Assembly (NCBI GenBank): GCA_031081675.1
Contig: JAVHLZ010000002.1
Coordinates: forward strand, 33,167 to 97,166
DNA from: Armatimonadota bacterium
Lineage (GTDB): Bacteria; Sysuimicrobiota; Sysuimicrobiia; Sysuimicrobiales; Kaftiobacteriaceae
DNA: 64,000 nucleotides
Direction: 5' to 3'
Shown here piece by piece: positions 1 to 64,000 of this stretch. Below the pieces are notes generated by a model. That model did no database searches and had not been told where the DNA came from. It was given only the letters and a program-made list of their open reading frames with translations. Both the position numbers and the translations under genes were made by a program. How positions within the stretch are numbered: position 1 is the stretch's first letter; every line of letters begins with the position of its first letter.

Positions 1-126
1 GCCGGGGCGGCGTCTGCGGCCGGGGAATTCTGCGGGGTCTCCACATCCGGCGGGGGGTCGGGAAACGCCCCGGATACCACGCGGCCTAAAAAGGCCTTCC
101 GGACTGCAGCCCGCCTCACGCAGGCC
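1..126. other. left edge downstream of rpmH, no recognised gene
   Basis: In most bacteria rnpA follows rpmH, so it would be expected here on the minus strand. A minus-strand frame starts with GTG at 119 and runs open to the window edge (39 codons). Its residues (VRRAAVRKAFLGRVVSG at the start) do not resemble the RnpA N-terminus and it lacks an RnpA RNR motif. I see only a short GGCC-TAAAAA-GGCC inverted repeat near 90-105. Confidence 0.3.
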
Positions 127-264
127 CTAGCGCGGAACGAGCGTCCACCGGCCCTTGGCGCGCCGCCGGCGCAGGACGTTGCGGCCCCCGGGTGTCCGCA
201 TGCGCGCCCGGAATCCGTGTGTCCTTTTCCTCTTGCGCACCCGTGGCTGGTAGGTCCGCTTCAC
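127..264 (-). CDS. rpmH: 50S ribosomal protein L34
   Basis: Structural protein of the large ribosomal subunit. The 45-residue product starts [18 protein letters not shown] and ends in GRWTLVPR. It carries the family's hallmark KRTYQP start, the HGFRxRM segment and the RRRxKGR basic block, and its length is typical of L34. The start is GTG at 264, preceded by a good Shine-Dalgarno (GGAGGT, about 7 nt upstream). The gene points away from dnaA across the origin region, the usual rpmH/dnaA divergent arrangement. It is short enough to be missed by ordinary ORF length cut-offs. Confidence 0.96.
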
Positions 265-817
265 CCCGCACCTCCGTAGACGGCCACCGTTTCACCCCCA
301 GCGCGTCCGCGCGGTCGGGGGCGGTGGCCACTATAGCACGTTCTCCATCCCCCCAACAACGGCGGGCCCATGACCGTGCTGTGCGTAACCTGGGGACAAC
401 GGGGGGTGTTGTCCACAATTTTCCCAGAGGCGGGCCCCGCCTGCCTCCCCTCCCGGGTGGCTCCCGCCCGGTTTGTCACCCGCTCCGCGCGCGCCCTTCC
501 CGGATATCCACAGCATCGGCACTCCCTGTGGACATCGCTTGGCGGCCGCGTCAGACGTGCCGTCTGGAGGGGCGGGCCACACCCATGTTCGGCAGGACAG
601 ATGAGGCCGGGGCGAGAAATCCGCGATGCTTCCCGGACGTCAAGTCCACAAGCGTGGTCATCGGGCGCATGGTCACCGGCTCTCGTGAAATCTCCATGCC
701 CGGCGGAGGCGGCGGTAGGACTTCTCCTTCCTTCGGCCAACACCGGAGTTCGTCTCCATCACAGACATCGCGTGGCCTGCGGCCTCCGGCCGCCGCGCCC
801 CCGGACGCCCCGGCGGG
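265..817. other. oriC-like intergenic region with DnaA boxes (upstream half)
   Basis: A 553-bp region without a convincing gene between divergent rpmH and the gene at 818. It holds a perfect DnaA box TTGTCCACA at 409-417 (plus), a related TTGTCCCCA at 391-399 (minus), ATATCCACA at 504-512 (plus), ATGTCCACA at 527-535 (minus) and a weaker AAGTCCACA at 642-650. Such a cluster beside rpmH and dnaA is the classical upstream part of a bipartite chromosomal origin. No AT-rich unwinding tract is seen in this half. It should also contain the rpmH promoter and that of the gene at 818, but I cannot assign either with confidence. Confidence 0.7.
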
Positions 818-1597
818 ATGACCCCCGTGCCGGAGGCGGCGCAAGCGACGGTGGACACCGCCGGTCCGCGCGACAGCGGCCTGCCGGAGATTCGCGTGGC
901 CGTGTACGACTCTCCGCTGGCGGCACCCCGGGTGCTGGTGGTGCGCGCGCAAGATGTCGAGGAACTGGTCAGCGAGGCGGCGTCCCGCGCCTACACCCTG
1001 GCCCGGGACCTGGGCGGTCGGATCCCGCTGGTGGCCGTGCGGGAGGTCGTCGAGAATCTGGCGCACGCGCGTTTCCAGGACGCCGTGATCAGCATCCTGG
1101 ACTCCGGCAACACGATCCGGGTCTCCGACCGGGGCCCCGGGATCGCCGACAAGGAGCGAGCATTACAGCCCGGATTCACCACCGCCACCGCCGACCTCCG
1201 CCGCCTGATCCGCGGCGTGGGAGCCGGCCTGCCGCTGGCCCGGGAGCAGATGGCCCTGCTGGGCGGAACCCTCACCATCGACGACAACCTGGGCGCGGGG
1301 ACGGTGGTCACCCTGACGGCGCACCCCGAAGGTGCCCGGGTGCCGGCGCGGGAGCCTGACGCGCCCGCCCGCGGCCCTGACCTCAGCCCCCGGCAGAAGA
1401 AGGTCCTGCTCCTGATCGCCGAGCTGGGGTCCGCCGGTCCGTCGGCAGTCGCCAAGGAGCTCGGCGTCAGCCAGAGCACGGCCTACCGGGAGCTCCGGAT
1501 GCTGGAACGTCGCCGCCTGGTGGACAACAAGTCCGCCGGGCGCCGCACGCTGACCGAGGAAGGCATCGCCGCGCTGGGCGCCGTCTTCTCCGCCTGA
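818..1597 (+). CDS. GHKL-type ATPase / winged-helix DNA-binding protein next to dnaA
   Basis: A 259-residue predicted cytoplasmic protein. Residues about 65-170 form a histidine-kinase-like ATPase fold: N-box [12 protein letters not shown]1 motif [10 protein letters not shown] and G2-like GVGAGLPLA. There is no HisKA dimerisation/phospho-acceptor domain and no sensor or membrane segment. Residues about 185-255 form a winged helix-turn-helix ([16 protein letters not shown], then [19 protein letters not shown]). The architecture suggests a nucleotide-responsive DNA-binding regulator rather than a two-component kinase. It lies between the DnaA-box cluster and dnaA, 38 bp upstream of dnaA on the same strand, so cotranscription is likely. 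Its target is unknown; control of dnaA or the origin is an inference from position only. No clear Shine-Dalgarno marks ATG 818, and GTG 827 is an alternative. Confidence 0.8.
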
Positions 1598-1635
1598 GAC
1601 GCCCTGCGGCGCCGACACTTCGGGGGAGGTATGCG

Positions 1636-2973
1636 ATGGCCGTCGACACCTCATCCGCAGCGGGCGTGTGGCAGGCCGCCCTCCGGCGCATCGAGGGCCG
1701 GCTGAGCAAGCCCAGTTACGAGTCGTTCGTCAAGGCCATGGTCCCCGTGGCCCTGACCGACGACACCTTCGTGTTCTCCGTCCCTACCCGCCTGGCCAAG
1801 GAGTGGGTGGAATCCCGCTTCTCAGGCCTCATCCACACCGCCCTGCAGGAGGTCCTGGCCCGACCGGTGTCCGTCCACCTCACGGTGGCCGAGACGACCC
1901 CTCCCCCGGCGGCTCCACCGGCCTCCGCGCCGCGGATGCCGGAGGGCCTTCCCCTGTCGCCCAAGTACACCTTCGACACTTTCGTGATCGGCTCGGGGAA
2001 CCGCTTCGCCCACGCCGCGGCCATGGCCGTCGCCGAGGCCCCCGCCCGGGCATACAACCCCCTGTTCATCTACGGGGGCGTGGGCCTGGGCAAGACGCAC
2101 CTGCTGCAGGCCATCGGCCACCACGTCATCCACAGGCACCACCTGACCCGGGTGGCTTACATCAGCAGCGAGAAGTTCACCAACGAGCTGATCAACGCCA
2201 TCCGCGACGACCGCACCCTGGAATTCCGGACCAAGTACCGCAACGTCGACGTGCTCCTCATCGACGACATCCAGTTCCTCGCCGGCAAGGAACGCACCCA
2301 GGAAGAGTTCTTCCACACGTTCAACACGCTCCACGAGGCCAGCCGCCAGATCATCATCACCAGCGACCGGCCACCCAAGGAAATCCCCACCCTCGAAGAC
2401 CGGCTGCGCTCGCGCTTTGAGTGGGGTCTGATCGCCGACATCCAGCCTCCCGACCTGGAGACCCGCATCGCCATTCTGCGCAAGAAAGCCGAGCTGGACG
2501 GCATGAACGTTCCCGACGAGGTCGCCGAATACATCGCCCAGCGCATCCAGTCCAACATCCGCGAGCTGGAAGGCGCGCTCGTACGCGTGGTCGCCTACGC
2601 CACCCTGACCCGCGCCCCCATGACCGTGGACCTGGCCGCCGAGATCCTCAAAGAGCTGCTCCCGGCCACCGCTCCCCGCGTCGTCACCATCCCGCTGATC
2701 CAGAAGGTCGTCGCCGAACACTTCGGCCTGCGGGTCGAAGAGATGCGGGCCAAACGGCGGACCAAGGGCATTGCCTTCCCCCGGCAGGTGGCCATGTATC
2801 TGGCCCGCGAACTCACCGACGCATCCTTGCCGCGCATCGGCGAGGAGTTCGGCGGCCGCGACCATACCACGGTGATGCACGCCTGCGAGCGGGTCAAAGC
2901 CGTCCTTTCCCGCGACCCTTATTTTGCCGCCACGCTGCGCAAACTCATCGACACCCTGCGGATAACCGGCTGA
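1636..2973 (+). CDS. dnaA: chromosomal replication initiator DnaA
   Basis: Binds DnaA boxes and melts the origin. The 445-residue protein has an N-terminal helicase-loader interaction domain (about 1-90), a short Pro/Ala-rich linker, then the AAA+ core with Walker [12 protein letters not shown] and Walker [11 protein letters not shown]. The C-terminal domain IV carries the DnaA signature [15 protein letters not shown]. Length is normal. ATG 1636 is preceded by GGGGGAGGT. It is flanked by DnaA-box clusters on both sides, as expected for an autoregulated gene at oriC. Confidence 0.99.
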
Positions 2974-3144
2974 CCGTGTCTTCCCATCCCTCCCATGTGG
3001 ATATCCGCCGCCCCTTTTCGCACAGGTTGTCCCCGACCTCCGCTGCTGGTATCGTGAACGCGGTTGAGGCACTATCCACACAATCCACACCCTTACGACG
3101 ATGACGATGAAGTTAAATAATAATTATAACTAGGAGGACTCCTC
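2974..3144. other. dnaA-dnaN intergenic origin region with AT-rich unwinding element
   Basis: This 171-bp spacer has DnaA-box-like 9-mers: ATATCCACA on the minus strand (2996-3004), TTGTCCCCG (3027-3035), CTATCCACA (3072-3080) and CAATCCACA (3081-3089). About 10 bp after the last box there is a period-three GAC/GAT/GAA stretch (about 3098-3112). It is followed by an almost pure A/T run at about 3111-3130, exceptional in DNA this GC-rich. Boxes followed by trinucleotide repeats and then an AT tract is the layout of a duplex-unwinding element, so unwinding probably occurs here. The tract ends at the dnaN ribosome-binding site (AGGAGGA, 3133-3139) and may also hold the dnaN promoter. Confidence 0.8.
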
Positions 3145-4260
3145 ATGTGGGTAGCCTGTGCGCAGACAGCGCTGGCAAAAACCGTCGGCCTGGTCAGCCG
3201 TGCGGTGTCTGCCCGGACGACAATGCCCATTCTGGGATATGTTCTGCTGGAAACGGGCCACGAACGGCTGCGGATGACCGCCACGGATCTGGAACTGGCG
3301 ATCCAGGCGGAGATGGGCGCAGAGGTCAGACACGGCGGTCAGGCAACGGCGCCGGCGCGGTTGCTGGCGGAGATCGTGGGGCAGTTGCCGGCGTCAACTG
3401 TGGAGATCCGGGCGGAGGAAGGGACGCCTCAGTGCCGGATCACCTGCGAGGCCAGCGAATTTGAAATCCTCGGGCTGCCGCCGGCCGATTTCCCCACCCT
3501 TCCCCGAGTGGACGGAGATCCCGTCGCTTCCGTTGACGCGGGGATCCTGCGCACCATGATCTCCCAGACGATCTTTGCGGTCTCCACGGATGAAACCCGT
3601 CCGTTTCTGACGGGGGTGTACATGGTCTTTGACGGCGAGGAAGGGCGGTGTGTGGCCACCGATGGCGGGCGCCTGGCGTTGCGCAGGACGGTATTGGAGC
3701 GCCCGGCCCGGCAGAAGGTGGGGGTCATCGTCCCGGGCAAGGCGCTGCAGGAACTGTCCAGGGCGCTGGCCGGGGTCGAAGCGGAGGTGCAGATCGCGCT
3801 GGCGGATACGCAGGTGATCTTCTCTGTCCCCGGCCTGCGGGTCTTCTCGCGGATCATCAGCGGGCAGTTCCCCAACTACGAGAAAGTGATCCCGGAGGCC
3901 CAGGCCGTCAAGCAGCGGATCCGCGCGCGCACCGAGCGCCTGCTGCGGGCGGTGCGCCGGGCAGCCATCACGGCCCGGGACTCGGCCAACGTGGTGCGTC
4001 TGGCGGCCCGGGGCCGTACGCTCACCATCACCTCCAATACGCCCGAGGTCGGCCGTGCCCGGGAGGAGGTGGAGGTGGAGGCGGAGGGCGAGGTGGTCGA
4101 GGCCGCCTTCAATGCCCGCTACCTGCTGGATTGCCTGAACGCCATCGAGGCCGACGAGGTTTCCGTGGAGCTCACCGGTTCCCTCAGCCCGGGGGTGATC
4201 CGGCCGACCCACCACGGCGACTACGTGTACGTCCTGGCCCCGGTGCGCGTGTACGGGTAG
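3145..4260 (+). CDS. dnaN: DNA polymerase III beta sliding clamp
   Basis: Ring-shaped processivity clamp that tethers Pol III and other factors to DNA. The 371-residue product has the usual three-domain clamp length. Recognisable stretches are TMPILGYVLLE near the N-terminus, ATDGGRLALR in the middle and the C-terminal MRP-like ending (VIRPTHHGDYVYVLAPVRVYG, where the family usually has PxxxxxxYLxMPVR). ATG 3145 has a strong Shine-Dalgarno AGGAGGACT. It directly follows dnaA and the AT-rich unwinding tract. Confidence 0.98.
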   Translation: MWVACAQTALAKTVGLVSRAVSARTTMPILGYVLLETGHERLRMTATDLELAIQAEMGAEVRHGGQATAPARLLAEIVGQLPASTVEIRAEEGTPQCRITCEASEFEILGLPPADFPTLPRVDGDPVASVDAGILRTMISQTIFAVSTDETRPFLTGVYMVFDGEEGRCVATDGGRLALRRTVLERPARQKVGVIVPGKALQELSRALAGVEAEVQIALADTQVIFSVPGLRVFSRIISGQFPNYEKVIPEAQAVKQRIRARTERLLRAVRRAAITARDSANVVRLAARGRTLTITSNTPEVGRAREEVEVEAEGEVVEAAFNARYLLDCLNAIEADEVSVELTGSLSPGVIRPTHHGDYVYVLAPVRVYG

Positions 4261-4274
4261 CCCGCCGCTCCCGG

Positions 4275-4529
4275 ATGGCCGTGCGACGGGCGGTGATCAT
4301 TCACACGGACACCATCACCCTGGGGGCGCTGTTGAAGTGGGCGCGGGTGGCCGCCACCGGAGGGCAGGCCAAGGAGATGATCCGCCGCGGCCTGGTGAAG
4401 GTGAACGGGGTCATAGAACGGCGCCGGGCGAGACAGATACGACCGGGCGACGTGGTCGAGGTGGGCCCCCACGTCCTGGAAGTTCGTCGGGAGGAGGCGG
4501 GTGAGGCTCGCGCGGCTGCGGGCGGTTAA
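4275..4529 (+). CDS. S4-domain RNA-binding protein (YaaA type)
   Basis: A small RNA-binding protein of 84 residues with one S4 fold: TLGALLKWARVAATGGQAKEMIRRGLVKVNG followed by RPGDVVEV. The family sits between dnaN and recF in Bacillota (B. subtilis yaaA); its precise role is unsettled, and ribosome assembly has been proposed. ATG 4275 is chosen because it gives the normal N-terminus. GTG 4281 is possible, and neither has a clear Shine-Dalgarno, suggesting translational coupling to dnaN. The 3' end overlaps recF by 29 bp. Confidence 0.85.
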   Translation: MAVRRAVIIHTDTITLGALLKWARVAATGGQAKEMIRRGLVKVNGVIERRRARQIRPGDVVEVGPHVLEVRREEAGEARAAAGG

Positions 4530-5622
4530 CTTCCGCAACCACCGCCGGACCGATGTGGCGCTGTCCTTCGGGGCCAATGTGTTCGTGGGCCGCAGCGCCC
4601 AGGGCAAGACGTCGCTGCTGGAGGCGGTGGGGATGGCCGCCACGGGGCGGTCCCACCGCGCCCGCCAGGATGCGGAGGTGATTGCCGCAGGAGAGAGCTG
4701 GGCGCGGGTGCAGGTGAGCGGCGTGCAGGGCGGGCGGCCCGTCGAGGTCGACGTCCTGTTGCGCCGGGATGCGGCGTCGCCGGCGGCGGGACGGTTGTGG
4801 AAGGAGATCCGCGTCAACGGTGTGCCGGGGCGCCGGTCCGACCTGCTGGGGCGGATGCCCTGCGTCCTGGTGTCCCCCGACGACATCCAGGTCGTCATCG
4901 GCCCGCCCGTCCTGCGGCGGCGCCTGATCGACCGCGTGCTGGTTCAGGTGAGCCCCGCGTACTTCGACCTGAGCCAGCGGTACGTGCGGGCGGTGGTCCA
5001 GCGCAACCGCCTGCTCCGGACGGGCGCCGCGCCGGTGGCCCTGGAACCCTGGGACGAGCAGGTGGCCACCCTGGGGGCAGCCGTGACCTCCCGGCGCCGG
5101 GAACTGGCGTCCCGGCTGGCGCGCGCGGCCGCGCGCGCCTATGGCGACCTGACGGGCGAACAGGCCGCGCTGCAGGTCTCCTACCGTCCGGATCTGGCGG
5201 GGAGTGGCGAGGCGGAGATGGTGGCGGCCGCCCGGCGCGCCATGGCGGCGCGGCGGGCGGCCGAGCGGGCCCGGGGACAGACCCTGGTGGGTCCCCACCG
5301 GGACGAAGTGTCCCTGGAGGTGGGCGGGCGGCTGCTGGGCTCCTTTGGCTCGCGGGGGCAGCAGTGGGCGGCGGTGGTGGCCCTGCGGCTGGCCGAGCAC
5401 CGGATCCTGCGGGAGGAGACAGGCGAAGACCCGGTGCTGCTGCTGGACGACGTGCTGCAGGTCCTGGACGAGCCGCGTCGGGAGCGGCTGCTGGCGGCGG
5501 TGGAGGGGGCGCAGGTCCTGCTGACGGCGACCACGCCGCAGGCGGCCGGCGGGATCGGTGGGGCGGCGGTGTACGTTGTGGAGGGCGGCACCGTTGAGGC
5601 GCAGCCAGCTCACCTCCCTTAG
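4501..5622 (+). CDS. recF: DNA replication and repair protein RecF
   Basis: SMC-like ATPase that with RecO and RecR loads RecA on gapped DNA. The 373-residue product has Walker A GRSAQGKTSLLEAVG (about 30-45), an ABC-type signature region (GSFGSRGQQWAAVVALRLAE) and Walker B LLLDDVLQVLDE. The GTG start at 4501 lies inside the end of the S4 gene and has GGGAGGAGG just upstream. Length is typical. recR, its partner, is also in this window at 53456-54058. Confidence 0.97.
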   Translation: MRLARLRAVNFRNHRRTDVALSFGANVFVGRSAQGKTSLLEAVGMAATGRSHRARQDAEVIAAGESWARVQVSGVQGGRPVEVDVLLRRDAASPAAGRLWKEIRVNGVPGRRSDLLGRMPCVLVSPDDIQVVIGPPVLRRRLIDRVLVQVSPAYFDLSQRYVRAVVQRNRLLRTGAAPVALEPWDEQVATLGAAVTSRRRELASRLARAAARAYGDLTGEQAALQVSYRPDLAGSGEAEMVAAARRAMAARRAAERARGQTLVGPHRDEVSLEVGGRLLGSFGSRGQQWAAVVALRLAEHRILREETGEDPVLLLDDVLQVLDEPRRERLLAAVEGAQVLLTATTPQAAGGIGGAAVYVVEGGTVEAQPAHLP

Positions 5623-5923
5623 GACGATCCTGCTCAATGCGGCATCCGCCCTGGGTGTGGAGCGCGCCGCCTGGGAGGCCCTGGTCCAGCAGGCGTGGGC
5701 GGAGGTGGTGGGCGGCGAAGCGGCGGCCCACAGCCGCCCGGTGGGCATCCGCGGACGCACGCTCCTGGTGGAGGTGGACGAAGCCGGGTGGGTGCAGGAG
5801 CTGACGGCCCGCCGGTCCGGGCTGCTGGCCGGGCTCAACCGCCACCTGGGAGGTCCCGTCCTGGAGGAGATGCGGGTGCGGATCGGCCGGAGGGAGGGCG
5901 CCGGAGGGCGGGGGAGAGAGTGA
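5594..5923 (+). CDS. DUF721 / DciA-like protein
   Basis: A 109-residue protein of the DUF721 family, whose best-known member DciA helps load the replicative helicase. It starts RRSQLTSLRTILLNAASALG and contains WAEVVGGEAAAHSRPVGIRGRTLLVEVD followed by WVQELTARRSGLL. This is the family's pattern: a helix, a W-x-x-V-V-G motif, a beta strand ending in V-x-V, and W-x-x-E-L. TTG 5594 is preferred because upstream residues do not look native and GGAGGG precedes it. It overlaps recF by 29 bp. DciA function is inferred from family and neighbourhood. Confidence 0.8.
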   Translation: MRRSQLTSLRTILLNAASALGVERAAWEALVQQAWAEVVGGEAAAHSRPVGIRGRTLLVEVDEAGWVQELTARRSGLLAGLNRHLGGPVLEEMRVRIGRREGAGGRGRE

Positions 5924-6182
5924 AGGCATACGTGTCGTTGGGGCAGGATGCGGTGGTGCGGGCGGACGATGTGGTGGCCGTCCTGGATATCCGCACCCTG
6001 CGGTCGTCGCCGCTCAACGGGCCCCTGCTGGACCGTCTGGAGGGTGCCGGGGGAGGGGCAGCCGGCCCGTGCAGGTCGGTGGTGGTGACCCGGACGCGGG
6101 CCGTGGCCTGCTCCCTGTCCGTGGAGGCGGTCAGGCGGCGCCTGGAAACCCTGGGGCGAGGGACGGCCGCGCCGGGCCTGCG

Positions 6183-6186
<4 letters not shown>
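5920..6186 (+). CDS. RemB/YaaB-like protein (DUF370)
   Basis: An 88-residue protein starting VKAYVSLGQDAVVRADDVVAVLDI, matching the YaaB/RemB pattern of a short strand, a G-x-D/E turn and VVAVLD. In B. subtilis RemB and its paralogue RemA act in biofilm-matrix gene control. Here the clearest evidence is family resemblance plus the recF-to-gyrB position shared with B. subtilis yaaB. GTG 5920 overlaps the preceding stop codon (GTGA), so translation is probably coupled. The C-terminal tail is longer and Arg-rich. Confidence 0.8.
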
Positions 6187-8238
<2,052 letters not shown>

Positions 8239-8281
8239 ACCGGAGGGGCCCGGCCCCACGGTCCTGCCGCAAGGAGACCCC

Positions 8282-10729
8282 ATGGCTCTCGCCGACGAGA
8301 CCCGGATCGTCCCCAAGCCCATCGAGGAGGAGATGAAGACCTCCTACCTCGACTACGCCATGTCGGTGATCGTCAGCCGGGCCCTGCCCGACGTGCGGGA
8401 CGGTCTGAAGCCGGTCCAGCGGCGCATCCTCTACGGAATGCTGGAGGCCGGGCTGCGCCCCGACCGTCCCTACCGCAAGTCCGCGGCGGTGGTGGGCGAC
8501 GTCATGAAGAAGTACCACCCCCACGGCGACGCGCCCATTTACGAAGCGCTGGTGCGCATGGCCCAGCCGTGGTCGTTCCGCTACCCTCTGGTGGATGGCC
8601 AGGGGAACTTCGGCAGCGTGGACGGCGACCCGCCGGCGGCCATGCGCTACACCGAGTGCCGCCTCACGCCGCTGGCCCTGGAGCTGCTGGCCGACATCGA
8701 CAAGGACACGGTGGACTTCGCCCCCAACTACGACGAGTTCGAGCGCGAGCCGGTGGTCCTGCCCGCCCGGATTCCCAACCTGCTCATGAACGGGGCCGCG
8801 GGCATCGCCGTGGGCATGGCCAGCAGCATCCCCCCCCACAACCTGGGGGAGCTGGTGGACGGCCTGGTGGCCCTCATCGATACGCCCAAGATCAGCGACG
8901 ACGACCTCTTCCGGATCATCAAGGGTCCCGACTTCCCCACCGGCGGCATCATCCTGGGCCGGGACGGGATCCGGGCAGCCTACACCACCGGCCGGGGCAG
9001 CATCACCGTGCGCGCCAAGGCGGAGATCGAGGAGCTGCGGGGCGGGCGCACGGCGGTGGTGATCACCGAACTGCCCTTCATGGTCAACAAAGCGGCCCTC
9101 ATCCAGCGGATCGCCGACCTGGTGCGGGCCAAGAAGCTGGTGGGGGTGTCGGACCTGCGGGACGAGTCGGACCGGTCCGGGATGCGCATCGTGGTGGAGC
9201 TGCGCCGGGACAGCAACCCCCAGATCGTGCGCAACCAGCTGTACAAGCACACCCAGATGCAGACCACCTTCGGGGCCAACCTGCTGGCCCTGGTGGACGG
9301 GGTGCCCCGCACCCTCACCCTGCGGGAGATGCTGGAGCACTTCCTGCGCCACCGCCGCGCGGTGGTCATCCGGCGGACCCGGTTCGAGCTGGCGCGGGCG
9401 GAAGAGCGGGCCCACATCCTGGAGGGGCTGAAGGTGGCCCTCCGCCACCTGGACGCGGTCATCGCCCTGATCCGCAAGGCCCCCGACGTTCCCGCGGCCC
9501 GGCGGGGGCTGATGGCGAAGTTCCGGCTCAGCGAGCGGCAGGCCGACGCGATCCTGGACATGCGGTTGCAGCGGCTCACCCAGCTGGAGCGGGAGAAAAT
9601 TGACCAGGAGCACGCCCAGCTGGTCAAGGACATCGCCCGGTACCGGGAGATGCTGAAGGACGCCGACACCCCGCGGCCGCGCCTGATCATGGCCGCCATC
9701 CGTACGGAGCTGCTGGAGATCAAGGAGAAATACGCCGACCCGCGCCGCACGCGCATCACCAGCAAGGAGGCCGAGGAGTTCGAGGCCGAAGACCTGATTC
9801 CCGACGCCGACGTGGTCATCAGCCTGACCCACCAGAACTACATCAAGCGCCAGCCCCTGGAGACCTACCGGCTGCAGCGCCGGGGCACCCGGGGGGTGCT
9901 GGGCGCCCCCACCCGGGAAGAGGACTACGTGCAGCAGGTGCTGACCACCACCAACCACGCCTTCCTGCTGCTCTTCAGCGACCGGGGGAAGGTCTACCGG
10001 ATGAAAGCCCACGAGGTCCCCGAAGCGGGCCGCACGGCCCGCGGCACGGCGCTGGTGAACCTGCTGGCGCTGGCCGGGGGCGAGCGCATCAACGCCATGA
10101 TTGCCCTGCGGTCCTTCGAGGACGAGGGCAGCGTGTTCATGGTGACCCGCCGGGGCGTGGTCAAGCGCACCGGGCTGATGGAGTTCATCAATGCCAAGCG
10201 GGCCGGGATTTTCGCCATCACCCTGGACCGGGGCGACAGCCTGGTGGACGTGAAGCTGATCGGCAAGGACACCCACATCGTCCTGGCCACCCGCCAGGGG
10301 CGGGCCATCCGCTTCCGGGCGGGGCAGGTGCGGGAGATGGGCCGCTCGGCCCGGGGGGTGCGGGGCATCCGGTTGCGGGAGGGGGATGAGGTGGTGGGCG
10401 TGGCCGACGCCCGCGAGGGCCGCACCCTGCTCACGGTTACCGAGCAGGGGCTCGGCAAGCGCACGCCCGTGGGCCACTACCCCCTGAAGAGCCGCGGGGG
10501 CCTGGGCGTCATCAACATCAAGGTCACGGCCCGGACCGGTCCGGTGGTCGGGGTGCGGGCGGTGGACGACGACGACGAGATCCTGCTGGGGACCACCGGC
10601 GGGGTGTTCAACCGGATTCCCGTCTCCCAGGTTCCGGTGCTGGGCCGCCACGCCCAGGGCGTCCGGGTGCTGAAGCTGGGCGAGGGCGAAACCCTCGCCG
10701 CCGTGGCGCGCATCCCCGCCCGGGACTGA
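8282..10729 (+). CDS. gyrA: DNA gyrase subunit A
   Basis: Breakage-reunion subunit of gyrase. The 815-residue protein contains the active-site tyrosine in [14 protein letters not shown] (about residue 122). The quinolone-resistance region begins [19 protein letters not shown] and carries Ala where many bacteria have Ser83. A GyrA box QRRGTRG in the C-terminal DNA-wrapping domain identifies it as gyrase rather than ParC. AAGGAGA precedes the ATG. It forms an operon with gyrB. Confidence 0.98.
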
Positions 10730-10730
10730 C

Positions 10731-11381
10731 ATGCGGCGGTCCTCGCTGCGTCGCAGCCTGGCGGCCGCGGGCGTGATCGGCGCCACCGTGGCCCTGCACG
10801 AGCTGGCCCACGCCTGGGCGGCGCTGCGCCTGGGGGGCCGGGTGCGGGAGGTGGGCGTGGGGTTCGGCCCGCCGCTGCTGCGGGGTGCCCTGCGGGGCAT
10901 TCCCGTGGTCCTGCGGGTGCTGCCGGTAGGAGGCTATGCCGCCGTGGACACGGAGACCCTGCCGGTGCGCCGGCGGATCCCCGTGCTCCTGGCAGGCCCC
11001 CTGGCCAACGTAGCGGCGGGCCTGGCGCTGCTCCTGGGTCTGCGGGGGCACCCGGCTCCCGCCCGGACGGGCTCGCGCCCCCTGGAGATCAGCGGGGTGG
11101 TGGGCGCGCTCGCGGCGCTGGCGGGGGCTGCCCGGCACGGAGCGGGTGCGGTGGGCCGCGTTGCCGGGGCGGTGAACCTGGGGCTGGGCCTGATGAATCT
11201 TCTTCCGGTGTACCCGCTGGACGGCGGCCACGTGGTGGTGGGCCTGATGGAAGCCCGCGGGCTCCCGGCGCGTGTGCGCCAGGCGTTTGTGCGTCTGTCC
11301 TTGCTGGTGTTCGTCCTGCTGGCCGAGGCCGCCCTGCTGGCCGACCTCCGCCGCCTGGCGGAGTCAGACGCGCGTCCGTGA
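10731..11381 (+). CDS. M50-family intramembrane zinc metalloprotease
   Basis: A 216-residue membrane protein with the HExxH zinc motif as HELAHA (about residues 23-28) and the second motif NLLPVYPLDGGHV (third zinc ligand Asp). Both lie in hydrophobic helices, the arrangement of site-2 proteases. No PDZ domain is present, so it is a compact member; the substrate cannot be inferred. ATG 10731 lies one base after the gyrA stop, so it may be the last gene of the gyrase operon. A GGCACCGGC/GCCGGCGCC hairpin just after the gene may terminate transcription. Confidence 0.85.
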   Translation: MRRSSLRRSLAAAGVIGATVALHELAHAWAALRLGGRVREVGVGFGPPLLRGALRGIPVVLRVLPVGGYAAVDTETLPVRRRIPVLLAGPLANVAAGLALLLGLRGHPAPARTGSRPLEISGVVGALAALAGAARHGAGAVGRVAGAVNLGLGLMNLLPVYPLDGGHVVVGLMEARGLPARVRQAFVRLSLLVFVLLAEAALLADLRRLAESDARP

Positions 11382-11430
11382 TGGCACCGGCGGATGCCGG
11401 CGCCGTCTCTTCGCCCCCATCTGTCCGCCC

Positions 11431-12264
11431 GTGCCCGTAACCGTCCGACTGGCAGACCCCTCGGTGGTCCCTCTGCCCCGTGTGGTCGGGGGGACGGAGG
11501 CCGCTCCGGAGGAGTGGCAGGCGTGGAGTGAGGAACCCGGGGCCGAACTGGTGGCCGTCGACGACGGACGGGTGGTCGGGGGCATCCATGTCAGCATGGT
11601 CGGCCGCGCCGAGGCATGGATGGAAAATCTCCGGGTGGATCCGCAGGCCCGGGGCCGCGGCATCGGCTCCCGCCTGATCCAGGAGGCGGAGGCGGTGGCG
11701 CGGCGCTACGGCGCCGCCGCGATGCGCGCCGGAGTCCCCTCTCACGCGCACGCCGCCCGCGCCGTGGTCGAGCGGGCGGGCTACCGCCCCCTGGCGCGCT
11801 GCGCGGTGGTGTCCGCGCCGGCCTCCGGCCTGCCCCCGGACCTGACGGCGGAGGTCCTCCCCCCCGCGGGTGCGGCCGACGTGATGCGGCTGGCGGGCAG
11901 CAGCCGCGTGCTGGCGGCCTGGGCGGGTCTGATTCCCCTGGGGTGGCGGTTCCGCCGGCTGGTGCCCGAGCTCGTGCGCGGGCTGGCCCGCGACGGCCGG
12001 GTGGTGGTGGCGCGGCGTCCGGAGGGGGCGGAGGCGGCGGTGGCGGTGTACGCCCGCCGGGGGGATGTGGCGGTCCTGTCGTGGGTGGAGGGCCCGCCCG
12101 ACGGGCAGCAGGCGGCGGTGGGCCGGGTGGTGGAGCGGGCCCGCCCGGCGCGCCTGGTGGCGTTCACCCCCGATCCCGCGCTCCTGGCGTTCGCGGCGCG
12201 GTGGAGCCCGCACCCCTGGTGCCCCGACGGCCTGGTGGTGGTGCACAGGAGCCTGGCGTCATAG
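11431..12264 (+). CDS. GNAT-family N-acetyltransferase
   Basis: A 277-residue protein with the acetyl-CoA-binding motif A, ENLRVDPQARGRGIGSRLI (about 70-90), including the R/QxxGxG/A loop. This is followed by AEAVARRYGAAAMRAGVPSH and ERAGYRP, the usual GNAT C-terminal strand. The C-terminal half (about 135-277) could be a second, degenerate GNAT-like domain. The acceptor substrate is unknown. GTG 11431 is taken as the start because it precedes the first structured strand; no strong Shine-Dalgarno is seen. Confidence 0.75.
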   Translation: MPVTVRLADPSVVPLPRVVGGTEAAPEEWQAWSEEPGAELVAVDDGRVVGGIHVSMVGRAEAWMENLRVDPQARGRGIGSRLIQEAEAVARRYGAAAMRAGVPSHAHAARAVVERAGYRPLARCAVVSAPASGLPPDLTAEVLPPAGAADVMRLAGSSRVLAAWAGLIPLGWRFRRLVPELVRGLARDGRVVVARRPEGAEAAVAVYARRGDVAVLSWVEGPPDGQQAAVGRVVERARPARLVAFTPDPALLAFAARWSPHPWCPDGLVVVHRSLAS

Positions 12265-12324
12265 GACTCCACGCCCGTCCGGGTGTGGGGGAGGGAATCC
12301 TGGGCCCGCACCGAAGGCACAGGT

Positions 12325-12352
12325 GATCCCCGATCTCTCTCTGTGGGGGATC
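12325..12352. promoter_or_regulatory. inverted repeat upstream of the sugar ABC operon
   Basis: GATCCCC (12325-12331) and GGGGATC (12346-12352) form a 7-bp perfect inverted repeat around a CT-rich 14-nt loop, about 30 bp before the substrate-binding-protein start. It could be an operator for a sugar-responsive regulator or a leader hairpin. No regulator gene is adjacent. Confidence 0.3.
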
Positions 12353-12381
12353 GAGTGCGTCCGGTGCCGGAGGTGAGATCC

Positions 12382-13728
12382 GTGAGCAACGGGGCATCGC
12401 GGGCTCCGTGGGGGCCGGTCGTTGTGGCGGTGATTGTCGCCGCCCTGGTGGCCGGCGGCGCGGGCTACTGGGCGGGCCAGCGGCGGGCGGCCGCGCCTGC
12501 GCCGGAAGAGCGCAAGCTGGAGATCTTCCACTGGTGGACGGCCGGGGGCGAACGGGAGGCCGCCGACGCCATGTTCCAGGCGCTGCGGGAGAAGTACCCC
12601 GACATCCAGGTGGTGGAAAACCCCGTGGCCGGCGGCGGAGGGGTCAGCCATCGGGTGGTCCTCCAGGCCCGGCTGTCGGCGGGGATCCCGCCCGACACGT
12701 GGCAGACCCTGGGCGGGGCCGAGCTGAAGTCCTACGTGGACGGAGGCTACCTGACGCCCCTGGATGACCTCTACGCCGAGCTCAACTACGCCGATGCCAT
12801 CCCCAAGCCGCTGCTGGGCGCCGTGACCATCGACGGACACCCCTACGTGGTGCCGCTGAACATGCACATCCAGAACATCCTGTACTACAACAAGAAGCTT
12901 TTTGACGAACTCAGGCTGACGCCCCCCACTACCGTGGACGAGCTGCTGGCGGTGGCCCGGGCCATCAAGGCGGCCCGCCCGCGCATGGCGCCCCTGGCCC
13001 TGGGCACCAAGGAGAAGTGGGAGGCGGCGTTCGTCCTGGACAGCATCCTCCTGGAGGAAGGCGGGCCCGAGTACTACGTCCGGCTGTACAAGGGCGAGGT
13101 GGACGTAGCCACCGACCCGACGTACCGGCGGGCCCTGGAGAGGCTGGCGCAGCTGGCCCCGTACATCTACCCCTTCCACGCCGGCCTGACCTGGGACGAG
13201 TCCTGCGGCCTGGTGGTCTCGGGGGATTCGGCGATGGTCCTGATGGGCACCTGGGCCATCGGGTACTTCAAGAGCCGCGGGTGGGAGCCGGGGCGGGACT
13301 TCGGCGCGGTGACCTTCCCCCAGAAGCCCGACCGCATCCTGCTCTTCCACCCGGACACCTACGGCCTGGCCAAGGGGGCGCCGCACCCGCGCACCACCCG
13401 GGACTGGCTGCGGGTGGTGGCGTCGCCTGAGCTGCAGGTCCCCACCGACGTCACCCAGGGCGGGTTGTTCGCGCGGCTGGACATCGAGCCGTCCCGGTTC
13501 CCCGACCCCATCCGGCAGGAGCTGCAGACCTTCGTGCGCGCCAACCCGGGCAAGCTGATCCTGGACCAGCACGGCAGCATCGCGCCCTTCAGCTTCACCC
13601 AGGCCTACTGGGACGTGGCGGCGGCGTTTACCGCCAAGCCGGATGTCTCGGCCACCGTGCGGCGGGTGGCTGAGCTGTTCACGACCTACAACGTCAGGGA
13701 CGGAGCTGCCTGGTACCGGTGGCCGTAG
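12382..13728 (+). CDS. carbohydrate ABC transporter substrate-binding protein
   Basis: A 448-residue extracytoplasmic binding protein of the sugar-binding family 1 type. An N-terminal hydrophobic helix (about residues 12-32, VVVAVIVAALVAGGAGYWAG) has no lipobox cysteine, so it probably acts as an uncleaved anchor or signal peptide. The mature part begins KLEIFHWWTAGGEREAADAM, typical of glucose/mannose-type binding proteins, and includes PYVVPLNMHIQNILYYNKKL. GTG 12382 has GGAGGTGAG upstream. Two permease genes follow; no ATPase gene is present. The actual sugar is not determinable. Confidence 0.9.
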   Translation: MSNGASRAPWGPVVVAVIVAALVAGGAGYWAGQRRAAAPAPEERKLEIFHWWTAGGEREAADAMFQALREKYPDIQVVENPVAGGGGVSHRVVLQARLSAGIPPDTWQTLGGAELKSYVDGGYLTPLDDLYAELNYADAIPKPLLGAVTIDGHPYVVPLNMHIQNILYYNKKLFDELRLTPPTTVDELLAVARAIKAARPRMAPLALGTKEKWEAAFVLDSILLEEGGPEYYVRLYKGEVDVATDPTYRRALERLAQLAPYIYPFHAGLTWDESCGLVVSGDSAMVLMGTWAIGYFKSRGWEPGRDFGAVTFPQKPDRILLFHPDTYGLAKGAPHPRTTRDWLRVVASPELQVPTDVTQGGLFARLDIEPSRFPDPIRQELQTFVRANPGKLILDQHGSIAPFSFTQAYWDVAAAFTAKPDVSATVRRVAELFTTYNVRDGAAWYRWP

Positions 13729-13734
13729 GCTGAC

Positions 13735-13778
13735 GGGGGCGGCGCGGGTCCCGCAGGGCGGGGGCCCGCGCCGCCCCC
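13735..13778 (+). terminator. large intercistronic hairpin after the binding-protein gene
   Basis: GGGGGCGGCGCGGG (13735-13748) and its exact complement (13765-13778) form a 14-bp perfect stem, with a further CCCGC/GCGGG stem inside the loop. There is no T-tract, so it is unlikely to be a full terminator. Its position between the binding protein and the permeases fits a mRNA-stabilising or attenuating hairpin that keeps binding protein in excess over permeases. Confidence 0.6.
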
Positions 13779-13810
13779 GCGTCGTCCCCCAGTCACGCCC
13801 CGCCGGATCT

Positions 13811-14719
13811 GTGCCCGTGCCCGCCCTCCCCTCGCCCGTCTCGCGACGCCGCGTGGCCGAGGCGGCGCCGTTTGCCCTGCCCCTGCTGGTGTTCCTGGTG
13901 ATCCTCTACGCGATGCTGGCGTGGACGTTTTACGTGTCGGTGTCCGACTGGCAGGGCACCGCGCCCCGGTACGGATTTGCCGGGCTGCGGTGGTACCGGC
14001 TCATGGTCAGCCTGGACCGGTTCTGGGTGGACGTGGGCAACAACCTGCGCTGGCTGACCCTGGGCGTGGCCCCCACGGTGGCGGTGGGCCTGGCCGTGGC
14101 CTACCTGCTGGAGATCGGGCCCGCGCGGGGGCTGGAGGCCTACCTGCGGACGCTGATCCTCTACCCCGCGGCCATGTCGTTCGTGGTCACGGGGACCATC
14201 TGGTCGTGGATGTACCAGCCCGACCGGGGGGTCCTCAATACGCTGCTGCGCAGCGTGGGGCTGGACCGCCTGGCGGGTGGATACACCACCGATCCGGCCA
14301 CCGCCACCTACTGGCTGATCGTGATCTTTGTCTGGCAGTACCTGGGCCTGACGGTGCTCATCCTGCAGGCATCGCTGCGTAGCGTGGAGTTGCAGGAGAT
14401 GGTGGAGTCGGCGATGCTGGACGGCGCGGGCCGGCTGCGCATCCTCACGGCGGTCGTCCTGCCCAACATTCGGGGCGGCATCCTCATCGTGGTGTCGCTG
14501 CTGCTGATCTCGGCCCTGAAGGTCTTCGACATCGTCTACGTGGTCACGTTCGGCGGCCCGGGCTACGCCACCGACGTGCTGGCCCTGTTTCAGTTCATCG
14601 CCACGTTCCAGCAGCACCTGGTGGCCCTGGGCGCGGGGCTGGCGGTGGTGATTTTCGCCCTGGCCTTCCTCATCATCATCCCCTACACCGTGTACGCGTT
14701 GCAGCGGTGGTTTGAATGA
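13811..14719 (+). CDS. sugar ABC transporter permease (MalF type)
   Basis: A 302-residue membrane protein with about six transmembrane segments, the first at LPLLVFLVILYAMLAWTFYV. The ATPase-docking EAA loop is near residues 195-215 (EMVESAMLDGAGRLRIL...LPNIRGG). GTG 13811 is preferred because the upstream in-frame residues lie in the intercistronic hairpin region. It overlaps the next permease by 4 bp (ATGA), so the two are translated together as a heterodimer. Confidence 0.9.
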   Translation: MPVPALPSPVSRRRVAEAAPFALPLLVFLVILYAMLAWTFYVSVSDWQGTAPRYGFAGLRWYRLMVSLDRFWVDVGNNLRWLTLGVAPTVAVGLAVAYLLEIGPARGLEAYLRTLILYPAAMSFVVTGTIWSWMYQPDRGVLNTLLRSVGLDRLAGGYTTDPATATYWLIVIFVWQYLGLTVLILQASLRSVELQEMVESAMLDGAGRLRILTAVVLPNIRGGILIVVSLLLISALKVFDIVYVVTFGGPGYATDVLALFQFIATFQQHLVALGAGLAVVIFALAFLIIIPYTVYALQRWFE

Positions 14720-15540
14720 GGCGGCGGGATCTTCCCCTGCGGGCGCTGGTGGCCATCACGGTGGCGGCCCTGTCGGTCGCCTACCTGCTCCCGGTGTACG
14801 TGATGGTGGTCACGTCGCTGAAGACGCCCCTGGAGATCACCCAGCGCCAGTACCTGGTACCCGGGGGCAGCTGGCAGGTGGCCAACTACGCCACCGCCCT
14901 GCGGCTCGTGTGGCCGTCGCTGGTGAACTCCACCGTGATCGCGGCCACCGTCACCGCCCTGGCGGTGTTCATCGGAGGGCTGGGCGGATACTTCCTGGCC
15001 CGGTTCCGGTGGCCCATCACCCGGACGCTGTTCGTGCTGCTGGCCATCGCCCTGTACCTGCCCTATCAGGCGGTCCTGATCCCGCTGGTGCAGATCGTGG
15101 CGGCCGCCCGGCTGGCCCTCACCCACGCGGGGTTGATCCTGAGTTATCTCATCCTCAACGTGCCCCTGGCGGCGGTCCTGATGGCCACGTTCTTCTTCTC
15201 CGTGCCCCGGGAGCTGGAGGAGTCGGCGGAGGTGGACGGGGCCTCCCGGCTGCAGATCTTCTTCCGGATCGTCTCGGTGGTGTCGCTGCCGGGGTATGCC
15301 TCGACAGCCATTCTGGTGTTCATCCAGGTGTGGAACGAGTTCCTGCTGGCCCTCACCCTCTCGTCGCCCTACACGACCACCGTGCAGGTGAAGCTGGCGG
15401 AGGTGAAGGGCAGCTACGTGGCGCTGTACAATCTCCAGATGGCGGCGGCCCTCGTCACGGTCCTGGTGCCCCTGGGGGTCTTTCTGGCCCTGGGCAAGTA
15501 CTTCATCCGGGGGATCCTGGCGGGGGCGCTGCGGGGCTGA
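14716..15540 (+). CDS. sugar ABC transporter permease (MalG type)
   Basis: A 274-residue inner-membrane permease with about six helices. The EAA motif is EESAEVDGASRLQIFFRIVSVVSLPG (about residues 170-195). The MalG-type ending is present (LGKYFIRGILAGALRG), and YLLPVYVMVVTSLKTP follows the first helix. It is the second subunit of the transporter encoded from 12382. The operon ends here without an ATP-binding protein, so a shared ATPase elsewhere in the genome (as MsmX in Bacillus) probably energises it. Confidence 0.9.
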   Translation: MRRRDLPLRALVAITVAALSVAYLLPVYVMVVTSLKTPLEITQRQYLVPGGSWQVANYATALRLVWPSLVNSTVIAATVTALAVFIGGLGGYFLARFRWPITRTLFVLLAIALYLPYQAVLIPLVQIVAAARLALTHAGLILSYLILNVPLAAVLMATFFFSVPRELEESAEVDGASRLQIFFRIVSVVSLPGYASTAILVFIQVWNEFLLALTLSSPYTTTVQVKLAEVKGSYVALYNLQMAAALVTVLVPLGVFLALGKYFIRGILAGALRG

Positions 15541-15558
15541 GGGGAACCGGGAGGGCGG

Positions 15559-15975
15559 ATGGACGCCCGCTCCTGCGGGATTCACAGCCTGGTTGCCGAC
15601 GTGGTGGTGGTGGCCGACAGCGCCGTCCTGCTCGTGCGGCCCGCGGCGCCTCCCGATGGGGCGCCCGGCTGGCGGCTGGTGGGGGACGGCCTGCGGTTCG
15701 GCGAGCCTCCCGCCTCGGCCGCCCGGCGGGCCCTGCGGGAGCAGGTGGGCCTGGACCCCGAGGACGTGGTGCTGGCCGAGGTGGAATCCACCGTGGACGA
15801 TGTCTGGCGCCTGACGTTTCACTTCCGGTGCGAGGCGGACCGCCCGCCGTCTCCCGGGCCGGGGATCCTGGAGGCGCGGTTCTTCCAGGTGGAGCACCTG
15901 CCCCCGCTGGCGCGCGGGCCGTGGGAGCGGGACGTCATCTTCCGGGTGATTGGTGCATCGGGAGGGGTGATGTGA
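15559..15975 (+). CDS. Nudix-fold protein with a degenerate Nudix box
   Basis: A 138-residue protein with the Nudix layout: an N-terminal strand (VADVVVVADSAVLLVR), then [22 protein letters not shown]. Against the consensus GX5EX7REUXEEXGU the core reads R-A-L-R-E-Q-V-G-L. Two of the acidic residues normally used to bind metal are therefore Ala and Gln, and activity is questionable. It may be a binding domain or act on an atypical substrate. It overlaps the next gene (TGATG), an alanyl-tRNA editing protein. Confidence 0.65.
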   Translation: MDARSCGIHSLVADVVVVADSAVLLVRPAAPPDGAPGWRLVGDGLRFGEPPASAARRALREQVGLDPEDVVLAEVESTVDDVWRLTFHFRCEADRPPSPGPGILEARFFQVEHLPPLARGPWERDVIFRVIGASGGVM

Positions 15976-16724
15976 TGGGAAGCCCTCCGCCCGCCACCCG
16001 CCTGCTGTACCTGGCCGACTCCTATCTGCGGGAGTTCGACGCGGCGGTGACGGCCGTGGAGGGGTCGGCGGTGGCCCTGGACGCCACCGCCTTCTACCCC
16101 GGCGGCGGGGGCCAGCCCGCCGACGTGGGGGTGGTGAGGTGGGCGACGGGCACGGCGCCGGTGGTGGAGGTGCGCCGGGACGGGCAGACTGTCTGGCACG
16201 TCCTGGACGGCTCCCCGCCCGCCGAGGGCACGCCGGTGCGCGGCGCGCTGGACTGGCCCAGGCGCTACGCCATCATGCGGCATCACACGGCGTTGCACGT
16301 GCTGGTGGGCGTGATCTACCGGCTGTACGGCGCCCGGGTCACCGGCGGCGCCATCTACCCCGACCGCGCCCGCATGGACTTCTCCCTGGAGGATCTCTCC
16401 CCGGCGCGGGTGGCCGCCATCGAGGCGGAGGCCAACCGGGTGATCGCCGAGGACAGGCCCATCCGGGTGCGGTGGGTCTCTCGGGAGGAGTTCGAGCGGT
16501 CGGACCTCATGCGCCTGGCGCGGGCGCGGCTGCCCGAGGAGATCCGGGAGGTGCGGGTCGTGGAGATCGACGGGTTCGACGCGCAGGCCGACGGCGGAAC
16601 CCACGTGGCCCGCACGGCCGAGATCGGCCGGCTGCGGATCACCAGGACCGAGAACAAGGGGCGGGTGAACCGGAGGTTGGAGATCGCCCTGGAGGCGGGC
16701 GGACCGGCGGGAGGAGGACCATGA
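15975..16724 (+). CDS. alanyl-tRNA editing protein (AlaX family)
   Basis: A free-standing trans-editing hydrolase of the AlaRS editing-domain family, expected to deacylate mischarged Ser- or Gly-tRNA(Ala). The 249-residue protein has an N-terminal AlaX-M-type beta domain (ATAFYPGGGGQPADVG) and the zinc-binding HxxxH as RHHTALHVL (about residues 100-108). The C-terminal site reads DAQADGGTHVART where many homologues have C-G-G-T-H. The Cys ligand position appears as Asp here, so zinc coordination may differ. It is the second gene of a Nudix-AlaX-zinc-ribbon cluster with overlapping ends. Confidence 0.85.
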   Translation: MGSPPPATRLLYLADSYLREFDAAVTAVEGSAVALDATAFYPGGGGQPADVGVVRWATGTAPVVEVRRDGQTVWHVLDGSPPAEGTPVRGALDWPRRYAIMRHHTALHVLVGVIYRLYGARVTGGAIYPDRARMDFSLEDLSPARVAAIEAEANRVIAEDRPIRVRWVSREEFERSDLMRLARARLPEEIREVRVVEIDGFDAQADGGTHVARTAEIGRLRITRTENKGRVNRRLEIALEAGGPAGGGP

Positions 16725-16951
16725 CCACTCTGGTGTGCGCCGTGTGCGGGCATCGAGGCCCCCGGGCCGGGGAGTGGTTCGAGGGGACCGAGCGGGATCT
16801 GCTGCTCGATCCCGACGAGACCGCCGTAGAGGAGGGGGCGGTGCTGTGCGGGGACTGCTACCGGCGGCTGGATCCGGAGGAGCGGCCGCGGTGGCGGCCG
16901 CTCGAGCATCCGCGTCACCGCCGGCGCGCGTCACGGACCCCGCCGCGCTGA
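16721..16951 (+). CDS. small zinc-ribbon protein of unknown function
   Basis: A 76-residue protein with two CxxC knuckles: CAVCGHRG near the start and LCGDCYRRLDP near residue 45. They are separated by an acidic stretch (FEGTERDLLLDPDETAVEEGAV), and the tail is Arg-rich. The pattern suggests a zinc ribbon binding nucleic acid or protein; I do not recognise the family. GGAGGAGG precedes ATG 16721, which overlaps the AlaX stop (ATGA), so it is translated with AlaX. Confidence 0.7.
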   Translation: MTTLVCAVCGHRGPRAGEWFEGTERDLLLDPDETAVEEGAVLCGDCYRRLDPEERPRWRPLEHPRHRRRASRTPPR

Positions 16952-16957
16952 GGACGA

Positions 16958-16979
16958 CGGGCGGGATGCGCCCCGCCCG
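16958..16979 (+). terminator. possible terminator hairpin
   Basis: CGGGCGGG (16958-16965) and CCCGCCCG (16972-16979) form an 8-bp stem with a 6-nt loop just after the zinc-ribbon gene. No T-tract follows, so termination is uncertain. Confidence 0.35.
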
Positions 16980-17059
16980 CGGCGGAGCGCGCCGATGCCG
17001 GCAGGAGTTACCGGCGCGCGGGTCCAACGTTTCCATGGATCCCGGAGGTTGGATATCCC

Positions 17060-17509
17060 ATGCAGTGGCATCCCGCCGGCGATCTGGCTGCCCGGTTGCG
17101 CCGCATCGTCGCCGCCCTCAGGCTCGACTACATCGACCCGGCCCGCGTTCGCTGCGTGCGGGTGACGGGATCCCGGGCCAATGCCCTGGCCCGCATCTGG
17201 GGGTTGCCGCCGGTGTTTCAGAGGGCCCTGCGCCTCCCGGCCCACTACGTCATCGAGTTCATGGTGCCTGCGTTCGACCGGCTGCGCCGGGAGGAGCAGG
17301 ATCGGGTGATCATCCACGAGCTGCTGCACATCCCCCGCACGTTCAGCGGGGGGATCCGACCCGAGAGTTCCCCGCCGCTGAGGATCAGCCGGCGGACCGT
17401 CGAGCAGTACTACCGCCAGTACCTGGCCGCCATGCGGGGCCGCGTCGCCGATGGTGGACCGCGCGGAGGCTCGGCCCCGCGGGGGCGCCGGCCGCGCCGG
17501 TCCGCGTGA
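17060..17509 (+). CDS. putative zinc metallopeptidase
   Basis: A 149-residue soluble protein with a HExxH motif as VIIHELLHIPRTFSGG (about residues 90-105), preceded by RLRREEQDRVI. This resembles a small group of putative metallopeptidases found in bacteria and phages; substrate and role are unknown. The C-terminal about 25 residues are Arg/Gly/Pro-rich and look disordered. ATG 17060 has CGGAGG upstream. Confidence 0.65.
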   Translation: MQWHPAGDLAARLRRIVAALRLDYIDPARVRCVRVTGSRANALARIWGLPPVFQRALRLPAHYVIEFMVPAFDRLRREEQDRVIIHELLHIPRTFSGGIRPESSPPLRISRRTVEQYYRQYLAAMRGRVADGGPRGGSAPRGRRPRRSA

Positions 17510-17552
17510 CGCCGCCGACCCGGCCGGCGGCTCCGGGTGCCCGGTCCCGGAC

Positions 17553-18191
17553 GTGACCCGCCTCTACCTGGTCCGCTACGGCGAGTCTGTCTGGAGCGCG
17601 CAGCACCGCTGGCAGGGCGCGGCCGACCCGCCGTTGTCGGAGGCCGGCGCGCAGCAGGCGCGGCATCTGGCCGGGCGGTTGCGGGCGGCGCGGGTCGCGG
17701 CCGTGTACACCAGCCCCCTGCGGCGCGCCGCCCAGACCGCCCGGATCGTGGCGGCGGCCTGCGGGCTGGCGCCGCGGGTCGTGGACGGCCTGCGGGAGGT
17801 CGGGTTCGGGGAGTGGGAAGGCCTGACCGCCGAGGAGGTGGAGCGCCGCTACGCCTCCCTCCTGCCCCGGAGGCAGGCCCGCCCCGACCTCATCCGCATC
17901 CCCGGCGGTGAGCCGCTGGAGCAGGCCCGCCAGCGGGTGATGGAGGCGGTGGCGGGCATCGCGCGGGCGCATCCGGGGGCCGCCGTGGCGGTGGTGGCCC
18001 ACGGCGGCGTGAACCGGCTGGTGCTGCTGACCCTGCTGGGCGCTCCCCTGGCCTCCTACTCGCGGTTCCAGCAGGCCCCCGGCTGCGTCAACGTGGTGGA
18101 CATCGCCGAGAGAAGCGGCCGGATCCTGGCGATCAACGACACCGATCACCTGGAGCCGCCCCCCGCGGTCCGGCCGGCGGCTCCGCTATAA
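17553..18191 (+). CDS. histidine-phosphatase-fold protein with the catalytic His replaced by Tyr
   Basis: A 212-residue member of the phosphoglycerate-mutase-like superfamily. The N-terminal hallmark L-V-R-H-G-E reads LVRYGESVWS, so the phospho-accepting His is Tyr (codon TAC at 17575-17577). The rest of the active site is intact: the YTSPLRRAAQTA segment, GFGEWEG and the second His in VVAHGGVNRL. It resembles alpha-ribazole-phosphatase or PGM-like enzymes in size and order. The protein may be a non-catalytic relative, or the base may be a sequencing error (CAC to TAC). GTG 17553 is preferred; an earlier start would overlap the preceding gene. Confidence 0.8.
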   Translation: MTRLYLVRYGESVWSAQHRWQGAADPPLSEAGAQQARHLAGRLRAARVAAVYTSPLRRAAQTARIVAAACGLAPRVVDGLREVGFGEWEGLTAEEVERRYASLLPRRQARPDLIRIPGGEPLEQARQRVMEAVAGIARAHPGAAVAVVAHGGVNRLVLLTLLGAPLASYSRFQQAPGCVNVVDIAERSGRILAINDTDHLEPPPAVRPAAPL

Positions 18192-18192
18192 T
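18187..18192 (+). promoter_or_regulatory. -10 box TATAAT in front of aroE, probably leaderless
   Basis: A perfect TATAAT ends 8 nt before the aroE ATG (18201), so transcription should begin at or next to the start codon. No -35 box is recognisable 16-18 bp upstream. The aroE start also has no Shine-Dalgarno, consistent with a leaderless mRNA. Confidence 0.55.
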
Positions 18193-18200
18193 GTGTGCCA

Positions 18201-19076
18201 ATGGCCGCCATTGACGGCCGCACAACCCTGGTGGGCGTGGTGGGCGATCCGGTGGCCCACTCGCTGTCTCCGGCCATGCATAACGCCGCCTTTGAGGCCC
18301 TGGGGATGAACTGGCGGTATGTGGCCTTCCGAGTGGACGCCGCCGCGCTGGCCGATGCCCTGCGCGGCGCGGCCGCGCTGGGGATGGCCGGCCTGAACGT
18401 CACCGTCCCTCACAAGGAAACCGCGGCGCTGCTGGTGGATGCCCTGGATCCGCTGGCCCGGCGGACGGGGGCCGTGAACACCATCCGCATCCGGGGCCGG
18501 CGGCTGGAGGGTTTCAACACCGACGCCCTCGGGGTGCTGGACGCGCTGGCGGCGGCGGGTGGCGGGGTGGACGGCTGCGTAGCCCTGATCCTGGGGGCGG
18601 GCGGCGCCGGGCGGGCGGCGGCGGTGGCTCTGGCCGAGGCGGGGGCGCGGCGGGTGATGATCGCCAACCGCAGTGGGGCGCGGGCTCGCGCGGCGGCCGG
18701 CGCGGTGCGGGAGGCGGCCCCCCACTGCGCGGTGGAGGTGCTGGGCCTGGAGCCCGAAGGTCTCCGCCGCGCGGCCACCTCCGCCGATGTGGTCGTGCAC
18801 GCCACCGCCGCGTCTCTGGACCGCGGGGACACGCCCCGTCCGGACGCGGGGTGGCTGGAGGCGGTGGCGGACGCCTTCCGTCCGGGGATGGTGGTGCTGG
18901 ACATGGTGTACACGCCGCCGCGAACCCGCCTGCTGCGGGCCGCCGAGGCGGCCGGCGCGCGCGCCGTGAGCGGGCTGGCCCTGCTGGTGTACCAGGGGGC
19001 GCGCAGTTTCGAGATCTGGACGGACCGCCCGGCCCCGGTGGACGTGATGCGCCGGGCGGTGGGACTGGGCGGATGA
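18201..19076 (+). CDS. aroE: shikimate dehydrogenase
   Basis: NADP-dependent reduction of 3-dehydroshikimate to shikimate. The 291-residue protein has the substrate-binding PVAHSLSPAMHNAAF, the catalytic lysine motif NVTVPHKET (about residue 70), and the Rossmann motif GAGGAGRAAAVALAEAGA with NRS after the second strand. The tail SGLALLVYQGARSFEIWT is typical. ATG 18201 is preferred because of the -10 box just upstream. It is the first gene of the aromatic cluster. Confidence 0.96.
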   Translation: MAAIDGRTTLVGVVGDPVAHSLSPAMHNAAFEALGMNWRYVAFRVDAAALADALRGAAALGMAGLNVTVPHKETAALLVDALDPLARRTGAVNTIRIRGRRLEGFNTDALGVLDALAAAGGGVDGCVALILGAGGAGRAAAVALAEAGARRVMIANRSGARARAAAGAVREAAPHCAVEVLGLEPEGLRRAATSADVVVHATAASLDRGDTPRPDAGWLEAVADAFRPGMVVLDMVYTPPRTRLLRAAEAAGARAVSGLALLVYQGARSFEIWTDRPAPVDVMRRAVGLGG

Positions 19077-19077
19077 G

Positions 19078-20205
19078 ATGGGCGTGCTGCGGTTCCTGAC
19101 GGCCGGCGAGTCTCACGGGCGGGCTCTGGTGGCGATCCTGGAAGGGATGCCCGCGGGTCTGGCCCTCAGCGAGGAGGACATCCTCCCGCAGATGGCGCGG
19201 CGACGCGCGGGGTTTGGCCGCAGCGGCCGCATGAAGCTGGAGGCGGACGCGGTGGAGATCCTCGCCGGCGTCATGGGCGGCGAGACGACCGGCGGTCCCG
19301 TGGCCCTGCGGATCGGGAACCGCGACGTGCGCGCCGCCGAGCCTCCCCTCACCCGCCCGCGGCCGGGCCACGCCGACCTGGTGGGTGTGCAGAAGTACGG
19401 GTTCACCGACGCCCGCCGGGCTCTGGAGAGGGCCAGCGCGCGGGAGACGGCGGCGCGCGTCGCGGTCGGGGCCGTGTGCCGCAGGCTGCTGGGCGAGTTC
19501 GGGATCACCATCTTCAGCCACGTGGTCGAGATCGGGGGCATCGCGGCTACCGCCCGCCCGCCACGGTGGGAGGACATGCCCGCCCTGGCCGAGGCGTCCG
19601 ACGTGCGGTGCGTGGACCCCGAGGCCGAAGCGCGCATGCGCGAGGCCATCGAGGATGCCCGCCGCCGCGGGGACACCCTGGGGGGAGTCTTCGAGGTGGT
19701 GGCGCTGGGCGTGCCGCCGGGGCTGGGAAGCTACGCGCACTGGGATCGCCGCCTGGACGGCCGGCTGGCCCAGGCGGTGGCGTCCATCCACGCGGTGAAG
19801 GGCGTGGAGATCGGCCGGGCGTTCGAGATCGCCCGCGGGCCAGGCTCGCAGGCCCACGACGAGATCTTCTGGGATCCCCAGCGCGGGTTCTACCGCGAGA
19901 CGCACCGCTCGGGGGGCACCGAGGGCGGCGTCACCACCGGAGGTCCTCTGGTGGTGCGCGGCGCCATGAAGCCGCTGTCGACTCTCATGCGTCCTCTGCG
20001 GTCGGTGGATCTGGTGACCAAGGAGCCGGCCGCCGCCACCGTGGTGCGCAGCGATGTCTGCGCCGTGCCGGCGGCGGGCGTGGTGGCCGAGGCGATGGTG
20101 GCCTACGTGCTGGCCGACGCGTTCCTGGAGAAGTTCGGTGCGGACAGCGTGGCCGACATCCGCGCCGCCTACGAGGCGTACCGGAGGCGGCTGGGGAGCC
20201 TCTGA
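19078..20205 (+). CDS. aroC: chorismate synthase
   Basis: FMN-dependent conversion of EPSP to chorismate. The 375-residue product begins LRFLTAGESHGRALVAILEG and holds the RPGHADLVGVQKYG loop, ERASARETAARVAVG and SGGTEGGVTTGGPLVVRGAMKP, all family signatures. It starts one base after the aroE stop, so the two are cotranscribed. Length is normal. Confidence 0.97.
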   Translation: MGVLRFLTAGESHGRALVAILEGMPAGLALSEEDILPQMARRRAGFGRSGRMKLEADAVEILAGVMGGETTGGPVALRIGNRDVRAAEPPLTRPRPGHADLVGVQKYGFTDARRALERASARETAARVAVGAVCRRLLGEFGITIFSHVVEIGGIAATARPPRWEDMPALAEASDVRCVDPEAEARMREAIEDARRRGDTLGGVFEVVALGVPPGLGSYAHWDRRLDGRLAQAVASIHAVKGVEIGRAFEIARGPGSQAHDEIFWDPQRGFYRETHRSGGTEGGVTTGGPLVVRGAMKPLSTLMRPLRSVDLVTKEPAAATVVRSDVCAVPAAGVVAEAMVAYVLADAFLEKFGADSVADIRAAYEAYRRRLGSL

Positions 20206-20310
20206 CCGAGGAGGCCCGGCGTGCGGGATGCGGAGCCTCAGGCCGCCTGTGGGGTTCTCGGGGGCGGACTCCGCCGCGCCGGACATCGGACCCGGGGCAT
20301 CGTGGGCAGC

Positions 20311-21936
20311 ATGCGTAACGTCGTCCTGATCGGCTTCATGGGGACCGGCAAGAGCGAGGTGGGCCGGCGGCTGTCCCGCCGCCTGGGGTGGGCGTTCGTG
20401 GACACCGACCGCGCCGTGGAGGCCCGGGAGAGGGTTCCCGTGGCGCGGATCTTCGCCCGCCGCGGGGAGGCATATTTCCGGGACGTGGAATCCGCGGTGG
20501 TGGCGCGGGTGGCCGAGCGGCGGGAGGTGGTGATTGCCACCGGGGGAGGGGTGGTGCTGCGGGCGGAGAACATGTCGCGCCTCCGGCGCACGGGGTGGAT
20601 CGTGGCCCTCACGGCGCCGGCGGACGTGCTCGCCCGCCGCCTGGGTGATGGTCGGGGGCGTCCCCTGCTGGCGGGAGGCGCCGTCCGGGACGCGGTCGAA
20701 AGGCTGCTGGACCAGCGCCGGCCCCTGTACCGGGACGCCGACCTGGTGGTGGACGTCGCGTCGGTCTCCCCCGACCGGGTGGTGGACACCATCCTGGGGT
20801 TCCTGGCCCGCCGGGAGAGGCAGACGGTGCCGGTGAGCCTGGGGGCGCGGAGCTATCCGGTGCACGTGGGTGACGGCATCTCCTCCCTGCTGGGGTTCGA
20901 CCTCCAGGGGATGGGGGCGGGGCCGCAGGTGGTGGTCATCACCCACCGGCACCTGCTGCGGGAGCCGGCCGACCGCGTCCCGCGGGTCCTGCGCGCCGCC
21001 GGGTACCGGGTGACGGTGGCGGCGGTTCCTCCCGGAGAGCGCTCCAAGAGCCTGGAACAGGCCGGGCGGCTGTACACCGCCCTGGCCCGGGCGCAGGCGG
21101 CGCGGGACAGTACCGTGGTGGCGCTGGGCGGCGGGGTGGTGGGCGACCTGGCGGGGTTCGTGGCCGCCACCTACATGCGGGGTCTGCGGGTGGTGCAGGT
21201 GCCCACCACGTTGCTGGCCATGGTGGACAGCAGCATCGGGGGCAAGACGGCGGTCAACCACGCCGGGGCCAAGAACCTGGTAGGGGCAGTCCACCAGCCC
21301 GCCCTGGTCGTCTGCGACGTCCGGTTCCTGCGGACCCTCCCCGACCGGGAGCTGCGCAGCGGCCTGGCGGAAGTGGTCAAGACGGCGGTGGTGGGCGACC
21401 CCGACCTGTTCCCCTTTCTGGAAGAGAACCTCCCCCAGGTGACGGGCCGCGATCCGGCGGCTCTGGTCGAGGTGGTCCGGCGGTGCGCTGCGGTCAAGGC
21501 GCGGGTGGTGGAATCCGACGAGCGCGACCTGGGACCGCGCCACGCGCTGAACTACGGCCACACCGTGGGGCACGCCGTGGAGTCCGTCGCCGGGTGGGGA
21601 CGCCTGACCCACGGAGAGGCGGTGGCCATCGGCATGACGGTGGAGGCGGCCCTGGCCCACCGGCTGGGGCTGGTGGGCGCCGACCTGGTGGAGCGCCAGC
21701 GCGCCCTGCTGGCGCGCTGCGGCCTGCCCACCCACCTGCCGCCCCTGCCGTCGGACCGCCTGCTGCGGGCCCTGCGGCTGGACAAAAAGGTGCGCGGGGG
21801 CGCCCTGCGCTTTGCGCTCCCGGTAGGCATCGGGGTCGTGCGGAGCGAACAGGAGGTGCCGGAGGCCGTGGTCCGGGAGGTCCTGGCCGATGCGCGTGCT
21901 GGTGGTGTTCGGGCCCAACCTCAACCTTCTGGGTGA
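20311..21936 (+). CDS. aroKB: bifunctional shikimate kinase / 3-dehydroquinate synthase
   Basis: A 541-residue fusion. Residues about 1-165 are shikimate kinase: P-loop GFMGTGKSEVG, DTD, RDVESAVVARV and ATGGGVVLR. Residues about 175-535 are 3-dehydroquinate synthase: ALGGGVVGDLAGFVAATYMRG, DSSIGGKTAVNH, AEVVKTAVV and RHALNYGHTVGHAVE. The enzymes catalyse non-adjacent steps (2 and 5) of the shikimate pathway, and such fusions occur in some bacteria such as Thermotoga. ATG 20311 begins the kinase strand MRNVVLIGFMG; the preceding 30 in-frame codons look non-native. The 3' end overlaps aroQ by 47 bp. Confidence 0.95.
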   Translation: MRNVVLIGFMGTGKSEVGRRLSRRLGWAFVDTDRAVEARERVPVARIFARRGEAYFRDVESAVVARVAERREVVIATGGGVVLRAENMSRLRRTGWIVALTAPADVLARRLGDGRGRPLLAGGAVRDAVERLLDQRRPLYRDADLVVDVASVSPDRVVDTILGFLARRERQTVPVSLGARSYPVHVGDGISSLLGFDLQGMGAGPQVVVITHRHLLREPADRVPRVLRAAGYRVTVAAVPPGERSKSLEQAGRLYTALARAQAARDSTVVALGGGVVGDLAGFVAATYMRGLRVVQVPTTLLAMVDSSIGGKTAVNHAGAKNLVGAVHQPALVVCDVRFLRTLPDRELRSGLAEVVKTAVVGDPDLFPFLEENLPQVTGRDPAALVEVVRRCAAVKARVVESDERDLGPRHALNYGHTVGHAVESVAGWGRLTHGEAVAIGMTVEAALAHRLGLVGADLVERQRALLARCGLPTHLPPLPSDRLLRALRLDKKVRGGALRFALPVGIGVVRSEQEVPEAVVREVLADARAGGVRAQPQPSG

Positions 21937-22339
21937 GCGCGAGCCGCAGATCTACGGCCGCCACACGCTGGACGACGTGCGGCGGGAGGTGAGCGCCCTG
22001 GCGGCCGAACTGGGCGCGGAGGTGGAGTTCTTCCACTCCAACAGCGAGGGGGCGCTGATCGACCGCCTGCAGGAAGCCCGGCGGACCGCCGACGCGGTGG
22101 TCCTCAACGCGGGGGCTCTCTCCCACTACAGCTACGCCCTGCGCGACACCATCGCGGCCATCGGGATACCCGTGGTCGAGGTGCACATGACCAATGTCCT
22201 GGCCCGGGGCGAGTTCCGCAGCGGTCTGGTCCTGGCGCCGGCCTGCCGGGGGCTGATCGCCGGATTCGGCGTGGGGAGTTTCCTGCTGGGGGTGCGGGCC
22301 GCCGTGGATCTGGCCGGGCGTCGGGCGGGGCCGCCCTGA
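21890..22339 (+). CDS. aroQ: type II 3-dehydroquinate dehydratase
   Basis: Converts 3-dehydroquinate to 3-dehydroshikimate as a dodecamer. The 149-residue product has GPNLNLLGEREPQIYG, where the Arg and Tyr are catalytic, FFHSNSEGALIDRL, LNAGALSHYSYALRD and VEVHMTNVLARGEFR. It overlaps the end of aroKB, which argues for tight coupling. It fits the type II family in length and motif order. Confidence 0.97.
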   Translation: MRVLVVFGPNLNLLGEREPQIYGRHTLDDVRREVSALAAELGAEVEFFHSNSEGALIDRLQEARRTADAVVLNAGALSHYSYALRDTIAAIGIPVVEVHMTNVLARGEFRSGLVLAPACRGLIAGFGVGSFLLGVRAAVDLAGRRAGPP

Positions 22340-22361
22340 GCCGGTCCGGTGGGGAGGGACC

Positions 22362-22736
22362 ATGCACATCCGTGGCATCCGCGGGGCCACCACGGCCGAC
22401 GAGGACTCCGAGGAGGCCATCCTGGAGGCCACCCGGGAACTGCTGGTGCGGATGGCGGACGCCAACAACGTGGAACCTGATGAGATCGCCGCCATCTTCT
22501 TCACCGCCACCCCGGACCTGACCGCCGCGTTCCCCGCCGAGGCGGCGCGCCAGTTGCAGTGGACCGCCGTCCCGCTGCTGTCGGCCACCGAGATCGCCGT
22601 GCCCGGCGCCCTGCCGCGCTGCATCCGGGTCCTGGTCCTGTGGAACACGGCCCGGGCCCAGGAAGAGATCGTCCACGTCTACCTGCGGGGGGCGGAGGTC
22701 CTGCGGCCGGACCTGGCCGGGCGGGACCGGCGCTGA
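22362..22736 (+). CDS. aroH: chorismate mutase, AroH type
   Basis: Rearranges chorismate to prephenate. The 124-residue product starts IRGIRGATTADEDSEEAI, the AroH signature whose Arg binds chorismate, and has the DEIAAIFFTATPDLTAAFPAEAARQL segment. This is the compact trimeric monofunctional form, as in B. subtilis. GGGAGGGACC precedes the ATG. It is one base upstream of aroA. Confidence 0.95.
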   Translation: MHIRGIRGATTADEDSEEAILEATRELLVRMADANNVEPDEIAAIFFTATPDLTAAFPAEAARQLQWTAVPLLSATEIAVPGALPRCIRVLVLWNTARAQEEIVHVYLRGAEVLRPDLAGRDRR

Positions 22737-22737
22737 G

Positions 22738-24021
22738 ATGGACCTCACGGTGGCCCCGGTGTCGGCCGTGCGCGGGGAGGTGCGCGTCGGCGGCGACAAA
22801 TCCATCTCCCACCGCGCGGCGCTGGTGGGCGCCCTGGCGGCGGGGGAGACCACCATCGCCAACTTCCTGCCGGCCGCCGACTGCCTGTCCACCCTGTCCT
22901 GCCTGCGCGCTCTGGGCGTGGAGGTGCACCGGGAAGGGACCACGGTGACCGTGAGGGGCGCCGGCGTCCGCCTGCGACCTCCGGGTCGCCCTCTGGACGC
23001 CGGCAACTCGGGCACCACCATGCGCCTGCTGGCCGGGATCCTGGCCGGCCAGCCGTTCACCGCAGAGATCACCGGGGACGACTCCCTGCGCCGCCGCCCC
23101 ATGGATCGGGTGGCCGAACCGCTGCGCCGGATGGGGGCGCAGGTGGAGGTGCTGGGAGGAGGCCGGTACCCGCCGCTGCGCATCACGGGCGGACCCCTGC
23201 GGGGAATTGCCTACGCCCTGCCGGTGCCCAGCGCGCAGGTGAAGTCCGCCGTGCTGCTGGCGGGGTTGTTTGCGGACGGCGAGACGACGGTGGTCGAACC
23301 GGTTCCCACCCGGGACCACACCGAGAGGCTGCTGGCCTGGCTGGGCGTGCCCGTCGGGCGGGCGGGGGACCGGATCACGGTACGCCCGGGCCTGCCGCGT
23401 GCGGACCGGATCGAGGTGCCGGGCGACATCTCCTCGGCAGCCTTCCTGCTGGCTGCGGCGGCGGCACGGCCGGGGTCCGAGGTGACGGCTCCGGGGCTCG
23501 GGGTCAATCCCACCCGCTCCGGGGTGCTGGACGCGCTCCGGGCCATGGGGGCAGAAGTCGAGGTGCGGGGCCGGCGCCTGCAGTGCGGGGAGCCGGTCGC
23601 CGATGTGGTGGTCCGCGGCCGGAGGCTGCGGGGGATCCGCCTGGCCGGCGACGCGATCCCGTCGGTCATCGACGAACTCCCGGTCCTGTGCGTCATCGCC
23701 GCGACGGCGCAGGGGGTGACCGAGATTGCCGATGCCGCCGAACTGCGCGTCAAGGAGTCCGACCGCATCGCGGTGATGGCTGCCGGCCTGCGCCGGCTGG
23801 GGGTAGACGTGGAGGAGCGGCCCGACGGCCTGGTGATCCGCGGAGGCCGGCTGCGGGGAGGCCGGGTCGAGTGCGCGGGAGACCACCGGGTGGCCATGGC
23901 GTTCGCCGTGGCGGGCCTGCTGGCCGAGGAACCGGTCACGGTTGCCGGAGCCGAGGCGGTGGCGATCTCCTTCCCCGACTTCCCCCGGGCACTGGAGGCC
24001 GTGGGGACGGACGGAGGCTGA
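22738..24021 (+). CDS. aroA: 5-enolpyruvylshikimate-3-phosphate synthase
   Basis: Transfers the enolpyruvyl group of PEP to shikimate-3-phosphate. The 427-residue product contains GDKSISHRAALVGALAAGET, DAGNSGTTMRLLAGIL, VPSAQVKSAVLLAG, PGDISSAAFLLAAA and RVKESDRIAVMAAGLRRLG. The P-loop-like region is NSGTT, not the class II GLPG form, so I cannot assign a glyphosate class with confidence. It ends the first aromatic transcription unit; the T-box leader begins about 100 bp later. Confidence 0.97.
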   Translation: MDLTVAPVSAVRGEVRVGGDKSISHRAALVGALAAGETTIANFLPAADCLSTLSCLRALGVEVHREGTTVTVRGAGVRLRPPGRPLDAGNSGTTMRLLAGILAGQPFTAEITGDDSLRRRPMDRVAEPLRRMGAQVEVLGGGRYPPLRITGGPLRGIAYALPVPSAQVKSAVLLAGLFADGETTVVEPVPTRDHTERLLAWLGVPVGRAGDRITVRPGLPRADRIEVPGDISSAAFLLAAAAARPGSEVTAPGLGVNPTRSGVLDALRAMGAEVEVRGRRLQCGEPVADVVVRGRRLRGIRLAGDAIPSVIDELPVLCVIAATAQGVTEIADAAELRVKESDRIAVMAAGLRRLGVDVEERPDGLVIRGGRLRGGRVECAGDHRVAMAFAVAGLLAEEPVTVAGAEAVAISFPDFPRALEAVGTDGG

Positions 24022-24119
24022 CCCGGAGGGCGTGAGCAGCGCCGTCCGCCGGGGTGTGCCGGCCGCCGAGCCGCTGAAGCCCGGAGGTGGAGACAGCGGC
24101 CTGTCCTTGACAGGCGTGC

Positions 24120-24125
24120 TATAAT
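24120..24125 (+). promoter_or_regulatory. -10 box TATAAT of the T-box leader
   Basis: A perfect TATAAT lies just before the T-box stem I. A TTGACA at 24107-24112 is only 7 bp away, too close to be its -35 partner. Transcription should start near 24132 and gives a leader of about 365 nt before the aroF ATG. Confidence 0.6.
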
Positions 24126-24132
24126 ACGCGTA

Positions 24133-24445
24133 CCACAATTCCCATATGGCCGATGCGCGGGAGGAGTACCCGCCGGGCGGACCGCTCAGAGAGCCGCGGA
24201 TGCTGCGACGCGGTGGCCTCCGGCGAGGGAATGGGCCCGCAAGGCGCGCACCGATCCCCGGCGTCGGGCCGGGACCGTAGGCTGCGCCGGCGCCCCGCCG
24301 AGATTCGGGGAGACGGACCGGGGTGGACAGGCTCCGGATCCGGACGCGAGTGCCGGTCGGGCGGGACCTGACCGGAATCCGGGTGGCACCGCGGGAGGAG
24401 CAGTGGACACCTCTCGCCCCATGGGGGCGGGAGGTGTTGGCGTTT
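24133..24445 (+). ncRNA. T-box leader, tRNA-Trp specific, controlling aroF-trp operon
   Basis: The T-box core GGGTGGCACCGCGGG lies at 24381-24395 and matches the conserved sequence that binds the tRNA acceptor end. Upstream, stem I can be drawn. The lower stem is GCGGG/CCCGC and the upper stem CGCCGG/CCGGCG. The specifier loop has AGTA on its 5' side (about 24165-24168) and GAA directly followed by TGG (24232-24234) on its 3' side. A distal arm AGAGAGCCG...CTGCGACGCGG matches the usual apical motif. TGG is the Trp codon, which fits the trp genes downstream. The region 24022-24497 has no gene. Uncharged tRNA-Trp should stabilise the antiterminator and allow read-through. Confidence 0.9.
24407..24445 (+). 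terminator. intrinsic terminator of the T-box leader
   Basis: ACACCTCTCGCCCC (24407-24420) pairs with GGGGCGGGAGGTGT (24424-24437), giving 14 bp with one G-U pair around an ATG loop. It is followed by TTGGCGTTT. It begins 12 nt after the T-box core, which is where the mutually exclusive terminator is expected. Confidence 0.8.
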
Positions 24446-24497
24446 CTGGGAGCATACGCGGGTACGCGCCATGGGGCGTGCGGCGGGAGGCGGGACC

Positions 24498-25589
24498 ATG
24501 ATCGTCGTGATGGAGCCACGGGCCACCAAAGAGCAGATCGACGCGGTGGTCCGCAAGATCCAGGACGCGGGGCTGGGCACCCACCTGTCGGTGGGTGTGG
24601 AGCGCACCGTCATCGGGGTGGTGGGCGACAGCCACACCAAGGAGCTGCTGCGCCAGTCCCTGGAGGCCACCCCGGGTGTGGAGAAGGTCGTCCCCATCCT
24701 GCAGCCCTTCAAACTGGTCAGCCGCGAGTTCCGTCCCCAGAACACCGTGGTGGACGTCCGGGGCGTGCGGTTCGGCGACGGCGCCGTCACCGTCGTCGCC
24801 GGCCCCTGCTCGGTGGAGGGGCCGGAGATGATCGTCCAGACGGCCCGGGCGGTGAAGGCCGCGGGCGCGGTGATGCTGCGGGGAGGCGCCTTCAAGCCGC
24901 GCACGTCGCCGTACTCCTTCCAGGGTCTGGAGGAAGAGGGGCTGCGCCACCTGGCCGAGGCGCGCCGCCAGACCGGGCTGCCGGTGGTGACCGAGGCCAT
25001 GGATGCGCACCAGCTGGAGCTGGTGGTGCGCTACGCCGACATGGTCCAGATCGGCGCCCGCAACATGCAGAACTACACCCTGCTGCGGGAGGTGGGCCGC
25101 ACGCGCCACCCGGTGCTGCTCAAGCGCGGCCCCAGCGCCACCATCCAGGAGCTGCTGCTGGCGGCCGAATACATCCTGAACGAGGGCAACTACCAGGTGG
25201 TTCTCTGCGAGCGCGGCATCCGCGGCTTTGACAACCACACCCGCTACCTGCTGGACCTCAGCGCGGTGCCGGTGCTCAAGGAGCTGACCCACCTGCCGGT
25301 GATCGTGGACCCCAGCCAGGCCACCGGGAAGCGGCGGTACGTGGGGGCCATGTCCCGGGCCGCGGTGGCCGCCGGCGCCGACGGGCTGATCATCGAGGTC
25401 CACCCGGATCCCGAGAAGGCGCGCAGCGACGGCCCTCAGCAGCTGACCCCCGACGACTTCACCGCGCTGATGGCCGAGCTGCGGCCGCTGGCCGCCGCCC
25501 TGGGGCGGCGACTTCAGCAGGCGGTCGAGGCCCCCGCCGCCCAGCCGCCGGGGACCGCGCAGGATCGGGCCGGGAGCCCGGGCCGGTGA
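24498..25589 (+). CDS. aroF: 3-deoxy-7-phosphoheptulonate synthase (type I beta)
   Basis: First step of the shikimate pathway: condensation of PEP and erythrose-4-phosphate to DAHP. The 363-residue protein has an N-terminal ferredoxin-like regulatory domain (about 1-75, [22 protein letters not shown]). The barrel follows with [49 protein letters not shown] and [15 protein letters not shown]. The FL domain is the type associated with Phe/Tyr feedback in other bacteria. ATG 24498 is chosen as the family start. It is the first gene after the Trp T-box. Confidence 0.96.
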
Positions 25590-26425
25590 GCGAGCCGTTC
25601 GGCACCGTCGGCATCGTGGGAACGGGCCTCATCGGCGCCTCCCTGGGGCTGGCCCTCCGGGGGCGGAAAGCCGCCCGGCGCGTGGTCGGTGTGGACCTCG
25701 ACCCGCAGGCGCGGGCCGTGGCGCACCGGATCGGGGCCGCCGACGAGGTCAGCGACGACCCGGGCGTGCTGCGGGACGCCGAGGTGGTGATGGTGGCCGT
25801 GCCGCCTGAAGCGGTGGCGGACGTCACCCTGGAGGTTGCCGCCGTGGCGCCGGCGGGCGCCGTCCTGTGCGACGTGGCGAGCGTCAAGTCCCCCATCGTG
25901 CGGGAGCTGGACCGGCGGCTTCCGGGCCGGGTGCGCTACATCGGCGGGCACCCGATGGCCGGCTCGGAGGCCCGCGGCCCTCACCACGCCGACGCGGCGC
26001 TGCTGGCCGGCCGGCCGTTCGTCCTCACGCCCACCGAGCGCACCGATCCGGCGGCGGTGGCGGTCATGACCGACCTGGTGGAGCGCGTGGGGATGCAGCC
26101 CGTGCTGCTGTCCCCCGAGGACCACGACGCCCTGGTGGCCCAGGTCAGCCACCTGCCGTACCTGGTGGCGGCGGCCCTGGTGGCCGCCGCCAGCGACCGC
26201 GCCGCGGCCATCGCGGGGCCAGCCTTCGAGGCATTCCGCCGGGTGGCTGCCAGCCCGGCGGACCTGTGGGTGCAGATCTGCCGGGCCAACCGCCAGGGCA
26301 TCGCCCAGGCCCTGCGCCGCTTCCGCGAGGAGCTGGACCTTCTGGAGAAGGCGATGGCGGGAGACTCCCTGGACGCCGTGCTGCGCCGGGCGCAGGCCCG
26401 GGCCGGCGGCCGCCGGGAGGAGTAG
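25586..26425 (+). CDS. tyrA: prephenate dehydrogenase
   Basis: NAD-dependent oxidative decarboxylation of prephenate to 4-hydroxyphenylpyruvate, the committed tyrosine step. The 279-residue protein has the Rossmann motif [37 protein letters not shown], the substrate-binding [20 protein letters not shown], and [19 protein letters not shown]. No ACT or chorismate mutase domain is fused. GTG 25586 overlaps the aroF stop by 4 bp. A prephenate dehydratase for phenylalanine is not in this window. Confidence 0.95.
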
Positions 26426-26436
26426 GGAGGGACCCC

Positions 26437-28001
<1,565 letters not shown>

Positions 28002-28005
<4 letters not shown>

Positions 28006-28628
28006 TCGTCGTCGTCGACAACTACGACTCCTTCGCCTACAACCTGGTCCAGTCCCTGGGCGATCTGGCCGGGGAGGTGGCCGTCTTCCGCAACGACCAG
28101 ACCACGCCCGGCGAGATCCTGTCCCTCCGCCCGCAGGCGGTGGTGATCTCCCCGGGGCCCTGCACGCCTGCCGAGGCCGGGATCTCCACCGCCGTGGTCA
28201 CCGCCCTGGCCGGCCGGATTCCCATCCTGGGGGTATGCCTGGGGCACCAGTGCATCGGGGCCGCCTTCGGCGGGCGGGTGGTCCGGGCAGCGTCGCCGGT
28301 GCACGGCAAGGCGTCGCCGGTGCGCCACGACGGGAGGACGATCTACGCGGGCCTGCCGGATCCCCTGGTGGCCGGCCGCTACCACTCGCTGGTGGTGGAG
28401 CGCGACTCCCTGCCCCCCGAGCTGGAGGTGTCCGCCTGGCTGGAGGACGGGACGGTGATGGGAGTCCGCCACCGCCACGCCCTGGTGGAAGGCGTGCAGT
28501 TCCACCCCGAGTCGGTCCTGACGGCCTCCGGCCGGGATCTGCTGGCCAACTTCCTGGCGCTGGCGGGAGTGCCGCTTAAGGGCCGGGGGGCGGGGAGCGG
28601 GGAACCGGCGGCGGCGCGGGGGGGATGA
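28002..28628 (+). CDS. trpG: anthranilate synthase glutamine amidotransferase component
   Basis: Supplies ammonia from glutamine to TrpE. The 208-residue class I glutaminase has the nucleophile loop LGVCLGHQCIGAAFGG (Cys about residue 80) and the His/Glu pair in VQFHPESVLT. Its start, IVVVDNYDSFAYNLVQ, is classical for TrpG/PabA. ATG 28002 overlaps the trpE stop by 4 bp. It may also serve folate synthesis if no separate pabA exists. Confidence 0.96.
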
Positions 28629-29656
28629 CCGTGGCGGCGGTGGTGGAAGCGATCCGCAAGGTGGTGGGCCGCGAGGATCTCACCGAGCAGGAGGCGTGGG
28701 CGGCCATGGGAGAGGTGATGGACGGCGCGGCCACGCCGGCCCAGATCGCGGCATTGATCACCGCCCTGCGCATGAAGGGAGAAACGGTGGACGAGGTCGC
28801 CGGGTTCGCCCGGGCGATGCGCGAGCGGGCCCAGCGCATCACCCCGGCGGTGGACACCCTCATCGACGTGGTGGGCACCGGGGGCGACCGCCTCAGCACC
28901 TTCAACATCTCCACCACCAGCGCATTCGTGGTGGCGGCCGCCGGAGGCTACGTGGCCAAGCATGGCAACCGGGCCGTGTCGCGCCTGTCGGGGGCGGCCG
29001 ACGTGCTGGAGGCCCTGGGGGTGCGCATCCAGGTGCCGCCCGAGGTGGTCCGCCGGGCCATCGAGGACATCGGCATCGGGTTTCTGTTCGCGCCCCTCTA
29101 CCACGCGGCCATGAAGCACGCCGTGGGGCCGCGCCGGGAGATCGGCATCCGCACCGTCTTCAACATCCTGGGGCCGCTGACCAACCCCGCCAACGCCGGC
29201 TACCTGGTGGTGGGCGCCTACAGCCCGGACCTGACGGAGATGATGGCGCGGGTGCTGGGAGAGATGGGCGCCCGCCGCGCCCTGGTGGTGCACGGCCTCG
29301 ACGGCATCGACGAGGTCTCCACGGTGGGCCCCACCCGGGTCAGCGAGTGGCGCGAGGGACAGGTGCGGACCTACGTCATCACCCCCGACGACCTGGGTCT
29401 GCCCCTGGCGGCGCCCGAGGCGATCGCCGGCGGGCCGCCCGAGGCCAACGCGGCGGCCACCGAGGCGGTGCTGCGCGGGGAGCGGGGGCCGCGGCGGGAC
29501 ATCGTCCTGGCCAACGCGGGGGCGGCGCTGCTGGCGGCCGGTCTGGCCGGCGACTGGCGGGAGGGGGTGGCCCTGGCGGCGCGGGCGATCGACGCGGGCG
29601 CGGCTTACGAGAAGCTTCAGGCCCTGCGGGCCCACACCCGCGCGGCGACCCCGTGA
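28625..29656 (+). CDS. trpD: anthranilate phosphoribosyltransferase
   Basis: Transfers phosphoribose from PRPP to anthranilate. The 343-residue product has the PRPP-binding VGTGGDRLSTFNISTTSAFV, KHGNRAVSRLSGAADVLEALG, FLFAPLYHAAMKHAVGPRREIG and TVFNILGPLTNPA. It overlaps trpG by 4 bp. Length and motif order are normal. Confidence 0.96.
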   Translation: MTVAAVVEAIRKVVGREDLTEQEAWAAMGEVMDGAATPAQIAALITALRMKGETVDEVAGFARAMRERAQRITPAVDTLIDVVGTGGDRLSTFNISTTSAFVVAAAGGYVAKHGNRAVSRLSGAADVLEALGVRIQVPPEVVRRAIEDIGIGFLFAPLYHAAMKHAVGPRREIGIRTVFNILGPLTNPANAGYLVVGAYSPDLTEMMARVLGEMGARRALVVHGLDGIDEVSTVGPTRVSEWREGQVRTYVITPDDLGLPLAAPEAIAGGPPEANAAATEAVLRGERGPRRDIVLANAGAALLAAGLAGDWREGVALAARAIDAGAAYEKLQALRAHTRAATP

Positions 29657-29672
29657 GGGTCGGGGAGGCGGC

Positions 29673-30434
29673 GTGGTCCTGGACGAGATGGTGGCCTACA
29701 AGCGGGACGAGGTGGCCCGCCGCAAGGCCGCGGGCACGGCCGTCGGGGGGCCGGTCGGCCGGCCGGGCCGGTTCCGCGAGGCTGTGGCCGCCCCGGGACT
29801 GGTGGTCATCGCCGAGATCAAGGCGGCCTCGCCGTCGGCGGGGGTGATCCGCCGACAGGTGGACCCGGTGGACCTGGCCCGGGCGCTGGAAGGGGCCGGC
29901 GCCGGCGCCCTGTCGGTGCTGACCGACGCCCGCTACTTTGGCGGGTCGTGGGAGGCCCTGGCGGCCGTGTGCCGGGCCACGCGCCTGCCGGTCCTGTGCA
30001 AGGAGATCGTCGTCGACCCGGTGCAGATCGACGACGCGGCGGCGGCCGGGGCCGCGGCGGTGCTGCTCATGGCGTCGGTGCTGGACGCCGACCGGCTGCG
30101 CGCGTACCGGGACCACGCCCGCCGCCGGGGGCTGGACGCCCTGATCGAGGTGCACACCGCCGGGGAGGTGGCCGCCGCCCTGGCTGCCGGGGCCGACCTG
30201 GTGGGGATCAACAACCGCGACCTGCGCACCCTGGAGGTGGACCTGGAGACCACGGTGCGGCTGCGGCCGCTGATCCCCCGGGGTATCCTGGTGGTCGGCG
30301 AAAGCGGCCTGCAGACCCGGGAGCAGGTGGAGCGGATGGAGAGGGCGGGCGTGGACGCCGTCCTGGTGGGAACGGCGCTCATGGCCAGCCCGGATCCGGC
30401 GAAGACGCTGCGGGCGTTGCGAGGTGCGCCATGA
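29673..30434 (+). CDS. trpC: indole-3-glycerol phosphate synthase
   Basis: Ring closure of CdRP to indole-3-glycerol phosphate. The 253-residue TIM barrel has VIAEIKAASPSAGVIR (catalytic Glu and Lys), ALSVLTDARYFGGSWEAL, LCKEIVVDPVQI and LVGINNRDLRTLEVDLE. It is monofunctional, with no PRAI fusion; trpF is separate downstream. GTG 29673 has GGGGAGG upstream. Confidence 0.96.
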   Translation: MVLDEMVAYKRDEVARRKAAGTAVGGPVGRPGRFREAVAAPGLVVIAEIKAASPSAGVIRRQVDPVDLARALEGAGAGALSVLTDARYFGGSWEALAAVCRATRLPVLCKEIVVDPVQIDDAAAAGAAAVLLMASVLDADRLRAYRDHARRRGLDALIEVHTAGEVAAALAAGADLVGINNRDLRTLEVDLETTVRLRPLIPRGILVVGESGLQTREQVERMERAGVDAVLVGTALMASPDPAKTLRALRGAP

Positions 30435-31477
30435 CGTCACGGCTCGACACCCAGACCCAGCCCGCGCGGGACGAGGCCCCGGCGGTCCCGGTGCGGGTCT
30501 TCTCGGGCATCCAGCCCACGGGCGTGATCCACATCGGCAACTACGTGGGGGCCCTGCGCCAGTGGGTCCAGCTGCAGGCGGAGTACGAGTCGTACTTCTG
30601 CATCGTGGACCTGCACGCCATCACCGTGCCCTACGATCCCGCGGAGTTTCCCCGGCGGGTGCTGGAGGCGGCGGCCGCCAACATCGCCGCCGGCATCGAC
30701 CCGCAGCGGTCGGTGCTGTTCGTGCAATCCCACGTGCACGAGCACTGCGAGCTCATGTGGCTGCTCAACGTGCTGACCCCGCTGGGGCAGCTGGAGCGGA
30801 TGACCCAGTTCAAGGAAAAGAGCCGCTACGCCCGCCGCGGCGTCATGGCGGGGCTGCTCAACTACCCGGTGCTGCAGGCCGCCGACGTGCTGCTGTACAA
30901 GGCGCGGCTGGTGCCGGTGGGCGAGGACCAGGTGCAGCACATCGAGCTGATGCGGGATATCGCCGAGCGGTTCAACAAGCAGTTCGGCGAGACGTTCCCG
31001 CTGCCGGAAGCGCGCCTCACCAAGGGGGCGCGCATCATGGCCCTGAACAACCCGATGGTGAAGATGAGCAAGAGCGTGCCCGGCAGCTACGTGGCCCTGG
31101 TGGAGGACCCCGACAGCATCCGCCAGAAGGTCCGCGCGGCCGTCACCGACCCCGGGCCGCCGGCTCCCGGAGCGCGCCTGGACGACGCCAGCCCCGGCGT
31201 GGCCAACCTGTTCACGCTGCTCGAGGTGTTCGCGCCGGACCGCTATCCCGAGTTCGCGGACGCCTACCAGAAAGGAACCATCCGCTACAGCGAGATGAAG
31301 CAGGTGCTGGCCGAGGCCATCGTCAAGACCTTTGCCCCGGTGCGCGAGCGCTACCACGAGCTGCTGCGGCGCCCCGACGACCTGCGGGACATCCTGGCCG
31401 ACGGCGCCCGGCGCGCCCGCCCCGTCGCCCAGGCCACCATGGAGGAAGTGCGGGAGAAGATGGGGCTGCGCCTGTAG
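30431..31477 (+). CDS. trpS: tryptophanyl-tRNA synthetase
   Basis: Charges tRNA-Trp. The 348-residue class I enzyme has SGIQPTGVIHIGNYVGAL, carrying the HIGH-type HIGN motif, and the KMSKS signature as MVKMSKSVPGSY (about residue 215). It also has GVMAGLLNYPVLQAADVLLY and VGEDQVQHIELMRDIA. It sits in the middle of the trp biosynthetic operon, overlapping trpC by 4 bp, so it should be controlled by the Trp T-box together with the biosynthetic genes. The N-terminal about 20 residues are an extra, low-complexity leader. Confidence 0.95.
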   Translation: MTSRLDTQTQPARDEAPAVPVRVFSGIQPTGVIHIGNYVGALRQWVQLQAEYESYFCIVDLHAITVPYDPAEFPRRVLEAAAANIAAGIDPQRSVLFVQSHVHEHCELMWLLNVLTPLGQLERMTQFKEKSRYARRGVMAGLLNYPVLQAADVLLYKARLVPVGEDQVQHIELMRDIAERFNKQFGETFPLPEARLTKGARIMALNNPMVKMSKSVPGSYVALVEDPDSIRQKVRAAVTDPGPPAPGARLDDASPGVANLFTLLEVFAPDRYPEFADAYQKGTIRYSEMKQVLAEAIVKTFAPVRERYHELLRRPDDLRDILADGARRARPVAQATMEEVREKMGLRL

Positions 31478-31548
31478 GCGGGGCGGGGATCCGGAGTGCG
31501 AGGGCGGGGTTCGTCGGCCTCTGGCCGCGGGTCCCGGCGGGTGCCGTC

Positions 31549-32178
31549 ATGACGCGGGTCAAGATCTGCGGGATCACCGACCCGGAGGCCGCGCAGGCCG
31601 CCGTGGAGGCGGGGGCGGACGCGGTGGGCTTCGTGTTTGCCCCCAGCCGCCGGCGGGTGACCGCCGACCAGGCGGCCGCCATCGCCTGGTCGCTGCCGCC
31701 GTTCGTGGCCCGGGTGGGGGTGTTCGTGGACGCCGACCGCGGCCGCATCCTGGAGGCGGTGGAGGCGTGCGGGCTCAGCGCCGTCCAGCTGCACGGGGAT
31801 GAGCCACCCGAGCTGTGCGCGGCGTTGCCCGTACCGGTGATCAAGGCCGTGCGGGTGTCCGGCGGGCAGTCCCTGCAGGGACTGGAGCGGTACCGGGTGA
31901 GCGCGTTTCTCCTGGACGCCTACGATCCGACCCGCCCCGGCGGCACCGGGCGCACCTTTGACTGGAGCCTGGCGGCCGGGGTGGCGCGGGTCCACCGGAT
32001 CGTGCTCTCGGGAGGGTTGACGCCCGCCAACGTCGCCGCCGCCCTGGAGCAGGTGCGGCCCTACGCCGTGGACGTGAGCAGCGGGGTGGAGACCGACGGG
32101 AGGAAGGATCCGGCCAAGATCCGGGCGTTCGTCGAGGCGGTGCGCCGGTGGGATGCCGGCGGAGGAGGTCGCCGATGA
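31549..32178 (+). CDS. trpF: phosphoribosylanthranilate isomerase
   Basis: Amadori rearrangement of PRA to CdRP. The 209-residue barrel has [21 protein letters not shown] (catalytic Cys), [29 protein letters not shown] for the catalytic Asp, and [14 protein letters not shown]...[16 protein letters not shown] 31549 begins the canonical MTRVKICG. A 71-bp gap separates it from trpS, the largest inside this operon. Confidence 0.96.
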
Positions 32179-33389
32179 CCCAGGTGGGAGCTCGGGGGCG
32201 GCGGGGGTATTTCGGTCCCTTTGGAGGGCGGTTTGTCCCCGAGACGGTCATCCCCGCCCTGGAGGAACTGGAGGGCGCCTTCACCCGGCTGCGGGACGAC
32301 CCCGGATTCCAGGACCGCTACCGGCGCTACCTGCGCACCTATGCCGGCCGGCCCACCCCGCTGTTCTTCGCCGAGGGGCTCTCCCGGGCGCTGGGGCGGG
32401 TGCGGGTCTACCTGAAGCGGGAGGACCTGCTGCACACCGGCGCCCACAAGATCACCAACGCCCTGGGACAGGTCCTCCTGGCCCAGGCCATGGGCAAGAG
32501 CCGCATCATCGCCGAGACGGGAGCCGGCCAGCACGGCGTGGCCACGGCCACCGCCGCGGCCCTGCTGGGGCTGCAGTGCGTGGTGTACATGGGCACCGAA
32601 GACATGGTCCGCCAGCACCTCAACGTGGTCCGCATGCGCCTGCTGGGCGCCGAGGTGGTGCCGGTGGACGCCGGCAGCCGCACGCTGAAGGACGCCATCA
32701 ACGAGGCCCTGCGCGACTGGGTGACCCACGTGCGCACGACCTTCTACGTCATCGGCTCGGTGGTGGGTCCCCATCCGTATCCCACCATCGTCCGCGACTT
32801 CCAGGCGGTGATCGGCCGGGAAGCCCGGTCGCAGATCCTGGAGGCGGAGGGGCGGCTGCCCGACGTGGCCGTGGCCTGCGTGGGCGGGGGGTCCAACGCC
32901 ATCGGGCTGTTTTCTGCCTTCCGGGATGACCCGGTGCGGCTGGTGGGGGTGGAGGCGGGAGGGCGCGGCCTGGACAGCGGGGAGCACGCCGCCACGCTGG
33001 CCGCCGGTCGGCCGGGCGTGCTGCACGGCGCGCTGACCTACCTGCTGCAGGACGACGATGGGCAGGTGCGGGCCACCCACTCCATTTCCGCGGGCCTGGA
33101 CTACCCCGCGGTCGGCCCCGAGCATGCCTACCTCAAGGAGAGCGGGCGCGCCGAGTACGTGGCGGTGACCGACGAGGAGGCCCTGGAGGGGTTCCGCCTG
33201 CTGGCCCGCACCGAAGGGATCCTGCCGGCCCTGGAGCCCGCCCACGCCCTGGGCTACCTGCCACGCCTGGTCCGGGACCTGCCCGACGGCGCCGTGGTCC
33301 TGGTGGGCCTGTCCGGGCGGGGGGACAAGGACGTGGAGGTGGTGGCCCGCGCCGTGGGGCTCGAGGCATCCGCGTCCAGGCATCCGTGA
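32175..33389 (+). CDS. trpB: tryptophan synthase beta chain
   Basis: PLP enzyme that condenses indole with serine. The 404-residue TrpB1-type product has [19 protein letters not shown], the PLP lysine in [35 protein letters not shown], the phosphate loop [12 protein letters not shown], and [17 protein letters not shown] 32175 overlaps trpF by 4 bp. It forms the alpha2-beta2 complex with the next gene. Confidence 0.97.
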
Positions 33390-34219
33390 GTCGCCTCGCG
33401 TCGGTTTTCGCCGGCCTGCACCGCCCTGCCCTGATCCCGTTCCTGATGGCGGGCGACCCGGACCCGGAGCGCTGTATCCCGCTGCTGCGCGCCGCCGCCC
33501 GGGCGGGAGACATCCTGGAGGTGGGCATCCCCTTTTCCGATCCCATCGCCGACGGCCCCACCATCCAGCGGGCCGGCGGGCGGGCCCTGCGCGCGGGGGT
33601 GACCGTCGCCGCGGCGCTGGAGATCGTCAGGCAGGTGCGCCAGACCGCCGATACCCCCGTGGTGGTCCTGACCTACGCCAACCCCCTCCTGCAGTTCGGG
33701 GTGGACCGCTTCTGCGCCCGGGCCCGGGCAGCGGGTGTGGACGGGGTGGTGGTGCCCGACCTGCCGGTGGACGAGGCCGACCTCCTGATCGGCTCCGCCC
33801 GGCGCGCCGACCTGGACACCATCTTCCTGGTCGCGCCCACGACCTCCGACGCGCGCCTGGCCCTGGCCGCCCGCCACAGCCGCGGCTTTCTGTACTGCGT
33901 CTCGCTCACCGGCGTCACCGGCGCGCGCGATGCGCTCCCGCCGGAGGCGGAAGCCCTGGTGCGCCGCGCCCGGGCGGTGACGTCCCTGCCGGTCTGCGTG
34001 GGCTTCGGGATCGCCACGCCGCAGCAGGCGCAGGCCCTGGGGCGGGTGGCCGACGGGGTGATCGTGGGCAGCGCGCTGGTGGAAGCCGCAGAGCGCGCGA
34101 CCGACCCCGTGGGGGCGGTGGAGGATCTGCTCGGGCGGCTGCGCGGCAGCCTGGCTGCGGTCTCCCGCGGCGGCCCTCCATTGTCGGGACCGGCACCTCC
34201 TCCCGACGCGACGGGGTGA
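33386..34219 (+). CDS. trpA: tryptophan synthase alpha chain
   Basis: Cleaves indole-3-glycerol phosphate and passes indole to TrpB. The 277-residue barrel has the catalytic Glu and Asp in [19 protein letters not shown], then [25 protein letters not shown] and [16 protein letters not shown] 33386 overlaps trpB by 4 bp. The C-terminal about 20 residues are Pro/Gly-rich and extend past the conserved domain. Confidence 0.96.
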
Positions 34220-34743
34220 TGGGGGCGGTCGGAAGCATGACCATGCGTCCACCCGCGGTGCGCACCCTGTGCCTGCTGCGGCGGGACGACCAGGTGCTGC
34301 TGCTGCGGCGCCGCCGCCCGCCCAACGCGGGTCTGTGGAACGCCGTGGGAGGCAAGGTCGCGCCTGGCGAAGATCCCTGGGCGGCGTGCGTCCGCGAGGT
34401 TTTCGAGGAGACCGGCATGCGGATCGCCCGACCGCGGCTGCGCGCGGTGGAGTTCGTGTCGGTCCGCCCCGCCAGCCTCCTGTGGGTGCTGTTGGTGTTT
34501 GTTGCCGTCGCCCCGCCGGGGGAGCCTGTGGCGTCGGATGAGGGCGAACTCCACTGGGTGCAGGTCGACGCCGTCCCGACCCTGCCGGTGCCGGTGGATC
34601 TCGGGCTGCTGTGGCCCATCCTGTGGGATAGGGATCAGGTCATGACAGTCCGGGTGGACCTGGAGGGCGAAGACGCCTCCACCATGACCCGCATGGCGAT
34701 CCTGGGCCCCGCCGACCGCGCGCGCCCCCTGTACCCGCCGTAG
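34219..34743 (+). CDS. Nudix hydrolase (MutT / 8-oxo-dGTP type)
   Basis: A protein of about 174 residues with an intact Nudix box GGKVAPGEDPWAACVREVFEETGM (REVFEETG core), so metal-dependent pyrophosphohydrolase activity is expected. The flanking RTLCLLRRDDQVLLLRR and the GLW-x-x-V-GGK lead-in resemble MutT/MTH1-like enzymes. GTG 34216, ATG 34219 and ATG 34237 are all possible starts. ATG 34219 is used because it overlaps the trpA stop (TGATG). It is the last gene of the trp unit and has no obvious link to tryptophan. Confidence 0.82.
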   Translation: MGAVGSMTMRPPAVRTLCLLRRDDQVLLLRRRRPPNAGLWNAVGGKVAPGEDPWAACVREVFEETGMRIARPRLRAVEFVSVRPASLLWVLLVFVAVAPPGEPVASDEGELHWVQVDAVPTLPVPVDLGLLWPILWDRDQVMTVRVDLEGEDASTMTRMAILGPADRARPLYPP

Positions 34744-34747
34744 CCCC

Positions 34748-34924
34748 GGGGACTGCCCCCTTCTGTGGGGACTGTCCCCACCTCCCGTCGGGGACTGTCC
34801 CCTCCTGCCGGACGGAGACGATCCCCGTTCTCCGTTCAGGGACGGTACCGCTCCCCTGGCCCGGCACATGTCTCCTCCCGTCGGAGCGGGGGACTGTCCC
34901 CAGACTGACCGGGGGACTGTCCCC
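34748..34924. repeat. cluster of five interrupted palindromes GGGGACTGTCCCC
   Basis: Within 177 bp there are four exact copies of GGGGAC-T-GTCCCC (34767-34779, 34790-34802, 34889-34901, 34912-34924) and one variant with a C in the second arm (34748-34760). A more degraded GGGAC...CTCCC lies near 34839-34855. Each copy is a 6-bp inverted repeat around a central T. Spacing is irregular (from 10 to about 86 bp). It fills the gap between the Nudix gene and the DUF1646 promoter. It looks like a dispersed palindromic repeat family rather than an operator array. Confidence 0.85.
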
Positions 34925-34951
34925 CCGGCCGGCGAGCGTGCGTCCGTCGCG

Positions 34952-34957
34952 TATAAT
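34952..34957 (+). promoter_or_regulatory. -10 box TATAAT of the DUF1646 gene
   Basis: A perfect TATAAT follows CGTCGCG. Its last two bases overlap an in-frame ATG at 34956, so that ATG could not be used from this promoter. The next in-frame start, GTG 34968, lies 10 nt after the box, again suggesting a leaderless or nearly leaderless transcript. Confidence 0.5.
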
Positions 34958-34967
34958 GGTGACCGTT

Positions 34968-35990
34968 GTGGACGTCGTCGTTGCCATTGACCTGATCATC
35001 CTGGTGCTGGTCCTGGTGCTGCCGCTGCTCCTGCACCGGGTGGAGCAGAACCTGGAAGCTTTCCTGTTCGCGATGGGGCTCCTCTCCGCGGCCGGGGCGG
35101 GAGTCCTGTCCCGGCCGCTGGTCGTCGCCGCCCTCACCCACCCGCTGCCCATCACGGCGGCCGTGTTTCTGGCGGGGCTGGTGTTTCACTGGACCCGCAA
35201 CCACCTGGGGACGCTGCTGGTCCGCCTGCGCCTGGTCCTGCCCATGCGGGCGGTGGTGGCCGTGGTGGTGACGGTCCTCGCCCTGCTGAGCAGCATCATC
35301 ACCGTGATCATTGCCTCCCTCGTCCTGGTGGAGGTGGTCAGCGCGCTAGGCTTCCGCCGTGAGGACGAGACCCGCCTGGTGATTGTGGCCTGCATGGCCA
35401 TCGGGATGGGAGCGGCACTGACGCCGGTGGGCGAACCGCTGTCCACCATCGCCACCGCCAAGCTGGGGGCCGACTTCTGGTTCCTGCTGCGGCTGCTGGG
35501 GCCCTGGGTGATTCCCGGGATCCTGGCGCTGGGAGGCGTGGTGGCGCTGCTGCCTCTGCGCTACCAGGGCGAGTCTCTGGCCGAGACGGGACCCCAGGAG
35601 ACCTACCGCAGCGTGGCGGCCCGGGCGGTGCGCGTCTACGTCTTCGTGATGGCCCTCACCCTGCTGGGGGAGGGGTTCCGGCCCCTGATCGACCGCTACA
35701 TCATCGGGCTGGACGCGCGGGTGTTGTACTGGATCAACACGGTCTCGGCCATTCTCGACAACGCCACCCTGACCGCCGCCGAGATCAGCCCGCGCATGAC
35801 CCCGCAGCAGGTGCGCGCGGTGCTGCTGGGCCTGCTCATCAGCGGGGGCATGCTCATCCCCGGCAACATTCCCAACATCATCGCCGCCAACCGCCTGGGC
35901 ATCCGCAGCCGGGCCTGGGCGCGCTGGGGAGTCCCCCTGGGGGTGGTCCTCCTGGTAGTGTACTTCGCGACGCTGTTTTTCATCCGATGA
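34968..35990 (+). CDS. DUF1646 family membrane transporter
   Basis: A polytopic membrane protein of 340 residues with about 9-10 hydrophobic helices. Diagnostic stretches are IGMGAALTPVGEPLSTIATAKL, NTVSAILDNATLTAAEISP and LISGGMLIPGNIPNIIAANRLGI, which resemble the discontinuous-helix motifs of the ArsB/NhaD ion-transporter superfamily. DUF1646 proteins are predicted cation transporters and are linked to sodium in other bacteria. Here a complete Mrp sodium/proton antiporter operon follows, supporting a role in cation homeostasis. GTG 34968 is preferred over ATG 34956, which overlaps the -10 box. Confidence 0.8.
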   Translation: MDVVVAIDLIILVLVLVLPLLLHRVEQNLEAFLFAMGLLSAAGAGVLSRPLVVAALTHPLPITAAVFLAGLVFHWTRNHLGTLLVRLRLVLPMRAVVAVVVTVLALLSSIITVIIASLVLVEVVSALGFRREDETRLVIVACMAIGMGAALTPVGEPLSTIATAKLGADFWFLLRLLGPWVIPGILALGGVVALLPLRYQGESLAETGPQETYRSVAARAVRVYVFVMALTLLGEGFRPLIDRYIIGLDARVLYWINTVSAILDNATLTAAEISPRMTPQQVRAVLLGLLISGGMLIPGNIPNIIAANRLGIRSRAWARWGVPLGVVLLVVYFATLFFIR

Positions 35991-36623
35991 CGGCGGGCGG
36001 GTGGACGTGTGGATGGCACGCTCAGAGGGCGCACAGGTTCGCTCTGATCCGCCCCGAGTCGGGCCCCTCGCCGCGCCCCGCCCCGATGTCAGACGCGCAG
36101 TCCGCAGCAGGATTCCCCGGGGTCTGGAGGAATCGGGGTAGTCGGCGTGCCCTGCGCGCCGCCCTCCTGGCCGCTGTGGGGGAGCATGGCGACGCCCGGC
36201 GAGTTCGTGGCGGTGGGGCGCCCGGAAGCGGGGCCTCGTGTAGTCTGTCTGGCGCCGGCAGTCCGTACCCGGCACGGGGGGTACTCATTCGGGGAACCGG
36301 GGAGTTCAGGTTGACCCACCGATGGCGCTGTGGCATCATGGGTGTGGTATTGGCAGAGGGGCTGACCGCCGCGGTCAGCCCCTTTGCTTCACGTGGGAGG
36401 CGGGTCTGCGCGAGTCAGGGCGAGACGGTATCGGGATGTTGTTGTGCTTGGCCGTGACGTCGTCGCCGTCCCTCCAGCGATCCAGCTCGTGGTGCAACCC
36501 AGAGGAGGGTCTTCACGCCTGCGGCCCTGAGCGCAGGAGTATGAGGGGAGACGGGAGGAGAATGTTCCCCACCTGGCGTGATGGCCGATACCCCCTGGAC
36601 TCGCGCGTGAAGACCCAGAGCTG
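35991..36623. other. 633-bp gene-free region before the mrp operon
   Basis: I find no convincing gene; open frames here lack family-like sequence and consistent codon bias. It contains TTGACC (36311-36316) with CATCAT 17 bp later, a weak promoter candidate. Immediately downstream is a strong terminator-like hairpin (36358-36385), then about 240 bp to mrpA. The position of the hairpin allows either an end for the DUF1646 transcript or an attenuator or riboswitch in a long mrp leader. Confidence 0.5.
36358..36385 (+). terminator. intrinsic terminator upstream of mrpA
   Basis: GGGGCTGACCGC (36358-36369) pairs perfectly with GCGGTCAGCCCC (36371-36382) and is followed by TTTGCTT. It is the clearest terminator-like structure between the DUF1646 gene and mrpA. 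Confidence 0.7.
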
Positions 36624-38936
36624 ATGGGGATCGTCGCGGCCGTGCTTTCCGGATACGTTCTGGCGGCGGCAGCACCCGCGCTGTCCCGACGCGCGGGTCG
36701 GTCCGCCGGTTGGCTTCTCGCCCTGCTCCCGCTCGGCTTGGCCCTGTACTTCGGCAGCCAGCTTCTGATCGTCGGTGAGTACGGGCCGCGTGTGTCGGGC
36801 CTGTCCTGGGTGCCGGCGCTCGACGTCGCGTTCTCGTTCAAGCTCGACGGACTGAGCCTGCTCTTCGCCCTGCTCATCACCGGCATCGGCAGCCTCATCG
36901 TGGTGTATTCGAGCGGATACCTGGCGGGGCACCCGCATCTTCACCGATTCTATGCCTTCATCCTGATGTTCATGGCGTCGATGCTGGGCCTCGTGCTGGC
37001 CGACGACCTCATCACCTTGTTCGTCTTCTGGGAACTGACGAGCCTGAGTTCGTACCTTCTGATCGGCTTCGACCATGAGCGACCGGAGGCGCGGGCCGCG
37101 GCGCTGCAGGCCCTGCTCGTCACGGGCCTGGGAGGCCTGGCCCTGCTGGCCGGCATCCTCATGCTCGGATCGGCCGCGGGCGGCTACGATCTGTCTACCA
37201 TCCTGGCGCGAAAGGAGATTGTCCGTAGCCATGAGTTGATTCAGCCGGCGATGTTCCTCATCCTGGCCGGCGCATTCGCCAAGTCCGCCCAGGTCCCGTT
37301 TCACTTCTGGTTACCCAATGCGATGGAGGCGCCCACGCCGGTCAGCGCTTTCCTTCACTCGGCGACGATGGTCAAGGCGGGCGTCTACCTGCTGGCCCGG
37401 CTCAACCCGCTGTTCGCCGGCATGGAAGGGTGGTCGTCCTCGGTGACGGCGATCGGCGCGGCCACGATGATCACCGGCGCGATCCTGGCCATGATGCAGG
37501 TCGACCTGAAGCGGATCCTGGCCTACTCCACCGTGAGCGCGCTGGGTCTGCTCACGATGCTGCTCGGCTTCGGCACGGAGGTCGCGGCGGCGGCGGCCAT
37601 GGTATTCCTGCTGGCCCACGCATTGTACAAGGGTGCCCTGTTCCTCGTCGCCGGAGTCGTGGATCACGAGACCGGTGTCCGCGAGATCACCGGGCTGACG
37701 GGGCTCGGCCGGGTCATGCGCACGACAGCGCTCGCCGCTTGGCTCTCTGCGCTGGCCATGGCGGGTCTCCCGCCGTTTCTGGGTTTCATCGGGAAGGAAC
37801 TGGCCTATGAAACGATCCTGCACGTCCCGGGCGGGGGCGCGGCGTGGACGACGGTGACCGTCGCCTGGAGCATCCTCTACGTGGCCATCGCCCTGATCTC
37901 CGGCATCGCGCCGTTTGTCGGCCCCCGGATCGTCCCCGCAAACGCCAGGCACGACGGTCCCGTGACCCTGTGGCTGGGTCCGCTGGTGCTCGGCGCGCTT
38001 GGTCTGGCCATGGGTGTTGCGCCCGGTCTCCTGGCGCGGCCGTTGGTCGAACCGGCCGCCGGAGCAGTGGCGCCGGGGTCGGCGGATGTTTCACTGGCGC
38101 TCTGGCACGGCGTCAACCCCAGTCTGGCCCTCAGCCTCGTGGGTCTTGTCGGCGGGCTTGCGATCTACACCGCGCAGGGCGTGTTGCGGCCGACCCTGGG
38201 GAGCATGGCGAAGATCCTGCCTTGGGGACCGGCGCGGGCGTATGATGCCGGTCTGGACGGCCTCAACCGGGCGGCAGTGGCCCAGACCCGCCTGCTGCAA
38301 AGCGGCTACCTCCGCTACTATCTGCTGCTGATCATTCTTGCCGCCACAGTCACCGGGTGGTACACACTGGTCCGGGCCCGTGTGGCAGGCGGCCCGCTGC
38401 TGTGGGACTGGAGCGATGCGCGATTCCATGAGCTGGTGCTGGCCGCGCTGATCATCGTGGCCGCCACCTGGGCCGCGCGGTCCCCATCCCGCCTGGGGGC
38501 CGTGGCAGCGTTGGGGGTCACCGGGTACGGCGTGGCGCTGATCTACTTCCTCTTCGGGGCGCCCGATCTGGCCATCACGCAGTTCCTGGTGGAAACGCTG
38601 ACCGTGATCCTGTTCGTTTTGGCCTTCTACCACCTTCCCCGCTTCACGGTGCTTTCGCATCCTGCGGCGCGGATAAGGGACGTGGCGGTGGCCCTGGTTA
38701 CAGGAGGGCTGATGGCGGTCCTGGTCCTGGCGGCCGCGGCGGCCGGCGCGCCCCGCACCGTTTCCGCGTACTTCGCCCAGAACAGCTACCTGCTGGGCCA
38801 CGGCCGGAACGTCGTGAATGTCATCTTGGTGGACTTCCGCGCGCTGGACACCCTGGGGGAGACCGTCGTGCTGGCCGTGGCCGGCATCGGTGTGTATGTG
38901 CTGCTCAAGCTGCGACCGGAGGAGCCGCGGCCATGA
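36624..38936 (+). CDS. mrpA: Na+/H+ antiporter subunit A
   Basis: Largest subunit of the Mrp cation/proton antiporter, related to NuoL. The 770-residue protein is almost entirely transmembrane. Ion-path residues lie in [15 protein letters not shown], the conserved TM5 Glu, and in [34 protein letters not shown] with its key lysines. The C-terminal region (about 640-770) is the MrpB-like extension with [17 protein letters not shown] and [14 protein letters not shown]. It overlaps mrpB by 4 bp. The Shine-Dalgarno is weak. Confidence 0.95.
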
Positions 38937-39346
38937 CGTCCTTGATCCTCTCCACGGCGGCCCGGTTTCTCCTGCCGCTTCTGCTGCTCTTTTCCCTGTT
39001 CTTGCTGGCCACCGGGCACCATGAGCCGGGTGGCGGCTTCGTCGGCGGACTGGTCGCCGCGGGGGCGTTCACCTTGTATGCCATCGCGTACGGCGTGCCG
39101 GCGACTCGCATGCTCCTGCGTGTGGATTCTCGCCTGCCGGTGGGGGTGGGGCTGCTCATCATCCTGGCCAGCGGCGCCGTCGCCCTGCTGCGCGGACAGC
39201 CGCTTCTCACCGGGCAGTGGTGGGATTTCCCGCTGCATGCCGCCGCGCGCGTGACGGTGGGCACGCCGCTGATCTTCGACGTCGGGGTCTACCTGCTGGT
39301 GGTGGGGACGGTCCTGACGATCTTCATGTCGCTCGCGGAGGAGTAG
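38933..39346 (+). CDS. mrpB: Na+/H+ antiporter subunit B
   Basis: A 137-residue membrane subunit with the MrpB signature [19 protein letters not shown] and the C-terminal [22 protein letters not shown]. It has about four helices. It overlaps mrpA and is required for the assembled antiporter in other bacteria. Confidence 0.95.
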
Positions 39347-39348
39347 CG

Positions 39349-39692
39349 GTGGAGACGCCGCTGGGGCTCGTCATCGGGGGGCTGTACGCGGTCGGCCTGT
39401 ATCTGATGTTGCGGCGCAGCATCGTCAAGCTCCTCATCGGGCTTGCCGTGCTGACGAACGCGGCCAACCTGCTGATCTTCACGGCGGCGGGGGTGACCCG
39501 GGGCCGGCCGCCCCTCGTCCCGCCCGGCCAGGCGCAGCTGTCCTCGCCCTACGCCGATCCGCTGCCTCAGGCGATGATCCTCACCGCGATCGTCATCGGC
39601 TTCGGCGTGCTGGCCTTCGCCGTGGTTCTCGTCCACCGGGTAGTGCAGGTGGTGCGCAGCGACGACCTCGACTCGATGAAGACCACCGACAC

Positions 39693-39696
<4 letters not shown>
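39349..39696 (+). CDS. mrpC: Na+/H+ antiporter subunit C
   Basis: A 115-residue NuoK-like subunit with three helices: [40 protein letters not shown] and a final helix [19 protein letters not shown]. The [14 protein letters not shown] lead-in is typical of MrpC. GTG 39349 lies 3 nt after the mrpB stop. It overlaps mrpD. Confidence 0.94.
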
Positions 39697-41179
<1,483 letters not shown>

Positions 41180-41183
<4 letters not shown>

Positions 41184-41653
41184 TGCTGCTCTGGAACATT
41201 TTTCTGGCTGCGATCTGGGCGGCGGTCACCGGGCAGGTCACGGTGCTCAACCTGCTCGTCGGGTTCGCCCTCGGACACCTGGTCCTCTGGATCGTGCAGC
41301 GGGCCGTGGGCCCTACCTCCTCGTACTTCCGCAAGGTCCGTCAGGTGCTGGGGTTCGCGGTCTTCTACCTGTGGGAGCTGATCTTGGCTAACCTCCGCGT
41401 CGCCTACGACGTCGTCACGCCGACGCACCACATGCGTCCGGGGACGATCGCCATCCCGCTTGATGCCCGCACCGACGTGGAGATCACGATGGTGGCGAAC
41501 CTGATCACGCTGACGCCGGGCACGTTGAGCTTGGACGTCTCATCGGACCGGCGCGTCCTGTACATCCACGCCATGTACATCGACGATGTCGAGCGGGTGC
41601 GCCGCCGGATCAAACGGGGGGTCGAGCGCCGAGTGCTGGAGGTCCTGCGATGA
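41180..41653 (+). CDS. mrpE: Na+/H+ antiporter subunit E
   Basis: A 157-residue subunit with two or three N-terminal helices ([32 protein letters not shown]) and a cytoplasmic part. That part contains [36 protein letters not shown], the conserved MrpE core. It overlaps mrpD and mrpF by 4 bp each. Confidence 0.94.
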
Positions 41654-41907
41654 CCGTCGTGGCGTTCGCCGTGCTGAGCGTTGCTTTGGTGCTGGCCTTC
41701 GTCCGACTGGCGCGCGGCCCGACGTTGCCCGACCGGGTCGTGGCGCTCGATCTGATTTCCGCCCTGGCCGTGGGCATCATCGGTGTCTATTCGATTGAGA
41801 CAAACCAGCGTGTCCTGATCGAGGTGGCGATCGTCCTGGCCCTGATCTCGTTTCTGGGCACGGTCGCCTTTGCCCGCTATCTGGAGAGGCGGGCCCGTGC
41901 CGAGTAA
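41650..41907 (+). CDS. mrpF: Na+/H+ antiporter subunit F
   Basis: An 85-residue, three-helix membrane protein with the MrpF pattern [31 protein letters not shown]. It is followed by the third helix and a short basic tail. It overlaps mrpE, and mrpG starts inside its 3' end. Confidence 0.93.
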
Positions 41908-42286
41908 CCTCGCCTCCACCGCGTTGATGCTCATCGGGACGGCCTTTCTCCTTCTGGCCGCGGTGGGCGTCACGCGTATGCCGGATCTCTTCACCCGGAT
42001 GCAGGCCGCCACGAAGGCGTCGACCCTGGGGGTCGGATGCGTCATCCTGTCGGTCGCCGTGCACTTCGGCGACCTCGGCGTGATGGCCCGGGCCGCGGCG
42101 GTGATCGTGTTCGTCCTTCTCACCGCGCCCGTGGCCGCCCACATGATCGCGCGGGCAGCCTATCTCATCGGTGTGCCACAGTGGGACGGGACGATTGTCG
42201 ATGAGCTCCGCGGACGGTACGATCTCTCAGCGAACATCCTGCACAGCCGCGCCGCGCAGGATGGCGTCCTGGAGCGCGACGGCTGA
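41897..42286 (+). CDS. mrpG: Na+/H+ antiporter subunit G
   Basis: A 129-residue MrpG with GTAFLLLAAVGVTRMPDLFTRMQAATKASTLGVG, the conserved R-x-P-D-x-x-x-R-x-x-A-x-x-K motif, and further helices. The tail LRGRYDLSANILHSRAAQDGVLERDG is longer than usual. GTG 41897 overlaps mrpF by 11 bp. It completes a seven-subunit operon. Confidence 0.94.
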   Translation: MPSNLASTALMLIGTAFLLLAAVGVTRMPDLFTRMQAATKASTLGVGCVILSVAVHFGDLGVMARAAAVIVFVLLTAPVAAHMIARAAYLIGVPQWDGTIVDELRGRYDLSANILHSRAAQDGVLERDG

Positions 42287-42612
42287 CGCCGGCGTGAGCT
42301 GGTCTTCGGGTCCTTTTTGGGGCGACGATGGTCCTTTCCGGGGCGGCCGACAGCCTCGCGGCGGTGGTGGTGAGGGCTTTGACCGGGGGTGGCGTGGCCA
42401 GAGCCCTTGGAGGGTCTCGGCCCAGCCCGTTTCTCGCGACGGAAGGAGACGGCGCAATATCGGCGCCTCTTCATCCCATCGGTCGCAGTCAAGCCTGCTG
42501 GTGATGAGCACCTGCGGGCATCGGCTCGGGGGCGACTGGCGCACGGGCTGTCGCTCCGCCGGTCCGAAGCATTGGTAGGCGTCGTCCGCGCGGGAGGCTG
42601 TCTCTTCTCCCT
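42287..42612. other. gene-free spacer with a 21-bp-period direct repeat
   Basis: A 326-bp gap between mrpG and the Kef-type antiporter. GGTCCTTTTTGGGGCG (42309-42324) and GGTCCTTTCCGGGGCG (42330-42345) form a near-perfect direct repeat with a 21-bp period, about two helical turns, which could be a regulator-binding site. The remaining sequence shows no gene I can defend. Confidence 0.45.
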
Positions 42613-44505
42613 GTGATCCGCGACATCGCCCTGGTCCTGACCGCCGCGCTGGCGGGTGGTGTCCTCGCCCGGCTGGCGGGACAGCCCCTGTTCGTGGGAT
42701 ACGTCCTGGGGGGACTTCTGGTCAGCCCCTTCACCCCCGGACCGGCGGTGCAGGACGTGGCGGCGTTTGCGACCCTGGCGCAGATCGGGGTCGTGCTGGT
42801 CATGTTTTCCATCGGCGTGGAGCTGTCATTGCGCGACCTGATCCGGCTGGGTAGGCCCGCCCTGGTGGGCGCGCCGCTGGTGATGGGGCTGCTGATCGGG
42901 GTGACGATTCCCGCCGGAACCCTGGTCGGGTGGCCGGCGGGGCAGGCGCTGGTGGTGGGTATCGTCATGTCGGTGGCCAGCACCATGGTGGTGGCCAGGC
43001 TGGTGACCGAAAGAGGAGAAACCCACACTCCCCACGCGCGGATCGCTCTGGCCACGACGCTCATGGAGGACCTGGTGGTCGTGGTCCTGATCGCGTTTCT
43101 GGCGGTCCTCGCCGGCGGCGATGTCCGCCCCGGGGCGGTTCTCCGGGGTCTGGGCCGCGCGGTGCTGGCGCTGGTGCCCCTGTTGGTGCTGGCCAACCGG
43201 GTGGTGCCGGCACTGCTGGTCAGGGTGGCCCGTACCCGCAACACCGAGCTGTTCCTCCTGGTGGCGCTGCTCGTCGCCATCGGAGCCGCCGCCCTCGCCC
43301 AGGGCGTGGGTCTGTCCCTGGCCCTGGGAGCGTTTGTGGGCGGGCTGATGATCAGCGAGTCGCCGCTGACCCATGAGGTTCTGGTCCGCGTCCTGCCGGT
43401 GCGCGATCTCTTTGCGGCGCTGTTCTTCGTGTCCGTCGGCACCCTCATCCGGCCCCAGATTCTGGTCGCGCACCTTCGGGATCTGGCCCTGCTGCTGGCG
43501 CTGATCGTGGGGGGCAAGTTCTTCCTGCGCCTGGGCGTGCTGCGGCTGTTCGGCTACCCGCGGCCCACGGCGGCGCTGGCAAGTGCCCACCTGGCCCAGG
43601 TGGGAGAGTTTACCTTCGTCCTGGCCCAGGTGGCCCTGGGGGCGGGGCTTATGTCGGAGGAGGTCTACCAGGCGTTGCTGGCCGCCTCTCTGCTGTCGAT
43701 CCTGGTCGCCACCGGGATGGTGCAGGCGGGGCACCGGTGGGTCGGCGAACCCGCCCCCCTGTCGCATCCCCCCTCGGTCACGGGCCCGGTGCAGGTGGTC
43801 ATCTGCGGGTTCGGCCGGGTGGGGGCGGCGGTGGCCGAGGCCCTGGAAGCGTTCGGCATCTCGTACGCGGCGGTGGACCTGGATGGGGCGGTCGTGGATG
43901 CGCTCCGCCGCAGAGGCGTCCCCTGCGTGTGGGGCGACGCGGCCAGCGAGGTCGTCCTGCGCCGGGCGGGTGCGGATGCCGCGCGCCTGGCCGTGGTCGC
44001 CCTCCCGGACGCGGAGCGGGCCACCCTGGCCGTCCGGCGCCTGAGGCAGATCAACCCCGCGGCGGCGATCCTGGCGCGGGTCCCCCACCCGCAGGACCGT
44101 GCGGCGCTGGCGGAGGCGGGGGCCACCGAGGTCATCCAGCCGGAGTTCGAAGCGGCCCAGACCATGCTGCGCCACGGGCTGGAGGCTTTGGGGATCTCCC
44201 ACGAACGGGTCAAAGCCTACATGGAGCAGCAGCGGGCGGTGGAGTCCGGGCGCGCGGAGGCTGCGCCCGCCCTGCCGCTGACCATGCGGGTGATGTCCAT
44301 CGGTCCGGGAGCCTGGCGGTCCCGTTCGCTGCGCCAGGCGCGCATCCGGGAACGCACCGGCGCCTGGATCCTGGCGGTCCGCCGGCGGGACGGCAGCGTG
44401 CTGGCCAACCCGCCCCCGGATACGGTGCTGTGGGAGGGGGACGAGGTGACGGTGGTGGGCCTGCCCGAGCAGGTGGACCTCTTTGAGGCACTGAACAGGC
44501 AGTAG
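42613..44505 (+). CDS. CPA2-family cation/proton antiporter with TrkA domains (Kef type)
   Basis: A 630-residue protein. Residues about 1-385 form a 12-13-helix CPA2 antiporter domain (FVGYVLGGLLVSPFTPGP, VVLVMFSIGVELSLRDL, ALGAFVGGLMISESPL). Residues about 395-515 form a Rossmann RCK_N/TrkA-N domain (VQVVICGFGRVGAAVAEAL). Residues about 555-630 form a TrkA-C domain (GAWILAVRRRDGSVLANPPP). Nucleotide- or ligand-gated potassium/proton exchange is expected. GTG 42613 begins the first helix. It extends the cation-transport island. Confidence 0.92.
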   Translation: MIRDIALVLTAALAGGVLARLAGQPLFVGYVLGGLLVSPFTPGPAVQDVAAFATLAQIGVVLVMFSIGVELSLRDLIRLGRPALVGAPLVMGLLIGVTIPAGTLVGWPAGQALVVGIVMSVASTMVVARLVTERGETHTPHARIALATTLMEDLVVVVLIAFLAVLAGGDVRPGAVLRGLGRAVLALVPLLVLANRVVPALLVRVARTRNTELFLLVALLVAIGAAALAQGVGLSLALGAFVGGLMISESPLTHEVLVRVLPVRDLFAALFFVSVGTLIRPQILVAHLRDLALLLALIVGGKFFLRLGVLRLFGYPRPTAALASAHLAQVGEFTFVLAQVALGAGLMSEEVYQALLAASLLSILVATGMVQAGHRWVGEPAPLSHPPSVTGPVQVVICGFGRVGAAVAEALEAFGISYAAVDLDGAVVDALRRRGVPCVWGDAASEVVLRRAGADAARLAVVALPDAERATLAVRRLRQINPAAAILARVPHPQDRAALAEAGATEVIQPEFEAAQTMLRHGLEALGISHERVKAYMEQQRAVESGRAEAAPALPLTMRVMSIGPGAWRSRSLRQARIRERTGAWILAVRRRDGSVLANPPPDTVLWEGDEVTVVGLPEQVDLFEALNRQ

Positions 44506-44540
44506 CGGTGGACGGCTCGTGACGGGCAGGACGCATCGCG

Positions 44541-45149
44541 ATGCCTGACGCCCGCCTTTCCGATGAGGAGATCCTGGCGGTGCCCCGGAACCGGCTGCCG
44601 CTCCTGCCGGCGTGCGGGTTCATCCCCGGCGAGCCCGCCGCGGTGCTGGAGGCGGTCCGCGCCCACGGGATCTTCCTGCCGCGGCGCGCCGTCGAGGACG
44701 ACCCGTCCTACAAGCAGATCATCCCCTATCTGGTGGTGCGGTGGACGGACCGGGTGTTCCTGTTCCGGAGGTCTCAGACCGGTGGCGACGGGCGCCTCCG
44801 CGGCCTGTACAGCATCGGGGTGGGCGGGCACATTTCCCGGGCGGATGCTTCCGGGTCTGCCGACCCGGTCCAGGCCGGCCTGCGCAGGGAACTGGAGGAG
44901 GAGCTGGTCATCGAAGCCCCCTGGACGGTGCGCCCGGCGGGGGTGCTCAACGACGACACCAACCCCGTCGGGAGGGTGCACCTGGGCCTGGCCTACGTGG
45001 TGGAGGTCTCCCGCCCGACGGTGCGGGTCCGGGAGGCGGGCCGGCTCAGCGGAACCCTGGTCACCCGGCAGCAGGTGGCCGTCCTGCGCGACCGTCTGGA
45101 GAGCTGGTCGCGGCTGATCGTGGACGCCGGGTGCCTGGGGACGCCGTGA
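44541..45149 (+). CDS. Nudix-type predicted phosphoesterase
   Basis: A 202-residue protein with SIGVGGHISRADASGSADPVQAGLRRELEEELVIEAPW, a Nudix box with a stretched first half and the R-R-E-L-E-E-E-L core. The N-terminal RNRLPLLPACGFIPG and PYLVVRWTDRVFLFRR resemble a small group of predicted MutT-like phosphoesterases. Its substrate is unknown. ATG 44541 is used. It overlaps the following DNA glycosylase gene by 4 bp, hinting at nucleotide-pool or DNA damage repair. Confidence 0.7.
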   Translation: MPDARLSDEEILAVPRNRLPLLPACGFIPGEPAAVLEAVRAHGIFLPRRAVEDDPSYKQIIPYLVVRWTDRVFLFRRSQTGGDGRLRGLYSIGVGGHISRADASGSADPVQAGLRRELEEELVIEAPWTVRPAGVLNDDTNPVGRVHLGLAYVVEVSRPTVRVREAGRLSGTLVTRQQVAVLRDRLESWSRLIVDAGCLGTP

Positions 45150-46042
45150 CCCCCCTGCAGGCTCCTGACCTCCCGGCGGAAGCGGTCCTCCCCGCGCGCG
45201 CTCCGTATCACCTGCTGCGCACCCTCACCTGCGGTCAGGCGTTCGGGTGGACCCGGGACGGCCCGGGGGTGAGCGGTGTGTTCGCCGGCCGGCGGGTGTA
45301 CCTGGAGCAGCGGCCCGAGGGCATCCACGTGCGCGGGCTGGACTCGTCGGTCCACCTGCGGGCGCTGTACCGCTACCTCGCCCTGGACATTCCGCTGGAC
45401 GCCGTGGAGGACCGGCTGCGGCAGGACCCGGTCCTGCGCCGGATCCTGCCCTGTACCAGCGGTCTTGCGCTGCTGCGCCAGGACCTGTGGGAGTGCCTGC
45501 TGGGCTTTGTGATCTCGGCGTTCAACAACATTCCCAAGGTCGAGCTGTCCCTGCGGCGGCTGCGGGAGGCGGCCGGCACGGCGCCGGACGGGCGGGTGCC
45601 GTCGCCGGGTGCGGTGGCTCGCCTGCCGCTGAAGGTGCTGCGCCGGTGCGCTCTGGGCTACCGGGCGCGGTACGTGCGGGCCCTGGCGCGGGCGGTGGCC
45701 GCCGGTCGGGTCGACCTGCGGGCGCTGGACGGCCTGCCCTACCCGGAGGCCCGGCGGATGCTCCTGGCCCTGCCGGGAGTGGGAGAGAAGGTGGCCGACT
45801 GCGTGCTGCTGTTCGCCTGCGGGAAGGGCGAGGCGTTCCCGGTGGACGTGTGGGTCCGCCGGGCCGTCACCCGGTGGTACCTGGGCGGAAGGCGCCTCCC
45901 CGACCACGCCATCCGGCGGTGGGGCCAGGAGCGGTTCGGCCCTGTGGCCGGATACGCGCAACAGCACCTGTACTACTACATCCGCACGCGCGCGAAGGGG
46001 GAAGGCTCACGGTTCGCAGTACGGGCGGGCCCTGATCCCTGA
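45146..46042 (+). CDS. ogg: 8-oxoguanine DNA glycosylase (OGG1 type)
   Basis: Removes oxidised guanine by base excision with AP-lyase activity. The 298-residue protein has the HhH-GPD core: LPGVGEKVADCVLLFACGKGEAFPVDVWVRRAV. The catalytic Lys lies in GVGEKVAD and the catalytic Asp in FPVDVWV, matching the OGG1 pattern. The N-terminal TLTCGQAFGWTRDG and FVISAFNNIPKVELSLRRL are also OGG1/AlkA-like. GTG 45146 overlaps the Nudix stop. Confidence 0.92.
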   Translation: MTPLQAPDLPAEAVLPARAPYHLLRTLTCGQAFGWTRDGPGVSGVFAGRRVYLEQRPEGIHVRGLDSSVHLRALYRYLALDIPLDAVEDRLRQDPVLRRILPCTSGLALLRQDLWECLLGFVISAFNNIPKVELSLRRLREAAGTAPDGRVPSPGAVARLPLKVLRRCALGYRARYVRALARAVAAGRVDLRALDGLPYPEARRMLLALPGVGEKVADCVLLFACGKGEAFPVDVWVRRAVTRWYLGGRRLPDHAIRRWGQERFGPVAGYAQQHLYYYIRTRAKGEGSRFAVRAGPDP

Positions 46043-46068
46043 TCCCGGGTCCCTGGAACTGTCAGCTG

Positions 46069-47127
46069 TCACCGGGGTCCGCCAGGAGCCACCTCGATGA
46101 AGCCGTCGCCGGGACCGGTGATCTCGCCGATGTGGCTGCCCCGGACTCCGCGTGCGTGCAGGGCCTGCAGGAGGGCCTCCAGCCGCTGGGCCGGGACGGC
46201 CATCAGCAGGCCGCCGGAGGTCTGGGCGTCGCACAGCAGGATCCGGTCGGGCTCGTCCAGGCCCCCGAAATCCACCCGGGCCCGGAGGTAGTCGTAGTTG
46301 CGGACCGTCCCCGCGGCGACGGCGCCTTCGCGGACCAGGCCCCGTGCCGCCTCCAGCACCGGCACGCGAGCGTACCACACCCGGGCCCGGACCCGGCTGG
46401 CGGAGGTCATCTCGTACAGGTGGCCCAGCAGGCCGTATCCGGTGACGTCGGTGGCGGCGTGGACGCCCACGGCGGCCATCGCCTCGGAGGCGGAGCGGTT
46501 GAGGGTCTCCATCACGGCGATGGCCTCGTCGGCGACAGGGGGAGGAGTCTTGTCCTGCTTGATGCCGGTGGTGATGACCCCGATGCCCAGGGGCTTGGTC
46601 AGGACCAGCTGGTCGCCCGGCTGCGCTCCCGTGTTGCGGACCACGGCGTCGGGGTGCACGACCCCCAGGACGGCCAGGCCGTACTTCGGCTCCCGGTCGT
46701 CGATGGAATGCCCCCCGGCGATGAGGACGCCCGCTTCGGCGGCCTTGTCCGCGCCACCCCGCAGGATGTCGTGCAGCACCCACAGGGGCAGGCGGCCCCG
46801 GGGAAACCCCACGATGTTCAGGGCCAGCACCGGCCGGCCGCCCATGGCGTAGACGTCGGACAGGGCGTTGGCCGCCGAGATGGCCCCGTAGTGGTACGGG
46901 TCGTCCACCACCGGGGTGAACACGTCCACGGTGTGCACCACGGCCAGGTCGGGCGTCAGCCGGTACACGGCCGCGTCGTCCGCCGTCGACGTCCCCACCA
47001 GCAGGTCGGGGTCGGACACCGGGGGAAGATGGCGCAGGACCTGCGCCAGGTCCTCAGGACCCAGTTTGGACGCTCACCCGGCGCAGGCGACCATGCTGGT
47101 AAGGCGGATGCGCTCGCGGTCGGTCAC
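46069..47127 (-). CDS. selD: selenide, water dikinase containing selenocysteine
   Basis: Makes selenophosphate from selenide and ATP, the selenium donor for selenocysteine. Read from GTG 47127, which has AAGGAGGTG upstream, the frame gives VTDRERIRLTSMVACAG. It then meets an in-frame TGA (47074-47076) and continues ASKLGPEDLAQVLRHLPP into the rest of SelD. The TGA falls exactly where SelD carries its active-site Cys or Sec, in the A-C/G-x-U/C-x-x-K context, so it is read as selenocysteine. The full product is 352 residues. Downstream are the ATP-binding GTSTADDAAVY, the YAMGGRPVLALNIVGFP region and AGGHSIDDREPKYGLAV. Conventional calling would start at the GTG at 47019 and lose the active site. 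Confidence 0.93.
47046..47076 (-). promoter_or_regulatory. Sec codon and putative SECIS hairpin in selD
   Basis: After the TGA (47074-47076) and a 9-nt spacer, CTGGGTCC (47057-47064) pairs with GGACCTGG (47046-47053) around a TGA loop. This is 8 bp with two wobble pairs. A second, overlapping hairpin (GGACCTG/CAGGTCC) lies just downstream and could compete. The distance is that of bacterial SECIS elements, which sit immediately 3' of UGA for SelB binding. Confidence 0.7.
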
Positions 47128-47177
47128 AGCCTCACCTCCTTCCGTGTCGGGGGCCTGCGGACGGGCGGTGTGGCGCT

Positions 47178-47183
47178 ATTGTA
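47178..47183 (-). promoter_or_regulatory. -10 box TACAAT of selD
   Basis: Minus-strand TACAAT (plus ATTGTA) lies about 50 bp upstream of the selD GTG, in the spacer shared with the divergent lysR gene. No convincing -35 box is visible. Confidence 0.45.
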
Positions 47184-47249
47184 CCATGGAGGACAGGGCA
47201 GGCCCGGGGGCCGGACGCGGCCGCCGGGGGCGCCGGAGGCCTGCATGCG

Positions 47250-48161
47250 GTGAGGGATCTGGTGAACCTGCATCAGCTGCGGATCTTCTACACGGTGGCC
47301 CGGCTGGGGAGCTTCTCCCGCGCCGCGGAGGAGCTGCGCATCAGTCAGCCGTCGGTGAGCATCCAGGTGGCCGACCTGGAGCGCTCCCTGGGCGTGGAGC
47401 TGTTCGAGCAACTGGGGCGGCGGATCTACCTCACCGAGGCCGGGCGGGTCCTGGAGGAGTACGCCCGCCGCATTCTCAGTCTGGCCGAGGAAGCCCGGGC
47501 CGCCCTGGACGACGTCAGGGGGATGCGCCGGGGCCGGCTGGCCCTGGGCGCCAGCATGACGCCGGGCGCCTACATCCTGCCGCGCGCCCTGGGCGCCTAC
47601 CAGGAGCGCTACCCCCAGGTGGTGGTGACCCTGGAGATTGCCCCCGCCCGGCGGATTCAGGAGAAGCTGGCGCGCAACGAGCTGGACCTGGGCGTGGTGG
47701 GCGCCGAGGCCGTGGGTCCCGACCTGGCCGCCGAGCCCCTGGTGGACGACGAGCTGATCCTGGTGACCCACCCCGCCCATCCGCTGGCCGCGGCGGGGAT
47801 CGCCCACGTCCGGGGCCTGCGGGACCACCGGCTGATCCTCCGGGAGCGCGGCTCGGGCACCCGGGAAGTGGTGGAGGCGGCCTTCCGGGAAGTCGGGGTG
47901 CAGGTCCCCGTCCACATGGAGCTGAGCAGCATCGAGGCCATCAAGGAAGCCGTGGCCGCCGGCGCGGGCGCCACCATCCTCTCGCGGTTCGCCGTGGCCG
48001 CCGACCTGGCGGCGGGCCGGCTGGCGGCGGTGCCGCTGGCGGACCTGACCATCCGCCGCCGCTTTGTGCTGGTGCGCCACCGGGACAAGCGTCTCACCCA
48101 GGTGGCGGCCGCCTTCGTGGAGGTCCTGCGGGAGGTCGTGGCGGCCCCCGCCGGCGCCTGA
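47250..48161 (+). CDS. LysR-family transcriptional regulator
   Basis: A 303-residue regulator. The N-terminal winged HTH is LHQLRIFYTVARLGSFSRAAEELRISQPSVSIQVADLE, with LFEQLGRRIYLTEAG after it. The rest is a periplasmic-binding-protein-like effector domain (about 95-300), e.g. ELDLGVVGAEAV and ERGSGTREVVEAAF. The latter segment resembles CysB/CbbR-type regulators. It is divergent from selD; LysR proteins often control the divergent gene, so selD is a candidate target. GTG 47250 or GTG 47262 could be the start. Confidence 0.9.
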   Translation: MRDLVNLHQLRIFYTVARLGSFSRAAEELRISQPSVSIQVADLERSLGVELFEQLGRRIYLTEAGRVLEEYARRILSLAEEARAALDDVRGMRRGRLALGASMTPGAYILPRALGAYQERYPQVVVTLEIAPARRIQEKLARNELDLGVVGAEAVGPDLAAEPLVDDELILVTHPAHPLAAAGIAHVRGLRDHRLILRERGSGTREVVEAAFREVGVQVPVHMELSSIEAIKEAVAAGAGATILSRFAVAADLAAGRLAAVPLADLTIRRRFVLVRHRDKRLTQVAAAFVEVLREVVAAPAGA

Positions 48162-48177
48162 GCGGCCAGGACGAGGC

Positions 48178-48597
48178 ATGAGCGAGGCTCCCTTCGAGGT
48201 CATCGAGCACACCGCCGACGTGGGGATCGTGGCCCGCGGGCGCACCCTGGAGGACCTGTTCGCCCACGCCGCGGAGGGGATGTTCCACTTCCTCATCGCT
48301 CCCGGGACCGTCCGCCTCCAGGAGAGCAGGCGGGTGATCGTGGAGGCGGAGGACCTGCCGGGCCTGCTGGTGGCGTGGCTGAACGAGCTGCTGGTCCTGC
48401 TCAACGGCCACGGGTTCGTGCCCGGCTCCTTCGAGGTCCGGGAGGTCTCGCCCGAGCGGCTGGAGGCCGACGTGCGGGGAGAGCCCGTGGACCCCCATCG
48501 GCACCGCTTCCGGTTGGACGTGAAGGCGGCGACCTACCACCAGCTGGAGGTCCGGCGCAACGATCAGTGGCAGGCCCGGGTCATCTTTGATGTATAG
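48178..48597 (+). CDS. archease
   Basis: A 139-residue protein with FEVIEHTADVGIVARGRTLEDLFAHAAEGMF, the archease N-terminus with the metal-binding His-Thr-Ala-Asp. LLVAWLNELLVLLNGHGFVP and the C-terminal VKAATYHQLEVRR are also characteristic. Archease activates the RNA ligase RtcB in RNA repair or tRNA splicing. No rtcB is in this window, so the partner must be elsewhere. It follows lysR by 16 bp. Confidence 0.93.
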   Translation: MSEAPFEVIEHTADVGIVARGRTLEDLFAHAAEGMFHFLIAPGTVRLQESRRVIVEAEDLPGLLVAWLNELLVLLNGHGFVPGSFEVREVSPERLEADVRGEPVDPHRHRFRLDVKAATYHQLEVRRNDQWQARVIFDV

Positions 48598-48669
48598 GCG
48601 GCGCCAGGGGCCGGATGCCTGGGGGGGGAAGTGGTGTGCGTTCCCGCCGGCACAGGCGGGGAGGGGACG

Positions 48670-49998
48670 ATGCTGGATCTGAAGCTCATCCGCGAGCATC
48701 CCGACCTGGTGCGGGAGGGAGTCCGCAGGAAGCAGGGGGACCCCGCCCTGGTGGACCGGGTCCTGGCGGCCGATGCCCGCCGCCGCAGCCTGCTGGCGGA
48801 GGTGGAGCGGCTGCGGGCCGAACACCGGCGTGCATCGGCGGAGGTGACGCGCCTGGCGGGGGAGGAGCGGGAGCGGCGCATCGCGGACCTGCGCCGGATG
48901 GCAGACCGCCTGCGGAGCCTGGAGCCGGACCTGAAGGCGGCGGAAGACGAGCTGCGGCTGGCGCTCCTGGCGCTGCCCAACCTGCCCCACGAGAGCGTGC
49001 CCCCGGGGCGGGACGCCTCGGACAACGTGGTGGTGCGGTCCTGGGGCGAGCCCACGCGGTTTGACTTCACGCCTCAGGATCACGTGGCCCTGGGCACGCG
49101 CCTGGGCATTCTGGATCTGGACCGAGGGAGCAAGGTGGCCGGCTCGCGCTTTTACTACCTGCGGGGCGCGGGCGTGCTCCTGGAGCAGGCCCTGATGCGC
49201 CTGGGGCTGGATCTGCTGCTGGAAGAGGGGTTCGAGCCGGTGATCACCCCCTTCCTCATCCGTCCTGACATCCTCCTGGGAGCCTACGGGGGCGCGGAAC
49301 TCGACACCCAGCAGATCTACCGCATCGAGGGAGAGAATTTGGTCCTGATCGGTACCTCGGAGCAGAGCGTGGCCGGTATGTACGCCGAGGAGACTCTGGA
49401 CGAAGGCGCGCTGCCCTTGCGGGTGGCGGGGGTGTCCTGGTGCTTCCGGCGGGAGGCCGGCAGCTACGGCCGGGACGTGCGGGGGATGTACCGGGTGCAC
49501 CAGTTCGACAAACTGGAGATGTTCTCGTTCACCACCCCCGAGCGCTCCTGGGATGAGCACGAGTACCTGGTCTCGCTGGAGGAGCGCTTCCTGCAGCGGT
49601 TGGGGCTGCCGTACCGGGTGGTGGCCCTGTGCGCGGGAGACACCGGCGCGCCCTCGGCCAAGACCTACGATGTGGAAACGTGGATGCCCGGCCGCGGCGG
49701 ATACGGGGAGACCCACTCGTGCAGCAACTGCACCGACTTCCAGGCCCGCCGCCTGGGCATCCGGGTGCGCCGTCGCGGCGGGGGGACGGTCTACGCCCAC
49801 ACCCTCAACGGCACCCTGGTCGCCACCAGCCGGGCGCTGATCGCCGTGCTGGAAAACTACCAGCAGCGCGACGGCACCGTGCGGGTCCCCGACGCCCTGG
49901 TGCCGTACATGAACGGGATCCAGGTGATCGAACCCCCCGCTCACTCTTCGCGATCTACGCGATCTGCGCACTCTCCTCGATCCACCCCGTCCGAGTGA
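48670..49998 (+). CDS. serS: seryl-tRNA synthetase
   Basis: Charges tRNA-Ser. The 442-residue class II enzyme has the N-terminal coiled-coil arm (about 30-105) that recognises the long variable arm of tRNA-Ser. Motif 2 is SWCFRREAGSYGRDVRGMYRVHQFDK and motif 3 is HTLNGTLVATSRALIAVLENYQ. ATG 48670 has GGGGAGGGGA upstream. The last about 19 residues (AHSSRSTRSAHSPRSTPSE) are not part of the normal enzyme and are encoded by the repeat element at 49942-50060. Two tRNA-Ser genes lie about 10 kb away. Confidence 0.96.
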   Translation: MLDLKLIREHPDLVREGVRRKQGDPALVDRVLAADARRRSLLAEVERLRAEHRRASAEVTRLAGEERERRIADLRRMADRLRSLEPDLKAAEDELRLALLALPNLPHESVPPGRDASDNVVVRSWGEPTRFDFTPQDHVALGTRLGILDLDRGSKVAGSRFYYLRGAGVLLEQALMRLGLDLLLEEGFEPVITPFLIRPDILLGAYGGAELDTQQIYRIEGENLVLIGTSEQSVAGMYAEETLDEGALPLRVAGVSWCFRREAGSYGRDVRGMYRVHQFDKLEMFSFTTPERSWDEHEYLVSLEERFLQRLGLPYRVVALCAGDTGAPSAKTYDVETWMPGRGGYGETHSCSNCTDFQARRLGIRVRRRGGGTVYAHTLNGTLVATSRALIAVLENYQQRDGTVRVPDALVPYMNGIQVIEPPAHSSRSTRSAHSPRSTPSE

Positions 49999-50060
49999 GG
50001 AGATCGCGCGGACTGCCCGGATCGAGTAGACTGTACAGATTGCGTAGATCGCGCAGAGTG
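49942..50060. repeat. iterated inverted-repeat element at the serS 3' end
   Basis: CACTCTTCGCGATCTACGCG at 49942-49961 continues as ATC. It is an imperfect inverted repeat (3 mismatches in 23) of GATTGCGTAGATCGCGCAGA at 50038-50057, which continues as GTG. Units of the form CGATCTRCG recur in the element, both within each arm and in the middle (GATCTGCGCACTC, AGATCGCGCG, CAGATCG to about 50077). The first arm is translated as the extra C-terminus of serS; the second lies just before the next gene's ribosome-binding site. Confidence 0.7.
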
Positions 50061-50089
50061 CGGGGTTGCGCAGATCGAAGGAGGGGGCC

Positions 50090-51610
50090 GTGATTCTCCG
50101 GGTGGTCGTCTTCGGTGCCGGGGCGGTGCTGATGGGGCTGGAGATCGTCGGCAGCCGGGTCCTGGCCCCGTATTTTGGCAGTTCGGTGTACGTCTGGGGC
50201 AGCCTCATCAGCATCTTCCTGGCCGCCCTCAGCATCGGGTACTACCTGGGCGGGCGCGCCGCCGACCGGTGGCCGCGGCCCGGCGCCCTGGCGGCGGCGC
50301 TCCTGGTCGCGGGGATCCTGATCCTGCTGCTGCCGGTGGCCTCCCGCCCGATCCTGGAGGCGCTGGCGGCCCGGGACCTGGGTCCCCGGGCCAGCCCCCT
50401 GCTGGCGTCGGTGATCCTGTTTGTCCTCCCCAGCCTGCTGCTGGGGACCACGTCGCCGTTTGCGGTGAAGCTGGCGGCCACCGACCTGGCCACGGTGGGC
50501 AACACCGCCGGGCTGCTGTATGCCATCTCCACCGCCGGCAGCATCGCCGGGACCCTGCTGACCGCGTTCGTCCTCATCCCCGCCATGGGGGTGCGGGCCA
50601 TCCTGTACACCCTGGGGGGCAGCCTGGTGGCCTTCGCCGCGCTGCTGGCCGTGCAGGCCGGGCGGGTGGTCCGGCCCGCCACCGCGGCGGCGGTGGCGCT
50701 GCTGCTGGCCGCCGGGGCGGCGCAGGCCCGGGCGGCGCCCGGGCGGGTCCTGTTCCAGAAGGACAGCCTGTATCACCGCATCCTGGTGCATGAGGAGGGC
50801 GAGTGGCGCTACCTCCGGTTCAACCGGTCGCTGCAGGGGGGCATGTGGCTGCGGGACCCCACCGTCAGCCCCCTGCGCTACACCGACTACGTGCACCTGG
50901 CGTGGCTGTTCCAGCCGGCCCTGCGGCGGGTGCTGGTGGTGGGCCTGGGGGCCGGTTCGGTGCCCAAACGGTTCCTTCGGGACTACCCCGCCGTGCAGGT
51001 GGACTCGGTGGAACTCGACCCGGCGGTGGTGGGCGTGGCCAGGGAGTATTTCGCGGTGCGGGATGATCCCCGCCACCGGATCGTGGTGCAGGACGGCCGC
51101 CAGTACATCCGCCGCAGCCAGGACGCCTACGACCTCATCCTGATGGATGCCTACTTTGCCGAAGGCATCCCCTTCCACCTGGTGACCCGGGAGTTTCTCC
51201 GCCAGGCCCGCGCGCGGCTTCAGCCCGGGGGCGTCATCGCCGCCAACGTGGTGGGGGCCCTGGGCGGCTCCAACAGCGCCCTGTTCCGGGCCATCTACCG
51301 CACCTACGCCGCCGAGTTCGCCGGCCTGTACGTGTTTGCGGTGGGGTTTGCGGCCGGGCGGGAAGAGGAGGCCACCCGGACGATCCTGCTGTTTGCCACG
51401 GACACGCCGGGCCTGACGGCCCCGATCCTCGCGGCCCGCCTGGACGCGCTGCAGCGCCGGCGGGCCATCTCCGAGCTGGTCACCCGGTCGGCGCTGCGGG
51501 ACTTCTACGACCGGCCCGTGCGCACCGCGGACGTGCCGGTCCTCACCGACGACTACGCGCCGGTGGACATCCTCCCCGTGTACGGCTGGCAGCCGGAAAC
51601 CCGCAACTGA
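50090..51610 (+). CDS. spermidine synthase-like membrane protein
   Basis: A 506-residue two-part protein. Residues about 1-210 hold seven or so helices (LEIVGSRVLAPYFGSSVYVWGSLISIFLAALSIGYYLGG) typical of the membrane domain found in fused spermidine-synthase-like proteins. Residues about 225-505 are a SAM/aminopropyl-transferase fold with VLVVGLGAGSVPKRFL (GxGxG), VDSVELDPAVVGVAREYF and YDLILMDAYFAEGIPFHL. Polyamine synthesis is possible but unproven for the fused forms. GTG 50090 has GGAGGGGG upstream. Confidence 0.82.
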   Translation: MILRVVVFGAGAVLMGLEIVGSRVLAPYFGSSVYVWGSLISIFLAALSIGYYLGGRAADRWPRPGALAAALLVAGILILLLPVASRPILEALAARDLGPRASPLLASVILFVLPSLLLGTTSPFAVKLAATDLATVGNTAGLLYAISTAGSIAGTLLTAFVLIPAMGVRAILYTLGGSLVAFAALLAVQAGRVVRPATAAAVALLLAAGAAQARAAPGRVLFQKDSLYHRILVHEEGEWRYLRFNRSLQGGMWLRDPTVSPLRYTDYVHLAWLFQPALRRVLVVGLGAGSVPKRFLRDYPAVQVDSVELDPAVVGVAREYFAVRDDPRHRIVVQDGRQYIRRSQDAYDLILMDAYFAEGIPFHLVTREFLRQARARLQPGGVIAANVVGALGGSNSALFRAIYRTYAAEFAGLYVFAVGFAAGREEEATRTILLFATDTPGLTAPILAARLDALQRRRAISELVTRSALRDFYDRPVRTADVPVLTDDYAPVDILPVYGWQPETRN

Positions 51611-51624
51611 CGGCGGAAACGGGA

Positions 51625-51666
51625 CACGCCCACGCCCCGGGCGGCGTCCGGGGTGTTCCGGGCGTG
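51625..51666. terminator. bidirectional terminator-like hairpin between convergent genes
   Basis: Nested stems: CACGCCC/GGGCGTG (51625-51631 with 51660-51666), and inside it ACGCCCCGG/CCGGGGTGT (51632-51640 with 51648-51656). It lies between convergent genes. There is no long T-run on either side. Confidence 0.55.
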
Positions 51667-51680
51667 GTGCGGCGGGTGTG

Positions 51681-52151
51681 CTATTTGGAGTGCTTGTCGG
51701 CGACTTTGGTGGCGCCGTAGGCGTCGGGCTTGGTGACGGCCAGGTAGCCCGAGCCGTTCACCATGCCCACCACCTCGCGGATGATCTGCTTGGTGTCGCC
51801 GTTGGGGCCCACGTCCAGGTGAATCTCCACCGGCAGCTCCGCGTGGCCGTTGCGGGACAGTTCGGCGCTGAGCAGGCCGGCAGTCTCCAGGCTGAGGGAC
51901 GTCTCCACCAGAATCCGCTGGCGCAGGCTGGCCATCTTGCGCTGGTAGGTTTTCCGGAAGAAGTACCGCCCGCCGCGGCCCACCCGGTGGATGATGACGG
52001 CCGTCACGAAGCAGGTGCGGTCTCCCAGCAGGGAGTCGGTGCCGACGATGAGGTGATAGCGCTGGTCGGGGTCCTCGTTGATGAAGTCGACCAGCCTCTC
52101 GAACATCTGCCGGAAGGTCAGCCGGCCGTAGGTCGGGCTATAGAAATCCAT
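51681..52151 (-). CDS. YkuK-like ribonuclease-H-fold protein (DUF458)
   Basis: A 156-residue protein starting MDFYSPTYGRLTFRQMFERL, with LIVGTDSLLGDRTCFVTAVIIHRVGRGGRYFFRK and EIHLDVGPNGDTKQIIREVVGMV. This is the pattern of the YkuK/DUF458 family, whose conserved acidic residues (GTDS, DVGPNG) suggest an RNase-H-like active site. Biological function is unknown. ATG 52151 is used. Confidence 0.82.
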   Translation of the reverse strand: MDFYSPTYGRLTFRQMFERLVDFINEDPDQRYHLIVGTDSLLGDRTCFVTAVIIHRVGRGGRYFFRKTYQRKMASLRQRILVETSLSLETAGLLSAELSRNGHAELPVEIHLDVGPNGDTKQIIREVVGMVNGSGYLAVTKPDAYGATKVADKHSK

Positions 52152-52217
52152 CGCTGGCGCCTCGGATTTCAGTATACGGGAGCCGTCCGCATACCCGCAA
52201 CGGCAGCCTGGCGTTCT

Positions 52218-53432
52218 CTAGCGTTCTGTCATCACCGTGCGTGCCCCGGCGGAGAGCATCGCAGTCGCCACCACCGCCGCCCCGGCCAGCAGGGCGGCCG
52301 GCGCGCCCGCGGCGGTGGCCGTGGCCCCCATCAGCAGGCCCCCCAGGGAGGGGGCACCGATGAAGGTCATGGTGATCAGGCTGAGGACCCGTCCCCGCAC
52401 CTGGGGCGGGGTACGTTCCTGGAGCATGGTCACCAGGGTGGTGCCGGCGGTGGCCACCAGCCCGCCGCCGACGAACAGCATTGCCAGGGACAGCGCGACG
52501 TGGCGGGACAGGACAAAAGCGGCCAGGCAGGCGGCAAACCCCAGGTTGGCCAGGACGTAATACCGCCCCCGGTGGCGGATGTCCCCTCGCGCGGCCAGCA
52601 GCAGCGATCCCGCGATGGTCCCCGCCCCGGGCGCCGCCAGCAGGAACCCCAGCCCCCGCGCGCCCACCGCCAGGATGTCCCGGGCGAACACGGGCAGCAG
52701 CGCCACGTAGGACCGGCCACACACGCTCACCACCAGGGCCAGGGCGATGAGGGTCCGGGTGGCCGGCGTCTCCCGCACATACCGCAGCCCCTCCCGCAGG
52801 TAGTGCCACACGCTTCCGCCAGAGCCCGCCGCCCGGCGCTCGGGGACGCCCCGCAGGAGGGCCAGCGACAGCAGCACGGCCCCGAAAGACACGGCATTCA
52901 GGTAGAAGAGGATGTACACCCGCTCGTTGCCCACGGCGCTCAGGACCGCTCCGGCCAGCGCGGGGCCCAGGAAGGCCGCGCTCTGGTAGGAGGCCCCGGC
53001 CAGGGATACGGCGCTCAGGAGCGCGTCGGGAGCCACCAGGTCGGGGATCAGGGCCTGGCGGGTGGGGTTCTCAAACGCCAGGAAGACGCCTTCGAGGAAA
53101 TTCAGCGCGATGATGACCTCCACCCGCAGGTGGCCGGTGTGGGCCAGGATGGCCAGAGCCGCCGCGCCGGCCATCATGCCCGCCTGGCAGAGCATCATCA
53201 GGCGGACCCGGGGCACCCGGTCCGCCACCACCCCGCCGATGATCGGCAAGACCAGCATCGGCGCGGCGAACGCCAGGCTGTTCAGCCCCAGGTACAGAGG
53301 GGAGCCGGTCAGGGCGTACACCGTCCAGCCGATGCCCACGCTGGCCATCCAGGTGCCGGTGTGGGAGATCAGCAGGCCCAGCCACAGGAGGCGGAAGTTG
53401 CGGGAGCGGACGGCGGCGAACCGGGGCGGCAC
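52218..53432 (-). CDS. MFS transporter (EntS-like, MFS_3)
   Basis: A 404-residue, twelve-helix secondary transporter. It starts RSRNFRLLWLGLLISHTGTWMASVGIGWTVYALTGSPLYLG and has the MFS A-motif GGVVADRVPRVRL between helices 2 and 3. The sequence style matches the EntS-like drug/siderophore exporters; the substrate is unknown. GTG 53432 has CAGGAGTG upstream. It lies 23 bp after recR on the same strand and may be cotranscribed. Confidence 0.88.
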   Translation of the reverse strand: MPPRFAAVRSRNFRLLWLGLLISHTGTWMASVGIGWTVYALTGSPLYLGLNSLAFAAPMLVLPIIGGVVADRVPRVRLMMLCQAGMMAGAAALAILAHTGHLRVEVIIALNFLEGVFLAFENPTRQALIPDLVAPDALLSAVSLAGASYQSAAFLGPALAGAVLSAVGNERVYILFYLNAVSFGAVLLSLALLRGVPERRAAGSGGSVWHYLREGLRYVRETPATRTLIALALVVSVCGRSYVALLPVFARDILAVGARGLGFLLAAPGAGTIAGSLLLAARGDIRHRGRYYVLANLGFAACLAAFVLSRHVALSLAMLFVGGGLVATAGTTLVTMLQERTPPQVRGRVLSLITMTFIGAPSLGGLLMGATATAAGAPAALLAGAAVVATAMLSAGARTVMTER

Positions 53433-53455
53433 GGAACACTCCTGCGCAGGCCCGG

Positions 53456-54058
53456 CTACATCTCCCGCCGTCCCTCGAGGGCCTTCGCCAGGGTGACCTC
53501 GTCGGCGTACTCCAGGTCGGCGCCCACGGGCAGCCCGTGGGCGATGCGCGTCACCCGGACGCCCAGAGGCTTGAGGATGCGGGCCAGGTACAGGGCGGTG
53601 GCCTCACCCTCCACCCGGGGGTTGGTGGCGATGATCACCTCCCGGACCTCGCCGTCCTGCACCCGGCGCAGCAGCTCGGCGATCTTCAGGTCGTCGGGTC
53701 CCACCCCGTCCAGAGGAGAGATGGCGCCGTGAAGCACGTGATACAGCCCCCGGTACTCCCGGGTCCGCTCCATGGCCAGGACATCCCGGGGATCCTCCAC
53801 GACGCAGATCACGCTGCGGGTGCGGGTGGGGTTGGAGCAGATGGCGCACGGGTCGGAATCGGTGATGTGGAAGCAGATGCTGCAGTACCGGATCTGCGCC
53901 TTGGCGTCCAGGATCGCCTGGGCCAGGCGGCTGGCGTCCTCGGCAGGCATCCGGAGGATGTGGAAGGCCAGCCGCTGGGCCGTCTTGGGCCCCACGGTGG
54001 GCATCTTGGACAGCTCGGCGATCAGGCGGGCCAGGGGCTCCGGGTACACAGGCGTCAC
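53456..54058 (-). CDS. recR: recombination mediator RecR
   Basis: Acts with RecF and RecO in gap repair. The 200-residue product has the HhH region ([24 protein letters not shown]), the C4 zinc finger [16 protein letters not shown], and the Toprim domain with [17 protein letters not shown] and [23 protein letters not shown] 54058 gives the normal N-terminus. The order dnaX-ybaB-recR is the conserved bacterial cluster. Confidence 0.97.
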
Positions 54059-54138
54059 ACCGGCGGATCGGAGTCCGCTCTTAGCATACCCCGGCGCCGG
54101 CCCCCGGGCCAGCAGCCCGCCGGGAGGCCGGAGAGCCC

Positions 54139-54435
54139 CTAGGGCAGGCCGCCGCCCAGGGCGCGCATCTTCTCCTCCGCCCGCTCCCGGGCCGCCCGCT
54201 GGGCCGCGGTGACGGCGGCCACGATCAGGTCGGTCAGCATCTGCACGTCGGCGGGATCCACCACCGAGGGGTCAATGGTCAGATCCACCACGTCCCCGTG
54301 GCCGTCGACCACCGCCCGGACGACCCCGCCCCCCGCGGCGGCCTCCACGCGCTCCTGGCGCAGCTCTTCCTGCAGCCGCGCCATATCCTGCTGCAGGCGC
54401 TGCATCTGCTTCATCAGCCGGCCCACGTCCTTCAC
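54139..54435 (-). CDS. YbaB/EbfC nucleoid-associated protein
   Basis: A 98-residue DNA-binding protein with an N-terminal helix ([19 protein letters not shown]) and the beta-rich core [42 protein letters not shown], typical of YbaB. It lies between dnaX and recR as in most bacteria. The start is GTG 54435. Confidence 0.94.
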
Positions 54436-54481
54436 GCCCTCACCGCCCTCGCGCCTCCGGAGCGCCTGTCCGGCGCCCGCG

Positions 54482-56122
54482 TCAGTCCAGCGGCTTGACC
54501 TCCAGGATCTGGGCTCCGAACAGTTCGGCCGCCCGGGCCACCACCGGGTCCGCCACCGGCGGAGGGGTGGGTTCGGGAAGGGTCTCGATGAGGGTGCAGT
54601 GCAGGCGCAGCCGGCGCTGCAGCACCCGCTCCAGGGCCCCCTCGACGACGGCGCGGTTTTCCGGGCGGTGCAGGTTGTCCACGTGAAAGTTGTAGCCCGC
54701 CCGCAGCCCCACCACCAGGGTGGAGCCCTCCACCCGGAGGGGGACGCCCTCGATCAGCAGCGCGTGGCAGAACATCTTGGTGCGCTTGACCTCCTCCAGG
54801 ATGCGCCCCCACAGCTGCCGGACCTGGTTCAGGTCGACGGCCGGTGGGGGGTCAGCCGGCGATGGCGCGGGAGCGGGCTCCTCCGCTTCCCGGGGGGCGG
54901 GTTCCTCGGGCCGCGGGGCGGGGCGGGGGGGCTCCGGGGTGGAGGCCGGGGCCGGTGCCGCGGGCGCGGGGGCGCCGGCGATTTTCTGCTCCAGCAGGCG
55001 CAGGCGCGCCCGCAGGCCTTCCAGGGTCGGATCCATCTCGGGCCGGCACAGGCGGACCAGCGCCACCTCCAGCAGCAGCCGCGGCTGCGGGTTCCAGCGG
55101 GCCTCGGCCTCGGTGGCCGACAGAACCGCCAGCGCCCGCAGGATGTCCTCCACCGACGTCCGTTCGGCCTGGGCGCTGAGGGCTGCCAGCCTGGCCTCGG
55201 TGGTGTCCAGCAGATCGGCGTCCCGGGACCCGGTGGCGACCACCAGCAGGTCGCGGAAGTGGTCCAGTAGCGCGCGCAGGAGCTGGCGGGCGTCCCGCCC
55301 GTCGGCGGCGGCCTGGTGGACCAGCGCCAGGCAGGCGGTGGGGTCGCGGGCGATCACCGCGTCCGCCAGCCGCAGCGCCGTCTCCTCTTCCACCAGGCCC
55401 AGGACCGCCACCACGTCGTCGGCGGTGACGGGCCCCTGGGCGAAGGCGACCAGCTGGTCCAGCATCGATTCGGCGTCGCGCACCGAGCCGTCGGCGCTGG
55501 CCGCGATCAGGGTCAGCGCCCGCTCGTCCACCGCAAACCCCTCCTCCCGGGCGATGTGGCGCAGCCGGGCGACGATCTCCCGGCTGCTGACCCGGCGGAA
55601 GTCGAACCGCTGGCACCGGGAGAGGATGGTGGGAGGCAGCCGGTGGGGCTCGGTGGTGACCAGGATGAGGACGGCGTGGGCCGGGGGCTCCTCCAGGGTC
55701 TTGAGCAGCGCGTTGGCGGCTTCGGGGGTGAGCATGTGCGCCTCGTCGATGATGTAGACCTTGTACCGCGCCTCGGCGGGCGCCAGGCGGATCCGGTCCC
55801 GCAGCTCCCGGATCTCCTCGATCCCGCGGTTGCTGGCCGCATCGATCTCGATGACGTCCACCGCGTAGCCCCCGCCGATGGCCTCGCACTGGGCGCAGGC
55901 GTTGCACGGGGTGGGCGTGGGCCCCTGGGCGCAGTTCAGGGCCTTGGCCAGGATGCGGGCGGTGGTGGTCTTGCCGGTCCCCCGATGGCCGGCGAACAGG
56001 TAGGCGTGCACCACCCGCTGGGCGCGGATGGCGTTCTGCAGGGTCCGCGTCACCCGTTCCTGACCGATGACCTCCTCGAACGTCCGGGGCCGCCACTTCC
56101 GATAGAAGGACAGGTGGGACAT
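54482..56122 (-). CDS. dnaX: DNA polymerase III subunits gamma and tau
   Basis: Clamp-loader ATPase. The 546-residue product has SHLSFYRKWRPRTFEEVIGQ, Walker A GHRGTGKTTTARILAKALN, four zinc-binding cysteines (CNACAQC region), Walker B VYIIDEAHML and sensor 1 LVTTEPHRLPPTILSRCQRF. A Pro/Ala-rich linker (about 370-430) precedes a tau-like C-terminus. I see no A-rich slippery heptamer in the gene, so a frameshifted gamma form is not predicted. ATG 56122 (MSHLSF) is the family start. Confidence 0.95.
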   Translation of the reverse strand: MSHLSFYRKWRPRTFEEVIGQERVTRTLQNAIRAQRVVHAYLFAGHRGTGKTTTARILAKALNCAQGPTPTPCNACAQCEAIGGGYAVDVIEIDAASNRGIEEIRELRDRIRLAPAEARYKVYIIDEAHMLTPEAANALLKTLEEPPAHAVLILVTTEPHRLPPTILSRCQRFDFRRVSSREIVARLRHIAREEGFAVDERALTLIAASADGSVRDAESMLDQLVAFAQGPVTADDVVAVLGLVEEETALRLADAVIARDPTACLALVHQAAADGRDARQLLRALLDHFRDLLVVATGSRDADLLDTTEARLAALSAQAERTSVEDILRALAVLSATEAEARWNPQPRLLLEVALVRLCRPEMDPTLEGLRARLRLLEQKIAGAPAPAAPAPASTPEPPRPAPRPEEPAPREAEEPAPAPSPADPPPAVDLNQVRQLWGRILEEVKRTKMFCHALLIEGVPLRVEGSTLVVGLRAGYNFHVDNLHRPENRAVVEGALERVLQRRLRLHCTLIETLPEPTPPPVADPVVARAAELFGAQILEVKPLD

Positions 56123-56205
56123 GGACTCCCTCGCCCACTGGAACTCCACGCAGCATTTCGCCAGGTGGCAGGCATCTCCTGTGGCGCGACGAAATCCACC
56201 GCGCG

Positions 56206-57219
56206 GTGGTCGCGCAGTCGTCCCTGGGACAGGTCATCCCTGCCGGCCTGACCGCCTTCGCCCTGGCGTCGGCGCTGGCGGCCGCGTGGGTGTGGCGGGA
56301 CGCGCGGGCGCGCCTGTCCGGACCCGAGGCCGAAGTGTGGGTGTGGGCGGTGGGGACCCTGGTGGCCCTGCCGGTCTTCCTCCCCCTGTACCTGCTGGCC
56401 GCCCGACCCGTGGGGAGGACCATCCACTGCCCCGCGTGCGGGCGCCCGACGCTCAGCCACCGGGCGTCCTGCCTGCACTGCGGCCACCCGCTGGCGTTCG
56501 ACGCCCCGCCGGGCCACTGGGGCCTGGGGGAGGCGGTCGGGGTGGCGGTGGTGTTTCTGGTCACCCTGCCGGTGGCGGCCCAGGCCCTGGGGCTGGAGGT
56601 GACGTCCGCCCTCCCGGTGCTGTCGGCGGTGGCGGTGGCCCAGAACGCGCTGTTCGTGGGCCTCGCCCTGTATGTCGTGCGTCGGCGCTACCGCCTGCCG
56701 GGGTCGGCCGTGGGCCTGACCCTGCGGGCGTGGCCGCAGACGGCGGCGGTGGGGCTGGCGGTGGGCGCGGCCAGCGTGTCCCTCAGCGTGGGCGCCGAGC
56801 ACCTGGCGGTGTGGGCCATCGGTCTGCTGGTGGGCCGCGAGCGCGCCGAGGCGATGGCGGAGGCCGAGCACGCCCGGGACGTGCTGGCGGGCATCCTGCG
56901 CGGGCCGCTGACCGGCGTCGAGCTGGCGTGGGTGGTGGTGCTGGTGTGCGTGCTGGTGCCCGTGGGGGAAGAGCTGTACTTCCGGGGGCTCCTGTACGGA
57001 GCGCTGCGCCCCCACAGCCCGGCGCTGGCCACGGCGGTTTCCGCCGTCGTCTTCGCGGCCGTCCACCAGCAGGTGATACACTTCCTGCCCATCCTCCTGC
57101 TGGGCGTGGTGCTCGCGGTACTGTACCAGCGCACCGGCTCACTGGTCGGGCCCATGGTGGTCCACGGCATCAACAACCTCGTGGCCGTCCTGGCCATCCT
57201 GAACAACTGGAATGTGTGA
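56206..57219 (+). CDS. CPBP-family intramembrane protease with an N-terminal zinc ribbon
   Basis: A 337-residue membrane protein. After an N-terminal pair of helices there is a CPACGRP...CLHCGH zinc ribbon (about residues 75-100). The C-terminal CPBP (Abi) domain has the glutamate pair GEELYFRGLLYGAL, AAVHQQVIHFLPILLLG and MVVHGINNLVAVL, the three catalytic motifs of Rce1-like glutamate proteases. The substrate is unknown. GTG 56206 is used; it is divergent from dnaX and lies just upstream of the SRP RNA. Confidence 0.85.
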   Translation: MVAQSSLGQVIPAGLTAFALASALAAAWVWRDARARLSGPEAEVWVWAVGTLVALPVFLPLYLLAARPVGRTIHCPACGRPTLSHRASCLHCGHPLAFDAPPGHWGLGEAVGVAVVFLVTLPVAAQALGLEVTSALPVLSAVAVAQNALFVGLALYVVRRRYRLPGSAVGLTLRAWPQTAAVGLAVGAASVSLSVGAEHLAVWAIGLLVGRERAEAMAEAEHARDVLAGILRGPLTGVELAWVVVLVCVLVPVGEELYFRGLLYGALRPHSPALATAVSAVVFAAVHQQVIHFLPILLLGVVLAVLYQRTGSLVGPMVVHGINNLVAVLAILNNWNV

Positions 57220-57240
57220 GTGGCGCCCGCCGGTCGGGTG

Positions 57241-57246
57241 TACAAT
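57241..57246 (+). promoter_or_regulatory. -10 box TACAAT of the SRP RNA gene
   Basis: TACAAT lies 6-10 bp before the expected 5' end of the SRP RNA, in the right place for its own promoter. No strong -35 is visible. Confidence 0.55.
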
Positions 57247-57251
57247 GGTGC

Positions 57252-57522
57252 CGGCCGTGCTAGGCGGGGAGCTAGCGGTTCCCTGTACCCGCAATCCGCT
57301 ATAGCGGGGCTGAACTCCCGTCCGAGGCGGCGCCGTTCAGGGTCTGGCCGGGACACGTGGCGACGAGGACCGGGTCCTGCGCGCCGGGACCTGACCAACC
57401 CCGCCAGGTCCGGAAGGAAGCAACGGTACGTCAGATCTCCCGGGTGCCGCAGGGCAGCCCGGTCGGAGCCGGCGACCCCGATCCCGCCTGGGCGGCGGGC
57501 GTCGACGACGGGTGCACGGCCG
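57252..57522 (+). ncRNA. ffs: signal recognition particle RNA, large bacterial type
   Basis: The domain IV core CAGGTCCGGAAGGAAGCAAC is near 57405-57425, inside a long helix. Upstream is an Alu domain: GTGCTAGGCGGGG, GCTAGCGGTTCCCTGTACCC and GCAATCCGCTATAGCGGGGC. GGCCGTGC at the 5' end can pair with GCACGGCC at 57514-57521, which sets the ends at about 57252 and 57522. The length of about 271 nt and the presence of an Alu domain match the Bacillus-type scRNA rather than the short 4.5S RNA. Its place near dnaX also follows Bacillus. Confidence 0.93.
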
Positions 57523-57530
57523 CTCCCAAT

Positions 57531-57578
57531 AGAAAGGGAAGAGGGAAGAGGGAAGAAGGAAGAAGGGAGAAGGGGGCG
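57531..57578. repeat. purine-only tract with GGGAAGA repeats
   Basis: About 48 bp of almost pure A/G, starting AGAAAGGGAAGAGGGAAGAG and continuing with degenerate GGGAAGA units. It follows the SRP RNA 3' end and lies about 90 bp from the convergent lepB stop. Such a homopurine mirror-like tract could adopt triplex DNA or act in termination; no function is established. Confidence 0.6.
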
Positions 57579-57664
57579 GCGGTCAGGGGCGGGAGGTCAG
57601 GAGTTGGAGGCCTTGTACCGGGCGGGTGACGGTCGCGCCCGACGGCACCGGTCACCCTGGACGG

Positions 57665-58213
57665 CTACCTGCCGCGGCCGCCGACCAGCAGCCGGGCTCT
57701 GGGGAAAGGCCAGTATATGAGCACGGCCTGCCCCACGATGAACTCCGACTTCAGGGGCCCGAACGCCCGGCTGTCCTCGCTGTTGTTGCGGTTGTCGCCC
57801 AGGACGAACACCGCGTCGTCGGGGATCACGACCGGACCGAAGCTGCCCTGCGGCCTGCCGTTGAGGTACGGCTCGTCGACCGGCGTCCCGTTGACGATCA
57901 GCCGGCCGTCGCGGATCTCCACCGCATCCCCCGGCAGCGCCACGATCCGCTTGATGTAGTTCCGCTGCGGGTTGAGAGGATAGCGCAGGACAATCACGTC
58001 TCCCCGATGGGGTCCGCGCAGGCGGTAGGAGATCTTGTCCACCAGGACGCGGTCGTGGGGGAGCAGGGTGGGTTCCATCGAGTACTGTTCCACCTGGAAT
58101 GCCTGGGCCACCGACACCATGATCAGCTGCGCGAGGACGAAGGCGACCACCACCGTCCGGACGAACTCCCAGACGCTCCGGCGGATCTTCCGCAATCCTT
58201 CCCGGCGGTCCAT
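57665..58213 (-). CDS. lepB: signal peptidase I
   Basis: Membrane-bound serine protease that removes signal peptides. The 182-residue product has one N-terminal helix (VVVAFVLAQLIMVSVAQAF), the catalytic Ser in VEQYSMEPTLLP, the catalytic Lys in NYIKRIVALPGD and the box E motif VLGDNRNNSEDSR. ATG 58213 (MDRREGLRKIRRSVWEF) is preferred; the longer frame adds a basic, non-family extension. Length is typical of Gram-positive enzymes. Confidence 0.95.
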   Translation of the reverse strand: MDRREGLRKIRRSVWEFVRTVVVAFVLAQLIMVSVAQAFQVEQYSMEPTLLPHDRVLVDKISYRLRGPHRGDVIVLRYPLNPQRNYIKRIVALPGDAVEIRDGRLIVNGTPVDEPYLNGRPQGSFGPVVIPDDAVFVLGDNRNNSEDSRAFGPLKSEFIVGQAVLIYWPFPRARLLVGGRGR

Positions 58214-58323
58214 GGCGCCCTTTAGAATACCGCGAAGCGGCCCGCGCGTCAGCCCGCGTCCCCGCCGGGAACGGAGCGGTCCCCTCCGCCGGCCGGCGTC
58301 CCGCCGCTTCATCGCAGCGATGA

Positions 58324-58334
58324 GGGTCTGACCC
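58324..58334. repeat. interrupted palindrome GGGTCTGACCC followed by AAAATTTT
   Basis: GGGTC-T-GACCC has the same design as the GGGGAC-T-GTCCCC units at 34748-34924 (inverted repeat around a central T). It is followed at once by CAAAATTTT, a rare AT-rich octamer here. It lies in the lepB upstream region. Single copy in this window. Confidence 0.4.
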
Positions 58335-58493
58335 CAAAATTTTCGCGGTCCGCGGCTATCTGATGGCAGACACCGTATCCGCACGGCGTGTGCCTCGGAT
58401 CACAGGAGGGCCGTGACCGGGGTCGTCGCCGGACTGGTCGCTTCCCGGTACAGTGGCCGTGCATCGCATTCAGAGGTCGTGAGGAGGACGGGA

Positions 58494-58694
58494 ATGCACG
58501 GGCCATATGGTCTGAACAACATCGCCGATCAGCTCCACCAGGACGCGCAGGCGGCGGCCGACCGCCACCGACTGGCCATGGAGGCAGAGGCCGAGGGCGC
58601 CCGGGCGGCCGCCGCCAGATACGAGGGCTTGCGCAGGTTGGTGTCTCAGCTGACGGTGGCCGCCCGGTGGGCCGTCCGGACAGTTCTGGGGTAG
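58494..58694 (+). CDS. small hypothetical protein
   Basis: A 66-residue protein with no family I recognise. It is rich in Ala and charged residues: DQLHQDAQAAADRHRLAMEAEAEGARAAAARYEGLRRLV, likely one long amphipathic or coiled-coil helix. ATG 58494 has a good Shine-Dalgarno (GTGAGGAGG, about 8 nt upstream), which is the main evidence that it is real. It is followed 17 bp later by another small gene. Confidence 0.5.
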   Translation: MHGPYGLNNIADQLHQDAQAAADRHRLAMEAEAEGARAAAARYEGLRRLVSQLTVAARWAVRTVLG

Positions 58695-58711
58695 ACCGAG
58701 GAGGGATGACC

Positions 58712-58924
58712 GTGAATCCGGGGCGGGTAGCGGCCAGGGAATTCCGTTGCGCGTTGGCCGAGCTGTGGCGGGTGGCCGATTACGCCGCTGAGGCGGAACG
58801 GATCTTCCGCAGGCTGCGCGCCGCCGGCGGCGCGTCCGGAGGGGAGGAGAGGTCCGCCACTTACGGGAGGCCCGACTTCAGGGGGCAGTCCACTGCCGCA
58901 GTCGTGAGGGATCCGGCAGGATGA
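58712..58924 (+). CDS. small hypothetical protein
   Basis: A 70-residue protein starting VNPGRVAAREFRCALAELWRVADYAAEAERIFRRLRAAGG. It is predicted helical and I do not recognise it. GAGGAGGG lies 8-9 nt before GTG 58712; the in-frame ATG 58706 is too close to that site. Its 3' end overlaps the convergent crp-like gene by 47 bp, which weakens the case for the last residues. Confidence 0.4.
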   Translation: MNPGRVAAREFRCALAELWRVADYAAEAERIFRRLRAAGGASGGEERSATYGRPDFRGQSTAAVVRDPAG

Positions 58925-59561
58925 TCCTCTTCCCCCGCAGATCCACCAGGCCCTGAGCCCGAAGCATGCCGAGGGCGCGGTTCACCCGCTCGCGGGTCGC
59001 CCCCACCATCGTAGCCAGGTCCGTCTGGGTCAGGTCCAGATCGATCTCCACCCCGTCCCGGCGGACTCCGTAGCGGTCGGCCATCTCCAGCAGCGTGCGC
59101 GCCAGCCGGGCGCGGATGTCCAGGAACGCCAGGCTCTCGGCGTACTCGGTCACGTGGCGGAGCCGGCTGCTCAACAGTTCCACCAGGGCGGCCGCGAGCG
59201 AAGGCGTGGTGCGGAGATGACGGAGGAATTCCTCCCGGCCGAGGGTGAGGACCACCGTGTCCTCCAGGGCTTCCGCGCTGGCGGACCGCGGGCGGCCGTC
59301 CAGCAGGGCCAGCTCTCCGAAAACGTCCCCGGGCCCGGCGATCTCCACCGTGAGCTCCTCCCCGCCCGGCGCCGGCAGAAAGATGCGCACGCGGCCGGAC
59401 TCGACGATGTACAGGGCGTCGCCGGCCTGGTCCTTGTGGAACAGCATCGTCCCCCGGGAGAAGCTGCGGCGCCGCAACTGCTGGACCAGCCCCGTCAGCA
59501 GGTCGTCCCCCAGGGAGGCGAACAGGCCCACCCGTCTGAGCGCGTTCAGGTCCGCAGGCAT
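58878..59561 (-). CDS. Crp/Fnr-family transcriptional regulator
   Basis: A 227-residue regulator. The cyclic-nucleotide-binding beta-roll (about 15-125) includes HKDQAGDALYIVESGRVRIFL and GPGDVFGELALLDGRPRSASAEAL, which has the FGELALLDG-x-x-R-S/T pattern of ligand binding. The C-terminal HTH is LDLTQTDLATMVGATRERVNRALGMLRAQGLV. No Fnr cysteines are seen. ATG 59561 is the likely start; the frame upstream runs through a tRNA gene and is not coding. Confidence 0.92.
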   Translation of the reverse strand: MPADLNALRRVGLFASLGDDLLTGLVQQLRRRSFSRGTMLFHKDQAGDALYIVESGRVRIFLPAPGGEELTVEIAGPGDVFGELALLDGRPRSASAEALEDTVVLTLGREEFLRHLRTTPSLAAALVELLSSRLRHVTEYAESLAFLDIRARLARTLLEMADRYGVRRDGVEIDLDLTQTDLATMVGATRERVNRALGMLRAQGLVDLRGKRIILPDPSRLRQWTAP

Positions 59562-59676
59562 CGTGGGGATGGCGTTCGGGGCATCCGGTTGAACTCCTCC
59601 GGTCCGGATGGCGCTTCGCATCCAGCCTCCCCCGCACCCCCCTCCGCCTCGTGGGTGCCAGACGGCGGCTCCTTGA

Positions 59677-59768
59677 TGGCGGTGGGGGTGGGATTTGAAC
59701 CCACGAGGCGGTGTTAGCCGCCTACGCGCTCTCCAGGCGCGCCGGATCAGCCACTCCCGCACCCCACC
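59677..59768 (-). tRNA. tRNA-Ser (anticodon GGA)
   Basis: Minus-strand 92-nt class II tRNA. The acceptor stem is GGTGGGG/CCCCACC, the discriminator base G, and CCA is encoded. The anticodon stem CGCGC/GCGCG encloses the loop CTGGAGA, giving anticodon GGA. The long variable arm is GGCGG...CCGCC. The T-arm GTGGG-TTCAAAT-CCCAC is intact. It reads serine codons TCC/TCT. Confidence 0.95.
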
Positions 59769-59776
59769 GCGAGTAG

Positions 59777-59806
59777 ATGATAGGCGCGGCCCGCGGGGAG
59801 TGTCAA
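59777..59806 (-). promoter_or_regulatory. promoter of tRNA-Ser(GGA)
   Basis: Minus-strand TTGACA (59801-59806) and TATCAT (59777-59782) are separated by 18 bp. The -10 box ends 8 bp before the tRNA 5' end. This is the best consensus promoter in the window. Confidence 0.8.
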
Positions 59807-59904
59807 ACGACGCCCGGGGTTCGTGATGTGCCCGTTACACGCGGCGGATACAGGTAGGCCATCATGCGGGCTGGCCGTTTCCGGCCTCGGGGAGGGGTCA
59901 GGGC

Positions 59905-60327
59905 ATGTGGATGCGGCGGGTTGCGCTCTTCGCAGTGCTGGCGGCGCTGGTGCTGGCGGTCGCACCGGCGCAGGCGCAGTCCCGGCGGGTCATTGAGATC
60001 CGGATGCGGTCGTATATGTTCGTGCCGAGCCTGATCACGGTCACCCAGGGCGAGACCGTCGTTCTGGTCCTCATCAACGACGACCCCGACGGGCGCACCC
60101 ACAGCTTCGCGGCTCGCTGGCTGGTGGGAAAGCAGGTCAATTTCCGCGGCACCCTGTTCCGCGAAGGGGTCGACGACGAGCGCCGTTTCTTCGCGGTGGC
60201 TCCCGGCCAGCAGGCCGAGATCGAGTTCGTGGCCGACCAGGTGGGGTCATTCCCCTTCGTGTGCGGCGTCTTCGACCACGGGGCGCGCGGGCAGGCTGGT
60301 GCGGTGAACGTGCTCCCCCGTCCGTGA
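59905..60327 (+). CDS. exported cupredoxin-like protein
   Basis: A 140-residue secreted protein with a signal peptide (RRVALFAVLAALVLAVAPAQAQS, cleavage near AQA-Q). The mature beta-barrel has MFVPSLITVTQGETVVLVLIN, the copper-ligand-like THSF, and FVCGVFDHGARGQAG. Cys and His are present in the type I C-x4-H arrangement, but no Met follows; a Gln sits nearby. Copper binding is therefore plausible but not assured. GGGGAGGGG precedes ATG 59905. Confidence 0.75.
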   Translation: MWMRRVALFAVLAALVLAVAPAQAQSRRVIEIRMRSYMFVPSLITVTQGETVVLVLINDDPDGRTHSFAARWLVGKQVNFRGTLFREGVDDERRFFAVAPGQQAEIEFVADQVGSFPFVCGVFDHGARGQAGAVNVLPRP

Positions 60328-60342
60328 GAAGGCATTGAGGGT

Positions 60343-60417
60343 GCGGCCGGGGACCATGTCCTGGCGGGGGAACCCGTCCCCCACTTCTGAGGGGCCCCGC
60401 CGGAATGCCCCGGCCGC
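60343..60417. terminator. inverted-repeat terminator region between convergent genes
   Basis: GCGGCCGGGG (60343-60352) is exactly complementary to CCCCGGCCGC (60408-60417), enclosing a GGGGG/CCCCC hairpin (60366-60382). The plus-strand side is followed by TGTCTTTT. It lies between the convergent cupredoxin and cupin genes. Confidence 0.5.
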
Positions 60418-60452
60418 CTGTCTTTTCGGTCGCGGCGCGGGCGGAGCCCGCC

Positions 60453-60761
60453 TCAATACGCCGGCGGGGCGTAGACGTTGACGGTCACCAGAGGCTCAGG
60501 TCCCGTGCCCCGGATCTCGTGGGCCTCCCCCGCCTCGATGAGCAGCAGGGTCCCGGGCGTCAGACGAATTCTGCGGCCCTCCACGATGGCCAGCCCCGTT
60601 CCCGAGATCACGTACAGCCACTGATCCTCGTGCGGGTGGCGGTTGTCGGTTCCTCCGGTCGTCTGGCCGGGACGCAGGACCATGGTGGCCGCCTGCGATC
60701 GGGGGGTGCCGGCCACGATTCGGAAGAACCCCCTGGCGCCTGCAACCTTCACGGCTTTCAC
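60453..60761 (-). CDS. small cupin-domain protein
   Basis: A 102-residue single-domain cupin. Cupin motif 1 is HPHEDQWLYVISGTGLAIVEG (metal-binding His residues and Glu/Asp) and motif 2 is PGTLLLIEAGEAHEIRG. No second domain or HTH is present. The function is unknown; small cupins of this kind bind metal and may be isomerases, dioxygenases or sensors. GTG 60761 is used. Confidence 0.8.
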   Translation of the reverse strand: MKAVKVAGARGFFRIVAGTPRSQAATMVLRPGQTTGGTDNRHPHEDQWLYVISGTGLAIVEGRRIRLTPGTLLLIEAGEAHEIRGTGPEPLVTVNVYAPPAY

Positions 60762-60862
60762 GGCGTCGCCCTCGCCTCCGGCCGACGGTCCGAAAGGAAG
60801 TGTGCCTGGGCGTTACAGTCATGCGGACCCCGGGGAGGGTGTTCGCGCTTTCAACCGGCATC

Positions 60863-60952
60863 TGGCGGAGGGGGTGGGACTCGAACCCACAAGGGGCTTG
60901 CGCCCCGCCGGTTTTCGAGACCGGTCCCTTAGCCAGTTCGGGGCACCCCTCC
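60863..60952 (-). tRNA. tRNA-Ser (anticodon CGA)
   Basis: Minus-strand 90-nt class II tRNA. The acceptor stem is GGAGGGG/CCCCTCC, the discriminator G, and CCA is encoded. The anticodon stem CCGGT/ACCGG encloses the loop CTCGAAA, anticodon CGA. The long variable arm is GGGGC-GCAA-GCCCC. The T-arm GTGGG-TTCGAGT-CCCAC is intact. It reads TCG, a favoured serine codon in GC-rich genomes. Confidence 0.95.
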
Positions 60953-60962
60953 TGCCTCCCTG

Positions 60963-60968
60963 ATTATA
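60963..60968 (-). promoter_or_regulatory. -10 box TATAAT of tRNA-Ser(CGA)
   Basis: A perfect minus-strand TATAAT lies 10 bp before the tRNA 5' end. The -35 region (about 60985-60992) is poor. Confidence 0.6.
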
Positions 60969-61018
60969 GGACAGATGGGGATCGGGCGCAGGAGCGGTCT
61001 GGACCGCGGGGGCCGGGA

Positions 61019-62353
61019 TTACTTTCCGTCGTCGGGCGGGCGTCCCCCGCCCGGGGCGGAGCCAACGGCCATGGACAGGTACTCTGCAGCCGCCGCGTGG
61101 TCTCCTCGCTCCCTGAGGAGCATCCCCAGTTCCCGGGCGGTCTCGCCCAGTTCAGCCGTCAGCCGCAGGCGCCCGAACAGGTCCACCGCCTGTCGAAGGT
61201 GGTCGACCGCCGCCTTCCACCTGCGCTGGGCCTTCGCCACCCGCCCCAGGGTAGCCAGGCATCGAGCGCGCTGGGCGGCATCCTTGTGGGCCTCGGCCAG
61301 GGCCAGAGCCTCCCGGGCGTGTCGGTGGGCCTCGGTGACCTTCCCCATGCGGATCAGCACCCGGGCCAGGTCATCCAGGACCGCCGCGCGGGTGCGGGCA
61401 TCGCCCGTCCGTTCTGCCGCCGCGCGGGCGTGCGAGAGGATCTGGTGGGCCTCCTGGACTTCGCCCACCTCGGCCAGCAGGCGTCCGAGCAGTTGCAGGG
61501 CAGACGCGTGGGCGGCGCCATCCTCGACGGGAAGCAGGACCTCGCGGGCGGCGCGCAGGGCGGCCAGAGCCTGCGGCTGACGTCCGCCGGCCAGGTGCAG
61601 CCGGGCCAGGGCCAGATGGGCCCGCCCCAGTATCACCGGCAGGTCCTGGCGCCGGGCCACCTGGATCACCTCTTCGAAAATCCGCTGGGCGCGCCCGGGG
61701 CGGCCTCGCCGGCCCAGGACCTCCCCGTAGCTGAGCAAGGCCTCGCACCCTTCCAGCGAGCGGAGCGTGCGCGTGGTCCGGAAGGCCGCCAGCGCGTCTT
61801 CGAGGTTCTGGCGAGCCGCATCTTCGTCGCCCCGGCCCAGGCTCAGGGACGCCAGCCTGGACAGGATCCGGGGCTCGTAACGCGTGAGGGCCCGGCGGCG
61901 GACCCAGGCCAACCCCTCCCGGAGGATCCGCTCGGCGTCCCGGGGGCGTCCCTGGGTCGCGGCCACGTCCGCCCGGGCCAGCAGCAGTTCGGCCTGCAGG
62001 TCCGGGGTCTCGCCGGCCAGGGCCTCGGCCGCCACCAGCAGGCGTTCCGCCTGGGCCGGCGCCGTCGCGGCCGACCGGGCCAGGGCCAGCAGGTTGAGGG
62101 TAGTCTCCCGGGGGAGCTGCGAGGGGTCCAGCACCAGCAGAGCCAGGGACGTCTGCAGCCGGTCTGCGAGGGCCACCAGGGTGGAGACCGAGGGATACGT
62201 GCGCCCCGACTCCAGGAGGCTGATGAAGCTCTTGGTGAGGTTGGGCCGGGCGATGTCGGTCTGGGTCAGGCCGCTCACGCGGCGGGCCAGCCGGATGCGA
62301 CTGCCCAGCCTTTTCAGCCACTGAGGAGCCCGGGGTCCGCGTGGGTCCGTCAT
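61019..62353 (-). CDS. XRE-family regulator with TPR repeats
   Basis: A 444-residue protein. Residues about 8-65 form an HTH (LGSRIRLARRVSGLTQTDIARPNLTKSFISLLESGRTYPS). The rest is a chain of TPR-like helical pairs (for example GRAHLALARLHLAGGRQPQALAALRAAREVL). The layout resembles Rap/PlcR/RRNPP-like or transcription-factor-TPR regulators that sense peptides or other ligands; no ligand is suggested by neighbours. ATG 62353 begins MTDPRGPRAPQWLKRLG. It is divergent from the AspRS-core gene. Confidence 0.85.
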   Translation of the reverse strand: MTDPRGPRAPQWLKRLGSRIRLARRVSGLTQTDIARPNLTKSFISLLESGRTYPSVSTLVALADRLQTSLALLVLDPSQLPRETTLNLLALARSAATAPAQAERLLVAAEALAGETPDLQAELLLARADVAATQGRPRDAERILREGLAWVRRRALTRYEPRILSRLASLSLGRGDEDAARQNLEDALAAFRTTRTLRSLEGCEALLSYGEVLGRRGRPGRAQRIFEEVIQVARRQDLPVILGRAHLALARLHLAGGRQPQALAALRAAREVLLPVEDGAAHASALQLLGRLLAEVGEVQEAHQILSHARAAAERTGDARTRAAVLDDLARVLIRMGKVTEAHRHAREALALAEAHKDAAQRARCLATLGRVAKAQRRWKAAVDHLRQAVDLFGRLRLTAELGETARELGMLLRERGDHAAAAEYLSMAVGSAPGGGRPPDDGK

Positions 62354-62475
62354 GATGAGATGGCGTTTCTGCGCCGGATATCGCGCCCCTGCTCCTGTGC
62401 GGGCAAGGTCAAGCATCCCGCATCTTTTTGTCCACCGCCGGGATGTGAAGTTGCGCAAAGAACAACCTCGCTATC

Positions 62476-62505
62476 TTGACCGGGCGCCGGGGAGTGTGTT
62501 AGGGT
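62476..62505 (+). promoter_or_regulatory. putative promoter of the AspRS-core gene
   Basis: TTGACC (62476-62481) and TAGGGT (62500-62505) are 18 bp apart. Transcription from about 62512 would include the whole PyrR-type hairpin. The -10 match is modest. Confidence 0.4.
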
Positions 62506-62520
62506 GTGCCGCAAAGACGG

Positions 62521-62556
62521 CTCCTTTAAATCCCGTCCGGTGAGGCGGGTAAGGAG
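62521..62556 (+). promoter_or_regulatory. PyrR-type RNA hairpin overlapping the Shine-Dalgarno
   Basis: CTCCTT (62521-62526) pairs with AAGGAG (62551-62556). CCCG (532-535) pairs with CGGG (546-549) above an internal bulge TAAAT opposite T. The 10-nt loop is TCCGGTGAGG (62536-62545). The combination of a TTTAA bulge and a UCCnGnGAGG loop is the signature of PyrR-binding hairpins in pyr leaders. The 3' arm AAGGAG is itself the ribosome-binding site of the next gene, so PyrR bound to UMP/UTP should block translation. No pyr genes are in the window. Confidence 0.75.
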
Positions 62557-62565
62557 GTGGCAGAG

Positions 62566-63564
62566 ATGAGCCTTTCGGCCGGCCCGGCGCTGGAGCGCCC
62601 GGGCCTTTCGGTTGCCCCCCGCGGTGTGCCCCCCGAGGATCCTGTGGCTCTGGTCCTGCTGCGGGCTGATGTGATGCGCGCAGTGCGCGACGTCCTGACT
62701 TCCCAGGGATTCGTGGAGCTGGATACCCCCGAGATCACCGCCGGCACCGGAGCCTGCGAGAGCGTGCCCACGGTGTTCGGCCTGGACTTTCTGGGCCGGC
62801 GGATGTTCCTGCGCCAGACGGCCCAGCTGGACCTGGAGGTGGCCCTGGTGCGCTGGGGGATCCCCCGCGTGTACACCGTGGGGCGGTCGTTCCGGGCCGA
62901 ACCCCGCGCCGACGGCCGGCATCTGTGCGAGTTCACCCTGGTGGAGGCGGAGGCCCGGGAGTGGGACCTGGATGCGCTGGTCGCCCACCAGCAGGATCTG
63001 GTGCGGGCGGTCATCACCGCCGTCTGCGACCACCCGCTGCTGCCCCCCGGGCGCGGGGACGCCCTGGCGGCCGACCTGCAGCGCCTGACGGTGATCACCT
63101 ACGACGAGGCCGTCTCCCTGCTGGGGAAGGCCTGGGGAGAGGACCTGACCGCCGCCGACGAGGCGGCCCTGACGGCCCGGTTCGGCATCACCTGGGTCGT
63201 CCGGTATCCCGCCCCGATCAAGTTCTTCAACATGCACGATACCCGGGCCAACGGCGGGCTGACCGTGGACTGCTGCGATGTGCTGCTGCCGCTGGCGGGG
63301 GAGACGTTCGGGTCGTCGGTCCGCGAGCACGACCCCCAGCGCCTGCGGGACAAGCTGTACGGCAGTCCCATGTACGCCCAGCTCCTCGCCGCCGGCGGGC
63401 AGCCGGACGTCTTCGAGCCCTACCTGGCGCTGTTCGACGGACAGCCTCAGCGGCGGGCGGGCTACGGGCTGGGGTTTGACCGCCTGATGCAGTACCTGCT
63501 GGGCGTCCCGGACGTGCGCACCGCCATTCCCTTCCCGGTGGACGCCACCTACGGGCAGAGGTGA
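62566..63564 (+). CDS. AspRS/AsnRS catalytic-core paralogue, asparagine-synthetase-like
   Basis: A 332-residue class II synthetase-fold enzyme. Motif 2 is RVYTVGRSFRAEPRADGRHLCEFTLVEAEA and motif 3 is GYGLGFDRLMQYLLGVPDVRTAIPFPVD. GFVELDTPEITAGTGACESVPTVF resembles the active-site flap of Asp/AsnRS. The N-terminal OB-fold anticodon-binding domain is absent, so it is unlikely to charge tRNA. The best-known enzyme of this shape is the archaeal asparagine synthetase related to AspRS, which makes Asn from Asp. ATG 62566 is 8 nt after AAGGAGG; GTG 62557 is less likely. Confidence 0.8.
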   Translation: MSLSAGPALERPGLSVAPRGVPPEDPVALVLLRADVMRAVRDVLTSQGFVELDTPEITAGTGACESVPTVFGLDFLGRRMFLRQTAQLDLEVALVRWGIPRVYTVGRSFRAEPRADGRHLCEFTLVEAEAREWDLDALVAHQQDLVRAVITAVCDHPLLPPGRGDALAADLQRLTVITYDEAVSLLGKAWGEDLTAADEAALTARFGITWVVRYPAPIKFFNMHDTRANGGLTVDCCDVLLPLAGETFGSSVREHDPQRLRDKLYGSPMYAQLLAAGGQPDVFEPYLALFDGQPQRRAGYGLGFDRLMQYLLGVPDVRTAIPFPVDATYGQR

Positions 63565-63583
63565 CGGGCCGCTCATCGCGTGG

Positions 63584-63604
63584 GGGCGACGTCTGAGGTC
63601 GCCC
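63584..63604 (+). terminator. hairpin after the AspRS-core gene
   Basis: GGGCGAC (63584-63590) and GTCGCCC (63598-63604) form a 7-bp stem with a 7-nt loop 20 bp after the stop codon. No T-tract follows. Confidence 0.4.
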
Positions 63605-63727
63605 GGAGAAGGGGAATGCAGCCGCTGAGAGTTTGCGGCCGCTCCCGGGGGGACGGTGCCGCCGTTGCCTGTTCCCTTCTTGTCACGCTTTCCACACCCC
63701 CGGAGCACTCATCTCGACCGAGGATGG

Positions 63728-64000
63728 CTAACGGTTGCGCGGGATCGGGTGCGGGGGAACGCCTTCTCGCGCCCGTCGTCTATCCAGGTAGGCCCGGAGT
63801 CTCCCCAGGCTGTTCTGCCAATTGCTCTGCACTTCCCGCGCGGCCGCTGAGATATCCCTCGCCCGCAGGGCCTGCAGGATCCGTCTGTGTTCCTCCACCG
63901 AGGCTTCAGCCACCAAAGTACCGCCGAAGTACAGGACTTCCACACGGCGAATCTTCGCCTTCAACCACTCCAGGGTCTGCCTCAGTTCCGGATGGTCTGC
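63728..64000 (-). CDS. GntR-family regulator, C-terminal part (FCD domain), truncated by window edge
   Basis: The minus-strand frame is open from the window end and gives about 90 residues to the stop at 63728. It contains EASVEEHRRILQALRARDISAAAREVQSNWQNSLGRLRAYL. The E-H-x-x-I-L-x-A-L...D-x-x-A-A pattern is the end of an FCD effector domain as in FadR/GntR regulators. The usual metal-ligand His of the final helix is replaced in ...VQSNWQNSL. The HTH lies beyond the window. The tail RRRAREGVPPHPIPRNR is basic. Confidence 0.7.
   Translation of the reverse strand, partial: ADHPELRQTLEWLKAKIRRVEVLYFGGTLVAEASVEEHRRILQALRARDISAAAREVQSNWQNSLGRLRAYLDRRRAREGVPPHPIPRNR

Follow-up and report, generated by a model that had tools for sequence, protein, structure and literature searches.

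The stretch of DNA analyzed here (64 kb, referred to as the window) carries the genes trpA, NUDIX and DUF1646 in this order and, between the latter two, an array of short palindromes of the form GGGGAC-T-GTCCCC, of which the interval 34748–34924 holds four exact copies (GGGGACNGTCCCC) and a fifth with one mismatch (Table 1); no further exact copy is present in the 64-kb window. A cluster of near-identical 13-mers far above chance, flanked by NUDIX on one side and DUF1646 on the other, had been noticed in an initial sequence-only reading. Both the location and the excess are borne out, as a first-order Markov model of the window predicts 0.056 exact copies per 64 kb, equivalent to 2.0 per 2.29-Mb genome. 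The signal resides in the exact copies and their clustering: at up to two mismatches the window is not enriched (27 matches versus 22.1 expected, a number reached in 19 of 100 shuffles). Steps between units amount to 19, 23, 24 (to the decayed copy at 34814), 99 (from 34790 to 34889) and 23 bp. The GTG at 34968 is, judged from the sequences of relatives, the likely start codon of DUF1646.

Table 1. Features of the palindrome array and its neighboring genes (positions in the window).
Feature	Position	Strand	Remarks
NUDIX gene (PF00293)	34216..34743	+	upstream neighbor; stop codon ends at 34743
Palindrome copy with one mismatch (GGGGACTGCCCCC)	34748..34760	+	4 bp past the nudix stop codon
Exact 13-mer palindrome (GGGGACTGTCCCC)	34767..34779	+	
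Exact 13-mer palindrome	34790..34802	+	step of 23 bp from the copy at 34767
Core separating the two half-arrays	34803..34888	no strand	86 bp; contains the decayed copy
Decayed in-phase copy (GGAGACGATCCCC)	34814..34826	+	2 mismatches; step of 24 bp
Exact 13-mer palindrome	34889..34901	+	
Exact 13-mer palindrome	34912..34924	+	step of 23 bp from the copy at 34889
TATAAT before DUF1646	34952..34957	+	27 bp downstream of the array end; read by eye
DUF1646 gene (PF07854)	34968..35990	+	downstream neighbor; likely start; mechanical ORF start 34938

Comparison of the site with related genomes

In relatives, trpA, nudix and DUF1646 are likewise kept together. The distance from the nudix stop codon to the GTGGAC at the start of DUF1646 (GTGGAT in genome G014) is 224 bp in the window, 32 bp in G021, 27 bp in G017 and G013, and 3 bp in G020 and G019, and is thus 3–32 bp in five of the eight relatives; the gaps of G014, G016 and G018 hold about 170 to 300 bp of different sequence (the nudix match in G018 being partial). 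Neither the 13-mer nor its GGTGAC forms occur in any of these eight gaps, a comparison that excludes G015, whose contig ends inside DUF1646. Because all eight gaps are devoid of the 13-mer and five of them are short, insertion in this lineage is the most likely origin of the array. In the gap of G016, a single near-palindrome, GGATCCTGGTTCC, fits the general shape with one mismatch. As read by eye, TATAAT lies 8–10 bases ahead of the DUF1646 GTG in six of nine genomes including the present one, and this closeness suggests a leaderless or nearly leaderless DUF1646 transcript. In G014, C-terminal DUF1646 fragments are found between nudix and the intact DUF1646 (L293, 1380–1480), perhaps as a result of local duplication.

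Distribution and architecture of the arrays

The genome to which the window belongs (G000; 2.29 Mb in 50 contigs) harbors 43 exact copies with any central base, 42 of them with A or T in the center, and the corresponding reversed control patterns occur once and not at all, respectively. Forty of the 42 A/T-centered copies fall into 10 multi-copy clusters. A crude ORF model trained on seven window genes, which did not retain the transposase ORF on contig C39 described below, places all nine non-window clusters in gaps between ORFs, three of them overlapping an edge by 5–74 bp; the 74-bp overlap, at L261, contains three palindromes unless the gene start is further in. Of three copies that stand alone, the same model assigns two (C1:134414 and C33:14395) to ORFs, and these may be chance occurrences; it places the third between ORFs. 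The sequence-only reading had proposed to count the 13-mer genome-wide and to map its intergenic bias, and would have been given up had copies been absent elsewhere and a deletion left the neighboring promoter unaffected; copies do exist elsewhere, the 43 exact ones being dispersed and mostly extragenic.

Palindrome pairs with spacers of 9–12 bp were detected in one of 43 genomes of the window's phylum, namely G000. A looser pattern, GGNGWCNGWCNCC, was useless for this comparison since it matches all 43 genomes; by its counts G000 stands out (176 versus 61 in its own control), the top other genome having 91. The 13-mer as such (42 copies in G000) is also present in G021 (15 copies), G019 (11), G020 (2) and, with one copy each, in G014, G022 and G041.

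The sequence-only reading had described the spacing as irregular; it is in fact regular. Counting exact copies together with the close variant GG[GT]GACWGTC[CA]CC, 29 of 41 intervals measure 23–25 bp (22 of 23 bp, six of 24 bp, one of 25 bp), two measure 47 bp and four exactly 99 bp. The sequence between the palindromes behaves differently: among 31 ten-base spacers, those from different loci agree at 3.00 of 10 letters, versus 2.95 expected from pooled and 3.28 from column composition, and those within one locus at 3.6 of 10, with two identical pairs. Likewise, four clusters including that of the window have cores of equal length (86 bp) with only 22–34 of 86 letters identical, which by this measure are non-homologous. 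With the palindromes masked, nothing convincing in the way of homology was found among the clusters of this genome except for a local duplication in C1. The 63 units of the 10 clusters comprise 40 exact copies, 15 with one mismatch and eight with two to four, an intact share that is overestimated because the clusters were located via intact copies. In the arrays of G000, then, palindromes and lengths are retained and the intervening sequence is not. Some arrays of other genomes have repeated or conserved spacers (L053, L064, L083, L101), which is what freshly copied arrays would show. In Thioalkalivibrio sp. XN8 (L083, L101, L146), paired 13-mers are separated by 12 bases that form a palindrome of their own (AGGACCGGTCCT, AGGACATGTCCT). 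A separate repeat family, with many matches of 40–175 bp at about 74–93 percent identity, is present at C1:5500–17000 of G000 (L256 and L257).

Several 13-mer sites are common to more than one genus. Comparing 19 fetched stretches, which cover 14 of 15 copies of G021, nine of 11 of G019, both of G020 and the single one of G014, we found that both flanks of the G000 cluster at C3:11454 and one flank of the cluster on C29 are homologous to 13-mer-bearing stretches of other genera in the family; the other G000 clusters, including that of the window, have no such counterpart among these stretches. Gaps with the 13-mer are likewise common to G021 and G014, and to G021 and G019. At the C3 site, G000 has an array in 23-bp steps, G021 a pair 77 bp apart and G019 one copy whose flanking bases are complementary. 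Elements of G021 and G020 resemble each other (about 69–76 percent over 107–124 bp, palindromes included), as do four elements of G019 (91–102 bp at 79–87 percent), and this common sequence therefore gives the elements of those genomes the appearance of repeat families. Both tandem and inverted arrangements are found in relatives, and G019 and G014 have palindromes that are longer by a few to seven bases at each end.

As single-stranded DNA, the 13-mers are predicted to form a 5-bp stem, and a three-base CWG loop is common to the folds of two 13-mer versions, GGTGACAGTCACC, GGTACCAGGTACC and a 27-base palindrome of G019. The array stretch folds better than its own shuffles, with z-scores of -2.5 as RNA and -4.2 as DNA. 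An Rfam scan of the region up to E 1 gave no match, and promoter and terminator scans of the region returned nothing, a T-tract terminator included.

Palindromes beside RAYT genes

G000 encodes four Y1 transposases, on contigs C39, C32, C34 and C6, all matching the NCBI model of REP-associated tyrosine transposases (RAYTs), NF047646; two score above its cut-off of 80 bits (C34, 87.4; C39, 81.2) and two below (C32, 75.0; C6, 74.1). The search for a REP-associated transposase, likewise proposed at the outset, led to the RAYT on C39, which has the same palindrome as the window upstream: a one-mismatch copy stands 98 bp ahead of its start, and the nearest exact copy 121 bp ahead; the 13-mer is confined to this upstream side. 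With 227 aa, the C39 RAYT is a short one; it matches PF01797 with 36.7 bits (cut-off 23), and HLH and YIHANP motifs can be read in its sequence. A domain scan up to E 1 returned PF01797 alone and no HTH, and the PDB contained only a weak match, TnpArep 4er8 (E 0.031). The C34 RAYT has a sub-threshold HTH_29 match (15.3 bits versus a cut-off of 28.1).

The three other RAYTs adjoin different palindromes: GGTGACAGTCACC at C32 (8 copies in the genome), GGGGTCTGACCCC at C34 (19 copies, mostly single; on both sides of the RAYT, at positions 63 and 1068 of L032) and GGGGTCTGTCCCC at C6 (19 copies, in arrays). All four palindromes fit GG-nnn-CWG-nnn-CC, the arms of the C6 family being incompletely complementary. 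The GGGGTCTGTCCCC arrays have random spacers as well, and steps of 16 bp account for eight of 13 intervals if only exact copies are counted; with copies of up to one mismatch included, 16 bp is found in 11 of 17 intervals, 26–27 bp in five and 21 bp in one. Arrays of this kind on C8, C9, C10, C25, C43 and C6 (L298–L303) show varied spacers of 3 or 13–14 bases. Copies of GGGGTCAGACCCC (L304 and L305 on C7 and C6, and L032) are mostly preceded by ATTTT, pointing therefore to a conserved flank in that family, unlike the 13-mer.

To what extent such palindromes accompany RAYTs elsewhere was assessed with the exact pattern GGnnnCWGnnnCC. In the window's phylum, with all 28 RAYT matches taken and 45.4 kb of near and 36.9 kb of far sequence, 18 palindromes were counted at up to 600 bp from a RAYT and one beyond that distance; 13 of 28 loci have them near, of which G000 contributes three, and five control centers gave 0, 0, 1, 0 and 1 near RAYTs; this count is not independent, as the CWG shape was first noticed on those very loci. 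A second set came from genomes with paired 13-mers, which are present in many unrelated genomes (at least 118 loci, L051–L168). The pair pattern fixes the pitch at 22–25 bp, and these loci therefore say little on pitch elsewhere. Taking one locus per genome from 80 listed loci yielded 53 genomes, of which 50 were searched for RAYTs (L124, L126 and L127 were left out). A RAYT match with E up to 0.001 was obtained in 44 of the 50 (15 above the cut-off) and none in six; this lends weak support, since RAYTs are common anyway, with matches in 70 of 100 genomes of a second phylum, that of a Nitrospira genome (35 above the cut-off). The corresponding figure for the window's phylum is 12 of 43 (eight above). 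Near the 30 RAYT loci of the motif-bearing genomes, which are best-scoring loci rather than a random sample, 26 palindromes lie near and three far, in 10 of 30 loci, and control centers gave 2, 1, 0, 0 and 0 near; the remaining 20 loci have none near. Four of the 10 loci (L204, L207, L212, L219) carry inner bases that differ from the selecting 13-mer. RAYTs with the 13-mer GGGGACWGTCCCC on both sides are found at L203, L213, L214 and L225. At L213, from a Halomonas halodenitrificans genome, three GGGGACWGTCCCC copies lie on each side.

In the second phylum, where the count is independent of the loci on which the shape was noticed, the 29 new RAYT loci, also chosen as best-scoring, gave none near and one far, i.e. 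0 of 29 loci with GGnnnCWGnnnCC within 600 bp. Ten of 17 well-scoring RAYTs there (L236–L255) are accompanied by inverted repeats around GGGTCAGGTCTTG or close forms, and many long RAYTs have, in place of the 13-mer, a non-palindromic repeat such as GGGGTCAGGTCTTG. From the 0 of 29 loci and the other repeats present there we conclude that only a subset of RAYTs goes with the CWG palindrome. Long RAYTs at L172, L174, L200 and L201 likewise have such GGGTCAGGTCTTG-type inverted repeats at their flanks; by their sequence, the GGGTCAGGTCTTG-type repeats are probably the published GGGGWSAS repeats. The 13-mer is also seen apart from RAYTs: G022 and G041 have the 13-mer and no RAYT match, and the four RAYT matches of G021 have none of its 15 copies within 600 bp.

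A tree was computed from 60 of 87 RAYT rows (those below 180 bits were left out); in it, the sister of the C39 RAYT is a RAYT of G019 which likewise adjoins the 13-mer. The two do not occupy one orthologous place, since the homologous neighbor sits on opposite sides. For tree labels, one mismatch within 250 bp was accepted where an exact palindrome was absent nearby. With all labels including 'none', 21 changes are needed versus a shuffled mean of 25.0 (one of 200 shuffles as low), mostly owing to palindrome-less loci; individually, GGTGA (two of 500 shuffles as low) and 'none' (0 of 500) cluster. A single origin of each palindrome variant is not seen in the tree: GGGGA needs seven changes (144 of 500 shuffles as low), and GGGGT, GGTGC and GGTAC change no less often than in shuffles.

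Discussion

Taken together, we favor the interpretation that the cluster between nudix and DUF1646 is a non-autonomous element of the REP/TIR type inserted at this site, with the 13-mers as cognate sites of the C39 RAYT, to which we assign a probability of about 0.72. The sequence-only reading had left open whether the 13-mers are a REP-like mobile family, multiple operators or overlapping RNA hairpins; dispersed, mostly extragenic copies, a RAYT with the same palindrome and the absence of the 13-mer from this site in relatives speak for the first of these, and the RNA hairpins have become the weak part of that proposal. We infer the C39 RAYT as the enzyme and, along with it, binding, strand specificity, cleavage, movement and selection on pitch.

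Among known systems, TIR repeats, which flank Y1 transposase genes (TIRYT genes, together forming TIRtrons) and have the consensus GGGGWSAS, come close; some are dispersed families, many of them in dimers or clusters, as described in the available text of Di Nocera 2013 (PMC3733652). The left part of the 13-mer, GGGGACAG, fits GGGGWSAS, but the repeat described here is a 13-bp palindrome with a CWG center, in fixed-pitch arrays with random spacers. TIRYTs, which probably correspond to RAYT group 1, or subclass 2.1 in the portion of Quentin 2018 available to us (PMC6006769), possess a C-terminal HTH domain, whereas none was matched in the C39 RAYT. In that portion, the 2018 survey states that REP-like sequences were not found beside genes of subclasses 2.1 and 2.3 and leaves the TIRYT link open. 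The REPs and REPtrons of E. coli, Stenotrophomonas and Marinomonas, as far as outlined in the accessible parts of Corneloup 2021 (PMC8266576), resemble our system in having dispersed extragenic palindromes with a HuH/Y1 enzyme beside some of them. Specifically, the 13-mer shares with GTAG REPs that it is extragenic and multi-copy (by the crude ORF model, with two lone copies in ORFs), and the C39 ORF shares with RAYT/TnpAREP proteins the Y1 HuH domain, the Y---NP signature and the match to the REP_Tyr_transpos model. GTAG REPs, however, measure 20–40 bp rather than 13, and the GT[AG]G foot tetranucleotide is absent here: a logo of 51 oriented units reaches at most 0.35 bits at the seven positions before the palindrome. 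REPINs or BIMEs are similar in combining several palindromes per element and in the tandem and inverted arrangements seen in relatives, but G000 has neither a conserved linker nor strict inverted pairing, and the orientation of the central base is mixed among clusters. The array is thus neither a GTAG REP, lacking the tag and being too short, nor a REPIN, lacking a conserved linker, and we file it as a previously undescribed form of RAYT-associated palindromic repeats. Literature searches did not find GGGGACAGTCCCC; papers containing shorter pieces of it, of its complement form or of GGTGACAGTCACC were, by title and beginning of the abstract, not on bacterial repeats, and among the search results the palindrome was nowhere named as a bacterial repeat.

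For other RAYTs, binding to a folded single strand and cutting and rejoining beside it have been described, as presented in the available sections of three papers (PMC8266576, PMC6006769, PMC3733652). By analogy, a unit on exposed single-stranded DNA would form a hairpin of 5 bp topped by a CWG triloop, and the C39 RAYT, a putative HuH/Y1 single-strand transposase, would recognize this hairpin and cut and rejoin beside it. Units or whole arrays could thereby spread into intergenic gaps and multiply in tandem, after which spacers would mutate freely while palindromes and pitch stay. A constant loop and stem foot combined with variable, mostly paired inner bases is the trace that such recognition would be expected to leave. 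The non-homologous spacers and cores in G000 nevertheless count against a simple copy-and-paste process, because copying would not predict them. Also against this interpretation are the many RAYTs that have no such palindrome nearby (all 29 loci of the second phylum and 20 of 30 in motif-bearing genomes), the G021 copies away from the RAYTs of that genome, and the gaps with the 13-mer in more than one genus, which speak against free mobility; no target duplication came to notice. As to the pitch, our preferred guess is that it is kept through binding by a multimer of fixed geometry.

The strongest competing explanation, possible though clearly the less probable one in our view, is that the arrays are phased double-stranded sites for a protein, either a RAYT turned regulator or chromosome organizer or some other palindrome binder, which may act on the DUF1646 promoter. 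It would account for 55 of 63 units having at most one mismatch among spacers that are random in sequence and fixed in length, yet this intact fraction is overestimated by the way the clusters were located. The step classes of the C6 family (16 and 26–27 bp) differ by about one helical turn, and these 10–11 bp would fit double-stranded binding. The array also ends 27 bp upstream of a TATAAT common to relatives, and in some gaps the 13-mer is shared by several genera; against a function at this promoter, relatives keep the nudix–DUF1646 pair without the array, and the conserved or repeated spacers in some arrays of other genomes look like recent copies. There is also a speculative notion, which we regard as rather doubtful: the RAYTs of this branch would be sequence-specific array binders, each with a private palindrome (constant GG...CWG...CC, variable inner bases) and some with a private pitch (23–24 bp; 16 and 26–27 bp), and selection would keep both site and spacing and leave the sequence in between free to vary. 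Under this notion existing sites may be re-templated in place, which would explain how one gap carries the same 13-mer in three genera in three unrelated architectures.

That the palindromes act mainly as RNA, through 3'-terminal hairpins of the nudix mRNA which would terminate transcription or stabilize the transcript, as is the case for some REPs, we consider unlikely. The position of the array directly after the stop codon and its better-than-shuffled folding would suit such a role, but the T-tract terminator and the Rfam match are absent, only one of nine genomes compared at this gene pair has the array, and the different palindrome beside each RAYT would be left unexplained. Chance repetition of GC-rich sequence or an assembly artefact, of which the lone copies within ORFs at C1:134414 and C33:14395 might be reminiscent, is refuted by the counts (43 exact copies, where about 2 are expected and the control has 1) and by the paired 13-mers of many unrelated genomes, and we give it practically no weight.

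Returning to the 13-mers as cognate sites of a RAYT, the finding is that four RAYTs within one genome adjoin four related but distinct 13-mer palindromes, one of which recurs beside RAYTs of unrelated genomes. As each RAYT has a palindrome of its own, cognate recognition is directly testable by swapping the inner bases. Beyond this, the combination of fixed spacing and random spacers in two families raises the matter of a role for a supposedly selfish repeat.

Follow-up and report, generated by a model that had tools for sequence, protein, structure and literature searches.

Entry into pyrimidine synthesis through CarAB, PyrB, and PyrC has, to our knowledge, been treated as universal, and the carbamoyl-phosphate synthetase CarB is known to carry a regulatory (UMP-sensing) domain of the MGS type. 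The locus described here lies in a window of 64,000 nucleotides (the whole stretch of DNA analysed), taken from an assembly of 2.29 Mb in 50 contigs with 98% completeness. With the PyrR element of Rfam (RF00515), its leader shares the UUUAA bulge region, the inner stem, the C-N-G-N-GA loop, a position before pyrimidine genes, and the presence of pyrR in the genome, whereas its own form is short and apparently translational, with the Shine-Dalgarno sequence in the 3′ arm, no terminator, and a score below the family cut-off. The gene that follows is synthetase-like and, as far as we found in the open-access literature, has had no earlier link to pyrimidines. With the catalytic core of asparaginyl-tRNA synthetase (AsnRS; 1x54, 9sh8), the gene product shares the fold (1x54 being the nearest solved one, TM 0.79 by query), the motif 2/3 and ATP residues, Glu127, and the lack of the AspRS-type Lys, while differing from it in the missing anticodon-binding domain, in the invariant Cys64-Glu65 and IKFFNM, and in its separate clade. 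Like the archaeal asparagine synthetase (PRK06462, 3p8t), it appears to be a free-standing class IIb core that has lost tRNA charging, but it falls far under the cut-off of that model, resembles it less than it resembles AsnRS, and is set apart by pyr synteny and MGS fusion. Compared with CarAB-PyrB-PyrC, the family occupies the same operon place before pyrD, under the same type of PyrR control, and its CPR members bear the same MGS domain type, whereas the catalytic part is homologous to none of the three enzymes.

The leader hairpin

The features of the locus are as follows.

62476-62505, + strand: candidate promoter, read from the sequence, TTGACC (62476-62481), 18-nt spacer, TAGGGT (62500-62505)
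62521-62556, + strand: PyrR-type hairpin as a whole, from sequence, RF00515 match, and covariation
62521-62526, + strand: 5′ arm of the outer stem, CTCCTT, pairing 6/6 with AAGGAG at 62551-62556
62527-62531, + strand: internal loop, TAAAT
62532-62537 and 62544-62549, + strand: inner stem, CCCGTC/GGCGGG, 6/6 pairs, from the RF00515 match and compensatory changes in 18 elements
62538-62543, + strand: loop CGGTGA of the C-N-G-N-GA type, within 62532-62549
62551-62557, + strand: 3′ arm of the outer stem (62551-62556) and Shine-Dalgarno sequence AAGGAGG
62566-63564, + strand: stand-alone AsnRS-like synthetase core of 332 aa, from PF00152, tree, and AlphaFold model

The initial annotation had read this leader as a PyrR-type hairpin whose 3′ arm sequesters the ribosome-binding site, and both parts were borne out. 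Over the 301 bases searched, the hairpin matched RF00515 at 38.0 bits (E 6e-4), and its 3′ arm is indeed the Shine-Dalgarno sequence. The "TTTAA bulge" described there is present as an element, but its first TT belongs to the outer stem, the internal loop proper being TAAAT. The ATG at 62566, preceded by this ideal Shine-Dalgarno sequence, was judged the best start, and an upstream in-frame GTG at 62557 was rejected. Transcription from the candidate promoter would, tentatively, begin the mRNA immediately 5′ of the hairpin; the promoter was not picked up by a consensus scan, and its -10 is weak.

The score of 38.0 bits misses the RF00515 gathering cut-off of 54 bits. In a survey of 43 genomes of the order, elements were found in 15, many of them immediately before pyrB; 17 of the 18 elements fall under the same cut-off although pyrB or some other pyr gene directly follows most of them, and the score of the window hairpin is thus taken as a matter of threshold. 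Across these 18 elements, the C-N-G-N-GA loop and the outer pairs CCUU/AAGG were invariant, and the inner stem showed compensatory changes (G-C/A-U, G-C/C-G, and C-G/U-A). The 96-nt leader had an ordinary folding energy (z 0.25), so that the significance of the hairpin rests on motif and conservation.

When the whole genome was searched with RF00515, two matches were obtained, the window hairpin being the best and the other lying just upstream of pyrD. Across 97.7% of the genome, exactly these two distinct sites fitted a stricter description (CCTTTAA, C-N-G-N-GA loop, stem of at least 5, AAGG), which gave 0 matches in simulated DNA (20 Mb) of the window's dinucleotide composition. The initial reading had been tied to a pyrR gene and to a similar element on a true pyr operon; pyrR was found at 248 bits (cut-off 138), and the second element sits on pyrD-pyrF-pyrE. 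On these sequence grounds, the window hairpin is very probably a real PyrR-type element. Since no terminator was found in the window's leader, its anatomy indicates that control is most likely translational: PyrR with bound UMP or UTP, whose binding and repression we infer, would favour the folded hairpin and so mask the Shine-Dalgarno sequence, and the synthetase-like gene would be translated only under pyrimidine scarcity.

The synthetase-like protein

PF00152 identified the 332-aa protein as a class II (D/K/N; class IIb) synthetase core at 136 bits, and an anticodon-binding domain was absent, as the initial description of a core without a tRNA-binding domain had it. The AlphaFold model was confident (pLDDT 91) apart from the first 21 residues. 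Against the AsnRS model NF003037, the protein scored 151 bits (cut-off 414), the match covering only the catalytic part (profile 130-444 of 451); against the archaeal asparagine synthetase model NF005052 (PRK06462), it scored 77 bits (cut-off 368), and it was also below the cut-off of the AspRS model. Direct comparison gave 69 bits with 3p8t versus 255 with AsnRS. In the tree, the protein and 34 wider relatives formed a monophyletic clade apart from AsnRS and AspRS, with support of 100/100. By the tests made, it is placed outside both the asparagine synthetase and the AsnRS families.

Alignment of 43 sequences revealed invariant R110 and E112 (motif 2), D238 and E246 (ATP/Mg), and R306 (motif 3), and the protein is predicted to be an adenylate-forming class II synthetase core with an intact ATP site. 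By alignment to the solved archaeal AspRS, the pocket has the AsnRS-type Glu127, and Leu90 where AspRS has Lys; this AsnRS-type side-chain pocket is kept in the 43 sequences, in which Cys64-Glu65 in the flipping loop and Asn222 in IKFFNM (Tyr to Asn222) are also invariant. Such a pocket (Glu127, Leu90) could point to Asn itself as the substrate, which weighs against the ring closure proposed below.

Pyrimidine genes in carriers of the family

In the window's genome, HMM searches of the assembly yielded no CarB, PyrB, or PyrC, an E. coli-type PyrC was not found, and tblastn over 97.7% of the assembly yielded no CarA, AsnA, or AsnB. The tblastn matches comprised PyrD, PyrF, PyrE, OTCase, ArgB, ArgC, ArgG, ArgH, a second ArgG-ArgH pair, carbamate kinase, GatA, and a non-discriminating AspRS. 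The absence of recognisable CarAB, PyrB, and PyrC from a genome that has PyrD, PyrF, and PyrE suggests that the enzyme is most likely an early-pathway ligase.

Candidates for hidden enzymes were rejected. The only TIGR00670 match in this genome was OTCase (431 bits), and the PyrC-like match was an allantoinase (507 bits). In the order-mates G029, G038, and G017, TIGR00670 matches of 245-251 bits passed, but sat in a purine-breakdown-like cluster, and the two that were aligned (G029, G038) were without the E. coli ATCase motif Arg229-x-Gln231.

The OTCase gene adjoins an ArcE-like gene (L147:8738-10953, contig C14), whose identity is one of resemblance, no family match having been obtained for it. 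Formation of carbamoyl phosphate from arginine without a carbamoyl-phosphate synthetase is established in Thermococcus kodakarensis (PMC13260591), and the OTCase/ArcE-like pair may likewise turn arginine into carbamoyl phosphate here, where CarAB is lacking. The second argG-argH pair lies at L250:3442-6065 (contig C10), besides the arginine cluster in L211.

Close orthologues (66-71% identity) were found in three order-mates, G017, G038, and G029, one of which is Armatimonadetes bacterium CSP1-3. In G017 and G038, pyrD and then pyrF follow directly 3′ of the orthologue (its stop codon overlapping the pyrD start as ATGA in G038), and the orthologue thus occupies the place held by pyrB-pyrC in order-mates. 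The operon of order-mate G016 reads element-pyrB-pyrC-pyrD-pyrF-pyrE-hpt-guaB-guaA-uvrD, and that of the window's genome is identical minus pyrB-pyrC. The earlier remark that no pyr genes surround the gene is therefore misleading, since these orthologues head pyrD-pyrF and the wider family is pyr-syntenic across phyla. Conservation of the hairpin upstream of orthologues, raised in the same annotation, was seen for one of the three. The G029 orthologue, which stands alone, has its own PyrR element (45.7 bits) followed by an intrinsic terminator, so that attenuation probably operates there, as judged from the anatomy; the G038 leader has a terminator but no convincing PyrR element, and in G017 the contig ends at the gene.

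Several minor features accompany these leaders. That of G038 (L016:572-747) combines a good promoter with a strong terminator, and another attenuation signal may act there. Where the G017 contig ends (L015:2377-2505), the first codons of the orthologue merge with unrelated DNA, probably an assembly chimera, which takes this leader out of the comparison. Just after the G029 orthologue lies a mini-ORF, ATG-(AAC)8-TAG, with a good Shine-Dalgarno sequence (L014:2490-2519), encoding a peptide of eight asparagines; this is a single case.

A scan of GTDB genomes for the family gave 46 loci, and in 22 of them the gene was flanked by a same-strand pyrD, pyrE, or pyrF, in several phyla (Hymenobacter, Sericytochromatia, Oligoflexia, one other bacterium, many CPR, and one Pacearchaeota). 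The archaeal genes are mostly solitary, without pyr neighbours, which counts against a pyrimidine role. The CPR proteins end in an MGS domain (PF02142), and at several CPR loci the neighbours of the synthetase-like gene are an argininosuccinate synthase that likewise carries an MGS domain and a cytosine deaminase/AtzC-related amidohydrolase. Genes for argininosuccinate synthase with the MGS domain fused at its C-terminus lie next to or near the synthetase-like gene at L079:3200-4888, L072:3435-5048, L069:4209-5816, and L083:4096-5715.

Among the 43 carrier genomes, with the caveat that an absence from a MAG may be an assembly gap, PyrB passed its cut-off in 4, PyrC in 1, and CarB in 6, compared with PyrB and CarB in 14/14 and PyrC in 11/14 control genomes. 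No PyrB was found in four Hymenobacter genomes of 4.8-6.0 Mb, and the PyrC-like proteins examined there (one per type) were rejected as allantoinase and dihydropyrimidinase. G063 and G090 have PyrB and no PyrC match. G094 has CarB, PyrB, and a PyrC-like gene in addition to the family member, so that a replacement enzyme would be redundant there, which speaks against the proposal below. The clade of the window protein branches deeply, apart from those of CPR and Hymenobacter, and a function shared across clades is therefore suggested by synteny.

A proposed early step and its alternatives

The initial annotation had offered, as a fallback, that the enzyme has a pyrimidine-related reaction, and synteny, MGS fusion, and gene absences favour this reading. 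We consider it highly likely that the gene product acts in pyrimidine synthesis upstream of PyrD and, with the exact reaction left aside, probable that it is a PyrR-controlled AMP-forming ligase of early de novo synthesis. The enzyme would be a paralogue of the catalytic AsnRS core in which tRNA binding has been lost, occurring in carriers that appear to have no recognisable PyrC and nearly always no PyrB. In the reaction that we think likeliest, ATP would activate the beta-carboxyl of an aspartate derivative, with N-carbamoyl-aspartate as first choice, as an AMP ester, whereupon the ureido nitrogen would close the ring to dihydroorotate in place of PyrC. Placement at the PyrC step follows from the presence of PyrB without a PyrC match in G063 and G090; ring closure as the reaction of this enzyme is nonetheless a tentative assignment, which we hold somewhat less likely than its opposite, and the substrates are deduced.

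With CarAB and PyrB missing, the ureido group would have to come from partner enzymes. In CPR, these may be the MGS-bearing argininosuccinate synthase and the neighbouring cytosine-deaminase-like amidohydrolase, with argininosuccinate, by speculation, as carrier and the amidohydrolase releasing ornithine. Against this, the window's genome is missing the proposed partner amidohydrolase and its argininosuccinate synthase has ordinary arginine work; the amidohydrolase "amidoB" as an obligatory partner was rejected, being absent from all four close carriers, the window's genome included. In the full scheme, scattered bacteria, and possibly archaea, would reach dihydroorotate by another, non-homologous route built on the AsnRS-derived ligase (in CPR together with these two partners), PyrR-controlled in this lineage and independent of CarAB, aspartate carbamoyltransferase, and dihydroorotase. 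This scheme appears to us almost evenly balanced, leaning slightly toward doubt. In the open-access literature, no description of such an enzyme was found. If true, the scheme would give a core pathway an alternative entry beside CarAB-PyrB-PyrC, could explain UMP synthesis in organisms where pyrD, pyrE, and pyrF are present and the early steps are not recognisable, and would mean that the family is wrongly annotated by automatic pipelines as asparaginyl-tRNA or asparagine synthetases.

The alternative that survives best is that the enzyme alone makes dihydroorotate or N-carbamoyl-aspartate from Asp or Asn and bicarbonate, carbamate, or urea. It would account for the window-clade and Hymenobacter carriers, which have no proposed partner locally, for the many carriers without any transcarbamylase, and for the conservation of the AsnRS-type pocket in 43 sequences; however, CPR operons encode two more enzymes alongside, and we know of no precedent for partner-free one-carbon/nitrogen chemistry in this fold. 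We regard it as unlikely.

Somewhat less likely again is the asparagine-synthetase side branch put forward by the initial annotation, in which the enzyme converts Asp, NH3, and ATP to Asn and PyrR sets the share of aspartate that goes to asparagine and to pyrimidines. The core without a tRNA domain, as in the archaeal enzyme, the lack of AsnA and AsnB in the window's genome, the AsnRS-like pocket, and the poly-Asn mini-ORF after the G029 orthologue would fit this activity. The claim is not supported in view of the scores given above (77 of 368 bits; 3p8t at 69 versus AsnRS at 255), the head position in pyrD-pyrF operons, the MGS domain of the CPR members, and the loss of PyrB and PyrC; moreover, with a non-discriminating AspRS and GatA, free Asn is not required for translation.

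A ligase of salvage or of a side reaction, with the absence of CarAB, PyrB, and PyrC reflecting partial pathway loss and uptake of dihydroorotate or orotate, is improbable. PyrR in known bacteria has uracil phosphoribosyltransferase activity, and the genomes of CPR and DPANN carriers are reduced, both in line with salvage; yet PyrD, which needs a supply of dihydroorotate, is kept and co-regulated, the same pattern occurs in carriers with genomes of 2.3-6 Mb, and an MGS domain is the sign of a step under feedback control. That the hairpin arose by chance or is something unrelated, with the gene outside PyrR control, as its sub-cut-off score and ordinary folding energy might suggest, is most improbable in view of the empty 20 Mb simulation, the pyr linkage of both genomic matches, the element on the G029 orthologue, and the compensatory changes.

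Apart from the early-pathway ligase proposed here, a PyrR element was also seen to precede a PRK06886/cytosine-deaminase-like amidohydrolase gene in the order (L140:10217-11401 in G026, L144:9685-10875 in G023, and also in G020, G032, and G034), the same gene occurring in G013 as well. The order genomes with this PyrR-element amidohydrolase have no synthetase-like gene, and relatives of the amidohydrolase adjoin the synthetase-like gene in CPR operons. Elsewhere in the window, a bacterial large SRP RNA (57255-57519, + strand; 180 bits) and a tRNA gene (60866-60952, - strand) were identified.
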